Positions 1 to 64,000 of a stretch of 64,000 nt of DNA are shown here, in pieces. The DNA is from Chthonomonadaceae bacterium. Lineage in GTDB: Bacteria; Armatimonadota; Chthonomonadetes; Chthonomonadales; Chthonomonadaceae. The notes under the pieces were generated by a model. That model was not told where the DNA came from. It made no database searches and saw only the letters and a list, made by a program, of their open reading frames with translations. How positions within the stretch are numbered: the stretch's first letter is position 1; every line of letters starts with the position of its first letter. Where the stretch lies: assembly GCA_027459665.1 (NCBI GenBank), contig DAIDHN010000014.1, positions 1 to 64,000 on the forward strand, given 5' to 3'. A program made the translations under genes and the position numbers.

Positions 1-1223
1 GCAGTCTGCCCGCCAAAAACTCACCGCTTGCCCGTTTCAATGGAACGAACTTTGCATTTATGGGGCCAGTAAAATCTGGCAAAACATTCGACTTTTTTCA
101 GGCTAACCTATACCGAAAGTATGGCCCTAATTACAATTCCATCTGGTTCAACCGCGATATGCAGCGGCTGAAATCATGGGGGTTCAACACCATAGGCAAC
201 TGGTCAGACCCTGCGGCCTATGCACTTCACCAGCTGCCATTTGTTGTCACCATAAGCATTCCGCACAAAACCACGGTAAGCAGCGGCTCAGATTACTGGG
301 GAAAAATGCCAGACCCATTCGACCCACTGTTTGCTCACAATGCAGCGCAGACAATTGATGCTGCAATGGCTCCCTACAAATTAGACCCCTGGTGCCTCGG
401 CGCTTTTGTAGACAACGAGCTGAGCTGGAAGGGCAATGGCATCTACGGAAATATTGGGCTTGCACTGGGCGCTTTGCATGAGAGCGCCTCTGCCTCCCCA
501 GCAAAACAGGCGTTTTTACAGCAGCTGCAAAGTGAATACTCATCCATACAGGCATTCAACACAGCCTGGCACACCCAGTTGCAGCACCGCACAGATTTGC
601 TGCCGCCGCTTACTGCTCCGGCCAAACTCACTAAACAGGCAGAAGCCGATTGCCGCAAGTTTGTGCATGCCTATGCCGTACAGTACTTTAAGGTAATCAG
701 TGCTGCTTTTCACAACGCTGCCCCCAACAACCTCTACCTCGGATGCAGATTTGCATGGTTTACAAAAGGAGAAGCCAAAGCTGCTGCAAAATACTGTGAT
801 GTGGTAAGCTTTAACATCTACCAGCCGCAAATTACCGCCAGTCAGTGGGGATGGCTCAGCCAGCTGCACAAACCATGCATCATTGGTGAGTTTCACTCTG
901 GCGCACTAGACAGGGGAATGTGGATGCCAGGACTGGTGCAGGAGCCAAATCAGCAGGGCCGGGCCAGTATGTTTACCAACTATGTTCGCTCTGTAGCAGA
1001 GAACCCTGCTCTGGTAGGCTGCCACTGGTTCGAACTGGTAGACGAGCCTCTCACCGGCCGCACCTGGGATGGGGAAAATTACAACATTGGCTTCCTTGCC
1101 TGCACAGACAGGCCGTACACGCATCTGGTTGAAGCTGCCAGAAGGATACTAGGCAGCGTGTATACACTGCGTGCCTCCTTCATCCCGCAAAAATCGCATA
1201 GTCCCGAAAGCACCATACCATGA
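1..1223 (+). CDS. Secreted-type glycoside hydrolase, GH-A clan (beta-agarase/GH50-like), 5' end outside window
   Basis: The reading frame is open from base 3 with no stop, so the gene begins upstream and the ATG at 60 is probably internal. The protein looks like a TIM-barrel retaining glycosidase of clan GH-A. The opening part carries RLKSWGFNTIGNWSD, as in GH50-like/GH42-like enzymes. A probable acid/base Glu lies in DNELSW (codon 417-419) and a probable nucleophile in IGEFHSGALDRG (about 888-890). A Trp-rich strand near the end (CHWFELVDEP) fits sugar binding. The substrate cannot be told from sequence; agarose-like or beta-galactoside polymers are guesses. The stop overlaps the next gene by ATGA, so the two hydrolases are probably co-translated. 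The family call is fairly safe and the GH50 subfamily is uncertain. Confidence 0.7.
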   Translation, partial: SLPAKNSPLARFNGTNFAFMGPVKSGKTFDFFQANLYRKYGPNYNSIWFNRDMQRLKSWGFNTIGNWSDPAAYALHQLPFVVTISIPHKTTVSSGSDYWGKMPDPFDPLFAHNAAQTIDAAMAPYKLDPWCLGAFVDNELSWKGNGIYGNIGLALGALHESASASPAKQAFLQQLQSEYSSIQAFNTAWHTQLQHRTDLLPPLTAPAKLTKQAEADCRKFVHAYAVQYFKVISAAFHNAAPNNLYLGCRFAWFTKGEAKAAAKYCDVVSFNIYQPQITASQWGWLSQLHKPCIIGEFHSGALDRGMWMPGLVQEPNQQGRASMFTNYVRSVAENPALVGCHWFELVDEPLTGRTWDGENYNIGFLACTDRPYTHLVEAARRILGSVYTLRASFIPQKSHSPESTIP

Positions 1224-3445
1224 AAACCCGTTTTATCTTACCTGTCTTCTCTGCGGTCCTGGCGCTGACACTGCCAGGCTGTGGCGGAGCCGCTCTGGGC
1301 AGCCTGCCGCAGTCACTTGGCGGAGACCTGGCGCCGGGGTACAACACGCCGCTGCCTGCAGGCGGCGGTTCTCGCAGCGACAGACTGCTGGGTATAAACG
1401 GCTGCTACCCAATGATTCAAACCTCTTTCAAACTTGCCTCCGTACCAGGCAACCCATTTGACTATCAGCAGGTAAACGTGAAGGTAGCATTTCAAAAACC
1501 GGGCGGCGGCACTGTAAATGTAGACGCCTTCTACAATGGCAGCAATCAGTGGATGGCACGCTATACCCCGCTGCTGGCAGGTGAATACACTGTACGGGGC
1601 GTTACCCTCAATGGCACCGCTGCACATGACACCAACCTGAAACCTACCAGCTTCAATGTAAAAGGCCCCGCTCAGCCAGGCTTTATTCGCATAGATACAG
1701 CCAACCCGCACCGTTTTGCCTTCGACAACGGCACTCTCTACTACCCATTGGGGCAGGATGTGGCATGGGGTTCCAGCAATCTGCCCACTATTCCGCAGCT
1801 GTTTGCAGCCATGCACCAGCACGATGAAAACTGGGCCAGGGTCTGGATGAACTACTGGGATGGAAAAAGCCTGATGTGGGGGGTGAAACCCGGCACACTC
1901 AACCTGAAGGCAGCACAACAGTGGGATACCATCGTGCAGGCAGCCGGTCAAAACAACATCTATTTTCAAATGGTTCTGCAGCATCACGGAGAGTACTCTA
2001 GCAACGTAAATCCCAACTGGCCCGATAACCCATACAACATCAAAAACGGCGGGTTTCTCCACTCTCCTGCAGGGTTTTTCACCAATCCCAAAGCTATTTC
2101 GCTCACCAAACAGCTGCTGCACTATGTTCTGGCACGATGGGGCTATTCGCCAAACATTATGGCGTTTGAACTATTCAACGAGGTGCAGTACACCAACGCT
2201 ATGCAGCAGCATGAGGTTGCTGCCGTGGCCGAATGGCATCAGGTGATGGCATCCTTCCTGAAATCGCACGACATCAACCGGCATCTCATCACCACCAGTT
2301 CAGCACCCGATGTGCCCCTCAGCAGCCCTATTTGGAATGCAGTAGATTACCTGCAGCTGCACATCTACCCCCAGGATATTATTGCCGCGCTCAGCGGCCG
2401 CAGCGCAAACGGAGCGTTGCAGCTGCACAAGCCAATGTTTGTAGGCGAGTTTGGCTCTAACGGCCCCGACCCCGATGGAATCGCGCTGCACAATGGGCTG
2501 TGGGCTGGCATATTTACCTATCCTTCCGGGGCGCCCTGCTACTGGGCATGGGACAATATACAGCAGCACGACCTTTACCCACAGTTTCAAAGCGCGGCAG
2601 AGTTTCTTACACAGTCTGGCCTTGCAGAGCAGATGCACTTAAAAAACAGCAGACCGGCAGTACAAACAAAAGAACTTTCAACAATGCAATTCTCGCCGGG
2701 CGGCAGCTTTGCCTCAACAAAACTCAGCCGTTTCGAGGTTACCCCGCAGGGCGTGCAGGGTATGGCCTCTTATCCAGCTTACCTGCAGGGAACTGCGCAC
2801 CGCAGCATGATGCCTTCTCCTGTAGAATTAGTGGTACACTGCCCCCGCTCATCACGCTTCATGGTTCACCTGTCGCAAATATCCGCAGCAGGAGCCAGCC
2901 TGCAGCTCAGCGTGGACGGCGCTGTTTCCGGCTCCGAATACGCCATTCAAAACTATGCAGCACAATCTGCAAACTACAAGCCAGACAACGGCATGCTTGA
3001 GGTGCAGGTGCCTTTCGGCAGACATGTCATCACGCTGCAAAACACCGGAGCAGACTGGGCGGTAGTAAGCAGCTTTGCCATAACGCACTATGCTCCGGCG
3101 CTTTCTGCCATCAGCCGCACAGGCAAAACCTTCGCTGCAGGCTGGGTATGGCAGCCTGCAGCAGCAGAGGCCCCCCTCAGCGATACAGCAGTTCCAACAG
3201 CGGGCAAGCTTTTGCTCACAGGTCTCAAACCGGGCAAATACCGTCTGCTCTGGTGGAATACCTGGCAGGGTAAAACGGTACAGCAAAGCGAGGAAGAAGT
3301 GCCAGCCGGCGGGAGCATTACATTGCAAACACCGCCTGTAAGCCGTGATCTGGCTTTTGCACTTACCTCACAAAAACTTCCCCTGCATACTCAAAAAGTG
3401 CCGTACAAACGGTCGCCAAAATCTCCCAGCCCAGGCAGAATATAA
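1220..3445 (+). CDS. Lipoprotein glycoside hydrolase with DUF5060-like N-terminus and GH5-like barrel
   Basis: This 741-residue protein begins with a lipoprotein signal (LTLPGC, lipidated Cys21), so it should sit on a membrane facing the periplasm or outside. After a short linker comes an Ig-like DUF5060-type domain (about residues 50-145), then a TIM barrel (about 160-470) with candidate catalytic Glu321 in FELFNE and Glu410 in VGEFGSNG, then a beta-rich C-terminal region (about 500-715). Such proteins cleave plant or microbial polysaccharides; the substrate is unknown. The start overlaps the previous glycosidase stop (ATGA). The last 55 bases run into the 3' end of upp on the other strand, a convergent overlap. 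Confidence 0.75.
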   Translation: MKTRFILPVFSAVLALTLPGCGGAALGSLPQSLGGDLAPGYNTPLPAGGGSRSDRLLGINGCYPMIQTSFKLASVPGNPFDYQQVNVKVAFQKPGGGTVNVDAFYNGSNQWMARYTPLLAGEYTVRGVTLNGTAAHDTNLKPTSFNVKGPAQPGFIRIDTANPHRFAFDNGTLYYPLGQDVAWGSSNLPTIPQLFAAMHQHDENWARVWMNYWDGKSLMWGVKPGTLNLKAAQQWDTIVQAAGQNNIYFQMVLQHHGEYSSNVNPNWPDNPYNIKNGGFLHSPAGFFTNPKAISLTKQLLHYVLARWGYSPNIMAFELFNEVQYTNAMQQHEVAAVAEWHQVMASFLKSHDINRHLITTSSAPDVPLSSPIWNAVDYLQLHIYPQDIIAALSGRSANGALQLHKPMFVGEFGSNGPDPDGIALHNGLWAGIFTYPSGAPCYWAWDNIQQHDLYPQFQSAAEFLTQSGLAEQMHLKNSRPAVQTKELSTMQFSPGGSFASTKLSRFEVTPQGVQGMASYPAYLQGTAHRSMMPSPVELVVHCPRSSRFMVHLSQISAAGASLQLSVDGAVSGSEYAIQNYAAQSANYKPDNGMLEVQVPFGRHVITLQNTGADWAVVSSFAITHYAPALSAISRTGKTFAAGWVWQPAAAEAPLSDTAVPTAGKLLLTGLKPGKYRLLWWNTWQGKTVQQSEEEVPAGGSITLQTPPVSRDLAFALTSQKLPLHTQKVPYKRSPKSPSPGRI

Positions 3446-4011
3446 CTGCTTGCATTCAATTCTCTATCCAGAGCGGCAGCAACTACCTGCATCTCTGGAT
3501 AGAGCACCTCCAAGTGGCTTACCCCTTCGGGTGCTGCGACCATGCTGAGCAGGCATACATGCGCTGCCCCGGCCCCATAAAGATCGAATGCGGCGCGTGC
3601 CGCTGAACCGCCAGTGGCAAGCATGGGGTCAAGCAGCAGCGCATAGCTCCCCTGCATGGGGGGCAGTTTGCAGTAGTAGGCGCGGGCTATGGCCGTCTGC
3701 TCATCTCTCTCCAGCCCCAGATAACCTACCCGCGCCTCTGGTATCATCTCAAGCGCCTCGTCAAGCATACTCAAACCTGCACGCAGCACAGGTGCAATCA
3801 CAACCGGGCAGGCGAGCTGCTCTCCCTCTACAACCTCCAGAGGGGTTTGTACAACATGTTTTTGCAGAGGCATGGTGCGGGTTGCCTCTGCAATCAAAAT
3901 ACCAGTGAGCGCACGAGCAAGTGGGCGAAACTGCTCTGGCTGCGTAGCCTTGTCCCGCAGACGGGTAATCAAATGCGTTGCCAGGGCATGATCAAGCACT
4001 GTCAATGGCAT
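3391..4011 (-). CDS. upp: Uracil phosphoribosyltransferase
   Basis: This cytoplasmic salvage enzyme joins uracil and PRPP to make UMP. The 206-residue length is normal for the family. Diagnostic motifs are present: APVLRAGLSM, the PRPP-binding loop LLLDPMLATGGSA, and the uracil-binding C-terminal YILPGLGDFGDRLYGT. It stands alone on the minus strand between a lipoprotein hydrolase and a DUF421 gene. Its 3' end overlaps the converging hydrolase gene by 55 bases, so neither gene has its own terminator there. Identity is secure. Confidence 0.95.
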   Translation of the reverse strand: MPLTVLDHALATHLITRLRDKATQPEQFRPLARALTGILIAEATRTMPLQKHVVQTPLEVVEGEQLACPVVIAPVLRAGLSMLDEALEMIPEARVGYLGLERDEQTAIARAYYCKLPPMQGSYALLLDPMLATGGSAARAAFDLYGAGAAHVCLLSMVAAPEGVSHLEVLYPEMQVVAAALDRELNASSYILPGLGDFGDRLYGTF

Positions 4012-4064
4012 ATGGATTCATTCCTTTCCCAAAAACTTCTATTCTCTGGCACAGAGAGGTATCA

Positions 4065-4607
4065 TCAGCGCTTTTCATTCTGTGAATGCGGTTTCTGCTC
4101 TGAGGCTGGACGTGGATGCAGTTTCTGATGCGATCTGCCTGGCCCATCTTCCTCCATTGGTATAACATTTATGCTGCCATCTACTTCCAGCACCACAAGC
4201 TGCAGGTTCGCAATGCCTGCCTGCTCATGCTCGCGTAGTGCCTCCAGCACATCCGCACGGGTAAACCCTTTTCTTTTCAGGTTTTCATATACCCACTCCC
4301 CGTTGTACACCAGCACAACAGGCTGTCCCGAAACAAGTGCCCTCAAACGGGGGCTGCGCATCAATGCCGTGGTAAACCCCTTGTCAAGCAGCAGCAGTAC
4401 ACTGGTGCAAAGCAGCCCTGCAGGCAGACTTACGTTGCCTGCAACCATAGCGGTCTCTACCGAGCTGCCCAGAAGAATAATCACAATAAGGTCTATCACA
4501 TTCAGCTGGCCCATCTGTCTTTTTCCTGCTACGCGCAGAGCAACAATGAGAAAGAAATAAATGCCCATTGTATGCCATACTACCGGCAGTAATTCATTCA
4601 GAGTCAA
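4065..4607 (-). CDS. DUF421 (YetF-type) membrane protein
   Basis: This 180-residue protein has three N-terminal membrane segments with the family hallmark GKRQMGQLNVIDL (about residues 28-40). A small cytoplasmic C-terminal domain follows, with QPVVLVYNGEW and LREHEQAGIANLQLVVLEVDGSINVIP. DUF421 function is not established; Bacillus YetF and relatives are linked to envelope or spore traits. It is divergent, with only 44 bases between, from a second and third copy of the same family on the plus strand, so the three form a small cluster probably driven by a shared promoter region. Confidence 0.88.
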   Translation of the reverse strand: MTLNELLPVVWHTMGIYFFLIVALRVAGKRQMGQLNVIDLIVIILLGSSVETAMVAGNVSLPAGLLCTSVLLLLDKGFTTALMRSPRLRALVSGQPVVLVYNGEWVYENLKRKGFTRADVLEALREHEQAGIANLQLVVLEVDGSINVIPMEEDGPGRSHQKLHPRPASEQKPHSQNEKR

Positions 4608-4651
4608 AGGCGGTCTCCCTCAACGCGATATGGAAAGGATAATACCCGTTT

Positions 4652-5191
4652 ATGGCTGATTGGCTGAAGCTTGTCTTTACACATCCTTCACTGCATGGCG
4701 CTCTGGCAATTGCCCTCAAAACCACCGTTATTTACTTCTTTTTGGTAATTGGCCTGCGGCTCATGGGCAAGAGGGAACTGGGGCAGATGAATATCTACGA
4801 TCTGGTTCTCATCATTGTGCTGGCAAACGCAGTGCAAAACTCTATGGTTGGCAACGATAACTCACTGGTAGGCGGCATTGTGGCAGCAGTTACCCTGCTG
4901 GTATGGAACCGGCTCTTCACCCTGCTGATGACGCGCTCTGAGCGGGTGGAAAGAATAATGACAGGCGAACCCACCCTCATTGTAAACGATGGAAAATACA
5001 TTGAAGCTCACATGAAGCGTGAAGGCGTAACCCCCGAACAGGTTATGTCTGCCCTGCGGGAACATGGCATAGACCGTTTGGAAGATGCCCATATGTGCGT
5101 ACTCGAAGTAGATGGCACAATCAGCGTAGTACCGCAAAACACTCCCGTGCAGCGTACCCGGCACCACTACCGGGCGCTGCGCCTGCCCTGA
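4652..5191 (+). CDS. DUF421 (YetF-type) membrane protein, second copy
   Basis: A 179-residue paralogue of the divergent gene at 4065-4607. It has three N-terminal membrane helices, GKRELGQMNIYDL, a helix ending near ANAVQNSMVG, and the C-terminal domain with GEPTLIVNDGKYI and VLEVDGTISVVP. Compared with the minus-strand copy it shares more with the next gene (NAVQN...G motif), suggesting the two plus-strand copies arose by a more recent duplication. The next copy starts 15 bases after its stop. Molecular function is unknown. Confidence 0.88.
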   Translation: MADWLKLVFTHPSLHGALAIALKTTVIYFFLVIGLRLMGKRELGQMNIYDLVLIIVLANAVQNSMVGNDNSLVGGIVAAVTLLVWNRLFTLLMTRSERVERIMTGEPTLIVNDGKYIEAHMKREGVTPEQVMSALREHGIDRLEDAHMCVLEVDGTISVVPQNTPVQRTRHHYRALRLP

Positions 5192-5205
5192 AAGAATACC
5201 GCGCC

Positions 5206-5736
5206 ATGACACATGCCTTTCAGCTGTTTCTCTCACTCGTTGCAGCGCGCACTGCTGTTATATTTCTGGTATTGCTGCTGGGTTTGAGGGTTCTGGGCAA
5301 AAGACAGATTGGTCAGATGAATATTTATGATCTGGCAATGGTTATGGCAGTAGCAAATGCAGTGCAGAACGCCATGACAGGGGGCAATGGCAACCTCTCG
5401 GTAGGCATTGTGTCTGCCGGCATGCTCATAATGCTGGGCAGCGTCTTCTCTTTGCTTTTTGTACGACTGCCCCGCCTCGAAGAACGCATAGTAGGTACCC
5501 CTACCCTACTCATACACAATGGCAGATGGCTCGAAAGAAACCTGCAGCGTGAAAAGGTCACTCATAACCAAGTACTGGCCGCCATGCGTCAGCATGGGGT
5601 GGTAGACCCTGCAGAAGTAGAAGCTGCCACACTGGAAGTAGATGGAGACATAAGCATAGTTCCGCGCAGCAGGCAGCACAGCCGCATACCTGTAAAAAGG
5701 CAGCGCCGAACCAGTAACAGGAATGTACAGCAATGA
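5206..5736 (+). CDS. DUF421 (YetF-type) membrane protein, third copy
   Basis: The frame is open further upstream, but the start at 5206 is chosen because it begins the first membrane helix and leaves 14 bases after the previous stop. The 176-residue product has the family motifs GKRQIGQMNIYDL, ANAVQNAMTG, GTPTLLIHNGRWL and LEVDGDISIVP. Its stop overlaps the next gene by ATGA, coupling it to an unknown exported protein. YetF-type proteins may assemble as oligomers, so three neighbouring paralogues could form a mixed complex, but that is inference. Confidence 0.87.
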   Translation: MTHAFQLFLSLVAARTAVIFLVLLLGLRVLGKRQIGQMNIYDLAMVMAVANAVQNAMTGGNGNLSVGIVSAGMLIMLGSVFSLLFVRLPRLEERIVGTPTLLIHNGRWLERNLQREKVTHNQVLAAMRQHGVVDPAEVEAATLEVDGDISIVPRSRQHSRIPVKRQRRTSNRNVQQ

Positions 5737-6287
5737 AAAAAAACGTTCTCGTCTCGCTGTGTGCAGGAATGCTGCTGATAGGCATTGCAGTGCTTTACCG
5801 AAACGTACACTCCCGCCATGTACAGTCCAGAATACTTGCCCGGCGCATCTCCACCATGCTGCCTCTGGAAGCACTCTCGTTTACCACAGCACGTATGCAG
5901 CAGCTCGCTGCTCTAATAAAGAAAAACCATAAACTGCCCCCTGCAAGGCTCACCGCGTTGGTGCACAAGTTTCTCAGGCAAAACCACATGTACAGCCAAA
6001 TAGAATACATTCCGCCCACCCCTGCACACAGGCATGTGCTTTACCCGCTTATCTGTCCCGGTTTTTTGGGCTACAGCATGACTACCTATCAGGGGGGCAA
6101 TACCTCTTATCAGGAGTATGGTTTCATTCTGGCGTACAATTCCAGCAAGGATAATATATGCATCTATCCCTGGCAGCAGGTGCACTGGCATCCGGCGGCA
6201 ATGCCTCACAGCCGGAAAAAGCAAGTCGGTATTGTGTACCTTCTACCCGGTGACAAACAGTATGCCGCCGGCCATTCATTTCCCTGA
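5733..6287 (+). CDS. Unknown exported or membrane-anchored protein coupled to DUF421 genes
   Basis: This 184-residue protein is not recognised. It begins with a basic, hydrophobic segment (MKKNVLVSLCAGMLLIGIAV) that is a signal peptide or signal anchor, so the rest should be outside the cytoplasm. Residues 30-80 look helical; the remainder is rich in Tyr, His and Pro with two Cys. The ATG overlaps the stop of the third DUF421 gene (ATGA), so it is very likely translated with it and may work with those proteins. It converges with the ComEC metallo-hydrolase gene, 27 bases away. Confidence 0.65.
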   Translation: MKKNVLVSLCAGMLLIGIAVLYRNVHSRHVQSRILARRISTMLPLEALSFTTARMQQLAALIKKNHKLPPARLTALVHKFLRQNHMYSQIEYIPPTPAHRHVLYPLICPGFLGYSMTTYQGGNTSYQEYGFILAYNSSKDNICIYPWQQVHWHPAAMPHSRKKQVGIVYLLPGDKQYAAGHSFP

Positions 6288-6314
6288 TGCACTTCGGCTT
6301 GTGCCGCCGTGCTC

Positions 6315-7205
6315 TCACCTTGCGGGCAAAGCCATGCAGCGTGAGGTTACAGTACTCCCGTTGGAAATGCAGATCACTGCTCCATTCTGGTCTGTACGAT
6401 ACACCACTGGCACCGCGGCCCGCAGCCGCTGCATCACCAGGGGTGAGGGATGCCCGTATACATTGTGTGCCCCAACCGATACCACTGCAATTCGCGGGTG
6501 CGCCGCTGCCAGAAAAGCAGGTGTAGTAGAGGTATCGCTGCCGTGATGCCCTGCTTTCAACACTGTACAGCCCAGCTGCCATCGTGAGGAAAGCAAATCG
6601 GTTTCCTCAGGCGCTTCGGCATCTCCCATAAATAAAAAACTGGTTCTTCCGTATGTAAGTCGTGCTGCAATGCTGGCATTGTTGGGCGGTCCGGCTCGTT
6701 CTTCTCTGCTTGGGGCCAGTATCTGCAGCACCGCGCCATCTCCAAAATCTATCTTCTGCCCTGGCCGGGCAGTGTACACTGCAACATGCCTCTGTGCAGC
6801 CGCTTTTTTGTATGCTGCCTCTTCCGGGCTGCCAAAATCCTGGCCGTTGTCCAGCACAAACCCTGTTGAAAATCTGTTTATCAGATACGCGGCGCCACCT
6901 ATGTGATCTGAATGAGGATGCGTGAGCAGAATGGCGTCGATATGCTCTATGCCTTCATACTCCAGGTAGGGAGCCACAATGCTCCGACCTGCATCATAAC
7001 CTGATTCCTGCTCTATCGGGCCGGTATCTATCAGTAAAACATGCCCCGAAGGAGACTGAATCACGCAGCTGTCACCCTGCCCCACATCCAGAAAAGTAAC
7101 TCTCAGTTCCCCTGTATTCCGGGTTATAGCCGACCAGAAAAACAGGGAAAACTGACCTGTTGCAAATACCGCCAGAACCAGCAGCAGTGGAGACGGGCGT
7201 TTCAT
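6315..7205 (-). CDS. ComEC C-terminal metallo-beta-lactamase-fold protein, encoded separately
   Basis: This 296-residue protein has one N-terminal membrane segment (about residues 7-27) and then the hydrolase domain that normally ends ComEC/Rec2. Motifs are FLDVGQGDSC, LLIDTG, the metal site THPHSDHIGG and KAGHHGS. In DNA uptake this domain is thought to act on the incoming or non-transported DNA strand outside the membrane. Here it is a separate gene whose ATG overlaps the stop of the channel gene (ATGA, 7202-7205), so the two should be made together. Natural fission fits better than frameshift because each half has its own sensible ends. Confidence 0.85.
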   Translation of the reverse strand: MKRPSPLLLVLAVFATGQFSLFFWSAITRNTGELRVTFLDVGQGDSCVIQSPSGHVLLIDTGPIEQESGYDAGRSIVAPYLEYEGIEHIDAILLTHPHSDHIGGAAYLINRFSTGFVLDNGQDFGSPEEAAYKKAAAQRHVAVYTARPGQKIDFGDGAVLQILAPSREERAGPPNNASIAARLTYGRTSFLFMGDAEAPEETDLLSSRWQLGCTVLKAGHHGSDTSTTPAFLAAAHPRIAVVSVGAHNVYGHPSPLVMQRLRAAVPVVYRTDQNGAVICISNGSTVTSRCMALPAR

Positions 7206-8812
7206 TCCTCACCACCTGCTTGTTCTTCGTACAGTCTTGCCTGGTGAGGCCATATCCAGAGCGCTCCCCCTGTCAGACAGGCATAATATGCCGCAATAAA
7301 CCATAATGAGGGAGAGCGCACAGAAAGACAGGCCCAGTATGGCCGGGAAAGCCAGTGAACCAAAGCCAGTTCATACCTCGATACGCCGTTCACCAGCGGG
7401 ACAAGGGCAGGCAGAAGCAGGCTACAGGGTGCAAGCAGCAGAAGCACCAGAATGGCTGGCAGCAGAAGCAGCGCATTGAGAAAACCGAGCGCCGACAGCT
7501 GATGATAAAACAAGGCAACAATGGGAGCAGCGGCAGTCTGTGCCAGCATACCTGCCATTAACGTCCCCAGCAGAGCAGAACATGCTTTTCTAAAGAAGTA
7601 ATGCACCGCATTTTTGCCAGGTATCAGTTTCCACAGCCAATCCTGCATGGCTGTCCAAAGTGCCGGCATCCAAAGTGCAAGCGTGCATACCACAAGAAAA
7701 CTGAGCAGGAAACCTGAAGTGTAAAGCGTGAGGGGGTTGTACATCAGCAAAACCAGCGCTGCGAGGGCCAAACTTGATGACCAGTCGAATTCGCGTTCCA
7801 GTACAGGCGCAGCCAATGCGATCATGCCAACAAGAGCCGCCCTTTCCAGCGAGGGCCTGCTGCCTCCCAGCAGGGAATAAAAGCCGACTGCCAATGCAGA
7901 CAAAAAGCATGCTGTTCGGTACGGCAAAAGCATTCTCTGTAGCAGGCGCGGAAGAAAAAAGGCAAGCAGGCCAATCTGCAGCCCTGCAATTGCCAGCAGA
8001 TGCGCTGCCCCGGCACGCTGAAAATCATCACGCACGCTGGCGCTCAAATCGCCTCGCTGCCCTAGCAACAGGGTCTCAATTAAAGCTGCAGCCGGGCCGG
8101 GGTAGAGCTTGCCTATATGCCTCTCCAGCCATCTGCGCATTTTGTAGGCAAAAAACAGTGGCGCAGTGCTTTTGGCTGGCTCATCTATATGCCATTCAAA
8201 AGAATGCCTGGCATTCATCACCGCGATGGTTTCACTCCCTGCCAGCACCTTTCTCCAGTTCACTCCCCCTGGGTTTCGCAGCCCTGATGCTGCATGAAGC
8301 TGGCCGCGGGCTGTCAAGGTATCTCCCCAAGAAGGCAAATGCCCTGCCGCTCCTCCCGTTTCCATTCCCAAGCTTGCCTGTATGATTCCCGAAGCGGGCA
8401 GCCAGCGTGAAGAGGCTCCGACCTGCACTGCCTGCACGCTCATATTGAGTTTTGCAGGCATCACCCTGCCAGAGCGGTTGTTGGGAATAGGTACATCAGA
8501 CACCACAATGCCCCGCACGGTCATTAGGGCAGGCGCCAGGCGAGACACCTGACGTGGATCGGGAATGCGTGCGGCTATGGTTCGCAAACCGCCCGCCAAA
8601 GTCAGCAGTGCAAACAAGAGCGCAGTCTGCCCCTGCCAGGCCCCGCGCCTCAACCAGAGCGCACTCAGCGCTGCCGCTGCCAGAAACAGGGCAGCCAGCC
8701 AGTAAACAGAACCTGCTGCCAGTATGCCGGCGGCAAATGCTGTTGCGGCAGTAACCAGCGGCCTCGCCCGCACACAGTTCAGCAGCGAATGCCCCTGCTC
8801 AGCGCGCTCCAC
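7202..8812 (-). CDS. comEC: ComEC/Rec2 competence channel, membrane part only
   Basis: This 536-residue protein matches the membrane portion of ComEC, the inner-membrane channel for single-stranded DNA in natural transformation. It has an N-terminal membrane and DUF4131-like soluble region (about 1-220), then the competence domain with many helices, including LETLLLGQRGDLS and AAHLLAIAGLQIGLLAFFLPR. It stops before the hydrolase domain found in ordinary full-length ComEC, which is supplied by the next gene through an ATGA overlap. An oligopeptide ATPase gene ends 3 bases upstream of nothing in common: it lies just beyond the start at 8816. No other competence genes are nearby. Confidence 0.85.
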   Translation of the reverse strand: MERAEQGHSLLNCVRARPLVTAATAFAAGILAAGSVYWLAALFLAAAALSALWLRRGAWQGQTALLFALLTLAGGLRTIAARIPDPRQVSRLAPALMTVRGIVVSDVPIPNNRSGRVMPAKLNMSVQAVQVGASSRWLPASGIIQASLGMETGGAAGHLPSWGDTLTARGQLHAASGLRNPGGVNWRKVLAGSETIAVMNARHSFEWHIDEPAKSTAPLFFAYKMRRWLERHIGKLYPGPAAALIETLLLGQRGDLSASVRDDFQRAGAAHLLAIAGLQIGLLAFFLPRLLQRMLLPYRTACFLSALAVGFYSLLGGSRPSLERAALVGMIALAAPVLEREFDWSSSLALAALVLLMYNPLTLYTSGFLLSFLVVCTLALWMPALWTAMQDWLWKLIPGKNAVHYFFRKACSALLGTLMAGMLAQTAAAPIVALFYHQLSALGFLNALLLLPAILVLLLLAPCSLLLPALVPLVNGVSRYELALVHWLSRPYWACLSVRSPSLWFIAAYYACLTGGALWIWPHQARLYEEQAGGEE

Positions 8813-8815
8813 TTG

Positions 8816-9781
8816 TCAGGTCGTTTCGCCCGCCCGATGACAGGCGGTAAAATGTCCGCACCCCCACTCTGCCAGCTGAGGCATTTCTTTGCGGCATCTA
8901 TCAATTGCCAGCGGGCAGCGAGGTTGAAACGGGCAGCCTTCTGCGGGCCGCGAAGTCGTTTCAACAGGTGGTATATCGGGCAGTTTTCTATCGGGATCAG
9001 GTACAGGTATCGCCTCAAGAAGCGTGCGCGTATAGGGATGCCGCGGCGATGTATAAATAGTGCTGCTCTCTGCCAGCTCCACGATCCTGCCCAAATACAT
9101 CACAGCTACCCTGTCTGACATATGCCGCACAACCGCCAAATCATGCGCCACAAACAGCATGGTAAGCCCCAGTTGCTGCTGCAAATCGAGCAGCAGATTC
9201 AATACCTGCGCCTGAACAGAAACATCCAGCGCCGACACGGGTTCATCTGCTGCCAGAAATTCAGGTTTTACTGCCAGTGCACGCGCAATTCCGATGCGCT
9301 GGCGCTGCCCACCCGAAAATTCGTGCGGATAACGGTTCTGATATGACGCATCCAGCCCAACCAGCGCCAGCAGACGCTGCACTTCTTCAGCCTGCTTTGC
9401 AGAGTCTGTCATCCCGCGCAGCGGCAGTCCCTCCGCAATAATTCGCCCAACTGTCATGCGCGGGTTCAGTGAACCGTAGGGGTCTTGAAAAACGATCTGC
9501 ATCCTTCGCCGCAGGTTTCTGAGCGCCTCTCCTTTAGCGCTGGAAACCTGCTGTCCATCAAATACCACTTTTCCCGAAGTAGGCTGTATAAGATTCAAAA
9601 TGATGCGCGCCAATGTTGACTTGCCAGAACCGCTTTCTCCAACCAGTCCCAGCGTTTCACCGCGGGCAATGCTCAAACTCACCTCTTCTACCGCGCGCAC
9701 GGTATGCCGCTCGCCCCATCTACCTCCCGCAACCGTGAAGAATTTGGAAACATTATCCACAAGCAACAGTTCTGAAGCCAT
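8816..9781 (-). CDS. Oligopeptide/dipeptide ABC importer ATPase, OppF type (orphan)
   Basis: This 321-residue ATPase has Walker A GESGSGKST, Q-loop FQDPYGSLNPRM, signature FSGGQRQRIGIARAL, Walker B LAADEP and the C-terminal oligopeptide-transporter extension with CPFQPRCP. It powers peptide or nickel-type solute import at the inner membrane. Its usual partners (binding protein, two permeases, OppD) are not adjacent; a complete set lies at 35.9-41.8 kb and a lone permease at 21.1 kb. It may serve another importer. Only 3 bases separate its stop from the start of comEC, so comEC may be transcribed behind it. An AGGAG lies about 11 bases before the ATG. Confidence 0.9.
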   Translation of the reverse strand: MASELLLVDNVSKFFTVAGGRWGERHTVRAVEEVSLSIARGETLGLVGESGSGKSTLARIILNLIQPTSGKVVFDGQQVSSAKGEALRNLRRRMQIVFQDPYGSLNPRMTVGRIIAEGLPLRGMTDSAKQAEEVQRLLALVGLDASYQNRYPHEFSGGQRQRIGIARALAVKPEFLAADEPVSALDVSVQAQVLNLLLDLQQQLGLTMLFVAHDLAVVRHMSDRVAVMYLGRIVELAESSTIYTSPRHPYTRTLLEAIPVPDPDRKLPDIPPVETTSRPAEGCPFQPRCPLAIDRCRKEMPQLAEWGCGHFTACHRAGETT

Positions 9782-10234
9782 TGTTCGGGCGCTCCTGCTT
9801 TATAATTCATGCAAAGCATACCATACAGCGCCAAAAACCCGTCTGCCTGCCGCCCCGTTGCACAGCTGGCGTGCATAAAAGTGTTAACCGCACCTGAAAG
9901 TCGTCTCGACAAGGGCAAAACTGTTCAGCAGCACATCCCGTTCAGCAATGTCTGCTCTCATCTGCTTCTCTGTGCGCGGGCATCATGGCCCCTCTTTCAG
10001 CGCCGAGAGGCGCGCCCGGGAGGCAGGTCGCAAGGCCGGGGTGAGGTGGCATCACGCGCTGGCGGCAGTGGGCTTGCTGAGCAGCGTGGTGCATCGTGCA
10101 TTTAGTCCACGACAGTGGACTTTTGCCTGTCAGAACGGGGTTTCAACCCCGTGGCATAGACCGGGTGAAGTATGCTGCCCAAAGGGGTGCCCACCCTTCT
10201 TCCTCCCTGCTGCACAGCCGCTGAAAAAAAAGGA
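9782..10234. other. Gene-poor stretch between orphan OppF gene and the secreted-protein unit
   Basis: About 450 bases without a convincing gene. The part next to 9781 should hold the promoter of the minus-strand ATPase. From about 9975 to 10090 the sequence is much richer in G+C than its surroundings and carries a GGTCGCAAGGCCGGGGTGAG-like block, followed by two perfect stem-loops (annotated separately). The open frames here lack ribosome sites and protein-like composition. The block looks like a dispersed intergenic element, but only one copy is in this window. Confidence 0.5.
10104..10152. repeat. Tandem stem-loop pair, REP-like intergenic element
   Basis: Two perfect hairpins sit 14 bases apart. 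The first is GTCCAC-GACA-GTGGAC (10105-10120) followed by TTTT. The second is ACGGGGTT-TC-AACCCCGT (10135-10152). The first could end plus-strand transcription weakly, but no plus-strand gene lies just upstream. The paired layout resembles repetitive extragenic palindromes. Multiplicity in the genome cannot be seen here. Confidence 0.5.
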
Positions 10235-10263
10235 TTGACAGCCTGGTACAACTGCTGTATGAT
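10235..10263 (+). promoter_or_regulatory. Near-consensus sigma-70 promoter
   Basis: A TTGACA -35 box (10235-10240), exactly 17 bases of spacer and a TATGAT -10 box (10258-10263) predict transcription from about 10270. The message would carry a roughly 90-base leader, a 20-codon ORF and then the secreted-protein gene at 10435. This is one of the strongest promoters in the window. Confidence 0.8.
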
Positions 10264-10273
10264 ACGTTGTACC
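10245..10273. promoter_or_regulatory. Operator-like inverted repeat centred on the -10 box
   Basis: Perfect 8-base arms GGTACAAC (10245-10252) and GTTGTACC (10266-10273) flank 13 bases that include the -10 box. Arm centres are 21 bases apart, two helical turns, so a dimeric protein could bind one face. The right arm spans the expected transcription start, which fits a repressor site. The regulator is unknown. Confidence 0.55.
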
Positions 10274-10358
10274 TGTTTTATTAATCACTCGGCAGCACCA
10301 TTTTGATGTGCTGCCCTTTACTCAACCTCTGCATGCACCTATGAAGGAGCAAACTATT

Positions 10359-10421
10359 ATGAGTGAACAGGATCGCAACAATGTATTGCAACAGCAACTT
10401 ACTCTTATTTGTACTGATTAG
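10359..10421 (+). CDS. Twenty-codon leader or small-protein ORF
   Basis: ATG at 10359 follows AAGGAG (10343-10348) at ten bases and encodes 20 residues, MSEQDRNNVLQQQ then LTLICTD, ending TAG at 10419-10421. The stop merges with the AGGAGG that serves the next gene (10420-10425), so ribosomes ending here lie on the next start region. That layout suggests a leader peptide coupling or tuning translation of the secreted protein. An ATG at 10341 in the same frame would add six residues but lacks its own ribosome site. Composition gives no attenuator-type codon run. Confidence 0.5.
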   Translation: MSEQDRNNVLQQQLTLICTD

Positions 10422-10434
10422 GAGGATGATAAGA

Positions 10435-11103
10435 ATGAAACTCGAAAACAAAGCTGCTTATGCAGCAGCGGCATTCGTGATGCTCACTTTTTCAGCATCC
10501 TATGCCAAACCACCCCGCACAGCGCTTCCCCCTCAGGCATCACAGCTGTGCGCTGTCAACCCGCTGGTATACGGTTGGATATCAAAAAACAAGGTGGTGC
10601 ATCTCAACCTGGCCGGCAGTAGCAAGGTTCAAATGTACTCGTTCAACATGATTACAAAAAAAGATACCCCTCTTGCCGTTGGCTACAGTAAAAGCGTTCA
10701 GTTTATGCAGACAATGACTCGCATGAAACAGCAGCAGTCTCGCTCTGAACAGTGGATGAAGTGGAGCGCCCACCGATTTACCCATGCACCCCTGCCGCAG
10801 CCCGAAAAACTCAACACTGCCTTTTTGAGCAAATACATGGTCTATGCAGAAGCTGCCTCCATTCCCAACCAAAAAAGACTCTGGCTCTTGTCGCCGATCT
10901 TGCATACAGTTAAAAAAAGCTCACCTCTGTATCTGCTGGCAATAAGCGGCATGCATGGCGGCAGCTTCCACATACTTGCGCAACGCAAGGCGAAAACAGC
11001 TGGCGACATCCCTTTTCTGCCTGTCAACTGGCGGCCCGCCAGTACTGACTACAGCTTTGTAATCAATCATTATCTCTACATTGCATCTGCAGAAGGCAAG
11101 TAA
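10435..11103 (+). CDS. Unknown secreted protein
   Basis: The start at 10435 is chosen over an in-frame ATG at 10363 because AGGAGG lies 9 bases upstream and the product then begins with a clean signal peptide (hydrophobic residues about 8-22, cleavage likely after SASYA). The mature protein of about 198 residues is basic, with a QQQSRSEQW stretch and several aromatic strands, and matches no family I recognise. It is the main product of the strong promoter at 10235 and may be co-regulated by the operator-like repeat there. It could bind polysaccharide or be an envelope protein; neither is shown. Confidence 0.7.
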   Translation: MKLENKAAYAAAAFVMLTFSASYAKPPRTALPPQASQLCAVNPLVYGWISKNKVVHLNLAGSSKVQMYSFNMITKKDTPLAVGYSKSVQFMQTMTRMKQQQSRSEQWMKWSAHRFTHAPLPQPEKLNTAFLSKYMVYAEAASIPNQKRLWLLSPILHTVKKSSPLYLLAISGMHGGSFHILAQRKAKTAGDIPFLPVNWRPASTDYSFVINHYLYIASAEGK

Positions 11104-11347
11104 ACCACAGCATCAGAAATGGCATACGCTGCCAGCGCCTTGCAACCCTGAACAAGCAACCTGCCGCTGCAGGCCGTTGACAACCAGATTGCCGGGAGTA
11201 TGAACATGCTCATGTCAAAAAACAGAATATTCTACAATAAGCGAAGACTGTCTTCACTCGGAAGCAGTGAATCATGGGCAGCAGCATGCTGATACGCCGC
11301 AAGAGCAGCACCGATGATGAGTACCACCACGCAGACACCGTAGGCGT

Positions 11348-11632
11348 TTACGGGGTGATAACAGGCGCGAACGGGGCGGTGATGAGCAGGCTGCGTATCT
11401 CGCGCTCAGCAGCAGCCAGTTGCCAGAGGGTCTCGGAACCAGAGGCTTTTGGAGAAGAACCCTTCTGCTGCTTGCAGGTCAGCAACCCGCGTGCCTTTTG
11501 CTTGCGAAAGTCGGCAAGAGTAGAGGAATAGATGCCCTCTCTATCCAGAAGTCTTGCTACCTCGCCAGGGGAGGTGCATGCGTCTGCCTCTTCGATGAGT
11601 CGAAGGCTGTACTGGATGATCAAGACGATCAT
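11348..11632 (-). pseudogene. IS3-type transposase OrfA remnant
   Basis: A minus-strand reading segment contains EEADACTSPGEVARLLDREGIYSSTLADFRKQ split across the helix-turn-helix of IS3-family OrfA proteins, which typically read EADACT.PGE...LLRREGLYSS.L. The C-terminal part stops soon after EREIRSL, where a coiled coil should continue, and the N-terminal end is not family-like. No OrfB integrase domain follows in either direction. The 750 bases from 11104 to 11870 hold no intact gene, and 11690-11830 is AT-rich. A decayed insertion is the best reading. Confidence 0.6.
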
Positions 11633-11826
11633 TTCTGATTGTGAAAGCGATATGTCAGTTCTTTCAAAACACACTATGCAACACGAACACACATGACTAC
11701 TCCCTAAGTTTTGATACACAAGAAAACACGAGAAAATAATTTGATAGATACAAGACTGCACTAGAAAGCAGAACAACATCAAAATAACTTACACGAAGAC
11801 TGAACTCTTACAAGCAGGTTTCACTC

Positions 11827-11856
11827 TTGAAAAACTACCCACAACGAGGGTATAAT
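11827..11856 (+). promoter_or_regulatory. Promoter of tRNA-Met
   Basis: TTGAAA (11827-11832), an 18-base spacer and a perfect TATAAT (11851-11856) lie just before the tRNA. Transcription should start near 11863, about nine bases before the mature 5' end. Confidence 0.8.
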
Positions 11857-11871
11857 CTTCAACACCTAAAT

Positions 11872-11945
11872 GGCGGAGTAGCTCAGTTGGTTAGAGCATG
11901 CGGTTCATACCCGCAGTGTCGGGGGTTCAAGTCCCTCCTCCGCTA
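11872..11945 (+). tRNA. tRNA-Met (anticodon CAT)
   Basis: A full cloverleaf is seen: acceptor GGCGGAG with CTCCGCT (first pair G-U), D arm GCTC/GAGC, anticodon stem TGCGG/CCGCA with loop TTCATAC, five-base variable loop, T arm GGGGG-TTCAAGT-CCCTC and discriminator A. The CAT anticodon could be elongator Met or an Ile2 tRNA with modified C; the paired first acceptor position argues against initiator. CCA is not encoded. Confidence 0.93.
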
Positions 11946-12153
11946 TTGCCTCACTGCTTTCCACTCAATGCCGATGCCCTATGCATTTATCCTTGTTGTC
12001 TCTTTTCGGCTTCGGCTTACCTGTATTCATTTCTTTTGTCAGCCTGCCCGATACTTCCTCATGTGCAATTCTAACGTTTTCAGGCGTACATACATAGAGA
12101 AGTCTTCATCGGGCAGCACAACATTTTCAGGCGGGACTTGAGGAATATAAAGT

Positions 12154-13749
12154 ATGAGCAGGCGGTTTCATCAGCAATATATTGCTTTTTACTGTATTGC
12201 AGCTGTCATGCTGCTCTGCGCAGGCAGTGCAATGGCACAGCCTTCGCAAACAACTACCGTTACCTATGCACACGATGTAGCTCCCATCTTACTGCAGCAA
12301 TGCGCCCCCTGTCATCATGACGGCGCTGTAGCGCCTTTTGCGCTCACCAGTTATGCTGATGCCCAGCAGCATGCGCAAATGATTGCCACGGTTACAAAAA
12401 GCCGCTACATGCCCCCCTGGAAAGCTGCAGAACACGGAATTTTTGAGAACGAGCATACGCTTACCACAAGCCAAATAGCAACGCTGCAGCAATGGGTTAA
12501 AGAGGGCGCAAAAGAAGGCGATACTGCCCAGCTGCCCCCTGTTCCCAGTTACCCGAAAGGCTGGCAGCTGGGCAAGCCAGACATGGTGCTCACCCCTTCG
12601 CTCGCTTATCATCTGGCCAGCAGCGGAAATGATGTATACCGATGCTTTGTTCTGCCCACACACCTTGCCTCTGCACAGTTTCTTTCTGCCATAGAAGTAC
12701 ACCCTGGCAACGGCAGGGTAGTACACCATGTAATTGCATACATAGACACTTCGGGTACAGCACGAAGGCTCGAAGCTGCCAATCATGATGGAGAACCAGG
12801 ATACACTTCTTTTGGCGGCCCCGGTTTTACCCCTGCCGGGGCGCTGGGTGGATGGGTGCCAGGTTTCAACGCAACAAAACTTCCCAAGGGAATAGGCATC
12901 CTTCTACCAGCAAACTCGGATGTCGTGCTTCAGGTGCATTACCACAAAGATGGCAAACCAGAAGCAGACACCACCAGCATAGCTCTCTATTTCCGCAAAA
13001 CACCCGTAGACAAGCAGGTGCAGTCGCTGCTCGCCATTGACCCGTTTCTTTACATCCCTGCCAACGACCCCAGCTACACGGCCAGAGCCAGCGTAATTGT
13101 GCCTGCCAACATCACCGTGTACAGCATACTGCCGCATATGCACTGGCTTGGCCACGACATGACTATCTCGGCAGACTTTCCAAATGGAACCAGCCAAACG
13201 CTTCTGAGTGTGCCCGACTATAACTTCAACTGGCAAATGCAGTACGTTTACCGCACACCTGTAGAAATACCGGCGGGAACAAAAATCAGCCTGATTGCAC
13301 ATTACAATAACACCGACAGCAATCCCTACAACCCCAACACCCCTCCAAAGCTGGTTACGTGGGGAGAACAGACTACCGATGAAATGTGCATTGGCTTTCT
13401 TACCTACACCGTAGATGCACAGCACCTGCTTCAGCACCAGCAGGGCCCGCCGCGAAAACTTTTCAATATTGCCATGGCAAAAAGCATTATTCATCTTGCC
13501 ATGCAAAATTTTGATGCCAACCATGATGGCATTTTGCAGCCGGTAGAACTGGCTCACATGCTCACGGTTATGCGCAAACTTGGCATTGGCAGCAAAATCA
13601 AGGGCAGCCCTGCGCTCATTGCCAAAATGGCTGTCTCTTTTTTCGATACAAAACACCTGGGCGGGCTGAATGAAGCCGAACTCACGAAAATGGTTCTCTT
13701 CTTCGCCGGGAATAAAGCAGCAGAGCACTCTGCAGCAGGCGCACCCTGA
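12154..13749 (+). CDS. Exported copper type II monooxygenase-like protein with c-type haem motif and EF-hand
   Basis: This 531-residue protein has a signal peptide (to about residue 28, SAMAQ). A haem-binding CAPCHH (Cys50, Cys53, His54) follows in a planctomycete-type cytochrome segment that ends in a WV.EGA-type strand. Residues about 150-420 resemble the two copper domains of peptidylglycine/dopamine monooxygenases: a His-His pair at 191-192 (copper H site), VHYH, HMH at 328-330 and a Met in TDEMCIG (copper M site). A C-terminal EF-hand (D454-x-N-x-D-G...E465) is calcium-ready, with a degenerate second copy. It probably oxidises an organic substrate in the periplasm with electrons passed by its haem. 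GAGG lies about ten bases before the ATG. Confidence 0.82.
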   Translation: MSRRFHQQYIAFYCIAAVMLLCAGSAMAQPSQTTTVTYAHDVAPILLQQCAPCHHDGAVAPFALTSYADAQQHAQMIATVTKSRYMPPWKAAEHGIFENEHTLTTSQIATLQQWVKEGAKEGDTAQLPPVPSYPKGWQLGKPDMVLTPSLAYHLASSGNDVYRCFVLPTHLASAQFLSAIEVHPGNGRVVHHVIAYIDTSGTARRLEAANHDGEPGYTSFGGPGFTPAGALGGWVPGFNATKLPKGIGILLPANSDVVLQVHYHKDGKPEADTTSIALYFRKTPVDKQVQSLLAIDPFLYIPANDPSYTARASVIVPANITVYSILPHMHWLGHDMTISADFPNGTSQTLLSVPDYNFNWQMQYVYRTPVEIPAGTKISLIAHYNNTDSNPYNPNTPPKLVTWGEQTTDEMCIGFLTYTVDAQHLLQHQQGPPRKLFNIAMAKSIIHLAMQNFDANHDGILQPVELAHMLTVMRKLGIGSKIKGSPALIAKMAVSFFDTKHLGGLNEAELTKMVLFFAGNKAAEHSAAGAP

Positions 13750-13871
13750 ACAGGCAGGAATTTGGAAACATTTTGCAGAAATGAATGTCTGTTGTTGTGC
13801 TCACAGCATGAAAGCAGGCGGAAATTTCACTCTGCCGCTTCTGCTTAATTTAGAAGGGATAACTGAAGGAG

Positions 13872-15230
13872 ATGATCGAAACACAACCTGCCGGCAGCAT
13901 ATCCATGCTCGATCTGGCACGTTTCCGCGCAGACTTCGACGCCAATCCGGCCAATCGGGTCGCACTCAATGCAGTCACAAAAACTTCTGTGAACGAAGTG
14001 GCTATGAACAGACGCGCCGCTGCGCGCATCAACCATGTGTTTTCAAACATGGTGCCTTCAGGAGCCTCTACAAGCCAGGAGAGAAGCGGCAGATGCTGGT
14101 TATTCGCAGGGCTGAATACTTTCCGACAAACAGCGGCAAAAGCCATGAACCTGGAAGATTTTGAATTTTCTCAAAACTATCTGTTTTTCTATGACCAGCT
14201 TGAAAAAGCCAATTTCTTCCTCGAATCCATACTGAATACACTGGATGAACCAACAGATGGCAGATTGATTGCGCATCTGGTTGGCACTCCCATTCAGGAT
14301 GGAGGCCAATGGGATATGTTTGTTAACCTGGTACAAAAATACGGCATGGTGCCCAAAACCGTTATGCCCGAAACAAAAAGCAGCAGCAGTACCGGAGCCA
14401 TGCACACGCATGTAGTGGCAAAACTGCGCGAGTTTGCAGCAGGATTGAGACAGTCGCACAGAGACGGCGCGGCCGAACATCTGCTCAAGACACGCAAGGC
14501 TGAAATGATGTCTGAAATATACCGCATCCTCTGCATACATCTCGATGAGCCTGTAAGAGAATTCACCTTTCAGTGGCGAGACAAAGACAAAAACTTCCAC
14601 AAGGAAACTGGAATAACGCCGCTGCAGTTTTTTGAAAAATATGTCGCTGCCGACCTCAATTCCATGGTATGCCTTATACACTGCCCCATGCAAAGCGTTC
14701 CATTTCAAAAGCTCTACACAGTCGACTACCTCGGAAATATAGTGGGCGGCCACGGTGTGCGCTATATCAATGTTGAAATGGATGTTTTGAAACAGGCTGC
14801 AGTGAAGCAAATCTGCGAGGAAAAATCTGTCTGGTTCGGCTGTGACGTCGGGCAGTGCTTCGACAGGGAACTGGGTGTGATGGACCTGCACCTCTACGAC
14901 TACGAATCGCTTTACAATACGCAGTTTCATATGAGCAAAGCACAAAGACTTGACTATGGTGCAAGCCAGATGACACACGCCATGGTGTTTACAGGAGTAG
15001 ACCTTGATGAAGCGGGACGACCGCTGAAGTGGCGCGTAGAAAACAGCTGGGGAGACAAAGGCGGAGACAAAGGCTACATGCTCATGACCGATGCCTGGTT
15101 TGATGAGTTCAACTATGAAGTAGTGGTCGACCGCAAACATGTGCCAGACAGCATACTGCAGCTTTTAGAAACTGAACCAGTCGGCCTCCCACCCTGGCAT
15201 CCTATGGGTTCTCTGGCAGGAGCGCGCTGA
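13872..15230 (+). CDS. pepC: Aminopeptidase C / bleomycin hydrolase family cysteine peptidase
   Basis: This 452-residue C1B peptidase is the normal size. It has catalytic Cys75 (SGRCWLFAG), His369 (MTHAMVFTG) and Asn391 (VENSWGD). The family forms cytoplasmic hexamers that remove residues from peptide N-termini, fitting the peptide importers nearby. The start is awkward: AAGGAG touches the ATG with no spacing, and an in-frame TAA at 13860 rules out an upstream start. A weaker AGAAGGG further up or ATG at 13905 are alternatives. A perfect hairpin follows the gene at 15283. Confidence 0.92.
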   Translation: MIETQPAGSISMLDLARFRADFDANPANRVALNAVTKTSVNEVAMNRRAAARINHVFSNMVPSGASTSQERSGRCWLFAGLNTFRQTAAKAMNLEDFEFSQNYLFFYDQLEKANFFLESILNTLDEPTDGRLIAHLVGTPIQDGGQWDMFVNLVQKYGMVPKTVMPETKSSSSTGAMHTHVVAKLREFAAGLRQSHRDGAAEHLLKTRKAEMMSEIYRILCIHLDEPVREFTFQWRDKDKNFHKETGITPLQFFEKYVAADLNSMVCLIHCPMQSVPFQKLYTVDYLGNIVGGHGVRYINVEMDVLKQAAVKQICEEKSVWFGCDVGQCFDRELGVMDLHLYDYESLYNTQFHMSKAQRLDYGASQMTHAMVFTGVDLDEAGRPLKWRVENSWGDKGGDKGYMLMTDAWFDEFNYEVVVDRKHVPDSILQLLETEPVGLPPWHPMGSLAGAR

Positions 15231-15282
15231 TTCTTCATCACAGTGCAGATACGCTCTGCTCTAATGTGCGTTATGAATAACA

Positions 15283-15311
15283 GGCAGAGGCAAATGGTAA
15301 CTGCCTCTGCC
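15283..15311 (+). promoter_or_regulatory. Leader hairpin upstream of haem-tagged glutathione peroxidase
   Basis: Perfect ten-base arms GGCAGAGGCA and TGCCTCTGCC enclose nine bases. No T-run follows, so it is not a simple terminator of pepC. It lies 37 bases before the ATG at 15349 and could stabilise or regulate that message. Confidence 0.5.
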
Positions 15312-15348
15312 ATAATCATCACTTCATTCCCTGGAGGAATACAACAAT

Positions 15349-16143
15349 ATGTCTGTTTTCCGACCTGTGCGACAGTCTGCCTTGAGTGCGGCAGCATTAC
15401 TCATGGCTCTCTTTGCCTGCCATACCGCCAGCGCCACTCCTGCTTTTGCCCGCAAAGAACACAAACCATGCAATTACTGCCACGTAGTGCCCGGCGGTCC
15501 GCGCAACTACCGCGGCCTTTATTACCAGACCCATCACCTCTCTTTTGCAGCATTTGATAATATTGCCGAAGCAAAACTGGCAGGCGTTTCACCCGATGCG
15601 ATGGGAGCTGATGCAGCGCCTGTCAATCCAGATTATCCCAATGTACATGTGCCTGCCGTTCTCAATTTCACTATGATGGATATAGACGGCAAACCAGTCA
15701 ACCTGGCACGCTACATGGGTGATGTTATACTCATAGTAAATACTGCATCACTCTGCGGCAACACGCCCCAGTACTCACAGCTTGAAAAAATGTACGAGCA
15801 GTACAAAGACAAAGGCTTTGTTATCCTTGGCTTTCCAGAAAACGACTTTCTGCACCAGGAGCCGGGCACCAACTCGCAAATCAAACAATTCTGCACCAGC
15901 AAGTACAACGTTACATTTCCCATGTTCTCAAAAATAGATGTGAAAGGCCCAAATATCGCGCCTCTCTACGCTTATCTTATCGGCAAGGATACCGATCCCA
16001 AATTCGGCTTCCCTATTGACTGGAATTTTGCAAAGTTTCTCATCAGCCGCAAAGGTGAAATTGTAGACCGCTTCAAAGCGGGTACAAAACCCTATACCCC
16101 CGATGTGGTGGCAGCAATAGAGGCGCAGCTGCAACAGAAATAA
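15349..16143 (+). CDS. Exported glutathione peroxidase-like protein with N-terminal CxxCH haem motif
   Basis: The 264-residue product has a signal peptide (to about residue 29, SASAT), then CNYCH (Cys41, Cys44, His45), a c-type haem attachment motif followed by a short low-complexity segment. Residues about 100-262 are a glutathione peroxidase domain with NTASLCGNTPQY (peroxidatic Cys136) and GFPENDFLHQEPGT. The usual CNQF is ENDF here, so the common Cys and Asn of that motif are changed, while Gln of QEPGT and Trp of DWNFAKFL are kept. The likely role is reduction of peroxides in the periplasm using electrons from haem rather than from glutathione; this is inference. SD TGGAGG precedes the start. 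Confidence 0.85.
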   Translation: MSVFRPVRQSALSAAALLMALFACHTASATPAFARKEHKPCNYCHVVPGGPRNYRGLYYQTHHLSFAAFDNIAEAKLAGVSPDAMGADAAPVNPDYPNVHVPAVLNFTMMDIDGKPVNLARYMGDVILIVNTASLCGNTPQYSQLEKMYEQYKDKGFVILGFPENDFLHQEPGTNSQIKQFCTSKYNVTFPMFSKIDVKGPNIAPLYAYLIGKDTDPKFGFPIDWNFAKFLISRKGEIVDRFKAGTKPYTPDVVAAIEAQLQQK

Positions 16144-16511
16144 GCCAGGTGCTCTAAAACCGTAAAAGTGGCAGCATGCCTGTTTCGGCATCCTTAATAT
16201 TTGCTTCCTGCGCAGCACAAGCACAATCAGAAGCAAATGAGAACCTGCTCTACAGGCAGCTGCCGCATTTTTTGTCTGCTGCATGCTTACACTGATGCAA
16301 TGCACGGCAGCGAGATGATTTCAGCCTGTCTGCCGTCCCTGCCCCTTTTACTTGGCTTACCACAAGGTCGGATATTGGCCGCCTACCGGAAAATGCATGT
16401 TCGCCTTCTCAAAAAAAGGTATACTATGCGTAATCTATATTCAGTAAGGAATCAGTTTGTGAAAGCATTCACAAATCCAGCAACCGATAGCAACAGCAGG
16501 AGAAACTGAAC
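16144..16511. other. Upstream region of the nuo cluster
   Basis: No convincing gene in 368 bases. A -10-like TATACT lies at 16420-16425 with no clear -35 box. A CRP/FNR-type palindrome lies at 16456-16475, and AGGAG about ten bases before the GTG of nuoA. A weak ATGCC/GGCAT hairpin near 16175 may mark the end of the peroxidase transcript. Confidence 0.5.
16456..16475. promoter_or_regulatory. CRP/FNR-family binding site in nuo leader
   Basis: TTTGTGAA and TTCACAAA are perfect eight-base arms around four bases, giving the exact core TGTGA-N6-TCACA (16458-16473). That is the consensus of the CRP/FNR superfamily. It lies 36 bases before nuoA and about 30 bases after the candidate -10 box, a position that would suit repression, unless another promoter lies nearer. 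Confidence 0.6.
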
Positions 16512-17120
16512 GTGAACAGCTACATCCCTATAGCAGTGATGATGGTGATTGCTGCAATGATAGCAGGGGTTATGGTTTTCGGATCGTATCTGCTTGGCCC
16601 CAAAAAACCATCTGCCTCCAAAGAGTTTCCCTACGAGTGCGGTATGCGCCCTGTAGGAAATGCAAGAGAACGGTTTCCGGTCAAATTTTACCTCATTGCC
16701 ATGCTCTTCATAGTCTTTGACATAGAAACCATCTTTCTCTACCCCTGGGCAGTCACTTTTCACCATCTGGCGGGCAGCCTCAAAATATTCAATCTCATCG
16801 AAATGGCTGTATTTGTAGCAATTCTCTTCGTTGGTTACTTCTATGTTATTGGCACCGGCGCCCTCGACTGGGAAGAAGCGGAACTTACCCGCTACCGGGA
16901 AACTCCTACCCCGCAGCAGCTTGCAGCAAGAGCCTCCCTGCGATACGGCAACGAAAAATCTGGCCCAACCAACCTTTCACAAACTCCAGTTGGACTGCGG
17001 GAACCCTCATACGGGGCCAGCTCACAAGAAGAACTGCAGCATCTCCCACAAGCCAATCCCGAATTCCCAGGGTATGCCTCCCCTGCAGCAGGCGATCAAA
17101 CCAAACTGACAGCACGCTAA
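16512..17120 (+). CDS. nuoA: NADH-quinone oxidoreductase subunit A with long C-terminal tail
   Basis: NuoA is a three-helix membrane subunit of Complex I near the quinone site. Here helices lie at about 5-30, 62-82 and 92-115, with the conserved [23 protein letters not shown] split region carrying the key Cys and the [11 protein letters not shown] motif. Family members are about 120-150 residues; this one is 202, with about 80 extra hydrophilic residues rich in Gln, Pro and Ser at the C-terminus. Start is GTG, with AGGAG about ten bases away. It heads a cluster where nuoC, not nuoB, follows after 10 bases. Confidence 0.92.
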
Positions 17121-17130
17121 GGAGAATGCA

Positions 17131-17808
17131 ATGACTACTACCCCCGACAACGAAACAACTCTTCCTGAGGTAGAAAAAATTCAAGCCTATTTCCCTGATG
17201 CAGTGCTGGAAGTAAATACTTTTCGGGGCGACATTCGCATCACTGTGCAGAGAGAAAAAATAGCTGAAATCTGCACCCTGCTTCGAGATGATAATGATTT
17301 GCAGTACAATTTTTTCTCCGAATGCCTGGGAGTAGACTATCTGGATCGTTTTGAAACTCATCGCTTTGAAGTGGTATACAACCTCTACTCGCTTCGCTAC
17401 ACCAGCCACGGCACAACCAAAGGGCACAATCGCAGAGTATTCCTGAAAGTGCGCGTTCCCGAAGATGACCCTGTTGTTCCCACTGTCACCCATGTTTACA
17501 ATGGTGCGACGCTGCCCGAACGGGAGGTATTCGACTTTTTTGGCATACGATTCCAAAACCACCCCGACCTGAGACGGCTCTTCATGTCGGATGACTGGAT
17601 TGGCCACCCGCAGCGCAAGGATTACCCGCTGGGTGGAGAGAGAGTACAGTTCCCGGACGGCAGATTCGGCCCTGCAGTCAGCGAAACGCCAGTGGCGCAC
17701 CCAGGTGAATCTTACCACGGCTGCACAGGCGATGTGCAGGGCGAAAAACAGACTGGCAGCCATACCCCGCCCCCCGTGCCGCAGCTGCTCCCCGGAAACC
17801 TACGCTAG
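17131..17808 (+). CDS. nuoC: NADH-quinone oxidoreductase subunit C
   Basis: NuoC is part of the peripheral arm that links NADH oxidation to quinone. The 225-residue protein has the family signature EREVFDFFGIRFQNHPDLRR split as EREVFDFFGI and HPDLRRLFMSDDW, ending GHPQRKDYPLGGE. A tail of about 55 residues follows the signature. SD AAGGAG lies at the start. NuoD begins 19 bases after its stop. The gene normally before it, nuoB, is absent. Confidence 0.94.
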   Translation: MTTTPDNETTLPEVEKIQAYFPDAVLEVNTFRGDIRITVQREKIAEICTLLRDDNDLQYNFFSECLGVDYLDRFETHRFEVVYNLYSLRYTSHGTTKGHNRRVFLKVRVPEDDPVVPTVTHVYNGATLPEREVFDFFGIRFQNHPDLRRLFMSDDWIGHPQRKDYPLGGERVQFPDGRFGPAVSETPVAHPGESYHGCTGDVQGEKQTGSHTPPPVPQLLPGNLR

Positions 17809-17827
17809 AAGAACCGGAGAAGAAATT

Positions 17828-19066
17828 ATGTCTACCGACAGCATTGCACTCCAACAAACAGCCGTTACGCCCGCTCCCGGCGTGGAAGTAGACCGCCTGG
17901 ACGACACTACCATGGTGGTGAACATGGGGCCGCATCACCCCAGTACACATGGAGTGCTGCGCGTAGTGCTTGAAATGGATGGCGAAACCATTGTGCGGGC
18001 CACACCGCACCTGGGATACGTACACACTGGCATTGAGAAAACAATAGAATACAACAATTACCTGAAAGCAGTTCCGCTCACAGACCGCATGGACTACGTT
18101 TCGGCATGCATCAACAATGCCGCCTATGCACTCTCGGTAGAAAAACTGCTCGGCGTAGAAGTGCCAGAAAGAGGGCAGGCGCTGCGAGTCATTCTGATGG
18201 AATTGCAGCGCATTGCAAGCCACCTGGTATGGCTGGGAACACACCTGCTCGACCTGGGTTCGATGACCATGTATTTCTATACCTTTCAGCAGCGGGAATA
18301 CATTCTCGACCTCATGGAAATGATGGCTGGCGCACGCCTCATGCCTTCCTGGATTGTGCCCGGCGGATTGAGGGGGGATGCACCCGATGGTTGGCTTACG
18401 CGGGTGGCCCAATTTATAGACCAGTTTCCTCCCGCTCTCGAAGAAATGGAAAACCTGGTGGCAGCCAACCCTATCTTCCGTGAACGCACACAGGGAGTAG
18501 GTGTCATCTCTCCAGAAGACTGCCTGAACCTGGGTGTAAGCGGACCCGGCTTAAGAGCATCAGGCGTAGAACACGATACGCGCAAGGCACTCCCCTACTG
18601 CGGCTATCAAAACTACTCGTTTCATGTGCCAGTAGGAGAGTTTGGTGATGTATACGACCGCTTTAGAGTGCGCATGGCCGAAATGTACCAAAGCCGAGAA
18701 ATTGTGAAACAGGCAGTAGAAACACTGCCCGCCGGCCCCATCAACTGCAATGACCGCAAGGTTGTGCCGCCCCCGCGCAAAGAACTCGACAATAGCATGG
18801 AAGCCGTTATACACCATTTCAAATTATGGACAGAAGGCTTTCATCCGCCCGTTGGCGAAGCCTGGGTGCCACTGGAATCACCTAAAGGCGAAATCGGCTT
18901 TTATATTGTAAGCGATGGCTCCAACCGTCCCTGGCGCGCACATCTGCGTCCGCCCTGCCTCATGAATCTGCAGGCGCTTTCAAAACTGTGCGAGGGAAGG
19001 CTCATTGCAGATGTGGTCGCAGTGATTGGCAGCATAGACATTATTCTAGGCGAAATAGACAGGTAA
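17828..19066 (+). CDS. nuoD: NADH-quinone oxidoreductase subunit D
   Basis: This 49-kDa subunit forms the quinone chamber of Complex I. The start at 17828 is chosen because GGAG precedes it and the product then begins just before the conserved NMGPHHPSTHGVLR; the frame is open upstream inside nuoC. Other hallmarks are HLGYVHTGIEK, DYVSACINN, RIASHLVWLG, PGGLRGD and the C-terminal GSIDIILGEIDR. The 412-residue length is normal. NuoE follows after 4 bases. Confidence 0.96.
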   Translation: MSTDSIALQQTAVTPAPGVEVDRLDDTTMVVNMGPHHPSTHGVLRVVLEMDGETIVRATPHLGYVHTGIEKTIEYNNYLKAVPLTDRMDYVSACINNAAYALSVEKLLGVEVPERGQALRVILMELQRIASHLVWLGTHLLDLGSMTMYFYTFQQREYILDLMEMMAGARLMPSWIVPGGLRGDAPDGWLTRVAQFIDQFPPALEEMENLVAANPIFRERTQGVGVISPEDCLNLGVSGPGLRASGVEHDTRKALPYCGYQNYSFHVPVGEFGDVYDRFRVRMAEMYQSREIVKQAVETLPAGPINCNDRKVVPPPRKELDNSMEAVIHHFKLWTEGFHPPVGEAWVPLESPKGEIGFYIVSDGSNRPWRAHLRPPCLMNLQALSKLCEGRLIADVVAVIGSIDIILGEIDR

Positions 19067-19070
19067 AACC

Positions 19071-19718
19071 ATGGCTCCAAACTCAATCAATCCTCTGGCA
19101 GACCCCGTTGCAAAGCCTGTTGCTCTTGAAGAATCGGCCTTCCTCTTTTCAGAAGAGGCTGTTGCAGAGCTGGAAGAAATTGCAACCCATTATCCCGAAC
19201 GCAAGGCAGCCTGCCTGCCTGCTCTCTGGATTGCGCAGCGTGAATACGGTGGTTCCCTCACGCCGGCTGCTCTCAAAGAAGTGGCCGAACGCCTGGGCAT
19301 CTCCTACACCGAGGTAGAAGGCGTTGCAACCTTCTACACCATGTACAACCTGCGCCCCAGAGGCAGGCACCACCTGGAGATATGTACCTGCCTCACCTGC
19401 AGTGTTTCTGGCGCGTACGATGTAGTGCATGCCCTGGAGCACGCTATGGGCATTCACCTGGGAGAAACTACTCCAGATGGAGAATTCACTCTCTCAGAAG
19501 CAGAATGCCTCAATTACTGCGGCGCTGCTACCGTAGTGCAGGTAGGAGACAAGTACTTCACAAACATTACTCCGCAAAACTGCATCAGTCTCCTCGACCA
19601 ATTGCGAGAAAGTCCGTCTTACACGCCTGCAATGCTGGCCGATTCACTGGTAAAATTACATACTCCCGGTGCTGGCTTCAAGGGAGGGGGGAGTTATACC
19701 CCCGAAGACCTGGGCTAA
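19071..19718 (+). CDS. nuoE: NADH-quinone oxidoreductase subunit E
   Basis: NuoE (24-kDa subunit) holds a [2Fe-2S] cluster in the NADH-oxidising module. Four ligands are seen as C-x4-C in CTCLTC and C-x3-C in CLNYC. The typical RKAACLPALWIAQ and GVATFYTMYNLRP motifs precede them. At 215 residues it is longer than many relatives because of extra N- and C-terminal residues. It is followed after 29 bases by nuoF, its direct partner. Confidence 0.95.
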   Translation: MAPNSINPLADPVAKPVALEESAFLFSEEAVAELEEIATHYPERKAACLPALWIAQREYGGSLTPAALKEVAERLGISYTEVEGVATFYTMYNLRPRGRHHLEICTCLTCSVSGAYDVVHALEHAMGIHLGETTPDGEFTLSEAECLNYCGAATVVQVGDKYFTNITPQNCISLLDQLRESPSYTPAMLADSLVKLHTPGAGFKGGGSYTPEDLG

Positions 19719-19747
19719 CCATAACTCATTCCCTAAGGAAAACTGCA

Positions 19748-21079
19748 ATGGCAATACGCAATCTTATCTTTGAATTTCGCGACGTGCCCGGCATCTCCAA
19801 CCTGGATGTATGGGAAAAACATGGGGGGTACGATGGGCTGAAAAAAGCCGTCGCCATGGAACGCCAGACAATAGTGGACGAAGTGAAAGCAGCGGGCCTG
19901 CGAGGACGTGGCGGAGCGGGCTTTCCTACCTGGATTAAATGGAATGGACTGCCAAAAAATTACGATGCGCCCCACTACATTCTTTGCAACGCAGACGAAG
20001 GCGAACCCGGCACATTCAAAGACAGGGAAACCCTGCTCAAGGTGCCTCACGCTCTGGTCGAAGGCATGGCGATAGCATCGCTGGCTACCTACAGCAGGGT
20101 AGGTTTTATTTACATTCGCGGCGAATACGCAGAACCGGCATGGCAGGTGCGCAAAGCCATCGATCAGGCTTATGCAAAAGGCTACCTGGGTAAAAACATT
20201 CTGGGCAGCGGCCATGATTTCGATCTCTACATTCACATGGGAGCCGGCAGCTACGAATGCGGCGAAGAGTCCGCTCTTATGTCCAGCCTAATGGGTGAGC
20301 GCGGCAATCCACGTCTCAAGTTTCCACATGCCCCGCTGCCCACAGTTGCAGGAATCTGGCAGGCCCCCACGCTCATTAATAACGTAGAATCTTACTGCGC
20401 AGCACGATGGATCATTGCACACGGAAGCGCTGAATATGCTGCACTGGGTACAGAGCGAAGCAAAGGCACCAAAATTATGTCGGTCAGCGGGCATGTGGCA
20501 AAGCCAGGCAACTATGAAGTAGAAATGGGTACCCCGCTCATGGAACTGCTGCAGGCAGCCGGTGGTGTTACAAACGGCAGGCTGAAAGCAGTGATACCAG
20601 GCGGTTCTTCGGTACAGATTATGACTGCAGAACAGTGCGAGAAAATCAACCTTGACTACGAAAGCTGCAGCGCCAACGGCACCCTGCTAGGTTCGGGCGG
20701 CATGATGGCATTCAATGACCTCACAGACATAGTCCTGCTCATGCGCCGCACCTCTGAATTTTACATGCACGAGTCATGTGGAAAATGCACTCCCTGCCGT
20801 GAAGGCACACGCTGGCTGTACAAAATACTCGACCGCATCTGCTCGGGGGGCGGCCGCCAGGGCGATGTAGAGCTGCTGCTGGATGTTTGCAGCCAGATAG
20901 ACGGAAGGTCTTACTGCGGCCTCGGCGATGCTGCCTGCTGGCCAATAGCAGGTGCCATCAAAGCATTCCGCCATGAATTTGATTACTGGATAGAACACAA
21001 GCGCTCGCCAGTAGGCGCACAATGCGTGCCACCTGCTTTTGAAACAATCAACCCGGCTCTTTCGCTCACGGCGTCCTGA
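19748..21079 (+). CDS. nuoF: NADH-quinone oxidoreductase subunit F
   Basis: NuoF binds NADH, FMN and a [4Fe-4S] cluster. The start at 19748 follows a ribosome site near AAGGAA and gives 443 residues, the usual size. Motifs are GLRGRGGAGFPTWIKW (flavin/NADH), CNADEGEPGTFKDR, GAGSYECGEESAL and the cluster ligands ESCGKCTPCREGT plus YCGLGDAA. The gene set then stops: nuoG and all membrane subunits H-N are missing, and an importer permease follows after 28 bases on the same strand. Confidence 0.96.
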   Translation: MAIRNLIFEFRDVPGISNLDVWEKHGGYDGLKKAVAMERQTIVDEVKAAGLRGRGGAGFPTWIKWNGLPKNYDAPHYILCNADEGEPGTFKDRETLLKVPHALVEGMAIASLATYSRVGFIYIRGEYAEPAWQVRKAIDQAYAKGYLGKNILGSGHDFDLYIHMGAGSYECGEESALMSSLMGERGNPRLKFPHAPLPTVAGIWQAPTLINNVESYCAARWIIAHGSAEYAALGTERSKGTKIMSVSGHVAKPGNYEVEMGTPLMELLQAAGGVTNGRLKAVIPGGSSVQIMTAEQCEKINLDYESCSANGTLLGSGGMMAFNDLTDIVLLMRRTSEFYMHESCGKCTPCREGTRWLYKILDRICSGGGRQGDVELLLDVCSQIDGRSYCGLGDAACWPIAGAIKAFRHEFDYWIEHKRSPVGAQCVPPAFETINPALSLTAS

Positions 21080-21107
21080 TCTGTCCCTGCTGAAATAGGA
21101 GGCGGTA

Positions 21108-22073
21108 ATGCTTCGCTATATAGTGCGCCGGCTGCTGCACATGATTCCGCTGCTGCTGGGCATCTCTTTCATTTCATTTGGCATACAGCAACTGGCGCCG
21201 GGCAACTTCACCACTGTCATGAAGGCCGACCCAACGGTATCGCCTGCCTATGTAAGGCAGCTGGAGCACCAGTTTGGCCTCGATAAGCCCTGGCCGGTGC
21301 AATACGTACTCTGGCTGCGCAACGCACTGCACCTCAATTTTGGATACTCATTTGCCTACAAAACCCCTGTGGCACAACTCATTTTTCAACGAATGGGCAA
21401 TACTTTCATACTGGCTGTTGCCAGCATGATTATCTCGTGGGGGCTGGCCATTCCTCTCGGAGTATGGATTGCAGTACGAAAAGACAGCTGGCTCGACCGC
21501 ATTGTCTCCATACTCTCTTTCGCAGGCATCTCTGCACCAGGTTTTTTTCTTGCACTGCTCGCCCTGCTCTTTGCCGAACACACCGGCTTTCTGCCCGTGG
21601 GCGGCATGCATGCCCCAGAAGCATACTTTTTTACCCCCTGGCACAACTTCACAGATATGCTGGCACACCTCATACTGCCCGCGCTTGTGCTGGGAGTAGG
21701 AGGCTGCGCAGGCATTCTCAGGCAAATGAGAGGAAGCATGCTCGACACCCTGGGGGAAATTTATGTGCAGGCTGCACGGTCAAGAGGGCTTTCAGAAAAC
21801 AGGGTCATCTGGAAGCATGCATTCCGCAACGCCCTCAATCCCCTCATCACACTATTCGGGTTCAGCCTGGCTGGTCTGCTCTCAGGTTCTGCACTGGTGG
21901 AAAATGTAATGGCATGGCCCGGCCTGGGAAAACTGATTCTGGACGCAGTGCTTGCTCGCGACCTTTACCTGGTAATGGGCAGCTTTGTTATGGGGGCAGC
22001 TCTACTGCTGCTGGGCAATCTGGCGGCAGATATTATGCTGATGGCCGCAGACCCGCGCATACGCATGGAGTAA
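21108..22073 (+). CDS. Oligopeptide-type ABC importer permease (DppB/OppB-like), orphan
   Basis: This 321-residue inner-membrane protein has about six helices and the BPD-transporter loop near residues 210-235 (QAARSRGLSENRVIWKHAFRNA split), which contacts an ATPase. The N-terminus MLRYIVRRLLHMIPLLLGIS is typical of DppB. An importer needs a second permease, ATPases and a binding protein; none are adjacent. A lone OppF-type ATPase lies at 8.8 kb. AGGAGG precedes the ATG. It sits on the end of the nuo run but is unlikely to be functionally part of it. Confidence 0.9.
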   Translation: MLRYIVRRLLHMIPLLLGISFISFGIQQLAPGNFTTVMKADPTVSPAYVRQLEHQFGLDKPWPVQYVLWLRNALHLNFGYSFAYKTPVAQLIFQRMGNTFILAVASMIISWGLAIPLGVWIAVRKDSWLDRIVSILSFAGISAPGFFLALLALLFAEHTGFLPVGGMHAPEAYFFTPWHNFTDMLAHLILPALVLGVGGCAGILRQMRGSMLDTLGEIYVQAARSRGLSENRVIWKHAFRNALNPLITLFGFSLAGLLSGSALVENVMAWPGLGKLILDAVLARDLYLVMGSFVMGAALLLLGNLAADIMLMAADPRIRME

Positions 22074-22110
22074 GGCAGCAAAATCATTCTTTCGCACCGG
22101 AGGATAAACC

Positions 22111-23715
22111 GTGAACCAGAGTCAAAAACTGCAGCAGTTCATCAATAATCATCTGCAACAGATCATTCCCCTTCAGCGTGAAGCCGCACTGGCAGGATGG
22201 CAGCTGCAAACAGAAGGCACCATAGAAGCCAGAGACCGCTCTGCAGAACTGCGGGCAAAAACTGCTGCAATCTATGCAAACGAAGAACATTATCAATTTC
22301 TAGCTTCTCTCAACCCCAAAGAATTGGAAGATGAGGTTCTCAAAAGAGAACACAGCCTTTTGCTGAGAAGCTTTAGAACCGGCAGAATGACGCCTGAAGC
22401 AATTCAAAACATTGCTGTTTTTTCTGCAGACATCGCTTTCACTTTCAATGAACACAGGGCAATTTTGCAAGGCAAAGAAGTTACAGACAATGAACTGAAT
22501 GCGGTGCTTCAGTCTTCCTCATCGGCTGAACTGCGCAAGGAAGCATGGGAAGCCGGCAAAACCATTGGGGAAAATGTGGTAGAAAGGGTACTGCAGCTTG
22601 CGGTACTGCGCAATGAAGAAGCAAAACGCCTCGGTTTTCGCGATTATTATGCTCTCAGCCTTTACAACCAGGAAATAGAAGAAGAACGACTTTTTGAAAT
22701 ACTTGACCACCTGGAAAAAAGCATGGATCCGCTTTGGCGAAAATACCGTGACGAACTCGATAAAAAACTGGCCGAGCGGTTTCACACCACCCCGGAGCAA
22801 ATTCGACCCTGGCATCACGACAACAGTTTTTTTCAAACGGTATCCAAAGGGGAAAGCGAAGTGGAAACCCTGCTCACTCCCATAGACCCCGCAAAAACCA
22901 CGCAGCAGTATTTTGAAAACATAGGGCTGCCTGTTGAAGACCTTATGCAAAAAGCCGACCTGTACGAAAGGCCGGGCAAATGCCAGCATGCCTTCTGCCT
23001 CAATGTAGATAGAGAGGGAGATATTCGGGTTCTTTGCAATATCACCCCATCCGAACGCTGGTGCACCACTACCATGCATGAGTTTGGTCACGCCGCCTAC
23101 GACAAATACATTCCAAAACAGGTGCCCTTTCTGCTACGCCGCCCCGCACATACAATGACCACCGAATCGGTTGCTCTTCTTATGGGGCGCTTTACACACA
23201 ATCCTCACTGGCTGCAGCGCTACACTGGCGCCTCAGAAGAAAGCATTGTACGCCTTGCAAAACCTGCCAGAAAAGCTGCCCTGGAAAACCTGCTGGTGTT
23301 TACTCACTGGTGCCTGGTTATGGCGCATTTTGAACGCGCGCTATACGCCAATCCGCACCAGGACCTCAATACCCTCTGGTGGGACCTGGTAGAGCGCTTT
23401 CAGCGAGTTGCCAGGCCGGAAAACCGTGATAAGCCAGACTGGGCATCTAAAATTCACGTGGCTTCACACCCGGTGTATTATCACAACTATCTGCTGGGAG
23501 AAATGATGGCCACACAAATACTGCACTACGCTGAAAACACAGTACTCGCTCATCTCCCCGAATCCGACAGACTGCTTTCGCCTGAGTTTGGAAAGTATCT
23601 GCAAAATCGCCTCTTCGCTCCCGGGGCAGTACGCCCCTGGGAAGAATGGCTGGAGTACGCTGCCGGAGCAAAACTGCAGCCAGATGTTTTTGTGCAGCAA
23701 GTGGAACGTTTATGA
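22111..23715 (+). CDS. Zinc metallopeptidase, M2/M3-like (gluzincin)
   Basis: This 534-residue cytoplasmic enzyme has HEFGH (His323, Glu324, His327) and a third ligand Glu352 in TTESVALL. The C-terminal half, with WASKIHVASHPVYYHNYLLGE split region and GAVRPWEEWLEYA, matches peptidases annotated as M2 or M3 oligopeptidases. It should trim short peptides, consistent with the importer genes nearby. Start is GTG with GGAGG about seven bases away. Its stop overlaps the next gene by ATGA although the products look metabolically unrelated. Confidence 0.85.
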   Translation: MNQSQKLQQFINNHLQQIIPLQREAALAGWQLQTEGTIEARDRSAELRAKTAAIYANEEHYQFLASLNPKELEDEVLKREHSLLLRSFRTGRMTPEAIQNIAVFSADIAFTFNEHRAILQGKEVTDNELNAVLQSSSSAELRKEAWEAGKTIGENVVERVLQLAVLRNEEAKRLGFRDYYALSLYNQEIEEERLFEILDHLEKSMDPLWRKYRDELDKKLAERFHTTPEQIRPWHHDNSFFQTVSKGESEVETLLTPIDPAKTTQQYFENIGLPVEDLMQKADLYERPGKCQHAFCLNVDREGDIRVLCNITPSERWCTTTMHEFGHAAYDKYIPKQVPFLLRRPAHTMTTESVALLMGRFTHNPHWLQRYTGASEESIVRLAKPARKAALENLLVFTHWCLVMAHFERALYANPHQDLNTLWWDLVERFQRVARPENRDKPDWASKIHVASHPVYYHNYLLGEMMATQILHYAENTVLAHLPESDRLLSPEFGKYLQNRLFAPGAVRPWEEWLEYAAGAKLQPDVFVQQVERL

Positions 23716-24836
23716 AAATAACTCAAATTCGCTGTTATGCTGTGCCGCCCAGATGGGTATTTGTAAAAATTGAAACCGATGAGGGTATAAGCGGCTGGGG
23801 AGAATGCCTGGGCGACAAGGCATTTGTTGTGAAAGAAGCTGTTCACAGCTTCGAGCATGCCCTGCTGCAGCAAAACCCTCTCAACATTACGCACCATTGG
23901 CAAAGCATGTACCGAGGCCCATTCTGGCGCGGCGGCCCCATTCTATGTGCTGCCATCTCTGGGCTGGAAATGGCATTGTGGGATATTCTAGGCCGCAGTC
24001 TCAATGTACCTGTCTGGCAGCTGCTGGGCGGCGCGGTGAGAAACAGCATACGCATGTACTCACGCCCCGGCGGCTCTACCCTGCAGCAGCTGGCCGAAAG
24101 CGCTCAGCGCAAGGCGGCAGAAGGGTACACAGCCCTTAAATTCTGCCCGTTTGAAAAAGTGCATATACTAGACCATTACGCGCTGGTAGAAGAAGCCGCT
24201 GCCAGGGTGCAGGCGGTGCGTGAGGCAGTGGGAAGTAAAGTAGACATTCTGCTCGATTTTCATGGTCGCGTGGGGCCTGCCATGGCGGTCTGGATGGAGG
24301 AGGCAATGAGACCCTATCATCCGCTGTTTATTGAAGAACCCGTTCTGCCAGAAAACAAAGACGCTCTGGCGCGAGTGGCGCAGCAGTTCAAAACTCCTAT
24401 TGCAACTGGCGAACGCCTCTTCACAAAATGGGGCTTTAGAGAAATACTTGAAAGCGGCGCAGCAGCGGTACTGCAGCCAGACCCGTGCATTTGCGGCGGC
24501 ATTCAGGAAACACGACACATAGGAGCAATGGCTGAGACCTGCTATGCAGCACTGGCGCCGCATAACCCATACGGTCCCATCAACCTTGCTGCCTGCCTGC
24601 ATGTAGATGCTGCCGCTCCCAACTTTCTGGTGCAGGAATTTGTAGACCCCGACGGCCTGGGAGCCAGCTGTCTTAAAGAACCCTGGCGCGTAGACAACGG
24701 ATACATTGCCCTGCCGCAAAAACCCGGCCTGGGTATAGAACCAGACGAAGAATGGCTGAAGAATAACCCTCTGCAGCCGAAACCAGACCCAGGGCGCTGG
24801 TTTCATGAAGACGACCAGTCTATGGCAGACTGGTAA
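23712..24836 (+). CDS. Mandelate racemase/galactonate dehydratase-type enolase-superfamily enzyme
   Basis: The start at 23712 gives 374 residues and an ATGA overlap with the peptidase gene. It is a Mg-dependent enolase-superfamily enzyme. The N-terminal cap reads GISGWGECLG; the barrel carries LLDFHGR (metal Asp), FIEEP (metal Glu), TGERLFTKWGFREIL and the catalytic His in APHNPYGP. The closest known group is D-galactonate dehydratase (DgoD), which converts galactonate to 2-keto-3-deoxygalactonate. That role fits an organism degrading galactose-rich polymers, but related sugar-acid dehydratases cannot be excluded. Confidence 0.82.
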   Translation: MKITQIRCYAVPPRWVFVKIETDEGISGWGECLGDKAFVVKEAVHSFEHALLQQNPLNITHHWQSMYRGPFWRGGPILCAAISGLEMALWDILGRSLNVPVWQLLGGAVRNSIRMYSRPGGSTLQQLAESAQRKAAEGYTALKFCPFEKVHILDHYALVEEAAARVQAVREAVGSKVDILLDFHGRVGPAMAVWMEEAMRPYHPLFIEEPVLPENKDALARVAQQFKTPIATGERLFTKWGFREILESGAAAVLQPDPCICGGIQETRHIGAMAETCYAALAPHNPYGPINLAACLHVDAAAPNFLVQEFVDPDGLGASCLKEPWRVDNGYIALPQKPGLGIEPDEEWLKNNPLQPKPDPGRWFHEDDQSMADW

Positions 24837-25005
24837 AAAGGAGCGCACCTCACATCACTGCAGCTTTGCCAGTTCACATCAAGTGCGTAAGCTGGCACAA
24901 CTGAATATCTGCCTGTCACGTATTTCCTGGCTAAAAAACAGGTGTTCTGCAATAAACAAGCACTCTTATATCCTTGCTGTGTTGCACGGCAGTTGAGGAG
25001 GAACT

Positions 25006-27360
25006 ATGGCTCGAGAACATAAAGATGAAACAGAGCGGCTCAATGAGTTGCACCGCTATGCCATATTAGATACTCAGGCAGAGCAAGACTTTGATGACTT
25101 TACCTGGCTTGCTGCCTATATTTGCAACACCCCCATCAGTCTCATCAGCCTGGTTGATGAAAACAGACAGTGGTTCAAATCACACTACGGCACTCAGCTC
25201 ACAGAAACCCCTCGTGAGTATTCATTCTGCGCACACGCTCTTTTTCAGCAGGAAAACATTCTTGAAGTGCCAGATGCTGCCCAAGACGCACGGTTTGCAT
25301 CCAATCCTCTGGTAAAACAAGAGCCTTCAATTTGCTACTATGCCGGCGCTCCGCTGGTCACATCTGCAGGTTATACCCTGGGCACGCTTTGCGTTATAGA
25401 CACAGTTCCTCGCACTATTAGCTCCGAACAGCGCAATGCCCTGCAGACGCTTGCACGCCAGGTTGTACGCAGAATGGAACTGCATCTCTCACAAGCCAGT
25501 CAGCACAAGGCAGAAACCCGTTTGAAAAACTTTATGGAAAACAGCCCGGCAGCAGCATGGATCACAGACCTGAACGGCGATTTTCTGTTTATCAGCAGCT
25601 CTTGCCGCATGCTCTTTGACACACTGTCTGAAACAGAAAACACAAACGGCTTCCTCGATCTGCTTCCAAAAGAACAGGCGCTCAGAATCATTAAGCACAT
25701 ACAGCTTGCAGCCGGCACAAAAGGGCCAATCTATCTTACAGAAACTATTCAGCATTTGGGGCGTACCGAACAGGAGTTTATACTTTGCCTGTTTCCCATG
25801 CAAGACCCCGACGGTTCTATAGTGATTGGAGGCACTGCCCTGGATATTACGCAGGAGAAGCGCAACACAGGATTGATGCGTCTGCTAAGCCGCGTGGTAG
25901 AGCAAACCAGCGAAAGCGTTATGATAACAGATGTGCAGTCAGAAGACTCTGTGCCCAACATCGTCTTCACCAACCCTGCCTTCACGCGAATCACTGGGTA
26001 CACACTGGATGAGGTTGCCGGAAAATCTCCCGATATGCTGCTCGGTCCACGCTCTGAAGCCATGGCTATGCTGAGGCTGCACAGGGCAATTCAGTCGGGA
26101 GACGCATTCTCGACGGAAATGTACAACTACCGAAAAAACGGCACAGAACTCAGCATGGAGTGGGTGGCCAGCCCGGTAAGAGACGACAACAACTCTATTA
26201 CTCACTATGTTATTACACAGCGTGACACCACCGAACACCGACAAACGCGTGAACGCGTACGAATGCAGTTCGAAAGACTCGCTGCCTTGAGGGCAATAGA
26301 TGCAAGCATAACAGGCGGGCACCGCCTTGTCTTCACACTGGGCTTGGTGCTGGATCAGCTGCTGGAACTGCTGAAAGTAAGTGCAGCAGATGTAATGCTC
26401 TACAACAAAAACCGTGACATTCTGGAAACCGTAGTACAGCGCGGCTTCGGTCCAGAGTACAAGCTGCCTCTTCCTTTGCGGCAGGATGGCGGACCTGCAT
26501 GGCAGGCTCTAAAACTGAAACGCATTATAAGCCTGGCCGAACTGCCCGATGCAGGCAATGCTTTTTTGCAAAAAATATACAGAATGGGCGAAATTGCAGA
26601 AGACTACATGGCAGTACCACTTATCACTCGTAATGAGACGCACGGAGTGCTGCAAATATATCACACCAGAACACTGCAGCCGGATGATGAATGGATGGAG
26701 TTTCTCGAAACTCTGGCAGGTCAGGCTGCCATTGCAATATACAACTCCACTCTGCTGCAGGGGTTGGAAGAAGCCAACATTGAGCTGATAGCTTCTCACG
26801 ATGCAACCATTGAAGGATGGAGCCGCGCGCTCGACCTTCGTGACAAGGAAACAGAAGGGCATAGTCAGAGAGTAACTGAGATGACGGTGCAGCTGGCCAG
26901 AGAAATGGGGCTGGATGAGGGCGAACAGCTTAGAATGCGGCGCGGTGCGCTGCTGCATGATGTTGGCAAACTTGGCATTCCAGACTCCATTCTGCTCAAG
27001 CCCGGGCCGCTTTCAGAAGAAGAATGGAAAGTAATGCGTCAGCACCCCATTCTCGCTTACGAAATGCTCTGGCCAATCAAATTCCTGCGGCCGGCAATTG
27101 ATATCCCCTGGTGCCACCATGAAAAATGGGATGGAAGCGGTTATCCTCACGGCCTTGTTCGCCAGGAAATTCCGCTGGCAGCACGCATTTTTGCTGTTGC
27201 TGATGTTCATGATGCACTCTGCTCAAATCGTTCTTACAGACAGGGATGGCCCATTGAGCAGGTACGTGAATATATGAAAGAGCAGTCAGGTATTCACTTC
27301 GACCCAGAAGTCATTCAGGTGTATCTCAAACTCAACGGGAATTCATACGGCAAAGAGTAG
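25006..27360 (+). CDS. GAF-PAS-PAS-GAF-HD-GYP sensor phosphodiesterase
   Basis: This 784-residue cytoplasmic protein has domains in order: GAF (about 20-155), PAS (about 165-280), PAS/PAC (about 290-420), GAF (about 435-585) and HD-GYP (about 600-780). The last has HDVGKLGIP and HHEKWDGSGYPHGL, the residues needed to hydrolyse cyclic di-GMP. Such proteins switch bacteria between attached and motile states in response to small ligands or redox. There is no membrane segment. GAGGAGG precedes the ATG and a strong terminator follows the stop, so it is transcribed alone. Confidence 0.92.
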   Translation: MAREHKDETERLNELHRYAILDTQAEQDFDDFTWLAAYICNTPISLISLVDENRQWFKSHYGTQLTETPREYSFCAHALFQQENILEVPDAAQDARFASNPLVKQEPSICYYAGAPLVTSAGYTLGTLCVIDTVPRTISSEQRNALQTLARQVVRRMELHLSQASQHKAETRLKNFMENSPAAAWITDLNGDFLFISSSCRMLFDTLSETENTNGFLDLLPKEQALRIIKHIQLAAGTKGPIYLTETIQHLGRTEQEFILCLFPMQDPDGSIVIGGTALDITQEKRNTGLMRLLSRVVEQTSESVMITDVQSEDSVPNIVFTNPAFTRITGYTLDEVAGKSPDMLLGPRSEAMAMLRLHRAIQSGDAFSTEMYNYRKNGTELSMEWVASPVRDDNNSITHYVITQRDTTEHRQTRERVRMQFERLAALRAIDASITGGHRLVFTLGLVLDQLLELLKVSAADVMLYNKNRDILETVVQRGFGPEYKLPLPLRQDGGPAWQALKLKRIISLAELPDAGNAFLQKIYRMGEIAEDYMAVPLITRNETHGVLQIYHTRTLQPDDEWMEFLETLAGQAAIAIYNSTLLQGLEEANIELIASHDATIEGWSRALDLRDKETEGHSQRVTEMTVQLAREMGLDEGEQLRMRRGALLHDVGKLGIPDSILLKPGPLSEEEWKVMRQHPILAYEMLWPIKFLRPAIDIPWCHHEKWDGSGYPHGLVRQEIPLAARIFAVADVHDALCSNRSYRQGWPIEQVREYMKEQSGIHFDPEVIQVYLKLNGNSYGKE

Positions 27361-27367
27361 CGGCAGT

Positions 27368-27410
27368 AAAGCGGCGACTGCTCGCTCAGCAAACAGCCGC
27401 CGCTTTCTTC
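27368..27410 (+). terminator. Intrinsic terminator of the HD-GYP gene
   Basis: AAAGCGGCG-A-CTG (27368-27380) pairs with CAG-C-CGCCGCTTT (27394-27406), then CTTC. The stem has one mismatch and is GC-rich, eight bases after the stop codon. Confidence 0.8.
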
Positions 27411-27445
27411 ATTTGCCCGTTTGCCGCGCTTACTGCCTCTTTAAG

Positions 27446-27474
27446 TTGACACAAGAAAGGAAACGGGGTATTAT
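27446..27474 (+). promoter_or_regulatory. Promoter of tRNA-Lys
   Basis: A perfect TTGACA (27446-27451), 17 bases and TATTAT (27469-27474) precede the tRNA. An overlapping TATAAT at 27472-27477 would give a 20-base spacer and is less likely. Confidence 0.8.
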
Positions 27475-27487
27475 AATTCCAGTTTTT

Positions 27488-27560
27488 GAGAGCATAGCTC
27501 AGTCGGTAGAGCAACGCCCTTTTAAGGCGTGGGCCCTGGGTTCGAGTCCCAGTGCTCTCA
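27488..27560 (+). tRNA. tRNA-Lys (anticodon TTT)
   Basis: The cloverleaf is complete: acceptor GAGAGCA/TGCTCTC, D arm GCTC/GAGC, anticodon stem ACGCC/GGCGT with loop CTTTTAA, T arm CTGGG-TTCGAGT-CCCAG, discriminator A. CCA is not encoded. Confidence 0.96.
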
Positions 27561-27568
27561 CCTTCACC

Positions 27569-27601
27569 CCTGCACGACAATCGTCTTGCAGGATTTTTTT
27601 T
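27569..27601 (+). terminator. Intrinsic terminator after tRNA-Lys
   Basis: CCTGCA-C-GAC (27569-27578) pairs with GTC-T-TGCAGG (27583-27592) around AATC, followed by A and eight Ts. This ends the tRNA transcript, so the oxidoreductase gene downstream needs its own promoter. Confidence 0.85.
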
Positions 27602-27731
27602 CGTAACTACCACAACATCAGGGCAGGAAACCTGTGGCTGTTTGAAGAATTGATTAAAGATGCCAAAACAGCGGTGTTCTGCCGCAATGCTGGCACAACG
27701 CATTTTCAATCAAGACGAGAGGGATTACTCC

Positions 27732-28811
27732 ATGCCTGAAAAGCTACGCATTGGTATCGTCGGATGCGGCGGTATTGCCAATGGAAAACATCTCCCCAGC
27801 CTTTCCAAGCTGAAAAATGTACACTTGGCTGGTTTCTGTGACATCATTGAAGAGCGCGCTCAAAAAGCAGCAAAAGAGTACGGTGATGACAAAGCTTTGG
27901 TAACAGCAAACTACAAAAAATTGCTGGAAGATAAAACCATCGACGTAATACACGTCTGTACGCCAAACTCTTCCCATGCAGACATCGCCGTAGATGCTAT
28001 GGAAGCAGGAAAACATGTGCTTTCTGAAAAGCCTATGGCTAAATCGGCCAAAGATGCACGTCGTATGGTGGAAGCGGCCAAACGCACTGGCAAAAAATTC
28101 ACTGTCGGGTACAACAACCGCTACAGACCAGACAGCTGGCACCTGCATCAGCTATGCGCACAGGGAGACCTGGGTGAAATCTACATGGCAAAGGCACACG
28201 CCATTCGCCGAAGAGCTGTTCCAACCTGGGGCGTGTTCCTCGATGAAGAAAAACAGGGAGGCGGGCCGCTCATTGACATCGGTACCCATGCACTTGATCT
28301 GACCCTTTGGATGATGAACAACTATGAGCCTAAAACAGTGGTTGGCTCGGTATACCGCAAACTGGCAGATACCGAAAACGCCGCCAATGCCTTTGGCCCC
28401 TGGGACCCAAAGCTCTTCACTGTAGAAGACAGCGCATTCGGCTTCATCACCATGAAAAATGGTGCAACCGTCTACCTCGAATCCAGCTGGGCGCTCAATA
28501 CGCTGCAGGTAGATGAAGCAAAATGCACCCTCTGCGGCACCAAAGCCGGTGCGGACATGATAGGTGGTCTGCGCATCAACGGCGAGCAGTTCAGCCGACT
28601 CTGGGAAACAAAAGTAGACCTGGGAGCCGGCGGGGTAGCCTTCTATTCCGGCAGATCTGAAAGCGATGCCGACATTGAAGCACGCCTTTGGGTAAATGCC
28701 ATTCTAAACGATACCGATCCCATTGTACTGCCCGAACAGGCATGTGTGGTATCAGAAATCCTCGAAGCTATCTACACCTCGGCTCGTACCGGCAAGGCGG
28801 TAGAATTCTAG
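27732..28811 (+). CDS. Gfo/Idh/MocA-family NAD(P)-dependent sugar oxidoreductase
   Basis: The start at 27732 is preferred over ATGs at 27660 and 27690 because the Rossmann motif RIGIVGCGGIA then begins at residue 5, and AGAGGGA lies upstream. The 359-residue protein has the family motif SEKPMAKSAKDARRM, with the active Lys in EKP, and a C-terminal substrate domain with GGGPLIDIGTHALDL. It oxidises a sugar, inositol or amino sugar. The next gene is a likely amino-sugar kinase, which makes an aminosugar substrate plausible, but a terminator divides them. Confidence 0.87.
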   Translation: MPEKLRIGIVGCGGIANGKHLPSLSKLKNVHLAGFCDIIEERAQKAAKEYGDDKALVTANYKKLLEDKTIDVIHVCTPNSSHADIAVDAMEAGKHVLSEKPMAKSAKDARRMVEAAKRTGKKFTVGYNNRYRPDSWHLHQLCAQGDLGEIYMAKAHAIRRRAVPTWGVFLDEEKQGGGPLIDIGTHALDLTLWMMNNYEPKTVVGSVYRKLADTENAANAFGPWDPKLFTVEDSAFGFITMKNGATVYLESSWALNTLQVDEAKCTLCGTKAGADMIGGLRINGEQFSRLWETKVDLGAGGVAFYSGRSESDADIEARLWVNAILNDTDPIVLPEQACVVSEILEAIYTSARTGKAVEF

Positions 28812-28832
28812 GTCTGTTTGCTCATTCGCCAG

Positions 28833-28869
28833 GCCGTCTGCTGCTAATATAAGGCAGCAGACGGCTTTT
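28833..28869 (+). terminator. Intrinsic terminator of the oxidoreductase gene
   Basis: A perfect 12-base stem GCCGTCTGCTGC / GCAGCAGACGGC encloses nine bases and is followed by TTTT. Confidence 0.93.
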
Positions 28870-28890
28870 CAGCTTTAACAGCTTCTGTTC

Positions 28891-28899
28891 TGGTACAAT
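28891..28899 (+). promoter_or_regulatory. Extended -10 promoter of the BadF-type kinase gene
   Basis: TGG-TACAAT forms an extended -10 element with no good -35 box. It lies about 100 bases before the GTG start and just after the previous terminator. Confidence 0.5.
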
Positions 28900-29002
28900 T
28901 TTACCGCCTGTTTTCTCTTCTGCATCTCACAGGATAGCAACACATTCGTTTCTCAAACTGCCGGGAAGGCCGTTTATTTCTGGGCTGAAAGGTAGATAAG
29001 CC

Positions 29003-29965
29003 GTGAAACTATTTTTAGGGCTGGATGGTGGGGGCAGTAAAACAGCAGCAGCCATTGTTGATGAAGAAGGCAGCGAACTTGGGCAGGGAGAAGGCGGCCC
29101 GGGTAATATTGCATCTCAGCCAGACAGAGTGCTGAGCGAAGCCATAAAAGCAGCAGTCAGCAAAGCGCTCATGTCTGCAGAACTGCCGCTCAATACCCGC
29201 TTCCACACAGTATGTGCGGGCATGGCAGGGGTATCGGTTGAAGTACGACTGACTGCCTTTCGCAAACTGCTTCCCGAACTCGTCCCGGCAGAACAGTGGC
29301 GCATTGTGCCAGACTACGCTGCAGCCTACTGGGGAGCTTCAGGCGGTGAACCGGGCATTGCAGTGATTGCAGGCACCGGAGCTGTTGCCTACGGAAGAAA
29401 TAGAGAAGGACAGACTCTGCGCGTAGATGGGTTGGGATACCTGCTCGGAGACAGAGGGAGCGGCTTCAACCTGGGCTTGCATGCACTGCGCTATACGCTG
29501 GAATGCATGAAAGAAGGACGCATGGACCCGCTTTCTGAAGCCGTTGTCCACTACACAGGCGCCTCCGGGCAAAGTCAGATTCTTCAGTGGCTCTATTCCG
29601 ACTTCCAAACTGCAAGGGTGGCGGGCATGGCCCACGAAATTGGGCAGCTGGCAGAAGCAGGAGACCCGGCTGCACGCTCACTGCTCTCACTCATGGCAAG
29701 AAGGCTCAGATACTCAACAAGAGAAGTGAGGCACAAACTCTGGATGGATAGAGATGTACCAGTCTATCCGCTGGGCGGCCTCTGGAAGATGGGAGACTTC
29801 TTTCTTTCAGAATTTCAAGAGCCTTCCTGGCGTCTGCTCCCGCCCTGGCCGCAGGAAGAAGAGATTTCGTCTGGCGGAAGATTCAACATCATCTGGCCGC
29901 AAAGCAGCGCTGCGCATGGCGCTGCCGTCATTGCAAGCCTGCAAGACTATTCAGACAGTCTCTAA
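29003..29965 (+). CDS. BadF/BadG/BcrA/BcrD ATPase-family kinase, probably N-acetylglucosamine kinase
   Basis: This 320-residue actin-fold protein has phosphate 1 loop FLGLDGGGSKTAAAI, AGMAGVS, phosphate 2 loop VIAGTGAVAYG and a GYLLGDRGSGFNLG motif, as in eukaryote-like N-acetylglucosamine kinases. It would phosphorylate an amino sugar for entry into metabolism. There is no 2-hydroxyglutaryl-CoA dehydratase gene nearby, which favours a sugar kinase over an activator. The start is GTG, and it converges on the RNase P RNA gene 25 bases away. Confidence 0.83.
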   Translation: MKLFLGLDGGGSKTAAAIVDEEGSELGQGEGGPGNIASQPDRVLSEAIKAAVSKALMSAELPLNTRFHTVCAGMAGVSVEVRLTAFRKLLPELVPAEQWRIVPDYAAAYWGASGGEPGIAVIAGTGAVAYGRNREGQTLRVDGLGYLLGDRGSGFNLGLHALRYTLECMKEGRMDPLSEAVVHYTGASGQSQILQWLYSDFQTARVAGMAHEIGQLAEAGDPAARSLLSLMARRLRYSTREVRHKLWMDRDVPVYPLGGLWKMGDFFLSEFQEPSWRLLPPWPQEEEISSGGRFNIIWPQSSAAHGAAVIASLQDYSDSL

Positions 29966-29990
29966 AATTTTCATCAGCTGCAAACAATAG

Positions 29991-30324
29991 TGCAGAGGGT
30001 CTGTAAGCCGGGTTCTGTATCTGTATGGTCATCTCTCTGGGAGGCCGGTTGCCCGACCCCTCTTGCGGTCTACCCGGAGGGTCCGCGAGCCGCCTCAACC
30101 CCTCCTGCCAGACCTTGCTCCCGATGGGGTTTACCTGGCCGGCATGTCTCCATGCCGCCGGTGCGCTCTTACCGCACCATTTCACCGTTGCCGCAAAGCG
30201 GCTGTGTTATTTCTGTGGCACTTTCCGTCGGGTCACCCCGCCCGGACGTTATCCGGCATCGTGCCCTGTGGAGCCCGGACTTTCCTCTGCAGCAAATGCC
30301 GCAGCGACCACCCGACCCTCTGCA
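29991..30324 (-). ncRNA. rnpB: RNase P RNA, class A
   Basis: Read on the minus strand, the RNA begins with a P1 strand TGCAGAGGGTCGGG and closes with AGACCCTCTGCA. It contains the hallmark GAGGAAAGTCCGGGCTCC (about 30280), the AGGGTGAAA-like core as ACGGTGAAATGG, GTAAGAGCGCACC, GGTAAACCCC and the conserved 3' GAACCCGGCTTACAG. It is the catalytic RNA that matures tRNA 5' ends. The length of about 334 bases is normal for type A. All open frames over it are spurious. A -10-like TACAAT on the minus strand lies just upstream. Confidence 0.96.
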
Positions 30325-30406
30325 GCATTTATTGTAACATACTTTTCAACTGCACAAGGCAGCAACTGCTGCATGTTTGGCCATACAGATCATACCCCGC
30401 ATGCTG

Positions 30407-30435
30407 CAGACAGAATTGGCTGCAGAAGCTGTCTG
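30407..30435. promoter_or_regulatory. Operator-like inverted repeat upstream of the MFS promoter
   Basis: Perfect seven-base arms CAGACAG (30407-30413) and CTGTCTG (30429-30435) have centres 22 bases apart, about two helical turns. The repeat ends 14 bases before the -35 box, a place suited to an activator or upstream regulator. Confidence 0.45.
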
Positions 30436-30449
30436 ACTGAAATTTATGC

Positions 30450-30478
30450 TTGACACAGAATGCGCAAAATGTTACACT
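30450..30478 (+). promoter_or_regulatory. Sigma-70 promoter giving a probably leaderless mRNA
   Basis: TTGACA (30450-30455), a 17-base spacer and TACACT (30473-30478) predict initiation near 30485, only about three bases before the ATG at 30488. There is no Shine-Dalgarno sequence between, consistent with leaderless translation. Confidence 0.75.
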
Positions 30479-30487
30479 ACGCGCACC

Positions 30488-31750
30488 ATGTCTTTTCTCC
30501 CTGCAAACCCAATAGGTTCTCTTACTCCCGCACAGCGCAAGGCAGGGATGGCCGCCTGGCTAGGCTGGCTGTTTGACGGCATGGAAGGCTTTCTATATGT
30601 GCTGGTTGCCGCTCCGTTTGTTGGGCAGCTTATGCACAAAAACCCTCAGTCGCCCACTGTAGCCCACCATTCCGCCTACATACAGGGCGCCTTTCTGATT
30701 GGCTGGGCGCTTGGCGGGGCGGTATTCGGCAGAATTGGCGATCATATTGGCCGCAGCCGAACCTTCAGCCTTACCATTTTAACCTATGCTCTCTGCACTG
30801 GCTTATCTTCCTTCGCAGTAACATGGCAAATGCTGCTGGTGTTTCGTTTTCTCGCAGCACTCGGTATCGGGGGAGAATGGGCGGCAGGCTCTACTATCAT
30901 AGCTGAAACCTGGCCGAACTCATGGCGGCCCTGGGCCAGCTCTGCTCTGCAATCGGCTTTTCAGTGCGGGTTGCTGGTCGCCGCCTTTATCACCACCTTC
31001 ATGGTTGGTCATGAACGCTGGGTTTTTCTTTTCGGCGCACTGCCCGCCCTGCTCGTATTCTGGTTTCGCCGATCTCTGCCTGAAACTGAAGAATGGAAGA
31101 ATGCATCTGCACAACAGAAGCGCCCGCCCCTCTCTTCTCTGTTTCAGGGAACAACCCTGCGCACCACCCTGCTCACCATCGCGGTATGCTCTCTTGCCCT
31201 CACCATTACCTGGGCATATATATTCTGGTTTCCTGCACAACTCATGCATCTGCCGGATATTCAGAGGTGGCCGCAGGCTCGAAAGCTCCACTATGTGTAC
31301 GTCACTACCCTGCTGGTCAACGTAGTGGCCATTGGGGGCAACTTTCTGGCAGGGGCGCTATCCAAATATGTCGGGTACAGGCGAGCTATGGTGATTATGT
31401 TTGCAGGGGCAGGCATCTTTCTCTATCTCACCTATTCTGTACCGCGTACGCACGTAAGCATTCTCTACTGGGCGCCCTGGGCGCATCTGTTTGTGCAGGG
31501 CATTTTCGGAATCTTTCCCCTCTACATTCCCCCGCTGTTCCCCACCATGCTTCGAACTACAGGCGCCGGCTTCTGCTACAACATAGGGCGTATAGTGGCA
31601 GGAGTAGGAACCATTGTGTTTGGGGTTCTCTACCCGGTAAACAATCTTTCAGAGGCAATTCTCGCAATCGCCCTGCTCACTGTTCCAGCAATGATTGTTG
31701 CTGCATTCATGCCAGAACTACCTGTGCACACCGAAATAACAACTTCCTGA
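30488..31750 (+). CDS. Major facilitator superfamily transporter (AAHS/sugar-porter type)
   Basis: The start at 30488 is chosen because an in-frame ATG at 30446 lies upstream of the -35 box. The 420-residue protein has about 12 membrane helices with MFS signature G.IGDHIGRSRTF between helices 2 and 3 and FLAALGIGGEWAAGS in helix 4. These motifs resemble aromatic-acid:proton symporters and metabolite:proton symporters. The substrate is unknown. It stands alone; PruA begins 74 bases later and could share the transcript. No ribosome site is visible, as expected for a leaderless gene. Confidence 0.85.
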   Translation: MSFLPANPIGSLTPAQRKAGMAAWLGWLFDGMEGFLYVLVAAPFVGQLMHKNPQSPTVAHHSAYIQGAFLIGWALGGAVFGRIGDHIGRSRTFSLTILTYALCTGLSSFAVTWQMLLVFRFLAALGIGGEWAAGSTIIAETWPNSWRPWASSALQSAFQCGLLVAAFITTFMVGHERWVFLFGALPALLVFWFRRSLPETEEWKNASAQQKRPPLSSLFQGTTLRTTLLTIAVCSLALTITWAYIFWFPAQLMHLPDIQRWPQARKLHYVYVTTLLVNVVAIGGNFLAGALSKYVGYRRAMVIMFAGAGIFLYLTYSVPRTHVSILYWAPWAHLFVQGIFGIFPLYIPPLFPTMLRTTGAGFCYNIGRIVAGVGTIVFGVLYPVNNLSEAILAIALLTVPAMIVAAFMPELPVHTEITTS

Positions 31751-31824
31751 ACCATACAGTATTTCGTTTGCAACAGAAGGGTATACTTTGTACAGCATCC
31801 TGAATTCTGGAGATATGAACGCAC

Positions 31825-33384
31825 ATGCTTACGCCATTCAAGAATGAATTTCCGTTCCCCAATTTTGCCGAAGAACGCTCTCGCAGCCGAATGGAGGAGG
31901 CCCTCACCTCGGTGACCGCTCAAACCGGACACACGTATTCGCTGGTTATTGGCGGCAGGCACATAGAAACTGTACAGCGCTCTCAAAGCCGCAACCCTTC
32001 CAGGCTCGATCAGGTGATAGGAATTGCATGCGAATCGCCCGCAGAAATGGTAGACGCAGCGGTGCAAGCCGCACAGGATGCCTTCCCAGCCTGGTCACAT
32101 CTCTCCACAGAAGAACGAGCACGCTACTTCGTTTCTGCTGCTGCAAAAATGCGCCGGCGCATTTACTCTTTTGCCGCATGGATGGTTCTGGAAGCCGGTA
32201 AAAACTGGACGGAAGCGTACGCCGACGCTGCAGAAGCCATCGATTTTATGGAATATTACGCACGCGAGGCCATACGGCTGCAGCGATCGCATCCTACAAT
32301 TGCCATGACAGGTGAAGAAAACGACTTCTTTTACCTGCCGCTTGGTGTCGGGGCGGTTATTGCACCCTGGAACTTCCCGCTTGCTATTCTGGTCGGCATG
32401 ACTACGGCAGCAGCTGTCACTGGCAATACTGTCATTATGAAGCCAGCCGAACAGACGCCTGTCATTGCAGCGAAATTTATGGAGCTGCTGGAATATGTTG
32501 GCCTGCCACCCGGAGTAGTAAACTACCTGCCAGGAGATGGAGAGGTAGTGGGAGAAGCCCTTACTGCACACCCACAGGTGCGCTTTGTAGCCTTCACTGG
32601 CAGCAGAGAGGTCGGAGTACATATCTATGCCAGAGCAGCAGTGGTGCAGCCTGGGCAAAAATTCCTGCGACGCTGCATACTTGAAATGGGTGGAAAAGAC
32701 GCCATTGTCGTAGATGAAAATACCCCGCTTGATCTGGTTGCTGCCGAAGTGGTAGCTTCTGCATTTGGCTTTCAGGGACAAAAATGCTCCGCATGCTCCC
32801 GCCTCATCGCACACACAGATATTTATGATGAACTTTTGCAAAAAGTAATAGAGCTGGGCCGCAAAATCAAGATAGGAGACCCAGCTCAGTACGGTGTTTA
32901 CATGGGCGGCGTGATAGATGCTGCAGCACACAAGAAAATACTCAATTACGTCGCACTTGGAAGAGCAGAAGCAAAACTTGTCATGGGAGGGGTAGATACC
33001 GAAGACCAGGAAACACATGGCTACTTTGTGCATCCCACCATCTTCTCTGAGGTAGACCCGCAGTCGCGGCTTGCTCAAGAAGAAATATTCGGCCCTGTAC
33101 TTTCAGCAATTCGGGCAGAAAGCTTCGAACATGCAATGGAGATCGCCAACGGTACAGACTACGGCCTCACCGGTGCGCTCTTCTCTTCAAGCAGGGCGCA
33201 CCTTGAATACGCAAGGCGCGAGTTTCATGTGGGCAATCTCTATCTCAATCGTAAATGCACCGGAGCCTTAGTAGGGGTTCAGCCATTCGGCGGCTTCAAT
33301 ATGTCGGGAACCGACAGCAAGGCAGGCGGGCCAGATTATCTGCTGCAGTTTATGCAGGGCAAAATTGTTTGCGAGCGCTGGTAA
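31825..33384 (+). CDS. pruA: 1-pyrroline-5-carboxylate (glutamate semialdehyde) dehydrogenase
   Basis: This 519-residue aldehyde dehydrogenase has the size and N-terminal region (NEFPFPNF...) of the PruA/RocA group, which turns glutamate semialdehyde into glutamate in proline catabolism. It has [19 protein letters not shown], the catalytic Glu in LEMGGKDA, and catalytic Cys in [10 protein letters not shown]. The proline dehydrogenase gene that provides its substrate is not seen here. A FAD amine oxidase begins four bases after its stop, so amino-acid breakdown is the likely theme. GGAG lies 12 bases before the ATG. Confidence 0.92.
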
Positions 33385-33388
33385 GTCA

Positions 33389-34507
33389 ATGAATATTGCC
33401 GTAGTTGGGCTGGGTGCCGCAGGGCTTTCAACCTGCTGGCACCTGGCCCGCATGGGGCATCAGGCCACAGGATACGAACAGTTTTCTCTGTTTCACTCGC
33501 AGGGCAGTTCACATGGTACCTCACGCATCATTCGCTACACCTATCCCGATCCGTTTTACACCCGGCTTATGTCTTCGGCATACATGCTCTGGGCAGAGCT
33601 GGAGGCAGAAACAAACTCTGCACTACTCCAAACAACAGGAATCCTCTTCCTGGCTCCCAGCAGCCACCCCGCTCTGCATGCAGCAAAAAATGCACTGCTT
33701 GCGGCAGGAAAAGAACATGCTCTGCTTTCACCCTCTGCCTGTTCCAAACTTGCACCTGCCATACAGCTCGCGTCGCATGAAATGGCTCTGTATCAGCCTG
33801 AAGGAGGTTTTCTGCGAGCAAACTCCTGTCTGCAGGCGCTGGCGCAGGCAGCACGAAAGCAGGGGGCTGTGCTATATGACAACTGCCCGGTGCAATCTAT
33901 ACAGCCCTGCAGCAACGGCACGGTTCAACTGCAGGTAAATGGGCGCACTCTCATCTATGATAAGCTGGTTACAGCCGCCGGGCCATGGATGCACGCTCTC
34001 TTTCCTACTCTCAAACTGCCTCTCACCGTCACCAGACAGCAGGTAACTTACCTGGCAGTCAAATCACATGCAGAATGGTTTGAGCCACACTCTCTGCCGG
34101 TGTGGATAGATGCCGACACACTGGAATATGGCTTTCCAAAAGAAGGCAGTAACAACGAAGTGAAAATAGCCTCTCACACTGCAGGCATGCACGTTCACCC
34201 CGACCAGGTGCAAAGAGAGGTAGATGCAGAATATATAGAGCATATTGTACGGTATGCCTCACGCAGGTTTCCCGATCTTGCATCTACCGTAACGCAAAGC
34301 CAGGTCTGCCTGTATACCAGCACCACAAATGAAGATTTTATCCTCGACTGCCTGCCTGGTTCACCGCAAATTTGGCTGCTCAGCGGCTGCAGCGGCCATG
34401 GGTTCAAGTTCAGCGTACTGCAGGGCCAGTTGGCAGCATGCCATATCACTGGTGCGCCTGTTCCGGCAGATACCAGCCGCTTTAGGCTGGCAGCACATAT
34501 TCATTAA
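33389..34507 (+). CDS. FAD-dependent amine oxidase, monomeric sarcosine oxidase / N-methyltryptophan oxidase type
   Basis: The start at 33389, four bases after pruA, puts the FAD motif VVGLGAAGLSTCWHLA at residue 5. The 372-residue length is that of monomeric sarcosine oxidase. It has GSSHGTSRIIRYTY, the covalent-FAD Cys context VCLYTST and the C-terminal SGHGFKFS. These enzymes demethylate sarcosine, N-methyl amino acids or oxidise proline-like amines to give peroxide. Placement behind pruA suggests oxidation of proline or a related cyclic amine, possibly supplying the PruA substrate, but this is inference. Confidence 0.87.
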   Translation: MNIAVVGLGAAGLSTCWHLARMGHQATGYEQFSLFHSQGSSHGTSRIIRYTYPDPFYTRLMSSAYMLWAELEAETNSALLQTTGILFLAPSSHPALHAAKNALLAAGKEHALLSPSACSKLAPAIQLASHEMALYQPEGGFLRANSCLQALAQAARKQGAVLYDNCPVQSIQPCSNGTVQLQVNGRTLIYDKLVTAAGPWMHALFPTLKLPLTVTRQQVTYLAVKSHAEWFEPHSLPVWIDADTLEYGFPKEGSNNEVKIASHTAGMHVHPDQVQREVDAEYIEHIVRYASRRFPDLASTVTQSQVCLYTSTTNEDFILDCLPGSPQIWLLSGCSGHGFKFSVLQGQLAACHITGAPVPADTSRFRLAAHIH

Positions 34508-34590
34508 AATCACAGCCTGGCGGCAGCTTCAGATCACCCGTATGCGCTGGGGTATACTGCCGGTAATGCAATATAAAGGGAACGTTTAGA

Positions 34591-35736
34591 ATGAATGAAC
34601 CACTCATTGGTGCAAAAACAACACGACGCAGCTTTCTGCAAACCAGTTTGGCAATTTCTGGTGCGGTGGCAGGCAGCGCTCACGCACAGTCTGCTTACAT
34701 ATCTGCTACAAATGCCCTCACTGGCAAACTGCATGGCGTAAACCTGGGGGCATGGCTGGTACTGGAACGCTGGATTGTACCCTCTGTATTCGGTAACAGT
34801 TCTGCCCAGGACGAGTATACGCTGGGTAAGCAGATGGGCAAAAAAGCAATGGCAGACCACATGAACCGGCACTATGAAACGTGGATCACTGAAAAAGACT
34901 TCGAGTGGATGAAAAATCATGGCATCAATACCGTGCGGCTGCCTATCGGCTTCTGGGCTGTCATTCACCACCCACCCTACCCTTACGCAAAAGCCGCGCT
35001 GGAGCGCGCACTGCAAATGGCACAGCTGCACCACATAGATGTACTGGTAGACCTGCATGGGGCGCCAGGCAGTCAGAACGGATGGGATCACAGCGGGCAC
35101 GCAGGCGCCCTCAACTGGACGAAGCCTGCCAACATAGAGCTTACTTTGCAGGTGATAGAAGAACTTGCTGCACTCTGCACCAGGTATCCCTGCGTTGCGG
35201 GCATCGAACTGCTCAACGAACCTCGCTGGGATGTACCATTCAACACCCTGGCAGATTACTACAGCAAAGGGTACCAGAGGGTAAGAAAACACCTCGCCCC
35301 AGATCAGACAGCAGTTGTTTTTCACGATGGATTTCGACCAGACGCCTGGGCTGCGGCACTCACTGGCTCTGCCTATCAAAACGTTATTCTAGACACGCAT
35401 CTTTACCAAACCTTTACTGCCGAAGACCAGAAAAGAAACCTGCCGCAGCAAATTGCATACACTCTTACAACCCGTACAGCCCAGCTGAATACAATGATGC
35501 AAACACATCGTGTCATGGCAGGAGAATGGTCTCTGGCGCTGCCTGGCAATACCTGGCAAAACCTCACACATCTGCAGCAGACAGCCGGACACAGGGGCTT
35601 TGGAGATGCACAGCTGCTTACATTCGACGCTTTGCAGGGTTGGTATTTCTGGACACTCAAAACCGAACAGAGTACGGAATGGAGCCTGCAGAACTGCGTA
35701 AAAAAGGGCTGGTTTCCACGCACATTCAATGCCTGA
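34591..35736 (+). CDS. Tat-exported GH5 exo-1,3-beta-glucanase-like protein
   Basis: The 381-residue protein starts with a twin-arginine signal (TTRRSFLQTS, Arg12-Arg13), so it is folded before export. The body is a GH5 (subfamily 9-like) barrel: GVNLGAWLVLERW, HGINTVRLPIGFW, acid/base Glu in ELLNEPRW and nucleophile Glu in VMAGEWSLAL. Such enzymes release glucose from beta-1,3-glucans of fungi, algae or plants. SD AAAGGGAA precedes the ATG. A TATACT at about 34552 is a candidate -10 box. It lies upstream of the oligopeptide importer but with its own 200-base gap. Confidence 0.88.
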   Translation: MNEPLIGAKTTRRSFLQTSLAISGAVAGSAHAQSAYISATNALTGKLHGVNLGAWLVLERWIVPSVFGNSSAQDEYTLGKQMGKKAMADHMNRHYETWITEKDFEWMKNHGINTVRLPIGFWAVIHHPPYPYAKAALERALQMAQLHHIDVLVDLHGAPGSQNGWDHSGHAGALNWTKPANIELTLQVIEELAALCTRYPCVAGIELLNEPRWDVPFNTLADYYSKGYQRVRKHLAPDQTAVVFHDGFRPDAWAAALTGSAYQNVILDTHLYQTFTAEDQKRNLPQQIAYTLTTRTAQLNTMMQTHRVMAGEWSLALPGNTWQNLTHLQQTAGHRGFGDAQLLTFDALQGWYFWTLKTEQSTEWSLQNCVKKGWFPRTFNA

Positions 35737-35835
35737 AAAACTTTCGCACTTTTGCCTGACCAATTCGGGCAGGCAAAAGCAGCGAATCAGCAGACAGCCG
35801 CCAAAATATTGATTTTCAAGAAGGATAAAACAACA

Positions 35836-35861
35836 CTATTCGCGAATAGATATTGTATACT
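35836..35861 (+). promoter_or_regulatory. Palindromic operator and -10 box of the opp operon
   Basis: CTATTCGCGAATAG (35836-35849) is a perfect 14-base palindrome. A TATACT -10 box follows at 35856-35861. The palindrome covers the spacer and part of the expected -35 position, as for a repressor operator. The leader to the ATG at 35941 is about 70 bases. Nearby at 35750-35778 a TTTTGCCTG/CAGGCAAAA stem without a T-run may mark the end of the GH5 unit. Confidence 0.5.
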
Positions 35862-35940
35862 TTTTCAGCAGACGTCACAACAGATGCGCTTCTGCGTATA
35901 AAATGCATCTCCAACAGAGAGGCCAAGCACACACTATCAT

Positions 35941-37971
35941 ATGAACGTAAGCCATCCTTCCCGGCACCTTATTTTTTCTGGCAGATACGCTCTTATTCTT
36001 GCTGCACTTGCTCTGCTTACAGGATGCAACAATAGTCCTTATTCAGTCTCTCAGCAAAACAAAAAAGTTCTTTACCTTACGCTTGCACAAGATGTAAATA
36101 CCCTTGACCCATCTATTGCCTACGATGTAGACTCAGAGTCGTTAACAGAACTCATCTACTCTTCCTATTTCCGCTACGACCACCTCAAACAGAATCCTTT
36201 CCAGCTTGATCTCTCCCTGGGTGCGCAAATGCCGGTTGTCAAACCAGTCACCTACCTGTCTACCCAGCCAAACGGAACAAAAAAAGAAGTAAATGGTCAG
36301 CTCTGGACATTTCGCGTGCGCCCCGGCCTGCATTTTCAAAACGATCCATGCTTTCCCGGGGGCAGGGGGCGGGAAATACTGGGTTCTGATTTTCTGTTCA
36401 CATTCCGCCGCATGGCAGACCCTGCCATCCCCTGCCCCATCGTAAGCTACTTTGATCAGAAAATAGAGGGAATGGCGGCCTATGAAGCCTACAATCGCAA
36501 ACGCATAGCACATCATCAAAAAACAGATTACAGCTATCCTATTGCGGGCCTTCAACTGGTACCCGGCCACCCCCATATGTTTCGCATACTGCTCAATCAG
36601 CCCTACCCGCAGCTGCGATACCTCATGGCAATGACGCTCACCGCTCCGCTGCCATCCGAAGCAATACAAAAATATGGCGCTAAAATCGCAACACATCCAG
36701 TGGGATGCGGGCAGTTCATTCTCAAAACCTATGTACCACGTGGGCGGTATGTACTTGTAAAAAACCCAAACCGCCCCTACCTTACCTACCCTTCTACAGG
36801 CATGCCCGGAGACCGTAAAGCCGGTCTGCTGCAGGATGCAGGCAGGCAGCTGCCTCTGGTAGATGAGGTGCAGTTCAATATCATCCCCGAAGGAACCACC
36901 GTCTGGAATGAGTTTCTGCAAGGCTACCTGGATATAACAGGCGTAAGCCAAAACAACTTCCAGCAGGCAATGCCGCGCCCCGACGTAATCTCCCCCGATC
37001 TGAAAGCAAGGGGAGTAAAACTGCGCAAGGTGGTCAGCCTCGACATCAACTACTATATATTCAATATGGATGATCCGGTAGTGGGAGGATATTCACAACG
37101 TGCCAGGCTGTTGAGACAGGCTGTTTCCATGGCTGTCAACTCAAAAGAAGAAATTGATCTGGAAACGCTGGGGCTGGGAATGCAGGCTCAGTGGCTCACA
37201 CCGCCGGGAATATTTGGCTTCAACCCGAATTATGTAAACCCCTACAGGCAGTTCAATTTGCAAAAAGCAAAAGCGCTCCTTGCCGAAGCCGGATACCCAA
37301 AAGGCATAGACCCTTCTACAGGCAAACCGCTGGTTATATACTATGATAACAGTGCAGTAAATGCACAGGGCAGGCAGGCGCTTGCCATCACACAGCGCGA
37401 AATTGACAGCCTCGGCATCAACCTCGTTTCCAGATCGTGGCGCAATGCTGAATTTCAGGATCGCATCAATGGCGGACGGTTTCAATTTACATCCTGGGGC
37501 TGGGTGGCAGACTACCCCGACTCAGAAAACTTTGCCTTTCTGCTCTACAGCAGAAACAAGCGGCCGGGGCCAAACGTCTCAAATTACAGCAACCCGCTCT
37601 ACGATGCAGTCTTCCGCAAAATGCGCTCTCTCAACGACACGCCGCAGCGGGCGGCCCTCATTCAGCAGCTCACAGATATTTCTGCACCAGACTGCCCGCT
37701 CATCTACACCAGCCACAGCGAAGCATACGGCCTGGTGCAGCCGTGGCTGCTCAACTACAAGCCCAACCCTATCGCACTCGACGGTCCAGACTATCTGAAC
37801 ATCAATATGCAAATGCGCACCCATTTGCGTAAAAGCTGGAACCAGCCTCAGATATGGCCGATTGTACTTATTTTTGGAGGAATATTTCTCTCTGCACTGC
37901 CAGCTATAGGCGTGGTGCGCAAACGCTCACGCCGGCATTTACGCAGAGACCATACCGGAGCAGCCCAATGA
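35941..37971 (+). CDS. oppA: Oligopeptide-type solute-binding lipoprotein with C-terminal membrane anchor
   Basis: This 676-residue extracytoplasmic binding protein delivers peptides (or oligosaccharides) to the importer encoded next. It has a lipobox LLTGC (Cys29), the SBP family 5 fold from about residue 38 to 610, and family features such as LAQDVNTLDPSIAYD. Unlike typical OppA it ends with a second hydrophobic segment (about 638-658, WPIVLIFGGIFLSALPAIG) and a basic tail RKRSRRHLRR. That would anchor it at both ends in the inner membrane beside the permease. The stop overlaps oppB by ATGA. Confidence 0.88.
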   Translation: MNVSHPSRHLIFSGRYALILAALALLTGCNNSPYSVSQQNKKVLYLTLAQDVNTLDPSIAYDVDSESLTELIYSSYFRYDHLKQNPFQLDLSLGAQMPVVKPVTYLSTQPNGTKKEVNGQLWTFRVRPGLHFQNDPCFPGGRGREILGSDFLFTFRRMADPAIPCPIVSYFDQKIEGMAAYEAYNRKRIAHHQKTDYSYPIAGLQLVPGHPHMFRILLNQPYPQLRYLMAMTLTAPLPSEAIQKYGAKIATHPVGCGQFILKTYVPRGRYVLVKNPNRPYLTYPSTGMPGDRKAGLLQDAGRQLPLVDEVQFNIIPEGTTVWNEFLQGYLDITGVSQNNFQQAMPRPDVISPDLKARGVKLRKVVSLDINYYIFNMDDPVVGGYSQRARLLRQAVSMAVNSKEEIDLETLGLGMQAQWLTPPGIFGFNPNYVNPYRQFNLQKAKALLAEAGYPKGIDPSTGKPLVIYYDNSAVNAQGRQALAITQREIDSLGINLVSRSWRNAEFQDRINGGRFQFTSWGWVADYPDSENFAFLLYSRNKRPGPNVSNYSNPLYDAVFRKMRSLNDTPQRAALIQQLTDISAPDCPLIYTSHSEAYGLVQPWLLNYKPNPIALDGPDYLNINMQMRTHLRKSWNQPQIWPIVLIFGGIFLSALPAIGVVRKRSRRHLRRDHTGAAQ

Positions 37972-38912
37972 TTGGCTACATAATCAGACGTGTTCTCTAT
38001 GCTGTACCCATTCTTATAGGGGTATGCCTCTTTACATTTGTTCTGTTCTACCTCACCACCTCGCCGCAAGACCTTGCCAGACGAAACCTCTCAGCAAAAA
38101 ATCCTACTCCGCAGCAAATCAAAGACTGGGAGCATACCCATGGCTACGACCAGCCCAAATGGAAGCAGTTTGTTCGCACTACTGAAGGGCTGTTTTTATT
38201 CAGATTTGGCAAGTCAGACGGAGTAGGAGGACAGAGAATCATAACCCGAATCAAGCAAAGCTGGCTTCCCTCCTTTGAAATAGCCTCGCTCAGCTTTATT
38301 GCCTCTCTGCTGGTCAATCTCACAGCTGCGCTTGTTATTGCATACTTTCGAGGCACTTATTTCGACTCTGCCGCAACTACTCTTTGCGTCATCATGATGT
38401 CTATTACCTATCTGCTCTATATCATTGTTGGCCAGTACACACTGGGCAGGCTCATGCGCATAACGCCGGTAGGAGGCTATCTTCCAGGCTGGCAAAGCCT
38501 TCACTTCATCATGCTGCCCGTCGTGGTGGCAGTAGTGGCAGGCTTCGCTTCAGATACACGACTTTACCGTACTTTCATTCTCGATGAAATCAATCAGGAT
38601 TATGTACGCACTGCAAGAGCAAAGGGAATATCCGAAAGCAGAGTACTCTTTATACATGTACTCAAAAACGCTGCGGTACCAGTCATCACCAATACTGTTT
38701 CTGCTATACCCGGTCTCTTTCTCGGGTCGGTGCTTCTCGAAAACTTCTTCAATATACCAGGGCTTGGCAACTATCTGGTAGATGCCATCAATAACCAGGA
38801 TTTTGCAGTTGTGCGAGCCAATGTTTTCATTGGCGCACTGGTCACCATTATAGGCTTCATCATGACAGACGTTGGTTACGCGCTGGCAGACCCGCGCGTG
38901 CGGCTGGAGTAG
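37968..38912 (+). CDS. oppB: Oligopeptide importer permease B
   Basis: The start at 37968 overlaps the binding-protein stop (ATGA) and gives 314 residues, normal for OppB/DppB. It has N-terminal IGYIIRRVLYAVPILIGV and the ATPase-contact loop TARAKGISESRVLFIHVLKN split at about 215-235. About six membrane helices are present. It pairs with OppC, six bases downstream. Confidence 0.94.
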   Translation: MIGYIIRRVLYAVPILIGVCLFTFVLFYLTTSPQDLARRNLSAKNPTPQQIKDWEHTHGYDQPKWKQFVRTTEGLFLFRFGKSDGVGGQRIITRIKQSWLPSFEIASLSFIASLLVNLTAALVIAYFRGTYFDSAATTLCVIMMSITYLLYIIVGQYTLGRLMRITPVGGYLPGWQSLHFIMLPVVVAVVAGFASDTRLYRTFILDEINQDYVRTARAKGISESRVLFIHVLKNAAVPVITNTVSAIPGLFLGSVLLENFFNIPGLGNYLVDAINNQDFAVVRANVFIGALVTIIGFIMTDVGYALADPRVRLE

Positions 38913-38918
38913 ACAGGC

Positions 38919-39947
38919 ATGTACGTGCTCAAATCTCTTCTTACCATTAGCAATGCTTTGCCCGTTCTGGTGGCGGCGACCTTTATTTTCGCTCTGACAC
39001 GCATGAAAAAACAGCCGCTCTGGGCAGAGGCTTTCAGGCGAATCGGCCGCAATAAACTGGCAATCGTCTCACTGGTTGTCATTGCAATCTACGCGCTGAT
39101 TGCCCTCACAGACAGCTTTGCCTGGCAAGACAACAAAGACAAGCCGCCTGTATCTCTGCTAATGCGAGTTTTCGCCGCTGCACATGTTCAGCGTGAACGC
39201 ACCTACTCAGCGCCATTTGCACACTATACTACCGGCGAGCCGCATCCGCACAAACTCAAGGGTTGGCATCTGCTTGGCACCGACGGCGCAGGCTTCGATG
39301 TCCTCATGCAAACCCTTAGAGGCTGCCATACAGCCATGATCATTGGCGGGTTTACTTCTTTTCTTATCACTCCCCTTGCACTTCTGTTTGGTATGAGTGC
39401 AGGATACTATGGAAAACTGCCCGATGATATTATTCAGTACATTTTCACAGTAGTGGCCTCCGTTCCCTCCATCCTGCTGCAAATCGCTCTGCTGCTGGTG
39501 CTGGGGCCGGGAGTAATCAATATCTGCATTGCACTGGGCCTCACTGGCTGGGTTGGCCTTTGCCGTCTGGTAAGAGGCGAAACACTAAAACACCGTGACC
39601 GCGAATATGTGCGTGCAGCAAAAGCGCTGGGAGCCAGCAACACCCGTATTCTTACACGTCACATTCTGCCAAACCTGCTACCCGTCGTAATCATCTCAAT
39701 TACACTGGGCTTCAGCGGACTGGTGCTCTCAGAAACCATCCTCTCTTATCTCGGCATTGGCGTGCCTGCAGGCACTGGCAGCTGGGGCAATATGATTGAC
39801 GGCGCCAGGCTGGAACTTGCACGCGACCCGGTGATCTGGTGGAACCTCACATCGGCATCAATGGCCCTTTTTATACTGGTGCTTGCCCTCAATTTTTTTG
39901 GAGACGCACTGCGCGATGCAATAGACCCGCGGCTCAGGAGCAATTGA
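38919..39947 (+). CDS. oppC: Oligopeptide importer permease C
   Basis: This 342-residue permease has an N-terminal extra helix, the OppC-type FRRIGRNKLAIVSLVV start of the transport domain, LLGTDGAGFDVL and the coupling loop RAAKALGASNTRILTRHILPN. The long periplasmic loop between helices 2 and 3 (about 65-120) is usual for OppC. The OppD gene follows after one base. Confidence 0.94.
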   Translation: MYVLKSLLTISNALPVLVAATFIFALTRMKKQPLWAEAFRRIGRNKLAIVSLVVIAIYALIALTDSFAWQDNKDKPPVSLLMRVFAAAHVQRERTYSAPFAHYTTGEPHPHKLKGWHLLGTDGAGFDVLMQTLRGCHTAMIIGGFTSFLITPLALLFGMSAGYYGKLPDDIIQYIFTVVASVPSILLQIALLLVLGPGVINICIALGLTGWVGLCRLVRGETLKHRDREYVRAAKALGASNTRILTRHILPNLLPVVIISITLGFSGLVLSETILSYLGIGVPAGTGSWGNMIDGARLELARDPVIWWNLTSASMALFILVLALNFFGDALRDAIDPRLRSN

Positions 39948-39948
39948 C

Positions 39949-40959
39949 ATGCACTCACCCATTCTCAAGGTACAGAATCTGCATACCTGGTTTGAAACAC
40001 CCACAGGCACTGCACGCGCAGTAGACGGTGTGAATTTTGAACTGTATCAGGGAGAAACGCTTGCCATTGTGGGAGAAAGCGGCTCTGGTAAATCTATCAC
40101 TGCACTGTCTCTTATGCAGCTGGTGCCTGAACCGGCAGGCTATATTGAAAAGGGCAGCATTTTTTACAAAAACCGCGATTTGCTTGATTTGACATGGGAA
40201 GAGATGCGCGCGCTGCGGGGCAAAGACATTGCCATGATTTTTCAGGAACCCATGACCAGTCTCAACCCGGTGCTCACCGTAGAAAAACAGATTGTAGAAG
40301 CCATGCAGGTACATGGTACAGCTACAGGGGCGGAAGCTCGTAAACGTGCAGTAGATATGCTGAACAAGGTGGGCATACGATCGCCGCAGCAGGTGGTGCG
40401 CCAGTTCCCGCATGAGCTTTCTGGGGGCATGCGGCAGCGTGTCATGATTGCCATTGCACTTAGCAACAATCCGCAAATTCTTCTGGCAGATGAACCAACC
40501 ACTGCACTGGATGTAACAGTGCAGGCTCAGATACTTGACCTGCTGGCTTCGCTGCAGAAGGAACTGGGAATGTCTATGCTGCTCATCACTCACGACCTCG
40601 GCATTGTCGCGCGGGTGGCACAGCGATGCTGCGTTATGTACGCAGGGCAAATTGTAGAGGAAGCCCCCACCAGTGAACTGCTGAAAAACCCACAGCACCC
40701 CTATACCCGCGGCTTGCTTGCCAGCCTTCCTTCGCGTGCGCGAAGAGGCCAGGAACTTTATACTCTGGAGGGAGTAGTGCCCCCGCCTACCCGATGGCCA
40801 AAGGGATGCAGGTTCGCACTGCGCTGCCCGAACAGAATGGATATATGCAAAAATGTGCTGCCAGGCGAAACAGCACTTTCACCACAGAGGCGAGTGAGTT
40901 GTCATCTATACAATTCAGATAGTGCAGAAGCAGCTGTCCCACTGGAGAACCCTTCATGA
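39949..40959 (+). CDS. oppD: Oligopeptide importer ATPase D
   Basis: This 336-residue ATPase has Walker A GESGSGKS, Q-loop FQEPMTSLNPVL, signature LSGGMRQRVMIAIAL, Walker B LLADEPTTALD and the switch His in LITHDLGIV. The C-terminal extension has the CRFALRCPNRMDICK cysteine cluster seen in Opp/Dpp ATPases, some of which bind an iron-sulfur cluster. It starts one base after oppC and overlaps oppF by ATGA, so the five genes form one operon. Confidence 0.95.
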   Translation: MHSPILKVQNLHTWFETPTGTARAVDGVNFELYQGETLAIVGESGSGKSITALSLMQLVPEPAGYIEKGSIFYKNRDLLDLTWEEMRALRGKDIAMIFQEPMTSLNPVLTVEKQIVEAMQVHGTATGAEARKRAVDMLNKVGIRSPQQVVRQFPHELSGGMRQRVMIAIALSNNPQILLADEPTTALDVTVQAQILDLLASLQKELGMSMLLITHDLGIVARVAQRCCVMYAGQIVEEAPTSELLKNPQHPYTRGLLASLPSRARRGQELYTLEGVVPPPTRWPKGCRFALRCPNRMDICKNVLPGETALSPQRRVSCHLYNSDSAEAAVPLENPS

Positions 40960-41783
40960 ACCAGCAAAACATTCCCCTGCTCTCTGTCAGGTCGATCACA
41001 AAACGATTCCCGGTTAGAACCGGGCTGCTTGGAAAAAGAATCTGGAAAACTGCCGTCAATGAGGTCAGTTTCAGCATAGAACAAGGCAGCACTCTGGCAG
41101 TAGTGGGAGAAAGCGGCTCTGGTAAATCCACGCTCGCACTCATGGCGCTCGATCTGCTGGCTCCTACGGCAGGTGATATCCTCTACCAAAACCGCCCTTT
41201 CTCTGATAGAAGCAGAGAAGAACGGCGCAGGCTGCGACGGGATATGCAGGTGGTTTTCCAAGACCCCTACGCCTCTCTCAACGGCAGAATGAATGTGCGC
41301 GAGGCGCTCACAGAAGGCATGATAATACACAGGCTGGCAGATTCGCCTGCAGAGCGTGAAGAGCGCGCACTGCAGCTGCTCCGGCAGGTATCCATGCCGC
41401 CCGAATCCCTCGACAGATATCCCCACGAATTTTCCGGCGGCCAAAGGCAGCGCATTGCCATTGCTCGCGCGCTCTCTGTAAACCCTTCTTTTGTTGTACT
41501 CGATGAACCCACCAGTGCGCTGGATGTCTCGGTGCAAAGCCAGGTTCTTAACCTGTTGCGCAGACTGCAAAAAGAAAACAACCTCACCTACCTGTTTATC
41601 TCACACAACCTTGAAGTAGTAAGCTACCTGGCCGACAACGTAGCCGTTATGGAAAACGGGAGCATTGTAGAGATGGGCAGTGTAGATGACATTTTCGATC
41701 GCCCTCAGAAGGAATACACAAAAAAACTGCTGCAGGCAATCCCTGCCATCGATTTGCTTCGCGGCCATAATGAGGAGGCCTGA
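40956..41783 (+). CDS. oppF: Oligopeptide importer ATPase F
   Basis: This 275-residue partner of OppD has Walker A GESGSGKST, FQDPYASLNGRM, signature FSGGQRQRIAIARAL and Walker B VLDEPTSALD. It is shorter than usual: the C-terminal Cys-rich extension is nearly missing, unlike the orphan OppF-type ATPase at 8.8 kb. The start overlaps oppD (ATGA). An MFS gene begins two bases after its stop, likely on the same transcript. Confidence 0.94.
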   Translation: MNQQNIPLLSVRSITKRFPVRTGLLGKRIWKTAVNEVSFSIEQGSTLAVVGESGSGKSTLALMALDLLAPTAGDILYQNRPFSDRSREERRRLRRDMQVVFQDPYASLNGRMNVREALTEGMIIHRLADSPAEREERALQLLRQVSMPPESLDRYPHEFSGGQRQRIAIARALSVNPSFVVLDEPTSALDVSVQSQVLNLLRRLQKENNLTYLFISHNLEVVSYLADNVAVMENGSIVEMGSVDDIFDRPQKEYTKKLLQAIPAIDLLRGHNEEA

Positions 41784-41784
41784 T

Positions 41785-43173
41785 TTGTCTAAAGACAACA
41801 CATCGTTTACAGAACAGAACACACCGCTGAATGCAGAGTCCGACGCGCATGTTCCAACCGCAGACAAAGTTGCACGCGGAGAAGTGGTTCTCTACTTTAC
41901 ACGCCTCATTCTTCTCAGCATCTGCGGTGCATTTCTGGGCGCTCTGCTGCAGCTTAGTCAAATAAAAATGTTCAAGCAGCAAATGGGGCTCAATGTAAGC
42001 ACGCTTGCTACCATGGCGCTTATCACCGGCATTCCGGCCTATGTTCAGCCGTTTCTGGGCGCAGGCATAGACCTTTACCCGCTCTTCGGATACCGCAGAC
42101 GCTCTTACCTTCTGCTGGGAGATATTATCGTCTGCTTCGGGTATCTGCTCATTGCACTCATGAAGCAGTACACCTACACTCCTTTTATCATGGTTCTGCT
42201 CATCATGGGTGCAGGAGGCATGCTGTCTACTGTTGCCGTAAACGCAACACAGGTAAGAATAGGCAATGGAACCGGTACTTTTGGGGCCATGCTTTCCATT
42301 TCACAGCTTATACCGCTCATACTGGGCTTTGCCTACACACAACACTATGCCGGTGTTATTGCCCACTCATGGTCGTATCACCACTGCGTCATAGCCACGC
42401 TGATCTTTCGCCTCTTGCTTCTTCCTACCGTTTGGATGCTGCCGGATAAAAAAGTAAGGGCCGCGTCACATCTGCCCGAAGAAAAACAAAAGCACCTGGA
42501 AGAACGCAAAATACAGCATGCAAAAACGGCCGCCGCTCTCAAAAAAGCTGCCAAAACACCGGGGCTGTGGGCAATTACAGCGTTTGTTTTCTATCTCATC
42601 ATTACCCCTGGCAGTAACAATGCCATTTACTACTTTCAGCGGGACGTGCTGCATTTAAGCAGCATACAAATTGGCAACCTGGGCATGTGGTCTATGGCTG
42701 GCACACTAATTGGGCTGGGATTATATACCTTCATCTCCTACTTTCTTTCTGTAAGGGTGCTGGTGTGGGGTGCATTCCTCATGGACTGCCTTTCCTACCC
42801 AATTCTATACGGAATGCACAACTACTCTTCTGCGGCTGTCATCACCTTTATGTACGCCATGTCGGGAATACTCTACGGTCTTTTTCTCAATACTCTTGCA
42901 GCACGGGCTACACCGCCTGGCATAGAAGGGGCCGTGTACGGCGTTATCATGGCTGCTATCGCACTGGCTGGCAATCTTAGTGAAAAATTTGGCGCACAGC
43001 TTTATCAATACTTTAGCACCGGCCATTCGCTTCCCTATGCCTGGCACCACATGCTTCTGATAGGTTTTCTGTTTACCATTGTCGCATTTATCTTCATACC
43101 CTTCCTGCCTGCCTGGTGCAGAAGCAGCGAGCCGCTTCGTCCCAAACGGGCCGCAGCGAGTACTGGCAGTTGA
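41785..43173 (+). CDS. MFS transporter of unknown substrate
   Basis: The frame is open inside oppF, but a TTG start at 41785 is preferred: GAGGAGG lies seven bases before it and it starts directly after the oppF stop. The 462-residue protein has an N-terminal hydrophilic segment of about 40 residues, then about 12 helices, with a long charged central loop (EEKQKHLEERKIQH). YRRRSYLLLGD after helix 2 fits the superfamily. The BT1/folate-biopterin and nucleoside groups look similar, and the deoB gene just downstream makes nucleoside transport possible. Confidence 0.78.
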   Translation: MSKDNTSFTEQNTPLNAESDAHVPTADKVARGEVVLYFTRLILLSICGAFLGALLQLSQIKMFKQQMGLNVSTLATMALITGIPAYVQPFLGAGIDLYPLFGYRRRSYLLLGDIIVCFGYLLIALMKQYTYTPFIMVLLIMGAGGMLSTVAVNATQVRIGNGTGTFGAMLSISQLIPLILGFAYTQHYAGVIAHSWSYHHCVIATLIFRLLLLPTVWMLPDKKVRAASHLPEEKQKHLEERKIQHAKTAAALKKAAKTPGLWAITAFVFYLIITPGSNNAIYYFQRDVLHLSSIQIGNLGMWSMAGTLIGLGLYTFISYFLSVRVLVWGAFLMDCLSYPILYGMHNYSSAAVITFMYAMSGILYGLFLNTLAARATPPGIEGAVYGVIMAAIALAGNLSEKFGAQLYQYFSTGHSLPYAWHHMLLIGFLFTIVAFIFIPFLPAWCRSSEPLRPKRAAASTGS

Positions 43174-43193
43174 AGCAGAGAGAAGGAATATAA

Positions 43194-44372
43194 ATGAACC
43201 GGTTATTACATCGAGTCATTGTAGCCGTGCTGGATGGAGTGGGAGCCGGAGAACTGCCGGATGCGGAAGCATATGGCGACTGTGGAAGCAATACCCTGGC
43301 GCACACTGCTGATGCTGCCGGAGGGCTGCACCTGCCAAATATGGGCAGTCTTGGCCTCGGCAGCATCCTCCCAATTCTCGGTGTGCCGCCTGTCTCAGCC
43401 CCAGCGGGCTGCTTCGGAAAAATGCGTGAGGCTTCTCCCGGCAAAGACACTATCACCGGCCACTGGGAAATGGCAGGTATAGTGCTGTCTTCACCGTTCC
43501 CCACCTACCCCAATGGCTTTCCACCCGAAGTCATGCTTCCTTTTGAAGATGCCATCGGAATAAAAACCCTGGGAAACCGCCCGGCATCTGGCACCGAAAT
43601 TATAAAACAGCTTGGCAGTGAACACGTACGCACCGGCTGCCCAATTGTATATACTTCGGCAGACAGCGTGTTTCAAATCGCCATGCATGAAGAGGTCGTC
43701 CCGCTGGCACGGCAGTATGAAATATGTGAACTGGCCCGCACTCTTCTTACAGGCAAACATGCCGTGGGCAGAGTAATTGCACGGCCGTTTACAGGCTCTC
43801 AGCCGCCATATCAGCGCACCGAAAACCGTAAAGATTTTCCTCTCGATCCACCGCACAATCTGCTTGATGAACTGTGTGAAGCTGACATGAAAACACATGC
43901 CATCGGAAAAATAAAAGAGATATTCAATGGCCGTTCTATCAGTGTGTGGGACCACACTACCAACAATGCAGCGCATACCAGCGCACTGCTGCAGGCTGTA
44001 AAAAACAGCAGCGCCCATTTTATTTTCGCCAACCTGGAAGATTTTGACATGCTGTATGGGCACCGCAACGATGCACTGGGAATGGCGAGGGCATTGGAAA
44101 CATGGGACGCAGCTCTCCCCCCCATACTGCACGCTCTGCAGCAGGGCGACTTGTTCATCATCACAGCAGACCACGGCAACGATCCAACCACATCATCTAC
44201 CGACCATTCACGAGAATACCCGTTTCTACTGGCTGCCGGGCCTGGGTTGAGGCAGGGCGTAAACCTGGGCACTCGCGGCACCTTTGCCGATATTGCTGCC
44301 ACTGTAAGGCAGGCCCTTGGTCTGCAGCCAGGCAGCAAGGGGGAAAGTTTTTTATCTATGTTGACAAGATAA
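43194..44372 (+). CDS. deoB: Phosphopentomutase
   Basis: This 392-residue enzyme interconverts ribose or deoxyribose 1-phosphate and 5-phosphate in nucleoside salvage. It belongs to the alkaline phosphatase superfamily: metal site LDGVGAGELPDA, phosphorylated Thr in GKDTITGHWE, RPASGTEI, VWDHTTNNA and the metal ligands of DHGND...DHSRE. The length is normal. It lies 20 bases after the MFS gene, suggesting a nucleoside uptake and breakdown pair, and works with upp elsewhere in the window. Confidence 0.96.
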   Translation: MNRLLHRVIVAVLDGVGAGELPDAEAYGDCGSNTLAHTADAAGGLHLPNMGSLGLGSILPILGVPPVSAPAGCFGKMREASPGKDTITGHWEMAGIVLSSPFPTYPNGFPPEVMLPFEDAIGIKTLGNRPASGTEIIKQLGSEHVRTGCPIVYTSADSVFQIAMHEEVVPLARQYEICELARTLLTGKHAVGRVIARPFTGSQPPYQRTENRKDFPLDPPHNLLDELCEADMKTHAIGKIKEIFNGRSISVWDHTTNNAAHTSALLQAVKNSSAHFIFANLEDFDMLYGHRNDALGMARALETWDAALPPILHALQQGDLFIITADHGNDPTTSSTDHSREYPFLLAAGPGLRQGVNLGTRGTFADIAATVRQALGLQPGSKGESFLSMLTR

Positions 44373-44464
44373 CTTTTGCCAACGCTATTCGTCCTTACAT
44401 AATAGAAGTAACTACTTTACCCAGTGTCGTGCATACAGTATCTTTAATGCACAATTGAGACCAC

Positions 44465-45034
44465 ATGGAATATAAATCAGACGAACAAAGACTATTGGTA
44501 AAATGCAGAAGAGGCGATCGCACAGCCTTTGAAGAGGTGTACAACAAGTACACCCGCATAGTGTACCGTCACGCATACCATCTGCTTGGCAGCGGCGATG
44601 AAGCCGATGATGTAATGCAGGAAACCTTTGTACGCGCTTATCGCAGCTTTCCCGAATTCAGAGGCGACTGCAGCATACACACCTGGCTTCTTAAAGTAGC
44701 CGGCAACCTTTGCCGCGACCGTATTAAACAGCGCGTTCGCCGAGGAGATGTTCCACTCAATCTCGACACGCATTATGAAGAACTCACGCCAGATGCATGG
44801 GAGCAAAACCCCGCCGTCACCGTTGAACGGGAAGACATGCACCGAATGATTTATAGAGTGCTCGACGGTCTTCCTGCCGCCCAGAGAGAAATGATCGTGC
44901 TGAGAGACCTGGATGAATTGAGTTATCAGGAAATTGCAGAGGTAATAGGATGCACGGTAGCTGGTGTAAAACTGCGCCTGTTTCGGGCAAGAAAAAGCCT
45001 CCGCACCCGTATGGAAGCTCTTCTGCAAGGATAA
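44465..45034 (+). CDS. ECF-type RNA polymerase sigma factor
   Basis: This 189-residue protein has sigma region 2 (about 25-90: YNKYTRIVYRHAYHLLGS, DEADDVMQETFVRAY, WLLKVAGNLCRDR) and region 4 (about 130-185: LPAAQREMIVLRDLDELSYQEIAEVIGCTVAGVKLRLFRARK split). It resembles the RpoE-like/ECF02-04 groups, which answer to envelope signals. The anti-sigma gene begins 15 bases later and a HtrA-like gene follows, so the three make a signal-response unit. ECF sigmas usually drive their own promoter; the 92 bases upstream are the place to look for it. Confidence 0.93.
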   Translation: MEYKSDEQRLLVKCRRGDRTAFEEVYNKYTRIVYRHAYHLLGSGDEADDVMQETFVRAYRSFPEFRGDCSIHTWLLKVAGNLCRDRIKQRVRRGDVPLNLDTHYEELTPDAWEQNPAVTVEREDMHRMIYRVLDGLPAAQREMIVLRDLDELSYQEIAEVIGCTVAGVKLRLFRARKSLRTRMEALLQG

Positions 45035-45049
45035 CAACTGGAAAAAATC

Positions 45050-45841
45050 ATGTACAACTTTTTTGAACATAAAAAACAATGCAGACAAATCGAGCAGATG
45101 TTATGGGACTACACAGCACACAGGCTGCCAGAAGACATCTATGAAAAAGTGGAAGCTCATCTTGCCCTGTGCGACTCTTGCCAGAGAACCCTGCATTCTA
45201 CTCGCAGTGCACATCAATTGATTTCTGCAGCACGCAGCAGGGAAATTCCTGAACCGGTTTCTACCTGGGAAGACCTTGCTCCTCAGCTGCAGCGTTTTCC
45301 AGTTCCTGTGCAAAACAGCCCGCGGTATGCTCCGCTTGTATGGTCACTCACAGGCGGCGTAGCAGCAGCGCTGCTTATTCTGCTCGCTTTCCTCCCAATG
45401 ATAGGTGCGCTGCAACCAGTGGTGCATCCCGTTCTAGCCCTCCACCCTGCAGAAAGCAAATCTGCACCCGCTGTAATAAACAAACCGGTTGTACTGGCAT
45501 CAAAAACAACTGAACATGCGCCTGCCACGCACCATGCCTCCCTGCAGCAGCTGCCGCGAACTGAACTTGCTGCAGCATGCCGGGCTGCATTCACAGCGCT
45601 GGCTGCATCTACTCATCCTGTGGTTCTTACTCAGGCAGCTGCCCGCACGCCGCTGCATAAACATTCTGCCCCTGCAGTTTCTCCGCATGCAGCACCGCAT
45701 ACTGCCAAACAGCCCCGCATACAGCTGCCCCAAAACAGCCCATCAAATCAGCTGCAGTATGTATCTGCAAGCAGTACAGAACCGCATTACGTCCTTTCCA
45801 TGCTTCAGCCCGATACATCCAGTGAGGACAGTCCCTACTGA
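45050..45841 (+). CDS. Zinc-finger anti-sigma factor, membrane-spanning
   Basis: This 263-residue protein has an N-terminal anti-sigma domain with the H-x3-C-x2-C zinc motif in HLALCDSC (about residues 38-45). One membrane helix (about 100-122) is followed by a long periplasmic region rich in Ala, Pro, His and Gln with no clear fold. It should hold the ECF sigma factor at the membrane until a signal arrives. Its stop overlaps the HtrA-like gene by one base (TGATG), so the products are probably made in step. The sensor region is unlike RseA. Confidence 0.85.
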   Translation: MYNFFEHKKQCRQIEQMLWDYTAHRLPEDIYEKVEAHLALCDSCQRTLHSTRSAHQLISAARSREIPEPVSTWEDLAPQLQRFPVPVQNSPRYAPLVWSLTGGVAAALLILLAFLPMIGALQPVVHPVLALHPAESKSAPAVINKPVVLASKTTEHAPATHHASLQQLPRTELAAACRAAFTALAASTHPVVLTQAAARTPLHKHSAPAVSPHAAPHTAKQPRIQLPQNSPSNQLQYVSASSTEPHYVLSMLQPDTSSEDSPY

Positions 45842-47010
45842 TGAAACGCTGTTTCACGGCACTGCTTCTACTCCTCACTGCAGCAGGAGCGCATGCACTT
45901 GATCCTGCCGTACAAAAAGCGCCTCGCCAAACGGCTGTCATACCTGCCCAAAGTACGCCAGATGTACTGCAGAAACTGAATCAGGAGCTAATCGACCTTT
46001 TTCAAACTTCCAGGCAGTACTCTGTCTCCATACAGGGCTGGGCGCTTCCTTCCAGCCGAACCTCCCTTGTTCTCACACGCCCTATGCCTTTGGTGGGCAG
46101 CGGGTTTCTTATTCCAGGCGGCTACGTGGTAACAGCCGCCGAAGTAGTAGAAGGTATTCCAAACCCTTACATTGTGCTTTTTGACGGCAGACACATCAAG
46201 GCAGACGCTATCAACTACAGCACAAGCGCAAACATTGCAGTACTGCATGTTCCGTTCGTTTCACCCGATTCAGGGCTGATCTGGAGCAGGCAGCGTAGCC
46301 TGCAAACGGGCAGTCTTGCTTTGGCAATGGGAGTGGCAGGCGGGTTTCCGGCCTCCCCCTCACTTGGAATGATCGCCTCACAAGAACGAAATGCAAGTTC
46401 ACTAGATAATCGTTATCACTACAGGCACCTAATTCAGTTTCAGGGCACTGTTGCTGCCGGCAGCAGCGGCAGCCCCCTGCTCAATATCAATGGGCACGTA
46501 ATCGGCATGATCATCGGCGCTTCCAGCTGGATGAGCCATGGCCCCTCAATGCCGTTTCCGCCACCCCCGCACCACCACGACTTTCACAATGACTTTTTTC
46601 CCATGCCCTTCAACTCTACTGTACTGGCACTGCCTGCATCTACTCTTCAACCTAAAGTAGAAGCGCTTATCAAAGGCGTGAGAAAACTGCCTGCCGGAGG
46701 ATGGATCGGAATATTCTTATCACGTAAAAGCCGCAGGCCAATGGTCAAAACAGTCTTTCTCGATGCAGCCGCAGGAAAAGCAGGTATGCGCCCCGGCGAT
46801 ATTATCCTCTCTATTAACCAGCAGCCAACCCCCTTCTGGTACGATTTCATACATGCCGCAAGCCAAACAATTGCAGGGCAAACCCTGCATCTGGAAGTGA
46901 TGCGGGGCAAAAAAACCTTGCAGCTTACTCTTCAGATCACTGCCTTTCCCAGCTCAAAAAAGGCATTCCTTAGCATGAAGCGCATATCCCTTCCAGATAC
47001 GCCGCACTAG
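45841..47010 (+). CDS. HtrA/DegP-like protein with degenerate catalytic triad and PDZ domain
   Basis: This 389-residue protein has a signal peptide (residues 1-20), a trypsin-like domain (about 80-275) and a PDZ domain (about 285-375, GMRPGDIILSINQQ). The domain keeps the serine context GSSGSP (Ser209) and GSGFLIPGGYVVT. However, the catalytic His position is Glu101 (VTAAEVV in place of VTNAHVV) and the catalytic Asp position is Asn131 (SANIAVL in place of SDLAVL). It is therefore unlikely to be a peptidase. Located after the anti-sigma gene, it may bind misfolded proteins and signal to the sigma factor. A His-Pro-rich loop (PPPPHHHDFHNDF) may bind metal. Confidence 0.82.
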   Translation: MKRCFTALLLLLTAAGAHALDPAVQKAPRQTAVIPAQSTPDVLQKLNQELIDLFQTSRQYSVSIQGWALPSSRTSLVLTRPMPLVGSGFLIPGGYVVTAAEVVEGIPNPYIVLFDGRHIKADAINYSTSANIAVLHVPFVSPDSGLIWSRQRSLQTGSLALAMGVAGGFPASPSLGMIASQERNASSLDNRYHYRHLIQFQGTVAAGSSGSPLLNINGHVIGMIIGASSWMSHGPSMPFPPPPHHHDFHNDFFPMPFNSTVLALPASTLQPKVEALIKGVRKLPAGGWIGIFLSRKSRRPMVKTVFLDAAAGKAGMRPGDIILSINQQPTPFWYDFIHAASQTIAGQTLHLEVMRGKKTLQLTLQITAFPSSKKAFLSMKRISLPDTPH

Positions 47011-47083
47011 CGCCGATTTGTCCCCCTCTCGTCTAAAGCAAATACTTGCAGTATGTAGAGGCGGTATAATGTATAAGCAGGGA

Positions 47084-47134
47084 ATGAACGCACTGCATAC
47101 CCAGAATCCCCAGGAGCAAACCCCTCTCATATGA
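47084..47134 (+). CDS. Possible 16-codon leader ORF coupled to amylase gene
   Basis: ATG at 47084 begins a 16-codon frame (MNALHTQNPQEQTPLI) that ends TGA at 47132-47134, overlapping the ATG at 47131. A TATAAT lies at 47066-47071, so the ORF would start close to the transcript 5' end. The ribosome site is weak (GCAGGGA). An AGGAG inside it (47110-47114) may instead serve the amylase. Low confidence. Confidence 0.3.
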   Translation: MNALHTQNPQEQTPLI

Positions 47135-49254
47135 CTATACGCCACTCTTCGGTATGCAGTGATATGACACTGTACCGCCTGCTGGGTGTTCTGCTGCTTG
47201 CTGCAGCACCCGCGGCTTATGCAAGCACTGCTGCCTCCCATCTGGTTTGGTTTAAGTTTAGGCCAGAAGCAAAATGCACAACGGTTGCTGTTGCAGGCAG
47301 TTTCAACGGCTGGAACAAAGATGCAAGCCCAATGTCTCTGCAAGCCGATGGACGCACCTGGCAGGCTTCGCTGCCGCTCTCACCTGGTGTATACCAGTTC
47401 AAATATGTGCTCAACGGCACAACATGGGTAGATGCGCCAGGGCTGCCAGAGCAAAGCGATGGCAACGGCAACGTCAATAGCGTGCTGGTGGTGTATCCGG
47501 CTGGCTACTCAATGTACCCTGATAAAATAGGGGATGGCAGCATTACCCCGCAGGGAATAGCGCACCACCCCGCCGCTCCTTATGTGCAGCGTGTTTCTGC
47601 CGGTGTAATGGCTCTTATGCTGCGTACGCGTGCAAACGACGTAGCTCACTGCACGCTACTGCAGCCTCGGCATGCCCCAATAACGCTTTCGGCTGCCAGC
47701 TCAAACCCTTTGTATGATTATTGGCGGGTACAGCTGCCCGTACATGCCAATCAAACGCTTCACTACGCTTTTCAGATCACAGACGGTTCAAAAACGCTTG
47801 CACTCGATAATTCCGGCCTGCACACAGGCAGGCCGGAACAGTGGTTCTCGCTAAAGGTAAACCGTTTCCCTCCATTCATAACCCCTCAATGGCCCCGAAG
47901 TGCAGTTTTCTATCAGATATTCCCCGACCGTTTTGCCGATGGCGATCCTTCCAACAACGGAATACATGCTCACCCGTTTGGTTCTCAGCCTGACTTTTTT
48001 CACCGGCAGGGAGGAGATTTGCAGGGAGTGATGCAGCATTGGCAATACCTGCAGAAACTGGGCATCAATGCTCTTTACTTCAATCCACTCTTCACAGCGC
48101 GAAGCTACCACGGGTACGACACCACAGACTACCTGCACGTAGACCCTCATTTTGGCAGCAATGCACTGCTCAAGCAGCTGGTGCAGCGTGCGCATAAATC
48201 TGGCTGGCATGTAATTCTAGACGGTGTGTTCAACCATACAGGCATAGATTTTCCTGCATTTCAAAGCCTGCTGAAACAGGGGACGGCTTCGCCATACAAA
48301 CAATGGTACTTTGTACACCACTTCCCGCTGCATGTTCGCAGCGGGGAAACAGGATACGAAGGCTGGTTTGGTTCTCCCTATCTGCCCAAGCTCAATGTGC
48401 TGAACCCAAACACCCAAAAGTTTCTGCTGCATGTTGCAACATGGTGGATTCGGTATGCGCACATAGACGGCTGGAGACTGGATGCTGCCGACCAGGTAAC
48501 ACCGCAATACTGGCGCATCTTCAGAAAAACCGTGAAGAAACAAAACCCGCAGGCATATCTGGTGGGAGAAATATGGCCAAACGCGGCAGAATGGCTGCAG
48601 GGAGACATGTTCGACTCTGTGATGAACTATCGCTGGAGGCAGGATGTACTCAACTTCTTTGCATACCAGCACACCACCCCAACTCAATTTGCTGCGGCAC
48701 TGCAGCGAATTGAGTCTGATTACCCCCAGGCAGCAGACAACGTACTGTTCAATATTCTAGACAGCCATGACACAGAACGCATTCGCACCACGTTTCAAAA
48801 CAACTGGACGCGAGAACAGCAGGCTGTGGTGTTTCAACTCACTTACCCCGGCACACCTTGCATTTACTATGGAGATGAAATAGGTATGGAGGGAGGCCGC
48901 GATCCAGATGACCGGCGCGCCATGCTCTGGCAGCGCTCTCTTTGGCACAGCAATACCCTGCACCTCTATCAAAACGCGATCGCTTTGCGAAGAAGCAGCA
49001 AAACTCTGCAAACCGGCGGCTTTCGCACTGTAACTGCCAGCGATGCAGAGCAAATGTATGGTTTTGAACGAATACTCCGAAACAAACACATATTAGTGCT
49101 GTTCAATCGAAGCGACACAGCCAGAACTGAACAACTTTCTGCAGAGGGTGCTTACTGGAAATCTCTACTGCCAGAAGGGGTTGCCCCCACCCAGGCGCAG
49201 AATAAGCTTACTTTGCAGTTCCCGCCGTATGGCTGGGCAGTGCTTGGGAACTGA
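47131..49254 (+). CDS. Secreted GH13 alpha-amylase/neopullulanase-type enzyme with N-terminal CBM48-like domain
   Basis: The 707-residue product has a signal peptide (the hydrophobic run MTLYRLLGVLLLAAAP begins at the in-frame ATG 47164, an alternative start). A glycogen-binding CBM48/AMPK-type domain follows (about 35-125, VAVAGSFNGWN), then a second beta domain (about 140-240) and a GH13 barrel. Catalytic residues are Asp in DGWRLDAADQ, Glu in YLVGEIWP and Asp in ILDSHDTER; FYQIFPDRFADGD is typical of the neopullulanase group (GH13_20). It hydrolyses starch, pullulan or cyclodextrin outside the membrane. Its end overlaps the convergent glycosidase gene by 47 bases. Confidence 0.9.
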   Translation: MTIRHSSVCSDMTLYRLLGVLLLAAAPAAYASTAASHLVWFKFRPEAKCTTVAVAGSFNGWNKDASPMSLQADGRTWQASLPLSPGVYQFKYVLNGTTWVDAPGLPEQSDGNGNVNSVLVVYPAGYSMYPDKIGDGSITPQGIAHHPAAPYVQRVSAGVMALMLRTRANDVAHCTLLQPRHAPITLSAASSNPLYDYWRVQLPVHANQTLHYAFQITDGSKTLALDNSGLHTGRPEQWFSLKVNRFPPFITPQWPRSAVFYQIFPDRFADGDPSNNGIHAHPFGSQPDFFHRQGGDLQGVMQHWQYLQKLGINALYFNPLFTARSYHGYDTTDYLHVDPHFGSNALLKQLVQRAHKSGWHVILDGVFNHTGIDFPAFQSLLKQGTASPYKQWYFVHHFPLHVRSGETGYEGWFGSPYLPKLNVLNPNTQKFLLHVATWWIRYAHIDGWRLDAADQVTPQYWRIFRKTVKKQNPQAYLVGEIWPNAAEWLQGDMFDSVMNYRWRQDVLNFFAYQHTTPTQFAAALQRIESDYPQAADNVLFNILDSHDTERIRTTFQNNWTREQQAVVFQLTYPGTPCIYYGDEIGMEGGRDPDDRRAMLWQRSLWHSNTLHLYQNAIALRRSSKTLQTGGFRTVTASDAEQMYGFERILRNKHILVLFNRSDTARTEQLSAEGAYWKSLLPEGVAPTQAQNKLTLQFPPYGWAVLGN

Positions 49255-52207
49255 AACCGCTTTCTGCTTTCAACGCAGGGTGCATTCCCTTGCTCCATGC
49301 CTGCCAGAATGCGTCAGCCAGCTTGCGGTATATCCCTACTATGCCGTCTGGATGATTGTCCCGATGAAATATAAATACTATCCCAGGTTTCGGGGGCAGC
49401 GATGCATGCAGCAGCTTCTGCCCCAATATTAGAACAACGCGTGTGCAGGGTCTGTCGGTACCATCTGGGTTAATCAAACCAAAATCGCTCCCTTCGTTCA
49501 CTCGCAAACCGCCCGGATACCACCAGAAAAACAGGCCGTCGCCCCCTGCCTCTATGGTGTACCGGTAGAGTGTGGAATAGTAGTGCGCCTGCTGCTTCAA
49601 CGCACCTGGGTCATCTGCCTCTTCTCCGGCATCCCATACTGTCATGCCAGTTTCTGCCCACAAAAACGGCTCTCTGGGAGCCACCGATCTACCATAAGCA
49701 ATTTCAAACGGAATGGTATGCTCCAGATAAGCAATGCCCACCCTGCCATAGCACTCTGGCGACAAAAAGTCTTCTGCCATTGCGTTTCCTTCAAGCTGGT
49801 AAGGCAGGCTGGCGGCGCCCGCGTCACCGGGGTACCCGGCTGAAGTCATGCGAAAACTTACCAGTTGGTGCGGCGCAATTGCTTTCAGCCGTTTGGTAAG
49901 CGAGCCGTAGCACTGCTTCAGCCAGTAGTCCAGAAAATGTCGGTAATCGGCACAGAGTTTTACCCCCCTGCCTCCCTGGCTGTTGAGCTGGGCATCGGTT
50001 GGGGTAGTCAGTTCGCCTGCGCCATTCAAGGGCGGCGGTATTCCCCACGCCCTGGCAGCATTGATCAGCGATCCATACTTGTGCATAGTCCACCTGCGCC
50101 ACACTGGGTCTATTGCAGTGCGAGCCGCAGCATTGCCAAACGAAGGTTCCCAGGCTATCTCATAGGCGAATACCGTATCATTTTCTGCCAGATGAAGGGT
50201 ATTCACAATACGCTTCATTCCTATCCATGCTGCATTGTCTGCTGCATGGTAATCCAGATTGAGAAATGTATTCAGGCTTGGTCTCAAACTCACATTCGCA
50301 TATAAACCCATGCTGCGGCATCGGCGCAGTATGTCTAGCAGGTTTTGCGCCCGCACATCATCGGCATATACAAAAATGGAAACAGCATTCATCCCCAGGT
50401 TCTTTATGTGGTTTAGATCACGCTGCACAATGTTCGGGTCATACGAAGCCGCGCTCAGCCAGTGCTCAAAAATTGTATCGTGGTTCAACCCTATGCCAGA
50501 AGAAGGCATATAGTTCACCCCGTTCACCCGCCATATCTTACCATTGTGCCAAAAATGCCCATTGCGAATAGCAATGTAATTCTCTTTGCCTGGTGGCAGC
50601 CATACATGCAGCCCCTGCTGCAAAATGTCATTTTCTCCCTTCTCTCCCCGCAGCTGTGTAATCACATGATAGCCATGCCTGGGCCAGCGGGCGGGCGGCG
50701 TCCACTGCTGTTTTACTTCGCCCACTGCATTCGGCGCCAGTTGCAAATGCCATGTTTTCTGCCACACGGTGCTGCCGCGTCTCACCTGAATACGCACGCT
50801 GCAGTTTTGCACGCTGTCTGCGAGGTTTATTGCTTTTGCCCCCAGCACAACATTCTGCTTCTCAAATACAGTGAAGTAGTTTGCACCCCCTTCCAGCAAA
50901 AACAACCCCCTGCGTATCATTCTGGCCATGCGCGTCACAAGCGCCTGTCCCTGCGGGCTGGCGTAAAACTGCTGGCTGTCGAATGCAATCCAGCCGCGTG
51001 TACCTGAATAGGGCTGGCCGGGTGTGTGCAGCATCAAAACCGCTGGCGTTCCACGCCACTGCCCGCTGCCGGCATCATATGCAGTAACCAGAGGAATGGT
51101 GCGCTGCACGCGATTCCTGTCAAAACCGCTGCCGCCAGGTCTTGGCTGCGGCGAAAGAAGGCTGTTTTCTGACCCCGCTGCCACAAGTCTCCTCCCCTGC
51201 TGCATAAATTTCAAGGGGCCATGCATGGTGAAAAATTTCCAGACAGGAGTAATCAGGTCAAGCGAGGGCAGTGAGGGCGCCATGCCAACTTCTCCAGCCT
51301 CAGAAGGAGTGGAGGCGCCAAAGGCTGCCACTTCATAAGAATATCTGCCTGGCCGCGAACCAGTGAACCCGAATGCCTCTCCTACAGAAAAACGAACGGC
51401 ATTGCCAGGCTCAAAAGAGGTTGAACTTCTGCCAGGAGGGCCATCCCAGTAATGAAATTCAGACGGCGACAGCACTATGCGCCGCCAGTGCGTGGTAAGA
51501 ACAACCGTTGCTATCCAGCGTGATCCATCTTTCTCATCCCACTCAACCGCGAGTGAATGGGTATTTTTTCCACCTCGGGCAGAAAAAACGGTGAGCGTAC
51601 GACCGCCGGCAAAAGGGTTCTGCAACGGCGGAGATATGTAGGTATCCCAGCCATCCAGGCTGCTGATCTGCACATGCAGGGCTGAGGCGCTCCTGCCTGC
51701 CGCATGAGCCGAAACCAGCGTATACACAGTGCTTGTTTGCACCTGATTGCTCGAACGCTGCCATCCCTGCAAACTGGCACCGCCTTCAAAAGAGGCATCT
51801 ATGTGTGCGGGAGGCAGCAGGGCCTGTGCCTGCTGAAGCTGAAGCAGTGTCTCCCAATTTCCATTCACTCCCCGCTGCAGCGGCTTGCTGCCTACTGGCC
51901 CCCCCATTGCCAGCAGGGCGCCACCCCTGCTTAGGTAGCTGTGCAGGGCGCTGAAAAGCGGTACAGGCAGCCGTTCTGCCTGCGGCAGAACAAACAACGC
52001 GCACTGGCCGCGCAGAAGTGCAGCAGCACGCGAAACATCAGCCTCCTGCACTGTGTATCCCGCTTTCATCAATGCAGAAACGGCAGCATGGGCAATAGCA
52101 GTCTCCTTTGCAGATATGCCCCCATCTGAAAGCACAACAGCACGAGGCGGCATCGCGAATGCACAAACCGGAAACAACAGAAACAGCAGAAAAAAGGTAG
52201 AACGCAT
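49208..52207 (-). CDS. Large secreted GH-A clan glycosidase
   Basis: The start at 52207 is chosen over TTGs at 52213 and 52210 because GGGGAG sits six bases before it. The 999-residue product has a signal peptide (to about residue 19, CAFAM), an N-terminal glutamine-amidotransferase-like or DUF4350-like domain (about 25-105), jelly-roll binding regions (about 130-300), another beta region, and a TIM barrel (about 540-960). Candidate catalytic residues are Glu in YEIAWEPSFG and Glu in LWAETGMTVWD. WRVNGVNYMPSSG resembles beta-galactosidase/mannanase-like GH2 and GH5 starts. Substrate unknown. Confidence 0.75.
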   Translation of the reverse strand: MRSTFFLLFLLFPVCAFAMPPRAVVLSDGGISAKETAIAHAAVSALMKAGYTVQEADVSRAAALLRGQCALFVLPQAERLPVPLFSALHSYLSRGGALLAMGGPVGSKPLQRGVNGNWETLLQLQQAQALLPPAHIDASFEGGASLQGWQRSSNQVQTSTVYTLVSAHAAGRSASALHVQISSLDGWDTYISPPLQNPFAGGRTLTVFSARGGKNTHSLAVEWDEKDGSRWIATVVLTTHWRRIVLSPSEFHYWDGPPGRSSTSFEPGNAVRFSVGEAFGFTGSRPGRYSYEVAAFGASTPSEAGEVGMAPSLPSLDLITPVWKFFTMHGPLKFMQQGRRLVAAGSENSLLSPQPRPGGSGFDRNRVQRTIPLVTAYDAGSGQWRGTPAVLMLHTPGQPYSGTRGWIAFDSQQFYASPQGQALVTRMARMIRRGLFLLEGGANYFTVFEKQNVVLGAKAINLADSVQNCSVRIQVRRGSTVWQKTWHLQLAPNAVGEVKQQWTPPARWPRHGYHVITQLRGEKGENDILQQGLHVWLPPGKENYIAIRNGHFWHNGKIWRVNGVNYMPSSGIGLNHDTIFEHWLSAASYDPNIVQRDLNHIKNLGMNAVSIFVYADDVRAQNLLDILRRCRSMGLYANVSLRPSLNTFLNLDYHAADNAAWIGMKRIVNTLHLAENDTVFAYEIAWEPSFGNAAARTAIDPVWRRWTMHKYGSLINAARAWGIPPPLNGAGELTTPTDAQLNSQGGRGVKLCADYRHFLDYWLKQCYGSLTKRLKAIAPHQLVSFRMTSAGYPGDAGAASLPYQLEGNAMAEDFLSPECYGRVGIAYLEHTIPFEIAYGRSVAPREPFLWAETGMTVWDAGEEADDPGALKQQAHYYSTLYRYTIEAGGDGLFFWWYPGGLRVNEGSDFGLINPDGTDRPCTRVVLILGQKLLHASLPPKPGIVFIFHRDNHPDGIVGIYRKLADAFWQAWSKGMHPALKAESGFSSQALPSHTAGTAK

Positions 52208-52387
52208 CAACAACTCCCCGCAAACAGTAATTGCTGCATCTTTACACGTTCACTCGCTGGTTTCCTTCATAACCAAAACCAAGAAACATCTTATGCGTAT
52301 CTGTTTTGAAAAAATAGTTCAACCGGCTGGCTAAAACGCTTTTTTAACCGCAAGTACTACATATAGACCATCAGAAAAGGAGACTGC

Positions 52388-53011
52388 ATGAAACTGAATT
52401 TTTTGAAGCCGACAACACTTTTCGCTTTGCTTTCTTTTGCACCCGGCTGCATGCAGCACAGCAGCAAACCAGAGCCGGATTTGTTTGTTGCCTGCATAGA
52501 TATTTCAGGTTCTACTATTCCCATGCGTGGTGCGCAGCTCAGTCAGCTGGATACAATTGCCAACTGGGCAACTATCAGCGGTGCGCCTCTGGAATTATGG
52601 ACTTTCGACAAAAAACCGCTGCAGGTATGGGGGCCGCGAGTGCCTGTGGGCAGCGCCAGCATTGCTGCCATCAAGGCGAAAACGCTCTCCACTGCAGGAA
52701 AGGTGCATCACATTACCCGTCCGGCTCTGCTCTTGAGTACTCTGCTCAACGACCCTGGTTTCAAGCGATCGCACCGGCCAATTATTGTGCTGCTTACTGA
52801 TGGAGATTCAGAGGTGCCTTCAGACAGCAAACTGTTTCTGCACTCTGCCGCAGCGCTCGCGGCAACGCGTCATCTGCAATTTGCCATACTTGATATTTCT
52901 GCCCAAAACCGCTCAACCTGGCAGAAGGCTTTTTCTGCATGCCCAGCAAGCCATTTTCATGAGGCTGGCATTACCGAGGCAGAGGCAGAGCTTGCCAGCC
53001 TTTTGCATTAA
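52388..53011 (+). CDS. Lipoprotein with von Willebrand factor A domain
   Basis: This 207-residue protein has a lipobox FAPGC (Cys21) and a vWA domain covering the rest. The metal-ion adhesion site reads D38-I-S40-G-S42, with the later Asp in LLTDGDSE (about 138). Such domains bind protein partners through Mg. It would sit on the outer face of the inner membrane or in the outer membrane. SD AAGGAG lies six bases before the ATG. The gene after it starts 16 bases on and encodes a coiled-coil membrane protein; the pair forms a two-gene unit bounded by opposing genes. The system is not one I recognise. Confidence 0.78.
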   Translation: MKLNFLKPTTLFALLSFAPGCMQHSSKPEPDLFVACIDISGSTIPMRGAQLSQLDTIANWATISGAPLELWTFDKKPLQVWGPRVPVGSASIAAIKAKTLSTAGKVHHITRPALLLSTLLNDPGFKRSHRPIIVLLTDGDSEVPSDSKLFLHSAAALAATRHLQFAILDISAQNRSTWQKAFSACPASHFHEAGITEAEAELASLLH

Positions 53012-53027
53012 GTAAGGAGAATAAACA

Positions 53028-55277
53028 TTGTCACCAGATAATCAAAACCTGAGTACAAATAATATCAGCCCAATGCAAGCAGACTCTACCGCTTTTGATC
53101 GTGCTGTGGTGGTCAGCAGCAATGCAGCTGAAACGTCGCAAAACAGAGGCAGCAGCCTGCAAAAAAAGCAGGAAGCCGCTGCTTCAGATACCCAGAGCAC
53201 CAGTGAAGCAATGGAGCGGTTTTACCGAAGAAATCCCTCTTTGCCTTATGCGCCTGCCAGTGCATCACCAAATGTACGCAACTCCGGCGGGCAAACTTAC
53301 TATTATAACCACCCCATTCCACTCAACCTGAAACTGAACTATACAGAACTGATTGAACTGCTCAAAAAGAGGCGGCCAGATATTGCTGCTGCCATTCAGG
53401 ATGGCATCGACCGTATTGAAAACGCACGAACTACGCTCGCACAGGTGCAGCAGGAAGTTGAACAGTCTCAGCAGCAGCACAATGAAGACGCACGATTGGC
53501 AAACAGAAAAATTGATGAGGAAATAGAACACTTTCAGCAGAAGCTTGATACAATTGAACAGCAGCAGAACAAAATTATTATCGACATGCGTGATGATTTT
53601 TACAATCTGCGTGCTAAACTGGCTGAATACAGAAGCCTGCTTGGTGAAGAGGCAGAGCATATCTACTTCAAAGACCGCCCAGACCTGTTTCCAGAGCCTG
53701 CACTGCCGGCTCCAACCCAGCAAACGCCTGGTACCTCGCTCATACCTGCCAGCAATACTGCAATACATAAAAACATGGGCAGCGCCATAGCGTCGGTCAG
53801 CCGTGCCTGGGGTAACTTGTACCACACTCTTTCCAGTTCCCGCGCTCAAAATCAGCCGGCTAATCAAACAGAGCCGCCTGTCTATAAACCTGTCAAAGTA
53901 GACTACCCTCTGGAGGAAGCCAGAGAGCAGGTTCGCTCTCTGCAGGCTATTGCTGCTTGTGAGGGTCTGCCCTCGCACAGCAAAACAAGCCTCTCATGGT
54001 CAGAAAAATTCATGGTGTTTCTGGCGCTTCTTGCCTGTGGCAGTATTTTTGGTTTCAGCATCGGCATTATTACCGGCGTCATCGATCCGCAAATCATTGC
54101 ACTGCGCCCTATGCTTGAGGCCGCTCCTCTCTCGGCAGCACTGGCTCTGGGCATCGGCTTGTTCTGGGTACTGGGTGAAGCCGTTCAACGCTGGGCAGAG
54201 CATGCCTCTGAAAATTACCATACAGCAAACCTTGCCTCAATACGCAGCGACCCAAAACGCATGGGAGAATGCACAAAAAAAACTTTTACAGTCCATATTG
54301 TGCTGCTTGCATCTGTAACATGTCTGTTTGTTCTCATTGAGGCTGCTGTAGAGTGGAACGGCATTGTGCACTATTTCAATCAGCACATGCTCAACCAAAT
54401 GCTGGCCACAGGGCAAGTTCATCAGGTATCTGCCGGCCTCAGTACTGGGGCAATGCTGGGCATGTCGCTGATGGCTAGCGTGCCTTTTCTGGTGATGCAC
54501 ATGGTAGAAGGATGGACTCTTGCATACGGCCAGACTATTCAAAACCACCTGATCAATCTGCAGGAAAACGACATGCATGCCAGGTCGGAGGAGATACACA
54601 AGAAACGTCTTGAAGAAGCAAGGGCGCAGCGCGAGAAGTGGGAAATGTCTCAAAATGATAGTACTGCTGTTGAACATGTGCAATCTCAACTGGAAACAGC
54701 ACAAATCACTGGCAGTATCAATCTGCACACAAACGAACAATCGCAAACTGCCTCTGATGATGCTTCGCCGCCTGCCTATCATAACAGCAGCACCCCATTA
54801 CTCATGTCAGACTACAGTTCGAATCCAGTCATCGATGCGATAGTACCGCCGGGAGATGAGGCAGCGGACGATTCACTGCCTAGTTCACAGCCGGCATCTG
54901 ATACTGCAGACACTGCATCGCTGACTGATGCAAAACCTTCTACCGAATTGCAAATTCGCTCACACATTTCATCACTGCAAGAGAAGGTGCAGGGCAAGTA
55001 CCAGGCACTGCAGGAACAGAGAGAATACTCAAAAGTAAGAACAGCACATTACTACAATCGCATACGTCAGTTGGAAGAAGAGAGAAGACTGGAGCATTCT
55101 ATCATTCAGCAGGAGGGACGCCAGCGAATAGATGATGCGTACCGCAATATGGAAGGTGCTGCCGTAGAGTTTGACGCGCTAATCAAACAGAAGAGAAAAG
55201 ATATTCTGCGCACTCTGCATGGAGGCATTTTGTCTCGCCTGCGCAAATGGCTGTATGACCACAGTCTTACCGAGTAA
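53028..55277 (+). CDS. Unknown coiled-coil protein with four membrane segments, partner of vWA lipoprotein
   Basis: This 749-residue protein begins at TTG with AAGGAGA about eight bases upstream. Layout: disordered polar N-terminus (1-90), coiled coil (about 105-205, many Gln and Glu), a Pro-rich linker (220-310), four hydrophobic helices in two pairs (about 326-350, 364-385, 420-440, 474-495), a short charged coil (505-545), a disordered Ser/Thr/Pro region (550-640) and a long terminal coiled coil (644-735). No enzyme motif is visible: no Walker A, GTPase or kinase residues. The four helices suggest a membrane scaffold with both long coils on the same side. The 3' end overlaps mqnB by 11 bases. 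Confidence 0.75.
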   Translation: MSPDNQNLSTNNISPMQADSTAFDRAVVVSSNAAETSQNRGSSLQKKQEAAASDTQSTSEAMERFYRRNPSLPYAPASASPNVRNSGGQTYYYNHPIPLNLKLNYTELIELLKKRRPDIAAAIQDGIDRIENARTTLAQVQQEVEQSQQQHNEDARLANRKIDEEIEHFQQKLDTIEQQQNKIIIDMRDDFYNLRAKLAEYRSLLGEEAEHIYFKDRPDLFPEPALPAPTQQTPGTSLIPASNTAIHKNMGSAIASVSRAWGNLYHTLSSSRAQNQPANQTEPPVYKPVKVDYPLEEAREQVRSLQAIAACEGLPSHSKTSLSWSEKFMVFLALLACGSIFGFSIGIITGVIDPQIIALRPMLEAAPLSAALALGIGLFWVLGEAVQRWAEHASENYHTANLASIRSDPKRMGECTKKTFTVHIVLLASVTCLFVLIEAAVEWNGIVHYFNQHMLNQMLATGQVHQVSAGLSTGAMLGMSLMASVPFLVMHMVEGWTLAYGQTIQNHLINLQENDMHARSEEIHKKRLEEARAQREKWEMSQNDSTAVEHVQSQLETAQITGSINLHTNEQSQTASDDASPPAYHNSSTPLLMSDYSSNPVIDAIVPPGDEAADDSLPSSQPASDTADTASLTDAKPSTELQIRSHISSLQEKVQGKYQALQEQREYSKVRTAHYYNRIRQLEEERRLEHSIIQQEGRQRIDDAYRNMEGAAVEFDALIKQKRKDILRTLHGGILSRLRKWLYDHSLTE

Positions 55278-55950
55278 CGGGCGTATCGCACAAAAATAAA
55301 CGCAGGTTTTTGAGGGCCCAAGCAATGTTTGCAGACTGCATATCCCTTTTTGCAGCTATATTGCTCATGGCCCTCACTTCGCAAACCTCTACAGCAAACC
55401 ACGAAGCGGCATGGGCAACAGCCGCACCTTCCATAGTTTCAAAATGCGCTTGAAACAGTTCACGCCGCATTCTGCCTGTCATCTCTGTGCCAGTGCAGCT
55501 GTTTACCGTGCAGCCTCGCAGAGCGGGCAGGTACCCGCCTGCAGGCAGTGCTGACCAGCAGCACTTCGACTTCATTACAAACTCGCTGCATGCCGCACTG
55601 CCAAAAGGCGTATTCATCAGAGGCAGAAAACCGGGTGTATCAGGCAGTTCCATTCCAATATCGCCAAAAACCTCGCTCTCTGCAACAGCCAGATCGCCTA
55701 TTTGCAGGCCGGTACTTTCATAGGCGCCAGCAATGCCAATGTTCAAAACCAGTTTCGGCTGTACCTCCTGCAGTACTGCTGGCAGCGAGGCATATACCGC
55801 CGGTGCCGATACGCCGGTGAGCATCGAATAGCACTGCAGCCCCTGGAGCGCAAAAGCTCCCAAACGCGCCTCACTCACATCGGGCCAAAAAGCGCTCAAT
55901 TCGGGCATGGTTGCAGCACACAGAAGCAGGTCTGTCCCCTTCTTACTCAT
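55267..55950 (-). CDS. mqnB: Futalosine hydrolase
   Basis: This 227-residue nucleosidase splits futalosine into hypoxanthine and dehypoxanthine futalosine in the alternative menaquinone pathway. It has LLCAATMPEL, NIGIAGAYE, the catalytic/ribose site FETMEGAAVAHA and RAMSN with a catalytic Asp in AKRD. Its presence implies menaquinone as the quinone for the Complex I encoded upstream. It overlaps the preceding DUF4434 gene by eight bases. MTA/SAH nucleosidase is the alternative, but the ETMEGAA context favours futalosine hydrolase. Confidence 0.88.
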   Translation of the reverse strand: MSKKGTDLLLCAATMPELSAFWPDVSEARLGAFALQGLQCYSMLTGVSAPAVYASLPAVLQEVQPKLVLNIGIAGAYESTGLQIGDLAVAESEVFGDIGMELPDTPGFLPLMNTPFGSAACSEFVMKSKCCWSALPAGGYLPALRGCTVNSCTGTEMTGRMRRELFQAHFETMEGAAVAHAASWFAVEVCEVRAMSNIAAKRDMQSANIAWALKNLRLFLCDTPVTR

Positions 55951-56911
55951 CCTTGCACCACTGCCTGTACTCCTGCCACAATCGCGCGCTGTCGGGGTGG
56001 CCGCAAAACTGCCTACTGTCAGGCGGATTCATCAGGCCGTGTACCTGGTAACAAAGCATGGTATCTACGTACGGCGCAATAGCCTTTAGCTGCGAAGCAA
56101 TTCTTGCCATATCAGCCGGAACAAGCGCACTGGCGTACGCCTTGCCTTCAAAATCAAATATTTCTGTGTCAGCCCACAGTGCAGGCGAAGCACCTGTTTT
56201 CTGCGCTCTGTCATGCAAACGGCGCAGCCGTGCATAAATGGCATCCAGTTCATCTACCCTGCTTTTTTGCACCCCAACCTCGTCCTGGTAGGCAATGTAA
56301 TCTATGCCCGCAGCGCCAAGTTCATTAAGCTGCACAGCGTACGCATCATCTTCTGTTACCTTGCGTGTTCCATAGGGAGCAATCAGTATACTGCGCGCTG
56401 CATCCAGCTGCTTCAGCCAGGGCGTTATGCTTGTAAGAAAACGCATCATACCAACGCTGAAATGACCGTTTATCTCCGCTTCATTAGGCACGTACCACCC
56501 ATAAAAAGAAGAGTAGCCGGCATACTGCTCATAAAGCTCTGCCGCCAGCTGCTTATGCCATTCAAGGTAATCATCTGCCTCGCTGGTCTCTTCTGTGGTA
56601 TGCCCGTAAAACCCGCAGCTTACAAATACTTTTAATCCGCTTTCAACTGCCCCCTCCAGCACGGCAGCTATGGGGTTGGCGCAAGCAAGCGTTCTTTGGC
56701 TGAGGCGGCGGGAGGGGTAAAAAGCCAGGTTGTCTAGTGCAGAAGACATAATAACAACGTATTTGCACCCAAGCTGTGCAATTTCCCCGATCTTGCCCCT
56801 CCACTGTGCTGCGCTAAAGTGCGCAGTAATCTCGTTCCAGTAATCTCCGTCATGCGGGTTTTGATGCTGAAAATCCATCCAGGTGCCCTGCAGTCTCGGT
56901 TCAGCTGCCAT
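55943..56911 (-). CDS. DUF4434-type TIM-barrel protein (glycosidase-like)
   Basis: The start at 56911 is chosen because AAAGGAG lies directly before it, inside the sequence that an upstream ATG at 56926 would use as codons. The 322-residue protein has the DUF4434-type opening GTWMDFQH and LGCKYVVIMSS, then GWYVPNEAEI with acidic residues placed like glycosidase catalysts, and LWADTEIFDFEG. There is no signal peptide, so it acts in the cytoplasm, perhaps on imported oligosaccharides. Function is unproven. It lies between pth and mqnB on the minus strand. Confidence 0.72.
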   Translation of the reverse strand: MAAEPRLQGTWMDFQHQNPHDGDYWNEITAHFSAAQWRGKIGEIAQLGCKYVVIMSSALDNLAFYPSRRLSQRTLACANPIAAVLEGAVESGLKVFVSCGFYGHTTEETSEADDYLEWHKQLAAELYEQYAGYSSFYGWYVPNEAEINGHFSVGMMRFLTSITPWLKQLDAARSILIAPYGTRKVTEDDAYAVQLNELGAAGIDYIAYQDEVGVQKSRVDELDAIYARLRRLHDRAQKTGASPALWADTEIFDFEGKAYASALVPADMARIASQLKAIAPYVDTMLCYQVHGLMNPPDSRQFCGHPDSARLWQEYRQWCKDE

Positions 56912-56951
56912 CTCCGCTCCTTTCATACAATTACATAAACTGCAGTAAAAG

Positions 56952-57533
56952 TCAGTTAGCGCTGCCAGTATTAAAGCGGTTCATGGCCATTTCAAACCCT
57001 TCAGATACCGCACATGCCACGGCATCTGCCGCCTGTTTCACAGCTTCCTCTATGAGAGGCAGTTCTTCTTTTGCAAAGCGCGAAAGCACATAGTCCACCT
57101 GCTGGCCAGGCTTTGGGGCGCCTATGCCAATGCGAATGCGCGGCACTTCCTGTGTATCCAGACGCAGCAGAATATTCGCCAGGCCGTTCTGTCCGCCAGC
57201 GCTGCCCTTCATGCGCAGCCGCAGTTTGCCTGCAGGCAAATTCAGGTCATCCAAAATCACTATGATCTGCGAGGGGGTTACGCGATAGTAGCGGCACATT
57301 GCCGCCACAGCATCGCCCGAAAGGTTCATGTAAGTCATTGGTCTAGCCAGCAGTACGCGTGCCTGCTCAATGCGGCCCTCGCCATACACTGCCTGAAACT
57401 GTCTTCGGCTTACCGCTATGCCATGCCTGTGCGAAAGCTCATCAATCACAGCAAAGCCAACATTGTGCCTGGTGCCTGTATATCCCGAACCAGGGTTGCC
57501 CAGGCCAACAATCAGGTGAAATGAATTCTCCAC
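56952..57533 (-). CDS. pth: Peptidyl-tRNA hydrolase
   Basis: This 193-residue enzyme frees tRNA from stalled peptidyl-tRNA. It has LIVGLGNPGSGYTGTRHNVGF split as GLGNPG and TRHNVGF with the catalytic His, RPMTYMNLSGDAV, and DDLNLPAGKLRLR with KGSAGGQNGL. The GTG start is one base after the ccrM stop (TAA-A-GTG), so translation is coupled. Length and motifs are standard. Confidence 0.96.
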   Translation of the reverse strand: MENSFHLIVGLGNPGSGYTGTRHNVGFAVIDELSHRHGIAVSRRQFQAVYGEGRIEQARVLLARPMTYMNLSGDAVAAMCRYYRVTPSQIIVILDDLNLPAGKLRLRMKGSAGGQNGLANILLRLDTQEVPRIRIGIGAPKPGQQVDYVLSRFAKEELPLIEEAVKQAADAVACAVSEGFEMAMNRFNTGSAN

Positions 57534-57534
57534 T

Positions 57535-58674
57535 TTACTTTGCCGCCAGCGTGGCAGTATGCAATACGCCCTCCATCTGCCTGCGTATCACCTCGCGCAG
57601 CGTGTTGAGAGGCAGATATTCACCAATCAGGTTCTCCCGGTAATACCAATGCTGCCAGCCATTGCAAGAAGGCTTGCCCAGGCACTGCGCCCCTACCTTG
57701 TGAATAGAGCCGCGCAGATTGCCGCAAACCACAGTGCCGTCTTCCTGCACAACGGCTTCCAGCTCGGTATGCCCCAATTGCAGCCTGGCACCAGGCTTCA
57801 GCAAACCATGTTCCAGAAGCAAGCCAAAGGGTATGCGCAGCTGAGGCGCATCCAGCGGTGGAGGCGTAAACTCATCTGGCACTACTGGCATTTCTACTCT
57901 GGCAATTCGACGCTTTGCCAGGTCAACATACTCATTTTCACGCTCAATCCCCACCCACTTTCTGCGCATCCTCTCGGCTACCGCCCCAGTGGTGCCTGTG
58001 CCGAAAAATGGGTCGAGCACCACGTCCCCCGGATTGGTACATCCTCTCAAAATTCGATACAGCAGCGCTTCGGGCTTTTGCGTAGCATGCGCCTTGCGTC
58101 CCTCGGTGTCTTTCAAACGCTCCTCTCCGGTACAAAGAGGGAAATGCCAGTCGCTGCGCATTTGCAGGTCTTCATTGGCGGCTTTCAGCGCCTTGTAGTG
58201 AAAAGTGTACCGGCTTTGCCGTTCACTTTTTTTCGCCCAGATCATGGTTTCATGGGCATTGCAAAAACGGGTGCCGCGCATATTGGGCATGGGGTTCGAT
58301 TTGATCCACACCACGTCGTTCAGAATCCAGAAACCCAGGTCTTGCAGTATAGAACCGATACGAAAAATACAGTGGTACGAACCAATGACCCACAGAGTGC
58401 CGGTATCTTTCAGCACATGCCGACAGCCCTGCAGCCATTCTCTGGTAAAACGATCGTACTCGGCAAAACTGCCGAATCTGTCCCAGTTATCCTGCACGCC
58501 TTCTACATGAGTGAGGTTGGGGCGCCAAAGGTCTGAACGCAGCTGCAGGTTGTAGGGAGGGTCTGCAAAAATGAGGTCAACAGAACGGGCCGGAAGAGTA
58601 GGCAGTATCTCCCGGCAGTCACCCTGTAAAACCTGATTGAATTGAAAAGTATTGTTTTTGGTTCTTCGAGTCAT
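57535..58674 (-). CDS. ccrM: CcrM/HinfI-type adenine-N6 DNA methyltransferase with RAMA domain
   Basis: This 379-residue beta-class methyltransferase has catalytic FADPPYNLQL first and the S-adenosylmethionine motif DPFFGTGTTGA later. Its central stretch RGTRFCNAHETMIWA, LQMRSDWHFPLCTGEERLKD and KAHATQKPEALLYRIL closely follows Caulobacter CcrM, which methylates GANTC. The C-terminal 90 residues are the RAMA domain used by CcrM for DNA recognition. No restriction endonuclease is adjacent, so it is a solitary enzyme. Start at ATG 58674; TTG at 58680 is possible. No ribosome site is seen. Three GANTC sites lie right before the start. Confidence 0.92.
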   Translation of the reverse strand: MTRRTKNNTFQFNQVLQGDCREILPTLPARSVDLIFADPPYNLQLRSDLWRPNLTHVEGVQDNWDRFGSFAEYDRFTREWLQGCRHVLKDTGTLWVIGSYHCIFRIGSILQDLGFWILNDVVWIKSNPMPNMRGTRFCNAHETMIWAKKSERQSRYTFHYKALKAANEDLQMRSDWHFPLCTGEERLKDTEGRKAHATQKPEALLYRILRGCTNPGDVVLDPFFGTGTTGAVAERMRRKWVGIERENEYVDLAKRRIARVEMPVVPDEFTPPPLDAPQLRIPFGLLLEHGLLKPGARLQLGHTELEAVVQEDGTVVCGNLRGSIHKVGAQCLGKPSCNGWQHWYYRENLIGEYLPLNTLREVIRRQMEGVLHTATLAAK

Positions 58675-58681
58675 GAACAAT

Positions 58682-58700
58682 GATTCGATTCAAGCGATTC
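58682..58700. promoter_or_regulatory. Cluster of three GANTC sites at ccrM start
   Basis: GATTC occurs at 58682, 58687 and 58696, eight to twenty-six bases upstream of the ccrM start. GANTC is expected about once in 256 bases. The sites are predicted substrates of the enzyme they precede, a layout suited to self-control by methylation. Confidence 0.7.
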
Positions 58701-58961
58701 AGTTTCCTGCCTGCTTCCTATTTTCATCTAAAAATTCTGCCGCTTTGCAACAATAACTAAAGGAAATGGAACACAGGCAGTGCAGAAACATAGTATACAA
58801 AGAGTATGCAATACAGGCAGGCGAGTTATGCCAATGGCAGAAATGGTACTGCAAAATGAAATATTTCGGGGTATTTTGCCATAATTGGTTAATGAAAACG
58901 CTTTACGAACAGGCAGGATAGAATTCTGGTAGCTCTACGAAAATCAGTTCCATCCGGCAAA

Positions 58962-60011
58962 GTGCCCGTGCGCAGCAGAAAAGCCAAAAGTAATCGAATA
59001 CATACTCTGGTTGCAGTGCTCTGGGTAGTCTACACTGCTTTGCTGCTGATCCCTACTTTGTGCAACCTGATTGGCCCCGAACGCTTCTGGTTGGGAGCAG
59101 TCAACATGTACCTGCCCCAGTGGGCATGGGGCATTCCTGTGCTGCTGCTTGCACCAGTTACATTTTTCAAAGCGCGCAAACTGCTCTGGGCGCCTGCCTT
59201 TGCCCTCTTTTGGGTTGCAGTTCCGCTCATGGGTTTTCAATGGCGCTTCCCTCCCAAACCTACCCCCGGCACTCTGCACATAAGAATCATGACATACAAT
59301 GTAAAAGGTGGCAGAAGGGATGCAGCAGCCATTGCAGCAGACATCACCCGTTACCATCCTGATATTTTACTCATGCAGGATCAGCAGGGCGTACTGCAGG
59401 GAATAGTGGGAAAACTGTTAAAAAGCTGGAATGTAAGGTACGACTATCAGTTTGTTATTGCCTCACACTTCCCCATTCTCAATACAGAACAAATGCCGGG
59501 AGATACAAATCCAGACATGCACTGCTGCCTGCGAGCAACACTGATGGCAAACGGTACGCCAGTTACAGTATACGATGTGCATCTGAGATCGCCGCGTGAA
59601 GGTCTGCTCAGCTTAAAAACCGGGCACACAGCACACATGCTGCACAATATTGCAGAGAGGCTGCAAGAATCTGCCAGATTAAAAAACTACTTGCTGCACG
59701 AACATGGCCCGCTTTTGGTTGCAGGCGACTTCAATTCAACCGATTGGGCATTGGCTCTCAGAAACTGCTTTGCGGCTGGTCTGCATGATGCGTTTCTGCA
59801 AGCGGGCAGAGGTTATGGTTATACATATGGCCAGTACACGCCTCTGCATACTCCCTTTATGCGCATAGACCATATACTGACAGGCAGGGGATGGCAGGCA
59901 AACTGGCTTACAACGGGCAACGCCTTAGGGTCTGATCACAGACCGGTTATTGCAGATGTAAGCCTGAAAGTACACAAAAAGTCTGCCGGCAAGGGCCGGC
60001 AGACTTCATAA
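58962..60011 (+). CDS. Membrane-anchored endonuclease/exonuclease/phosphatase (EEP) family protein
   Basis: This 349-residue protein starts at GTG (58962, or 58968) without a clear ribosome site. It has a basic N-terminus and three hydrophobic helices (about 10-95), then an EEP domain with MTYNVKGG, the metal/catalytic VAGDFNSTDWA, RIDHILTG and SDHRPV. These enzymes cut phosphodiesters in nucleic acids, lipids or other compounds; the topology with the domain outside the cytoplasm resembles periplasmic EEP proteins such as YafD-like ones. The 3' end contains the terminator used by the convergent esterase unit. Confidence 0.83.
   Translation: MPVRSRKAKSNRIHTLVAVLWVVYTALLLIPTLCNLIGPERFWLGAVNMYLPQWAWGIPVLLLAPVTFFKARKLLWAPAFALFWVAVPLMGFQWRFPPKPTPGTLHIRIMTYNVKGGRRDAAAIAADITRYHPDILLMQDQQGVLQGIVGKLLKSWNVRYDYQFVIASHFPILNTEQMPGDTNPDMHCCLRATLMANGTPVTVYDVHLRSPREGLLSLKTGHTAHMLHNIAERLQESARLKNYLLHEHGPLLVAGDFNSTDWALALRNCFAAGLHDAFLQAGRGYGYTYGQYTPLHTPFMRIDHILTGRGWQANWLTTGNALGSDHRPVIADVSLKVHKKSAGKGRQTS
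59979..60006 (-). terminator. Terminator of msrB-esterase unit, nested in opposing coding end
   Basis: The stem AAGTCTGCCGGC / GCCGGCAGACTT with loop AAGG lies inside the last codons of the EEP gene. On the minus strand it is followed by TTTTT, so it should stop transcription coming from the esterase gene. On the plus strand no T-run follows. Confidence 0.8.
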
Positions 60012-60067
60012 AACAACATCCTTCAGAGCAAACTGAACACTCACGCCTGCTCTGGCGCTGACCGCAT

Positions 60068-60832
60068 CTATTTTTTCAACCCGAGGCTTTTGAGTACAAA
60101 CTTAAGAGAATCCTGTATATGATCATCCCAGTATTCCCAGGTATGCGCCCCCGAATGCTCCTGATACTCATGAGTGTACTTTATCTCAGTAAGGTATGCA
60201 TGAAAAAAACGATTGGCCTCAATCAGAAAATCTTCCGTGCCGCAGTCTATGCGTATTGACGGGCGATCTTTCTTTTTCAGCCCTTTGGCAAGTGCAAACA
60301 GATCATTGTCGCCCCCCACATAGTTGTCACCCAGTATCAGACGCATTTCTTTCACCCAGTCTGACACTTCATCCCGCAGGGTTTCAAACTGGGTATGTGC
60401 ATATGTCAGAGCACCTGAATGGCTCACACCCGCACAAAACAGATCGGGAAACTTCAGCGCCAGCTTCAAAGAACCATATCCTCCCATAGAAAGGCCAGTC
60501 AAACACCTTCCGCTGCGTTCTGCCTTCGTAGGAAAAATCATATCTATATAGTTCACCAGATCGCGCACAATCGCGGTTTCCCACGCCGGACCGTGTACAG
60601 CATCTGTGTACCAGCCCCTTCCTGTATCAGGCATCACTACAATCAATGGCAAACCACTTACATATCGTTCAATAGAAGTGCGTCTGCACCAGATGGTGTG
60701 ATCATCGCTTTGGCCGTGCAGCAGGTACAAAACCGGAAAAGGCCCCTTCACATCTCCCTCTGGCAGCAGAATGCTCGCTGCCGTATGTTTCTGCAGAGCA
60801 GAGCTGTAGTACTTCAGTTCGCAAAATGCCAC
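60068..60832 (-). CDS. Esterase D/feruloyl esterase-type alpha/beta hydrolase
   Basis: This 254-residue protein has the PF00756-type fold: LYLLHGQSDDHTIW, nucleophile in GLSMGGYGSLKLAL, a catalytic Asp likely in RIDCGTEDFL and catalytic His in SGAHTWEYWDDHI. Relatives hydrolyse acetyl, feruloyl or S-formylglutathione esters. There is no signal peptide, so it acts inside the cell, perhaps removing ester groups from imported plant oligosaccharides. It begins 11 bases after msrB and ends before a strong terminator. Confidence 0.88.
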   Translation of the reverse strand: MAFCELKYYSSALQKHTAASILLPEGDVKGPFPVLYLLHGQSDDHTIWCRRTSIERYVSGLPLIVVMPDTGRGWYTDAVHGPAWETAIVRDLVNYIDMIFPTKAERSGRCLTGLSMGGYGSLKLALKFPDLFCAGVSHSGALTYAHTQFETLRDEVSDWVKEMRLILGDNYVGGDNDLFALAKGLKKKDRPSIRIDCGTEDFLIEANRFFHAYLTEIKYTHEYQEHSGAHTWEYWDDHIQDSLKFVLKSLGLKK

Positions 60833-60843
60833 GTTAGTCTCCC

Positions 60844-61254
60844 TTATTCGCCTTCTTTACCTGTTTGAAACTCAAGCGATGCCGAGTTCATGCAAAAACG
60901 CTCTCCTGTTGGGTTCGGCCCATCGTCAAACAGATGCCCCAAATGCCCGCCGCAGCGCGCGCACCGTACCTCAACTCGCACCATTCCATGGCTCCTGTCT
61001 TCCAGCAGAGCAAGTTTACTACGGTCTATGGCTTCCCAAAAACTGGGCCATCCAGAACCAGAGTCGTATTTTTCTGCAGAACGAAACAATTCCGCACCGC
61101 ACCCTGCACAGCAATAGGTGCCATCTTCATGTTTGTTCCAGTACTCATTTTGAAAAGCAGGTTCAGTGCCCTGCTCTCTTAGTACGCGGTATTGCTGGGG
61201 GGTAAGTTTTTTACGCCACTCTTCTTCGGTAAGATGGAACTCTTTCATGCTCAT
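60844..61254 (-). CDS. msrB: Methionine-R-sulfoxide reductase B
   Basis: The start at 61254 is chosen because AGGAG lies ten bases before it; the frame is open further upstream without support. The 136-residue enzyme repairs oxidised methionine. It has zinc ligands in CCAGCG and CARCG, the substrate site DSGSGWPSFW, GHLGHLFDDGP and catalytic Cys in RFCMNSASL. The oxidative-damage role matches the peroxidase elsewhere in the window. A promoter and a palindrome lie upstream. Confidence 0.95.
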   Translation of the reverse strand: MSMKEFHLTEEEWRKKLTPQQYRVLREQGTEPAFQNEYWNKHEDGTYCCAGCGAELFRSAEKYDSGSGWPSFWEAIDRSKLALLEDRSHGMVRVEVRCARCGGHLGHLFDDGPNPTGERFCMNSASLEFQTGKEGE

Positions 61255-61285
61255 AGCTGTTTTTACTCCTGTAGGCTGTTTTGAA

Positions 61286-61314
61286 TGTATACCAAAAGCG
61301 CCCCAATTTCTTAA
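61286..61314 (-). promoter_or_regulatory. Promoter of msrB
   Basis: On the minus strand TTAAGA (61314-61309), a 17-base spacer and TATACA (61291-61286) predict a start near 61279, about 25 bases before the ATG. Confidence 0.6.
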
Positions 61315-61328
61315 CGATGCAACATATC

Positions 61329-61345
61329 TTACAGGTTCCCTGTAA
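61329..61345. promoter_or_regulatory. Palindrome upstream of msrB promoter
   Basis: TTACAGG-TTC-CCTGTAA is a perfect seven-base inverted repeat 15 bases upstream of the -35 box. It is not a terminator for either strand because the run of T or A lies on the wrong side. Confidence 0.45.
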
Positions 61346-61521
61346 AAAAAAGCACAGTTTCGCGAATATTGAGAACAAAAAAAACAAACCTGGCGTCTAA
61401 CGGAGTAACACCGCATTATAGAGATGCGGAAATTTCATGGTAAAACGCTCGATTACTATGGAATACATACATATGACCATAAGAACATGCCTCAGATGAT
61501 ATGAGTGGAAAGGAGGCTCAA

Positions 61522-61722
61522 GTGGAAGATAGAAAGTACGAATCAGGAATGTGCTTCACTCAAGAGGAAGCATTTGGTCTGCTTGACATCGTAATGACGA
61601 GCAGTGGAGAGTTGACGCCCGAGCAGCGCAACGCTGTACTCAAACTCAGCGAATTTTGCAGACAATGCCTGCGGGAAAGACCAGAAGCTGCATCCAGCTC
61701 ACAATCGGTGTGCGCAGCATGA
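61522..61722 (+). CDS. Small unknown cytoplasmic protein
   Basis: A GTG start at 61522 is preferred to ATG 61501 because AAAGGAGG (61509-61516) sits five bases before it. The 66-residue product is acidic and helical in its centre (EEAFGLLDIVMTSSGELTPE region) with a LKLSEFCRQCL helix and two close Cys. It has no signal peptide. A strong terminator 48 bases after the stop supports a real transcript. I do not recognise the family; it could be a regulator or adaptor of Armatimonadota. Confidence 0.6.
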   Translation: MEDRKYESGMCFTQEEAFGLLDIVMTSSGELTPEQRNAVLKLSEFCRQCLRERPEAASSSQSVCAA

Positions 61723-61770
61723 TTGGCTGACGCACAGACAACGCTATTCTATTTACTTATCTCTCTCGAA

Positions 61771-61801
61771 AACGCCGCAGGCTTGCAGCCTGCGGCGTTT
61801 T
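61771..61801 (+). terminator. Intrinsic terminator after small ORF
   Basis: A perfect 12-base stem AACGCCGCAGGC / GCCTGCGGCGTT with loop TTGCA is followed by TT and A. The reverse strand carries AA before it, so it acts mainly on the plus strand. Confidence 0.9.
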
Positions 61802-61885
61802 ACATACAACCACTTTTCTGCACGCCTCACCTGGTAGCAAAAACACGCTGCACTCTTTCATACTCTTTGCGTAAATAAACATTTC

Positions 61886-61915
61886 GTAACAATGCACCAA
61901 CCCAAACTGTATAAT
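61886..61915 (+). promoter_or_regulatory. Promoter of prepilin-like gene
   Basis: GTAACA (61886-61891), an 18-base spacer and a perfect TATAAT (61910-61915) lie 20 bases before the ATG at 61935. Confidence 0.6.
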
Positions 61916-61934
61916 TAGGCAGGGGGAACGCCTT

Positions 61935-62732
61935 ATGCAGCGCTATGCCTTTACGCTAATTGAACTGCTCACAGTAATCGCCATCATAGCAGTACTGGCT
62001 GCAATACTTTTTCCTGCCTTTGCACAGGCAAGAGAAAATGCCAGGCAGGCAGTATGCCTCAGCAACATGCACCAGATCGGCATGGCAGCACTCATCTATT
62101 TGCAAGATTATGATATGCGCTGGTTTGGGGCACAGGCGGTAGAATACCTCGGCCCAGGTTATTCACCGGTTAAACCCTGGATTGGTTACGATAACAACAA
62201 CATCGGCTATCCTGGAGACATGACAAAACCGGCGGAACACCCCATCCACCCGGGAATGCTCGACCCATACCTCAAAACACTTGCTGTAGAACGATGCCCC
62301 GATCTTCCTGCAGGCTGGCAAATGGCTCTGGCTCTCAACTTCTTCAACCCGGCATCGCCATCCAGCTACTACAGCGTAAACCCAAGAGCGGCAGGCAATG
62401 AATTTGGCCCCTCTGCATACCAGATTCACATAGACCCCGCAACTGGCCTGGAAACAGATATTGGTGCCCCAGATGCCATGATAGAAGAACCCGCACAAAC
62501 CCTGCTGCTCTGGGAACACCAGAACCCACAACCAAAATGCAACTTTTTACAGTCACCTAACTGGCTTGCCACACCTCCAAACGGAGAGTACCGCACTCAT
62601 TTTCATTTGCTGCATCGCAATGGGTCAAGCACCCTTTGGGTAGACGGGCACGTAAAACATGTAGTTTACGATACCTTGCAGCGGCCCTGGTTCTCATGCA
62701 TCAAATCTATTTACCCCGGTTACACGCAATAG
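61935..62732 (+). CDS. Prepilin-type (type II pseudopilin-like) protein with H-x9-DG motif
   Basis: This 265-residue protein has a very short leader (MQRYA) then [25 protein letters not shown] with Glu5 after the processing point, a type IV pilin-like membrane helix. [16 protein letters not shown] follows. The C-terminus has [12 protein letters not shown] (H-x9-DG), as in DUF1559-like proteins abundant in Armatimonadota and Planctomycetota. The globular part is probably displayed outside the membrane; function in pilus, secretion or surface structures is unproven. AGGGGG precedes the ATG. Confidence 0.88.
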
Positions 62733-62789
62733 CATTTCAACCCAGTGCGCGAATTATAATACAGCAGGCTTTTTACGCATTCAAAACAG

Positions 62790-62817
62790 TTCGGGGAGAG
62801 CGTTTGCTCTCCCCGAA
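62790..62817. terminator. Shared hairpin between prepilin and hsp20 genes
   Basis: TTCGGGGAGAGC-GTTT-GCTCTCCCCGAA is a perfect 12-base stem between two convergent genes. The T-run on the hsp20 side is short (TGTTTTG), and the plus side has As, so termination strength is uncertain for both. Confidence 0.55.
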
Positions 62818-62839
62818 AAAGTAAACAGTCAGCAGGTTT

Positions 62840-63343
62840 CTATTTACCGGCTATCTGCACCTGCACAGTTCGCGGCCGAACCGACTCTGCTTTGGGCAGA
62901 TGCAGTTCCAGTATGCCATTGTGGTAGTGTGCGCTCACTGCCTCCGAATTGATCTCGAAGGGCAGGTTGTAATTCAGCGTAAAGCTGCCCTGCCGGGCAG
63001 ACCACCAGCTCTGGCGGTGCTGTACCGCGCCTTCTTTCTGATACAGGGGCTTACGCTCCCCTTTGATCAACAGAGTGTCGGCTGTAGCCTCTACCTGAAT
63101 GTCATCCGGTTCAACTCCTGGCACTGGCAGCAGAAAGACAAGTTCATTCTCTGTTTCAAACACATCAGGAGAGATTTCAATATCGGTGCCGGTATTCAAA
63201 ATTCTGGCCACCGGTGTGTAACCTATTACCCCTGCGAACAGGTCATCCATCTGTCTGCGCACAGTTTCAAATTCATTCCAGCTATTTCGGCGAGTCATCG
63301 GTTCTGAATGCCGAAGAATGGTGGGTACATGGTTGCTGTTCAT
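62840..63343 (-). CDS. Hsp20/alpha-crystallin small heat-shock protein
   Basis: This 167-residue chaperone holds unfolding proteins. It has an N-terminal helical segment, the alpha-crystallin domain (about 48-145: DIEISPDVFETENELVFLLPVPG split, GERK, SFTLNYNLP) and the C-terminal HYHNGILELHLPK typical of the family. GGAGG sits six bases before the ATG. An inverted repeat lies 38-72 bases upstream across the likely promoter, which suggests repression relieved by heat. Confidence 0.93.
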   Translation of the reverse strand: MNSNHVPTILRHSEPMTRRNSWNEFETVRRQMDDLFAGVIGYTPVARILNTGTDIEISPDVFETENELVFLLPVPGVEPDDIQVEATADTLLIKGERKPLYQKEGAVQHRQSWWSARQGSFTLNYNLPFEINSEAVSAHYHNGILELHLPKAESVRPRTVQVQIAGK

Positions 63344-63674
63344 GGTAATCCTCCAGTAATTTTTGTATGGTCGTCTTAGCTAATGCACTTTGCACAATAT
63401 AACTTTAGTGCATTACAGTCATATCTACGTATGTTATTATACTCATTGTTCCAGCAATATGGGTTTTTTGAATTTTTTTTACACCTCTTTCAACCCAGTT
63501 CCTAATCTGATGAAAAAACACCAAACGAACACACAATAGCCAGTGGAATACGCCCCCATTTCTTTACACAAAATTAATCTTCTCTTAACACAGGCTTAAC
63601 CCTGTAAGCTACACAATATTCTTGTATTGAGCAATAAGGTTTTTACAACACTCTTAACAAAGGAGCACCAAACA
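63344..63674. other. Divergent regulatory region between hsp20 and prepilin-like genes
   Basis: About 330 AT-rich bases without a gene. It holds the hsp20 inverted repeat at 63381-63415, a poly-T stretch near 63463-63480, and an ACAGG-N6-CCTGT repeat at 63600-63615. AAAGGAG lies nine bases before the prepilin start. No clear -35/-10 pair was found for the plus-strand gene. Confidence 0.5.
63381..63415. promoter_or_regulatory. Nine-base inverted repeat in hsp20 promoter region
   Basis: Perfect arms TAATGCACT (63381-63389) and AGTGCATTA (63407-63415) are 17 bases apart and 38-72 bases from the hsp20 start. On the minus strand a TATATT-like -10 lies between the arms. It recalls, but does not match, the CIRCE element (TTAGCACTC-N9-GAGTGCTAA). 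Confidence 0.55.
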
Positions 63675-64000
63675 ATGCTCGCTGGAAATCGGCGCAAACA
63701 AAACAGTGCTTTTACCCTCATCGAACTGTTGGTGGTTATCGCCATCATCGCAATTCTTGCTGCGATTCTCTTCCCAGTTTTTGCTCAGGCTCGTGAACAG
63801 GCAAGGCGCGCATCCTGCCTCAGCAACCTCAAACAGCTCGGGCTGTCGGTTATGATGTATGTGCAGGATTATGACGAAACTTTTCCGACCATTTGGAACG
63901 GAGCAGCAGGACAGTGCAGCACAGCTGAATATGCCCAGCTCTATCCCTACTACAAAGACATCCAGATTCTCCAGTGCCCAAGCGGCGGCGATACTCAGGG
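63675..64000 (+). CDS. Prepilin-type protein, 3' end outside window
   Basis: The frame is open to the window end. It begins [11 protein letters not shown], then the pilin-like [22 protein letters not shown] split with Glu5, then [21 protein letters not shown] and [10 protein letters not shown], the exact set of motifs of DUF1559-like proteins. SD AAAGGAG precedes the ATG. It is a paralogue of the gene at 61935, sharing the helix and CLSN/QDYD motifs. The H-x9-DG end lies beyond the window. Confidence 0.9.

Follow-up and report, generated by a model that had tools for sequence, protein, structure and literature searches.

A gene pair in Armatimonadota encoding a predicted vWA lipoprotein and a four-helix membrane protein, a candidate two-component membrane complex

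Two adjacent genes from a Chthonomonadaceae genome, one encoding a predicted vWA lipoprotein and the other a large membrane protein with four transmembrane (TM) helices, are inherited as a unit. They lie in the window, by which we mean the whole stretch of 64,000 nucleotides that was analysed, and their features are collected in Table 1. Two hypothetical proteins thereby become a defined unit that is conserved in the phylum. The vWA lipoprotein is likely to contact the membrane protein, and a sensing or scaffolding membrane complex was judged likelier than an enzyme. We see an even chance that the pair forms a complex of two components in the cytoplasmic membrane, in which the vWA domain would dock on residue E442 of its partner in a Mg-dependent manner and relay this to the cytoplasmic helices.

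Table 1. Features of the gene pair, with positions in the window
Feature	Position	Strand	Evidence
vWA lipoprotein gene, 207 aa	52388..53011	+	ORF; alignments and conservation; AF2 fold, Foldseek
Signal peptide with C21; vWA domain with MIDAS D38, S40, S42, T110, D138	within 52388..53011	+	
Four-TM coiled-coil membrane protein gene, 749 aa, TTG start	53028..55277	+	ORF; relatives in phylum
N-terminal long helix, residues 117-204, coiled-coil-like	53376..53639	+	AF2 local pLDDT ~69-93; periodicity p<=5e-4
Four-helix membrane core, residues 325-494	54000..54509	+	Hydropathy; homologous core profiles A1/A4
Codon of E442, acid at predicted outer end of TM3	54351..54353	+	Column count; alignment
C-terminal long helix, residues 637-730	54936..55217	+	AF2 local pLDDT mostly 70-91; periodicity p=0.07

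Inheritance of the two genes as a unit

The ORF table agrees exactly with the sequence-only reading of this DNA in the coordinates of both ORFs, the 16 nt that separate the vWA stop from the membrane-protein start, and the TTG start codon. The TTG is further supported as the start because the starts of relatives align to this position, and a Shine-Dalgarno-like AGGAG/GGAG is found 5' of both ORFs. The same reading described the pair as bounded by opposing genes, which is borne out: the upstream neighbour is divergent, on the opposite strand, with its start at 52213, and the downstream neighbour is a convergent PNP-family gene on the opposite strand, which ends at 55267 and overlaps the pair by 11 nt. 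The further statement that the pair stands alone is true of this locus but not of the system, of which the genome also carries a three-gene paralogue. A promoter and terminator scan gave results near chance level. Elsewhere in the window (57535-58680) there is a gene for an N6/N4 DNA methylase with a RAMA domain, which may be an orphan CcrM-like regulator.

Among 61 genomes searched, strong matches of both proteins were confined to one family (f1), the named members of which are Chthonomonadaceae. A profile of the membrane core and a vWA profile were searched separately against 291 Armatimonadota genomes, of which 36 were matched by the core profile and 37 by the vWA profile. Comparison of the two match tables indicates that most of the confident core matches have a vWA match within about 2 kb. 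The pair is absent from most of the Armatimonadota genomes searched, and it is therefore not generally essential; its conservation in other genera excludes chance as the origin of the two ORFs. A match in Corallococcus (L126) was the only one outside the expected relatives, and was taken as chance, the contig having no similar pair.

The 42 core ORFs in the fetched loci were scored for a vWA neighbour after local inspection. The vWA gene is beside the core gene or next but one in 40/42 loci (one of these inferred across a contig break), and it is on the same strand within 400 nt in 38/42. One ORF lies between the two genes in L033, the pair is split by contig ends in a fitting orientation in L037/L038, and L116 and L134 have a core gene with no vWA gene beside it. 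The vWA gene mostly comes first, and many pairs overlap by 4 nt. Five loci have the core gene first, which implies that the adjacency has survived rearrangement.

The trees of the vWA proteins and the cores agree in most groupings, including the trio clade described below. In a mirror-tree comparison the two sets of distances correlate with r = 0.86 (maximum of 0.25 in 1000 label shuffles), a congruence that is partly shared species history and that speaks for one unit rather than for contact. The proposal of a dedicated two-gene unit is thus well supported: the genes are adjacent in both orders, often overlap by 4 nt and have trees that are congruent. The partners also co-occur in related genomes, as the sequence-only reading needed them to. 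It is most improbable that these are two unrelated envelope genes that merely happen to be adjacent. A small distance between the genes would by itself be no proof of a unit, but the adjacency extends across many genera and both orders with congruent trees, and the co-occurrence of vWA and membrane protein refutes chance neighbours. No description of a vWA/four-helix pair was found, and none of the papers searched links DUF2135 or Chthonomonas with von Willebrand.

Features of the two proteins

The 207-residue protein is a vWA domain by its fold and its complete MIDAS, despite the absence of a family-library match. The AF2 model has a vWA fold with the alternating strand-helix order (pLDDT 73, pTM 0.74). 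Foldseek with this model returns integrin I domains, Rpn10 and vWF A1 with E values of about 1e-5 to 1e-3, and a search of the PDB with the family profile returns the vWA domain of the magnesium-chelatase BchD (E=0.0016). Against Pfam the window protein has no match at E<=1, while a homologue in L105 clears the PF00092 cut-off (24.3 vs 23.8 bits); the Pfam VWA profile is a detection aid and not a defining trait of the vWA superfamily. The MIDAS residues D38, S40 and S42 had been assigned correctly from the sequence, and the remaining ligands, T110 and D138, were found too, so that all five are present. Over 39 sequences, T110 and D138 are retained in all 39, D38 in 38, S40 in 32 and S42 in 30.

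The cysteine C21 is preceded by a hydrophobic signal, and the putative lipobox, APGC, has an atypical Ala at −3; those of close relatives, ISGC and ITGC, are cleaner. The N-terminal anchor of the vWA homologues is a lipobox in some and a single TM helix in others, and this alternation most simply places the vWA domain on the outer face. An outside location is also indicated by the paralogous vWA proteins, whose N-terminus is rich in Arg and which have a single TM helix.

The 749-residue protein has hydrophobic segments at residues ~325-352, 363-387, 417-444 and 473-494, as judged by hydropathy. The loop TM2-TM3 contains four K/R and the loop TM3-TM4 none, from which both termini are predicted to be inside. 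The AF2 model has a pTM of 0.31 with low-confidence stretches between the long helices, and for this reason only its local helix calls were used. In addition to the N- and C-terminal long helices, these include a third, residues 473-561, which is continuous from TM4. A periodicity of ~3.6 residues is strong in the N-terminal helix, borderline in the C-terminal helix and absent from the TM4 extension. The sequence-only reading of two long coiled coils and four membrane helices therefore stands for the membrane helices, and for the coiled coils is a fair simplification of three predicted helices of uneven periodicity. From the positive-inside pattern and the lack of a signal peptide, a cytoplasmic location is predicted for the coiled coils, which would therefore not occupy the envelope space. 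An envelope scaffold or load-bearing device, as the sequence-only reading suggested, would be a speculative role for the pair.

When both proteins were scanned against Pfam, NCBIfam, PHROGs and PADLOC, the only matches were weak ones to coiled coils or attributable to chance, with none above cut-off, and the membrane protein gave nothing significant against the PDB or by Foldseek. A match of the large protein to a known unrelated family, which had been suggested as a way to overturn the original reading, did not therefore appear; the family is outside all the family databases and solved structures searched. In the phylum as a whole, only a few residues of the core are invariant, namely glycines, P486 and W496.

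Position 442 is E in 19/39 homologues and D in 17/39 (E/D in 36/39), within a motif E/D-x-x-G-I/L in which G445 is G in 35 of the 39. A functional acid is suggested by the retention of charge, with exchange of E and D, in an otherwise fast-evolving protein; its placement at the outer end of TM3 depends on TM ends that come from hydropathy and the model with pTM 0.31. Its conservation could instead serve folding, ion binding or another partner. E438 was considered as a second universal acid and rejected, being acidic in 23/39 only.

An ion-driven motor of the MotA/TolQ/ExbB/ZorA type, with the TM3 acid as ion site and the vWA protein in the MotB/TolR role, could account for the long cytoplasmic helices that accompany the four TM helices and for the conserved TM3 acid; the paralogous trio also has a partner with one TM helix and an outer domain. 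We consider it improbable. The MotA_ExbB profile (PF01618) matches neither the membrane protein nor its homologues, and Foldseek finds ExbB/TolQ at E ~1 only, from the low-confidence model. The acid is at the outer end of TM3 and not mid-membrane, no Asp is conserved in the TM helices of the partners, and in the window the partner is predicted to be a lipoprotein, with no TM helix retained.

Paralogues and mobile copies

The same genome has both versions of the system, the pair on contig C14 and a trio on C16. The trio is composed of a membrane-anchored vWA protein, a four-TM protein of ~520 aa and a DUF2135-type membrane protein of ~370-415 aa; the DUF2135 Pfam cut-off is passed in L105. The vWA protein and the four-TM core of the trio are homologous to those of the pair and are encoded in the same order, but the trio has a TM anchor instead of a lipobox, shorter cytoplasmic helices and the third, DUF2135 gene. 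The window pair belongs to a group with mostly lipoprotein vWA genes, and the trio forms the other clade.

In the trio of this genome (G000:C16, L030 8501-11972) the four-TM protein has 524 aa and the third gene encodes a DUF2135-like multi-TM protein; the trio is divergent from genes that by eye are BadF-like and Hsp70-like. In genomes of family f29, a lipoprotein of ~322-350 aa is found near the trio at three loci (L105 6893-7942, L106 1134-2186 and L119 2275-3243) and joins the iterated vWA profile, either as an additional vWA component or through an artefact of the profile. Another locus (L130 5274-8538) may hold a divergent trio, in which a 392-aa protein is encoded together with a vWA lipoprotein and a second vWA protein (PF00092, 30.5 bits). 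One genome (G008) has a solo vWA lipoprotein homologue (contig C11, L026 1420-2031) whose MIDAS is degraded and which lacks a four-TM partner in its vicinity; the same genome carries an intact pair on another contig.

Distant copies of the pair are found in integrative elements or beside defence genes, which makes a role in conflict or transfer a live rival. The pair would then be an accessory device from mobile or defence islands (for surface exclusion, as a conjugation accessory, or for membrane-targeting abortive infection) that later became resident in Chthonomonadaceae. In two genomes of family f14 (L112 4764-9515 and L109 5590-10377) it is downstream of genes for a TrwB-like coupling ATPase, a Replic_Relax-type protein and a zinc-ribbon protein; one of the two genomes also has an integrase close by. 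This combination appears as a recurring integrative-element module in f14. Other copies are near an integrase and ArdC, or near a serine recombinase. Single copies are near a CARF-HEPN Csx1/Csm6-like gene (G013), near PDC-S26 and LmuB-like genes (G042), and near a type I restriction HsdR and an IrrE-type protein (G126).

The mobile copies make the pair a candidate for conflict or transfer biology. We consider the accessory-device reading of the pair unlikely. The window pair, like the copies of several relatives, has an ordinary chromosomal setting (in the window, genes for a PNP-family nucleosidase, pth and a glycosidase), and a common chromosomal neighbourhood beside a sigma-factor-like gene is seen in three relatives. 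PADLOC models match neither protein, and no match was found in plasmids by tblastn or in viral contigs by profile scans. Neighbours also vary from locus to locus, and the evidence from context is anecdotal.

Proposed docking and comparison with known systems

For the two-component membrane complex, docking is the simplest reading, because the partner of the membrane protein presents a metal site of a type to which acidic ligands bind. The vWA subunit would be held on the outer face of the cytoplasmic membrane by its N-terminal anchor, and its MIDAS-bound Mg2+ would be completed by E442 at the outer end of TM3. The docked subunit may then stabilise or gate the four-helix protein, and the long cytoplasmic helices may oligomerise or relay the docked or undocked state inward. 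The output of such a complex might be a channel, a signal or a scaffold. E442 and the MIDAS thus offer a one-residue test of vWA-metal docking controlling a bacterial membrane protein. More tentatively, all the versions may represent one undescribed bacterial system, in which an exported vWA protein would dock through its MIDAS metal on an acid of its partner and relay this to coiled coils, with a resident pair, a resident trio, and versions in mobile elements or defence islands.

MIDAS-bearing vWA domains are typical partners of MoxR (PMC7159879), which would suggest a MoxR-type chaperone system with the vWA protein as co-chaperone. The pair resembles the MoxR-vWA systems, including BatA/aerotolerance, in its vWA domain, and Foldseek lists a Bacteroides aerotolerance vWA protein (4jdu). 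It differs in having a four-TM coiled-coil partner and no linked MoxR: at the inspected loci no gene next to the pair was recognised as MoxR-like, and the MoxR-type genes of its own genome are on other contigs (C21, C28, C37 and C42). The vWA protein is predicted to be exported and so would be beyond the reach of a cytosolic AAA ATPase. The chaperone reading is largely refuted, and we regard it as very improbable. MotA/TolQ/ExbB and ZorA are like the membrane protein in being multi-TM proteins with cytoplasmic helices, but it has no profile or significant fold match to them.

A geometry resembling that proposed for the two-component complex is known from animals, where the MIDAS of alpha2delta docks on CaV2.2 through D122, an aspartate in an extracellular loop, and where the D122A mutation leaves only very weak co-immunoprecipitation of alpha2delta-1 (PMC6231325). 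The window protein is by contrast a single domain of 207 aa without Cache, and no channel homology was found for its membrane partner, with no channel profile above cut-off. The resemblance is therefore geometric only: in both, an outer vWA domain that is lipid-anchored, in the bacterial pair by prediction, carries a MIDAS, which in animals docks on an acid outside the membrane helix (PMC6231325) and in the bacterial pair may do so on E442.
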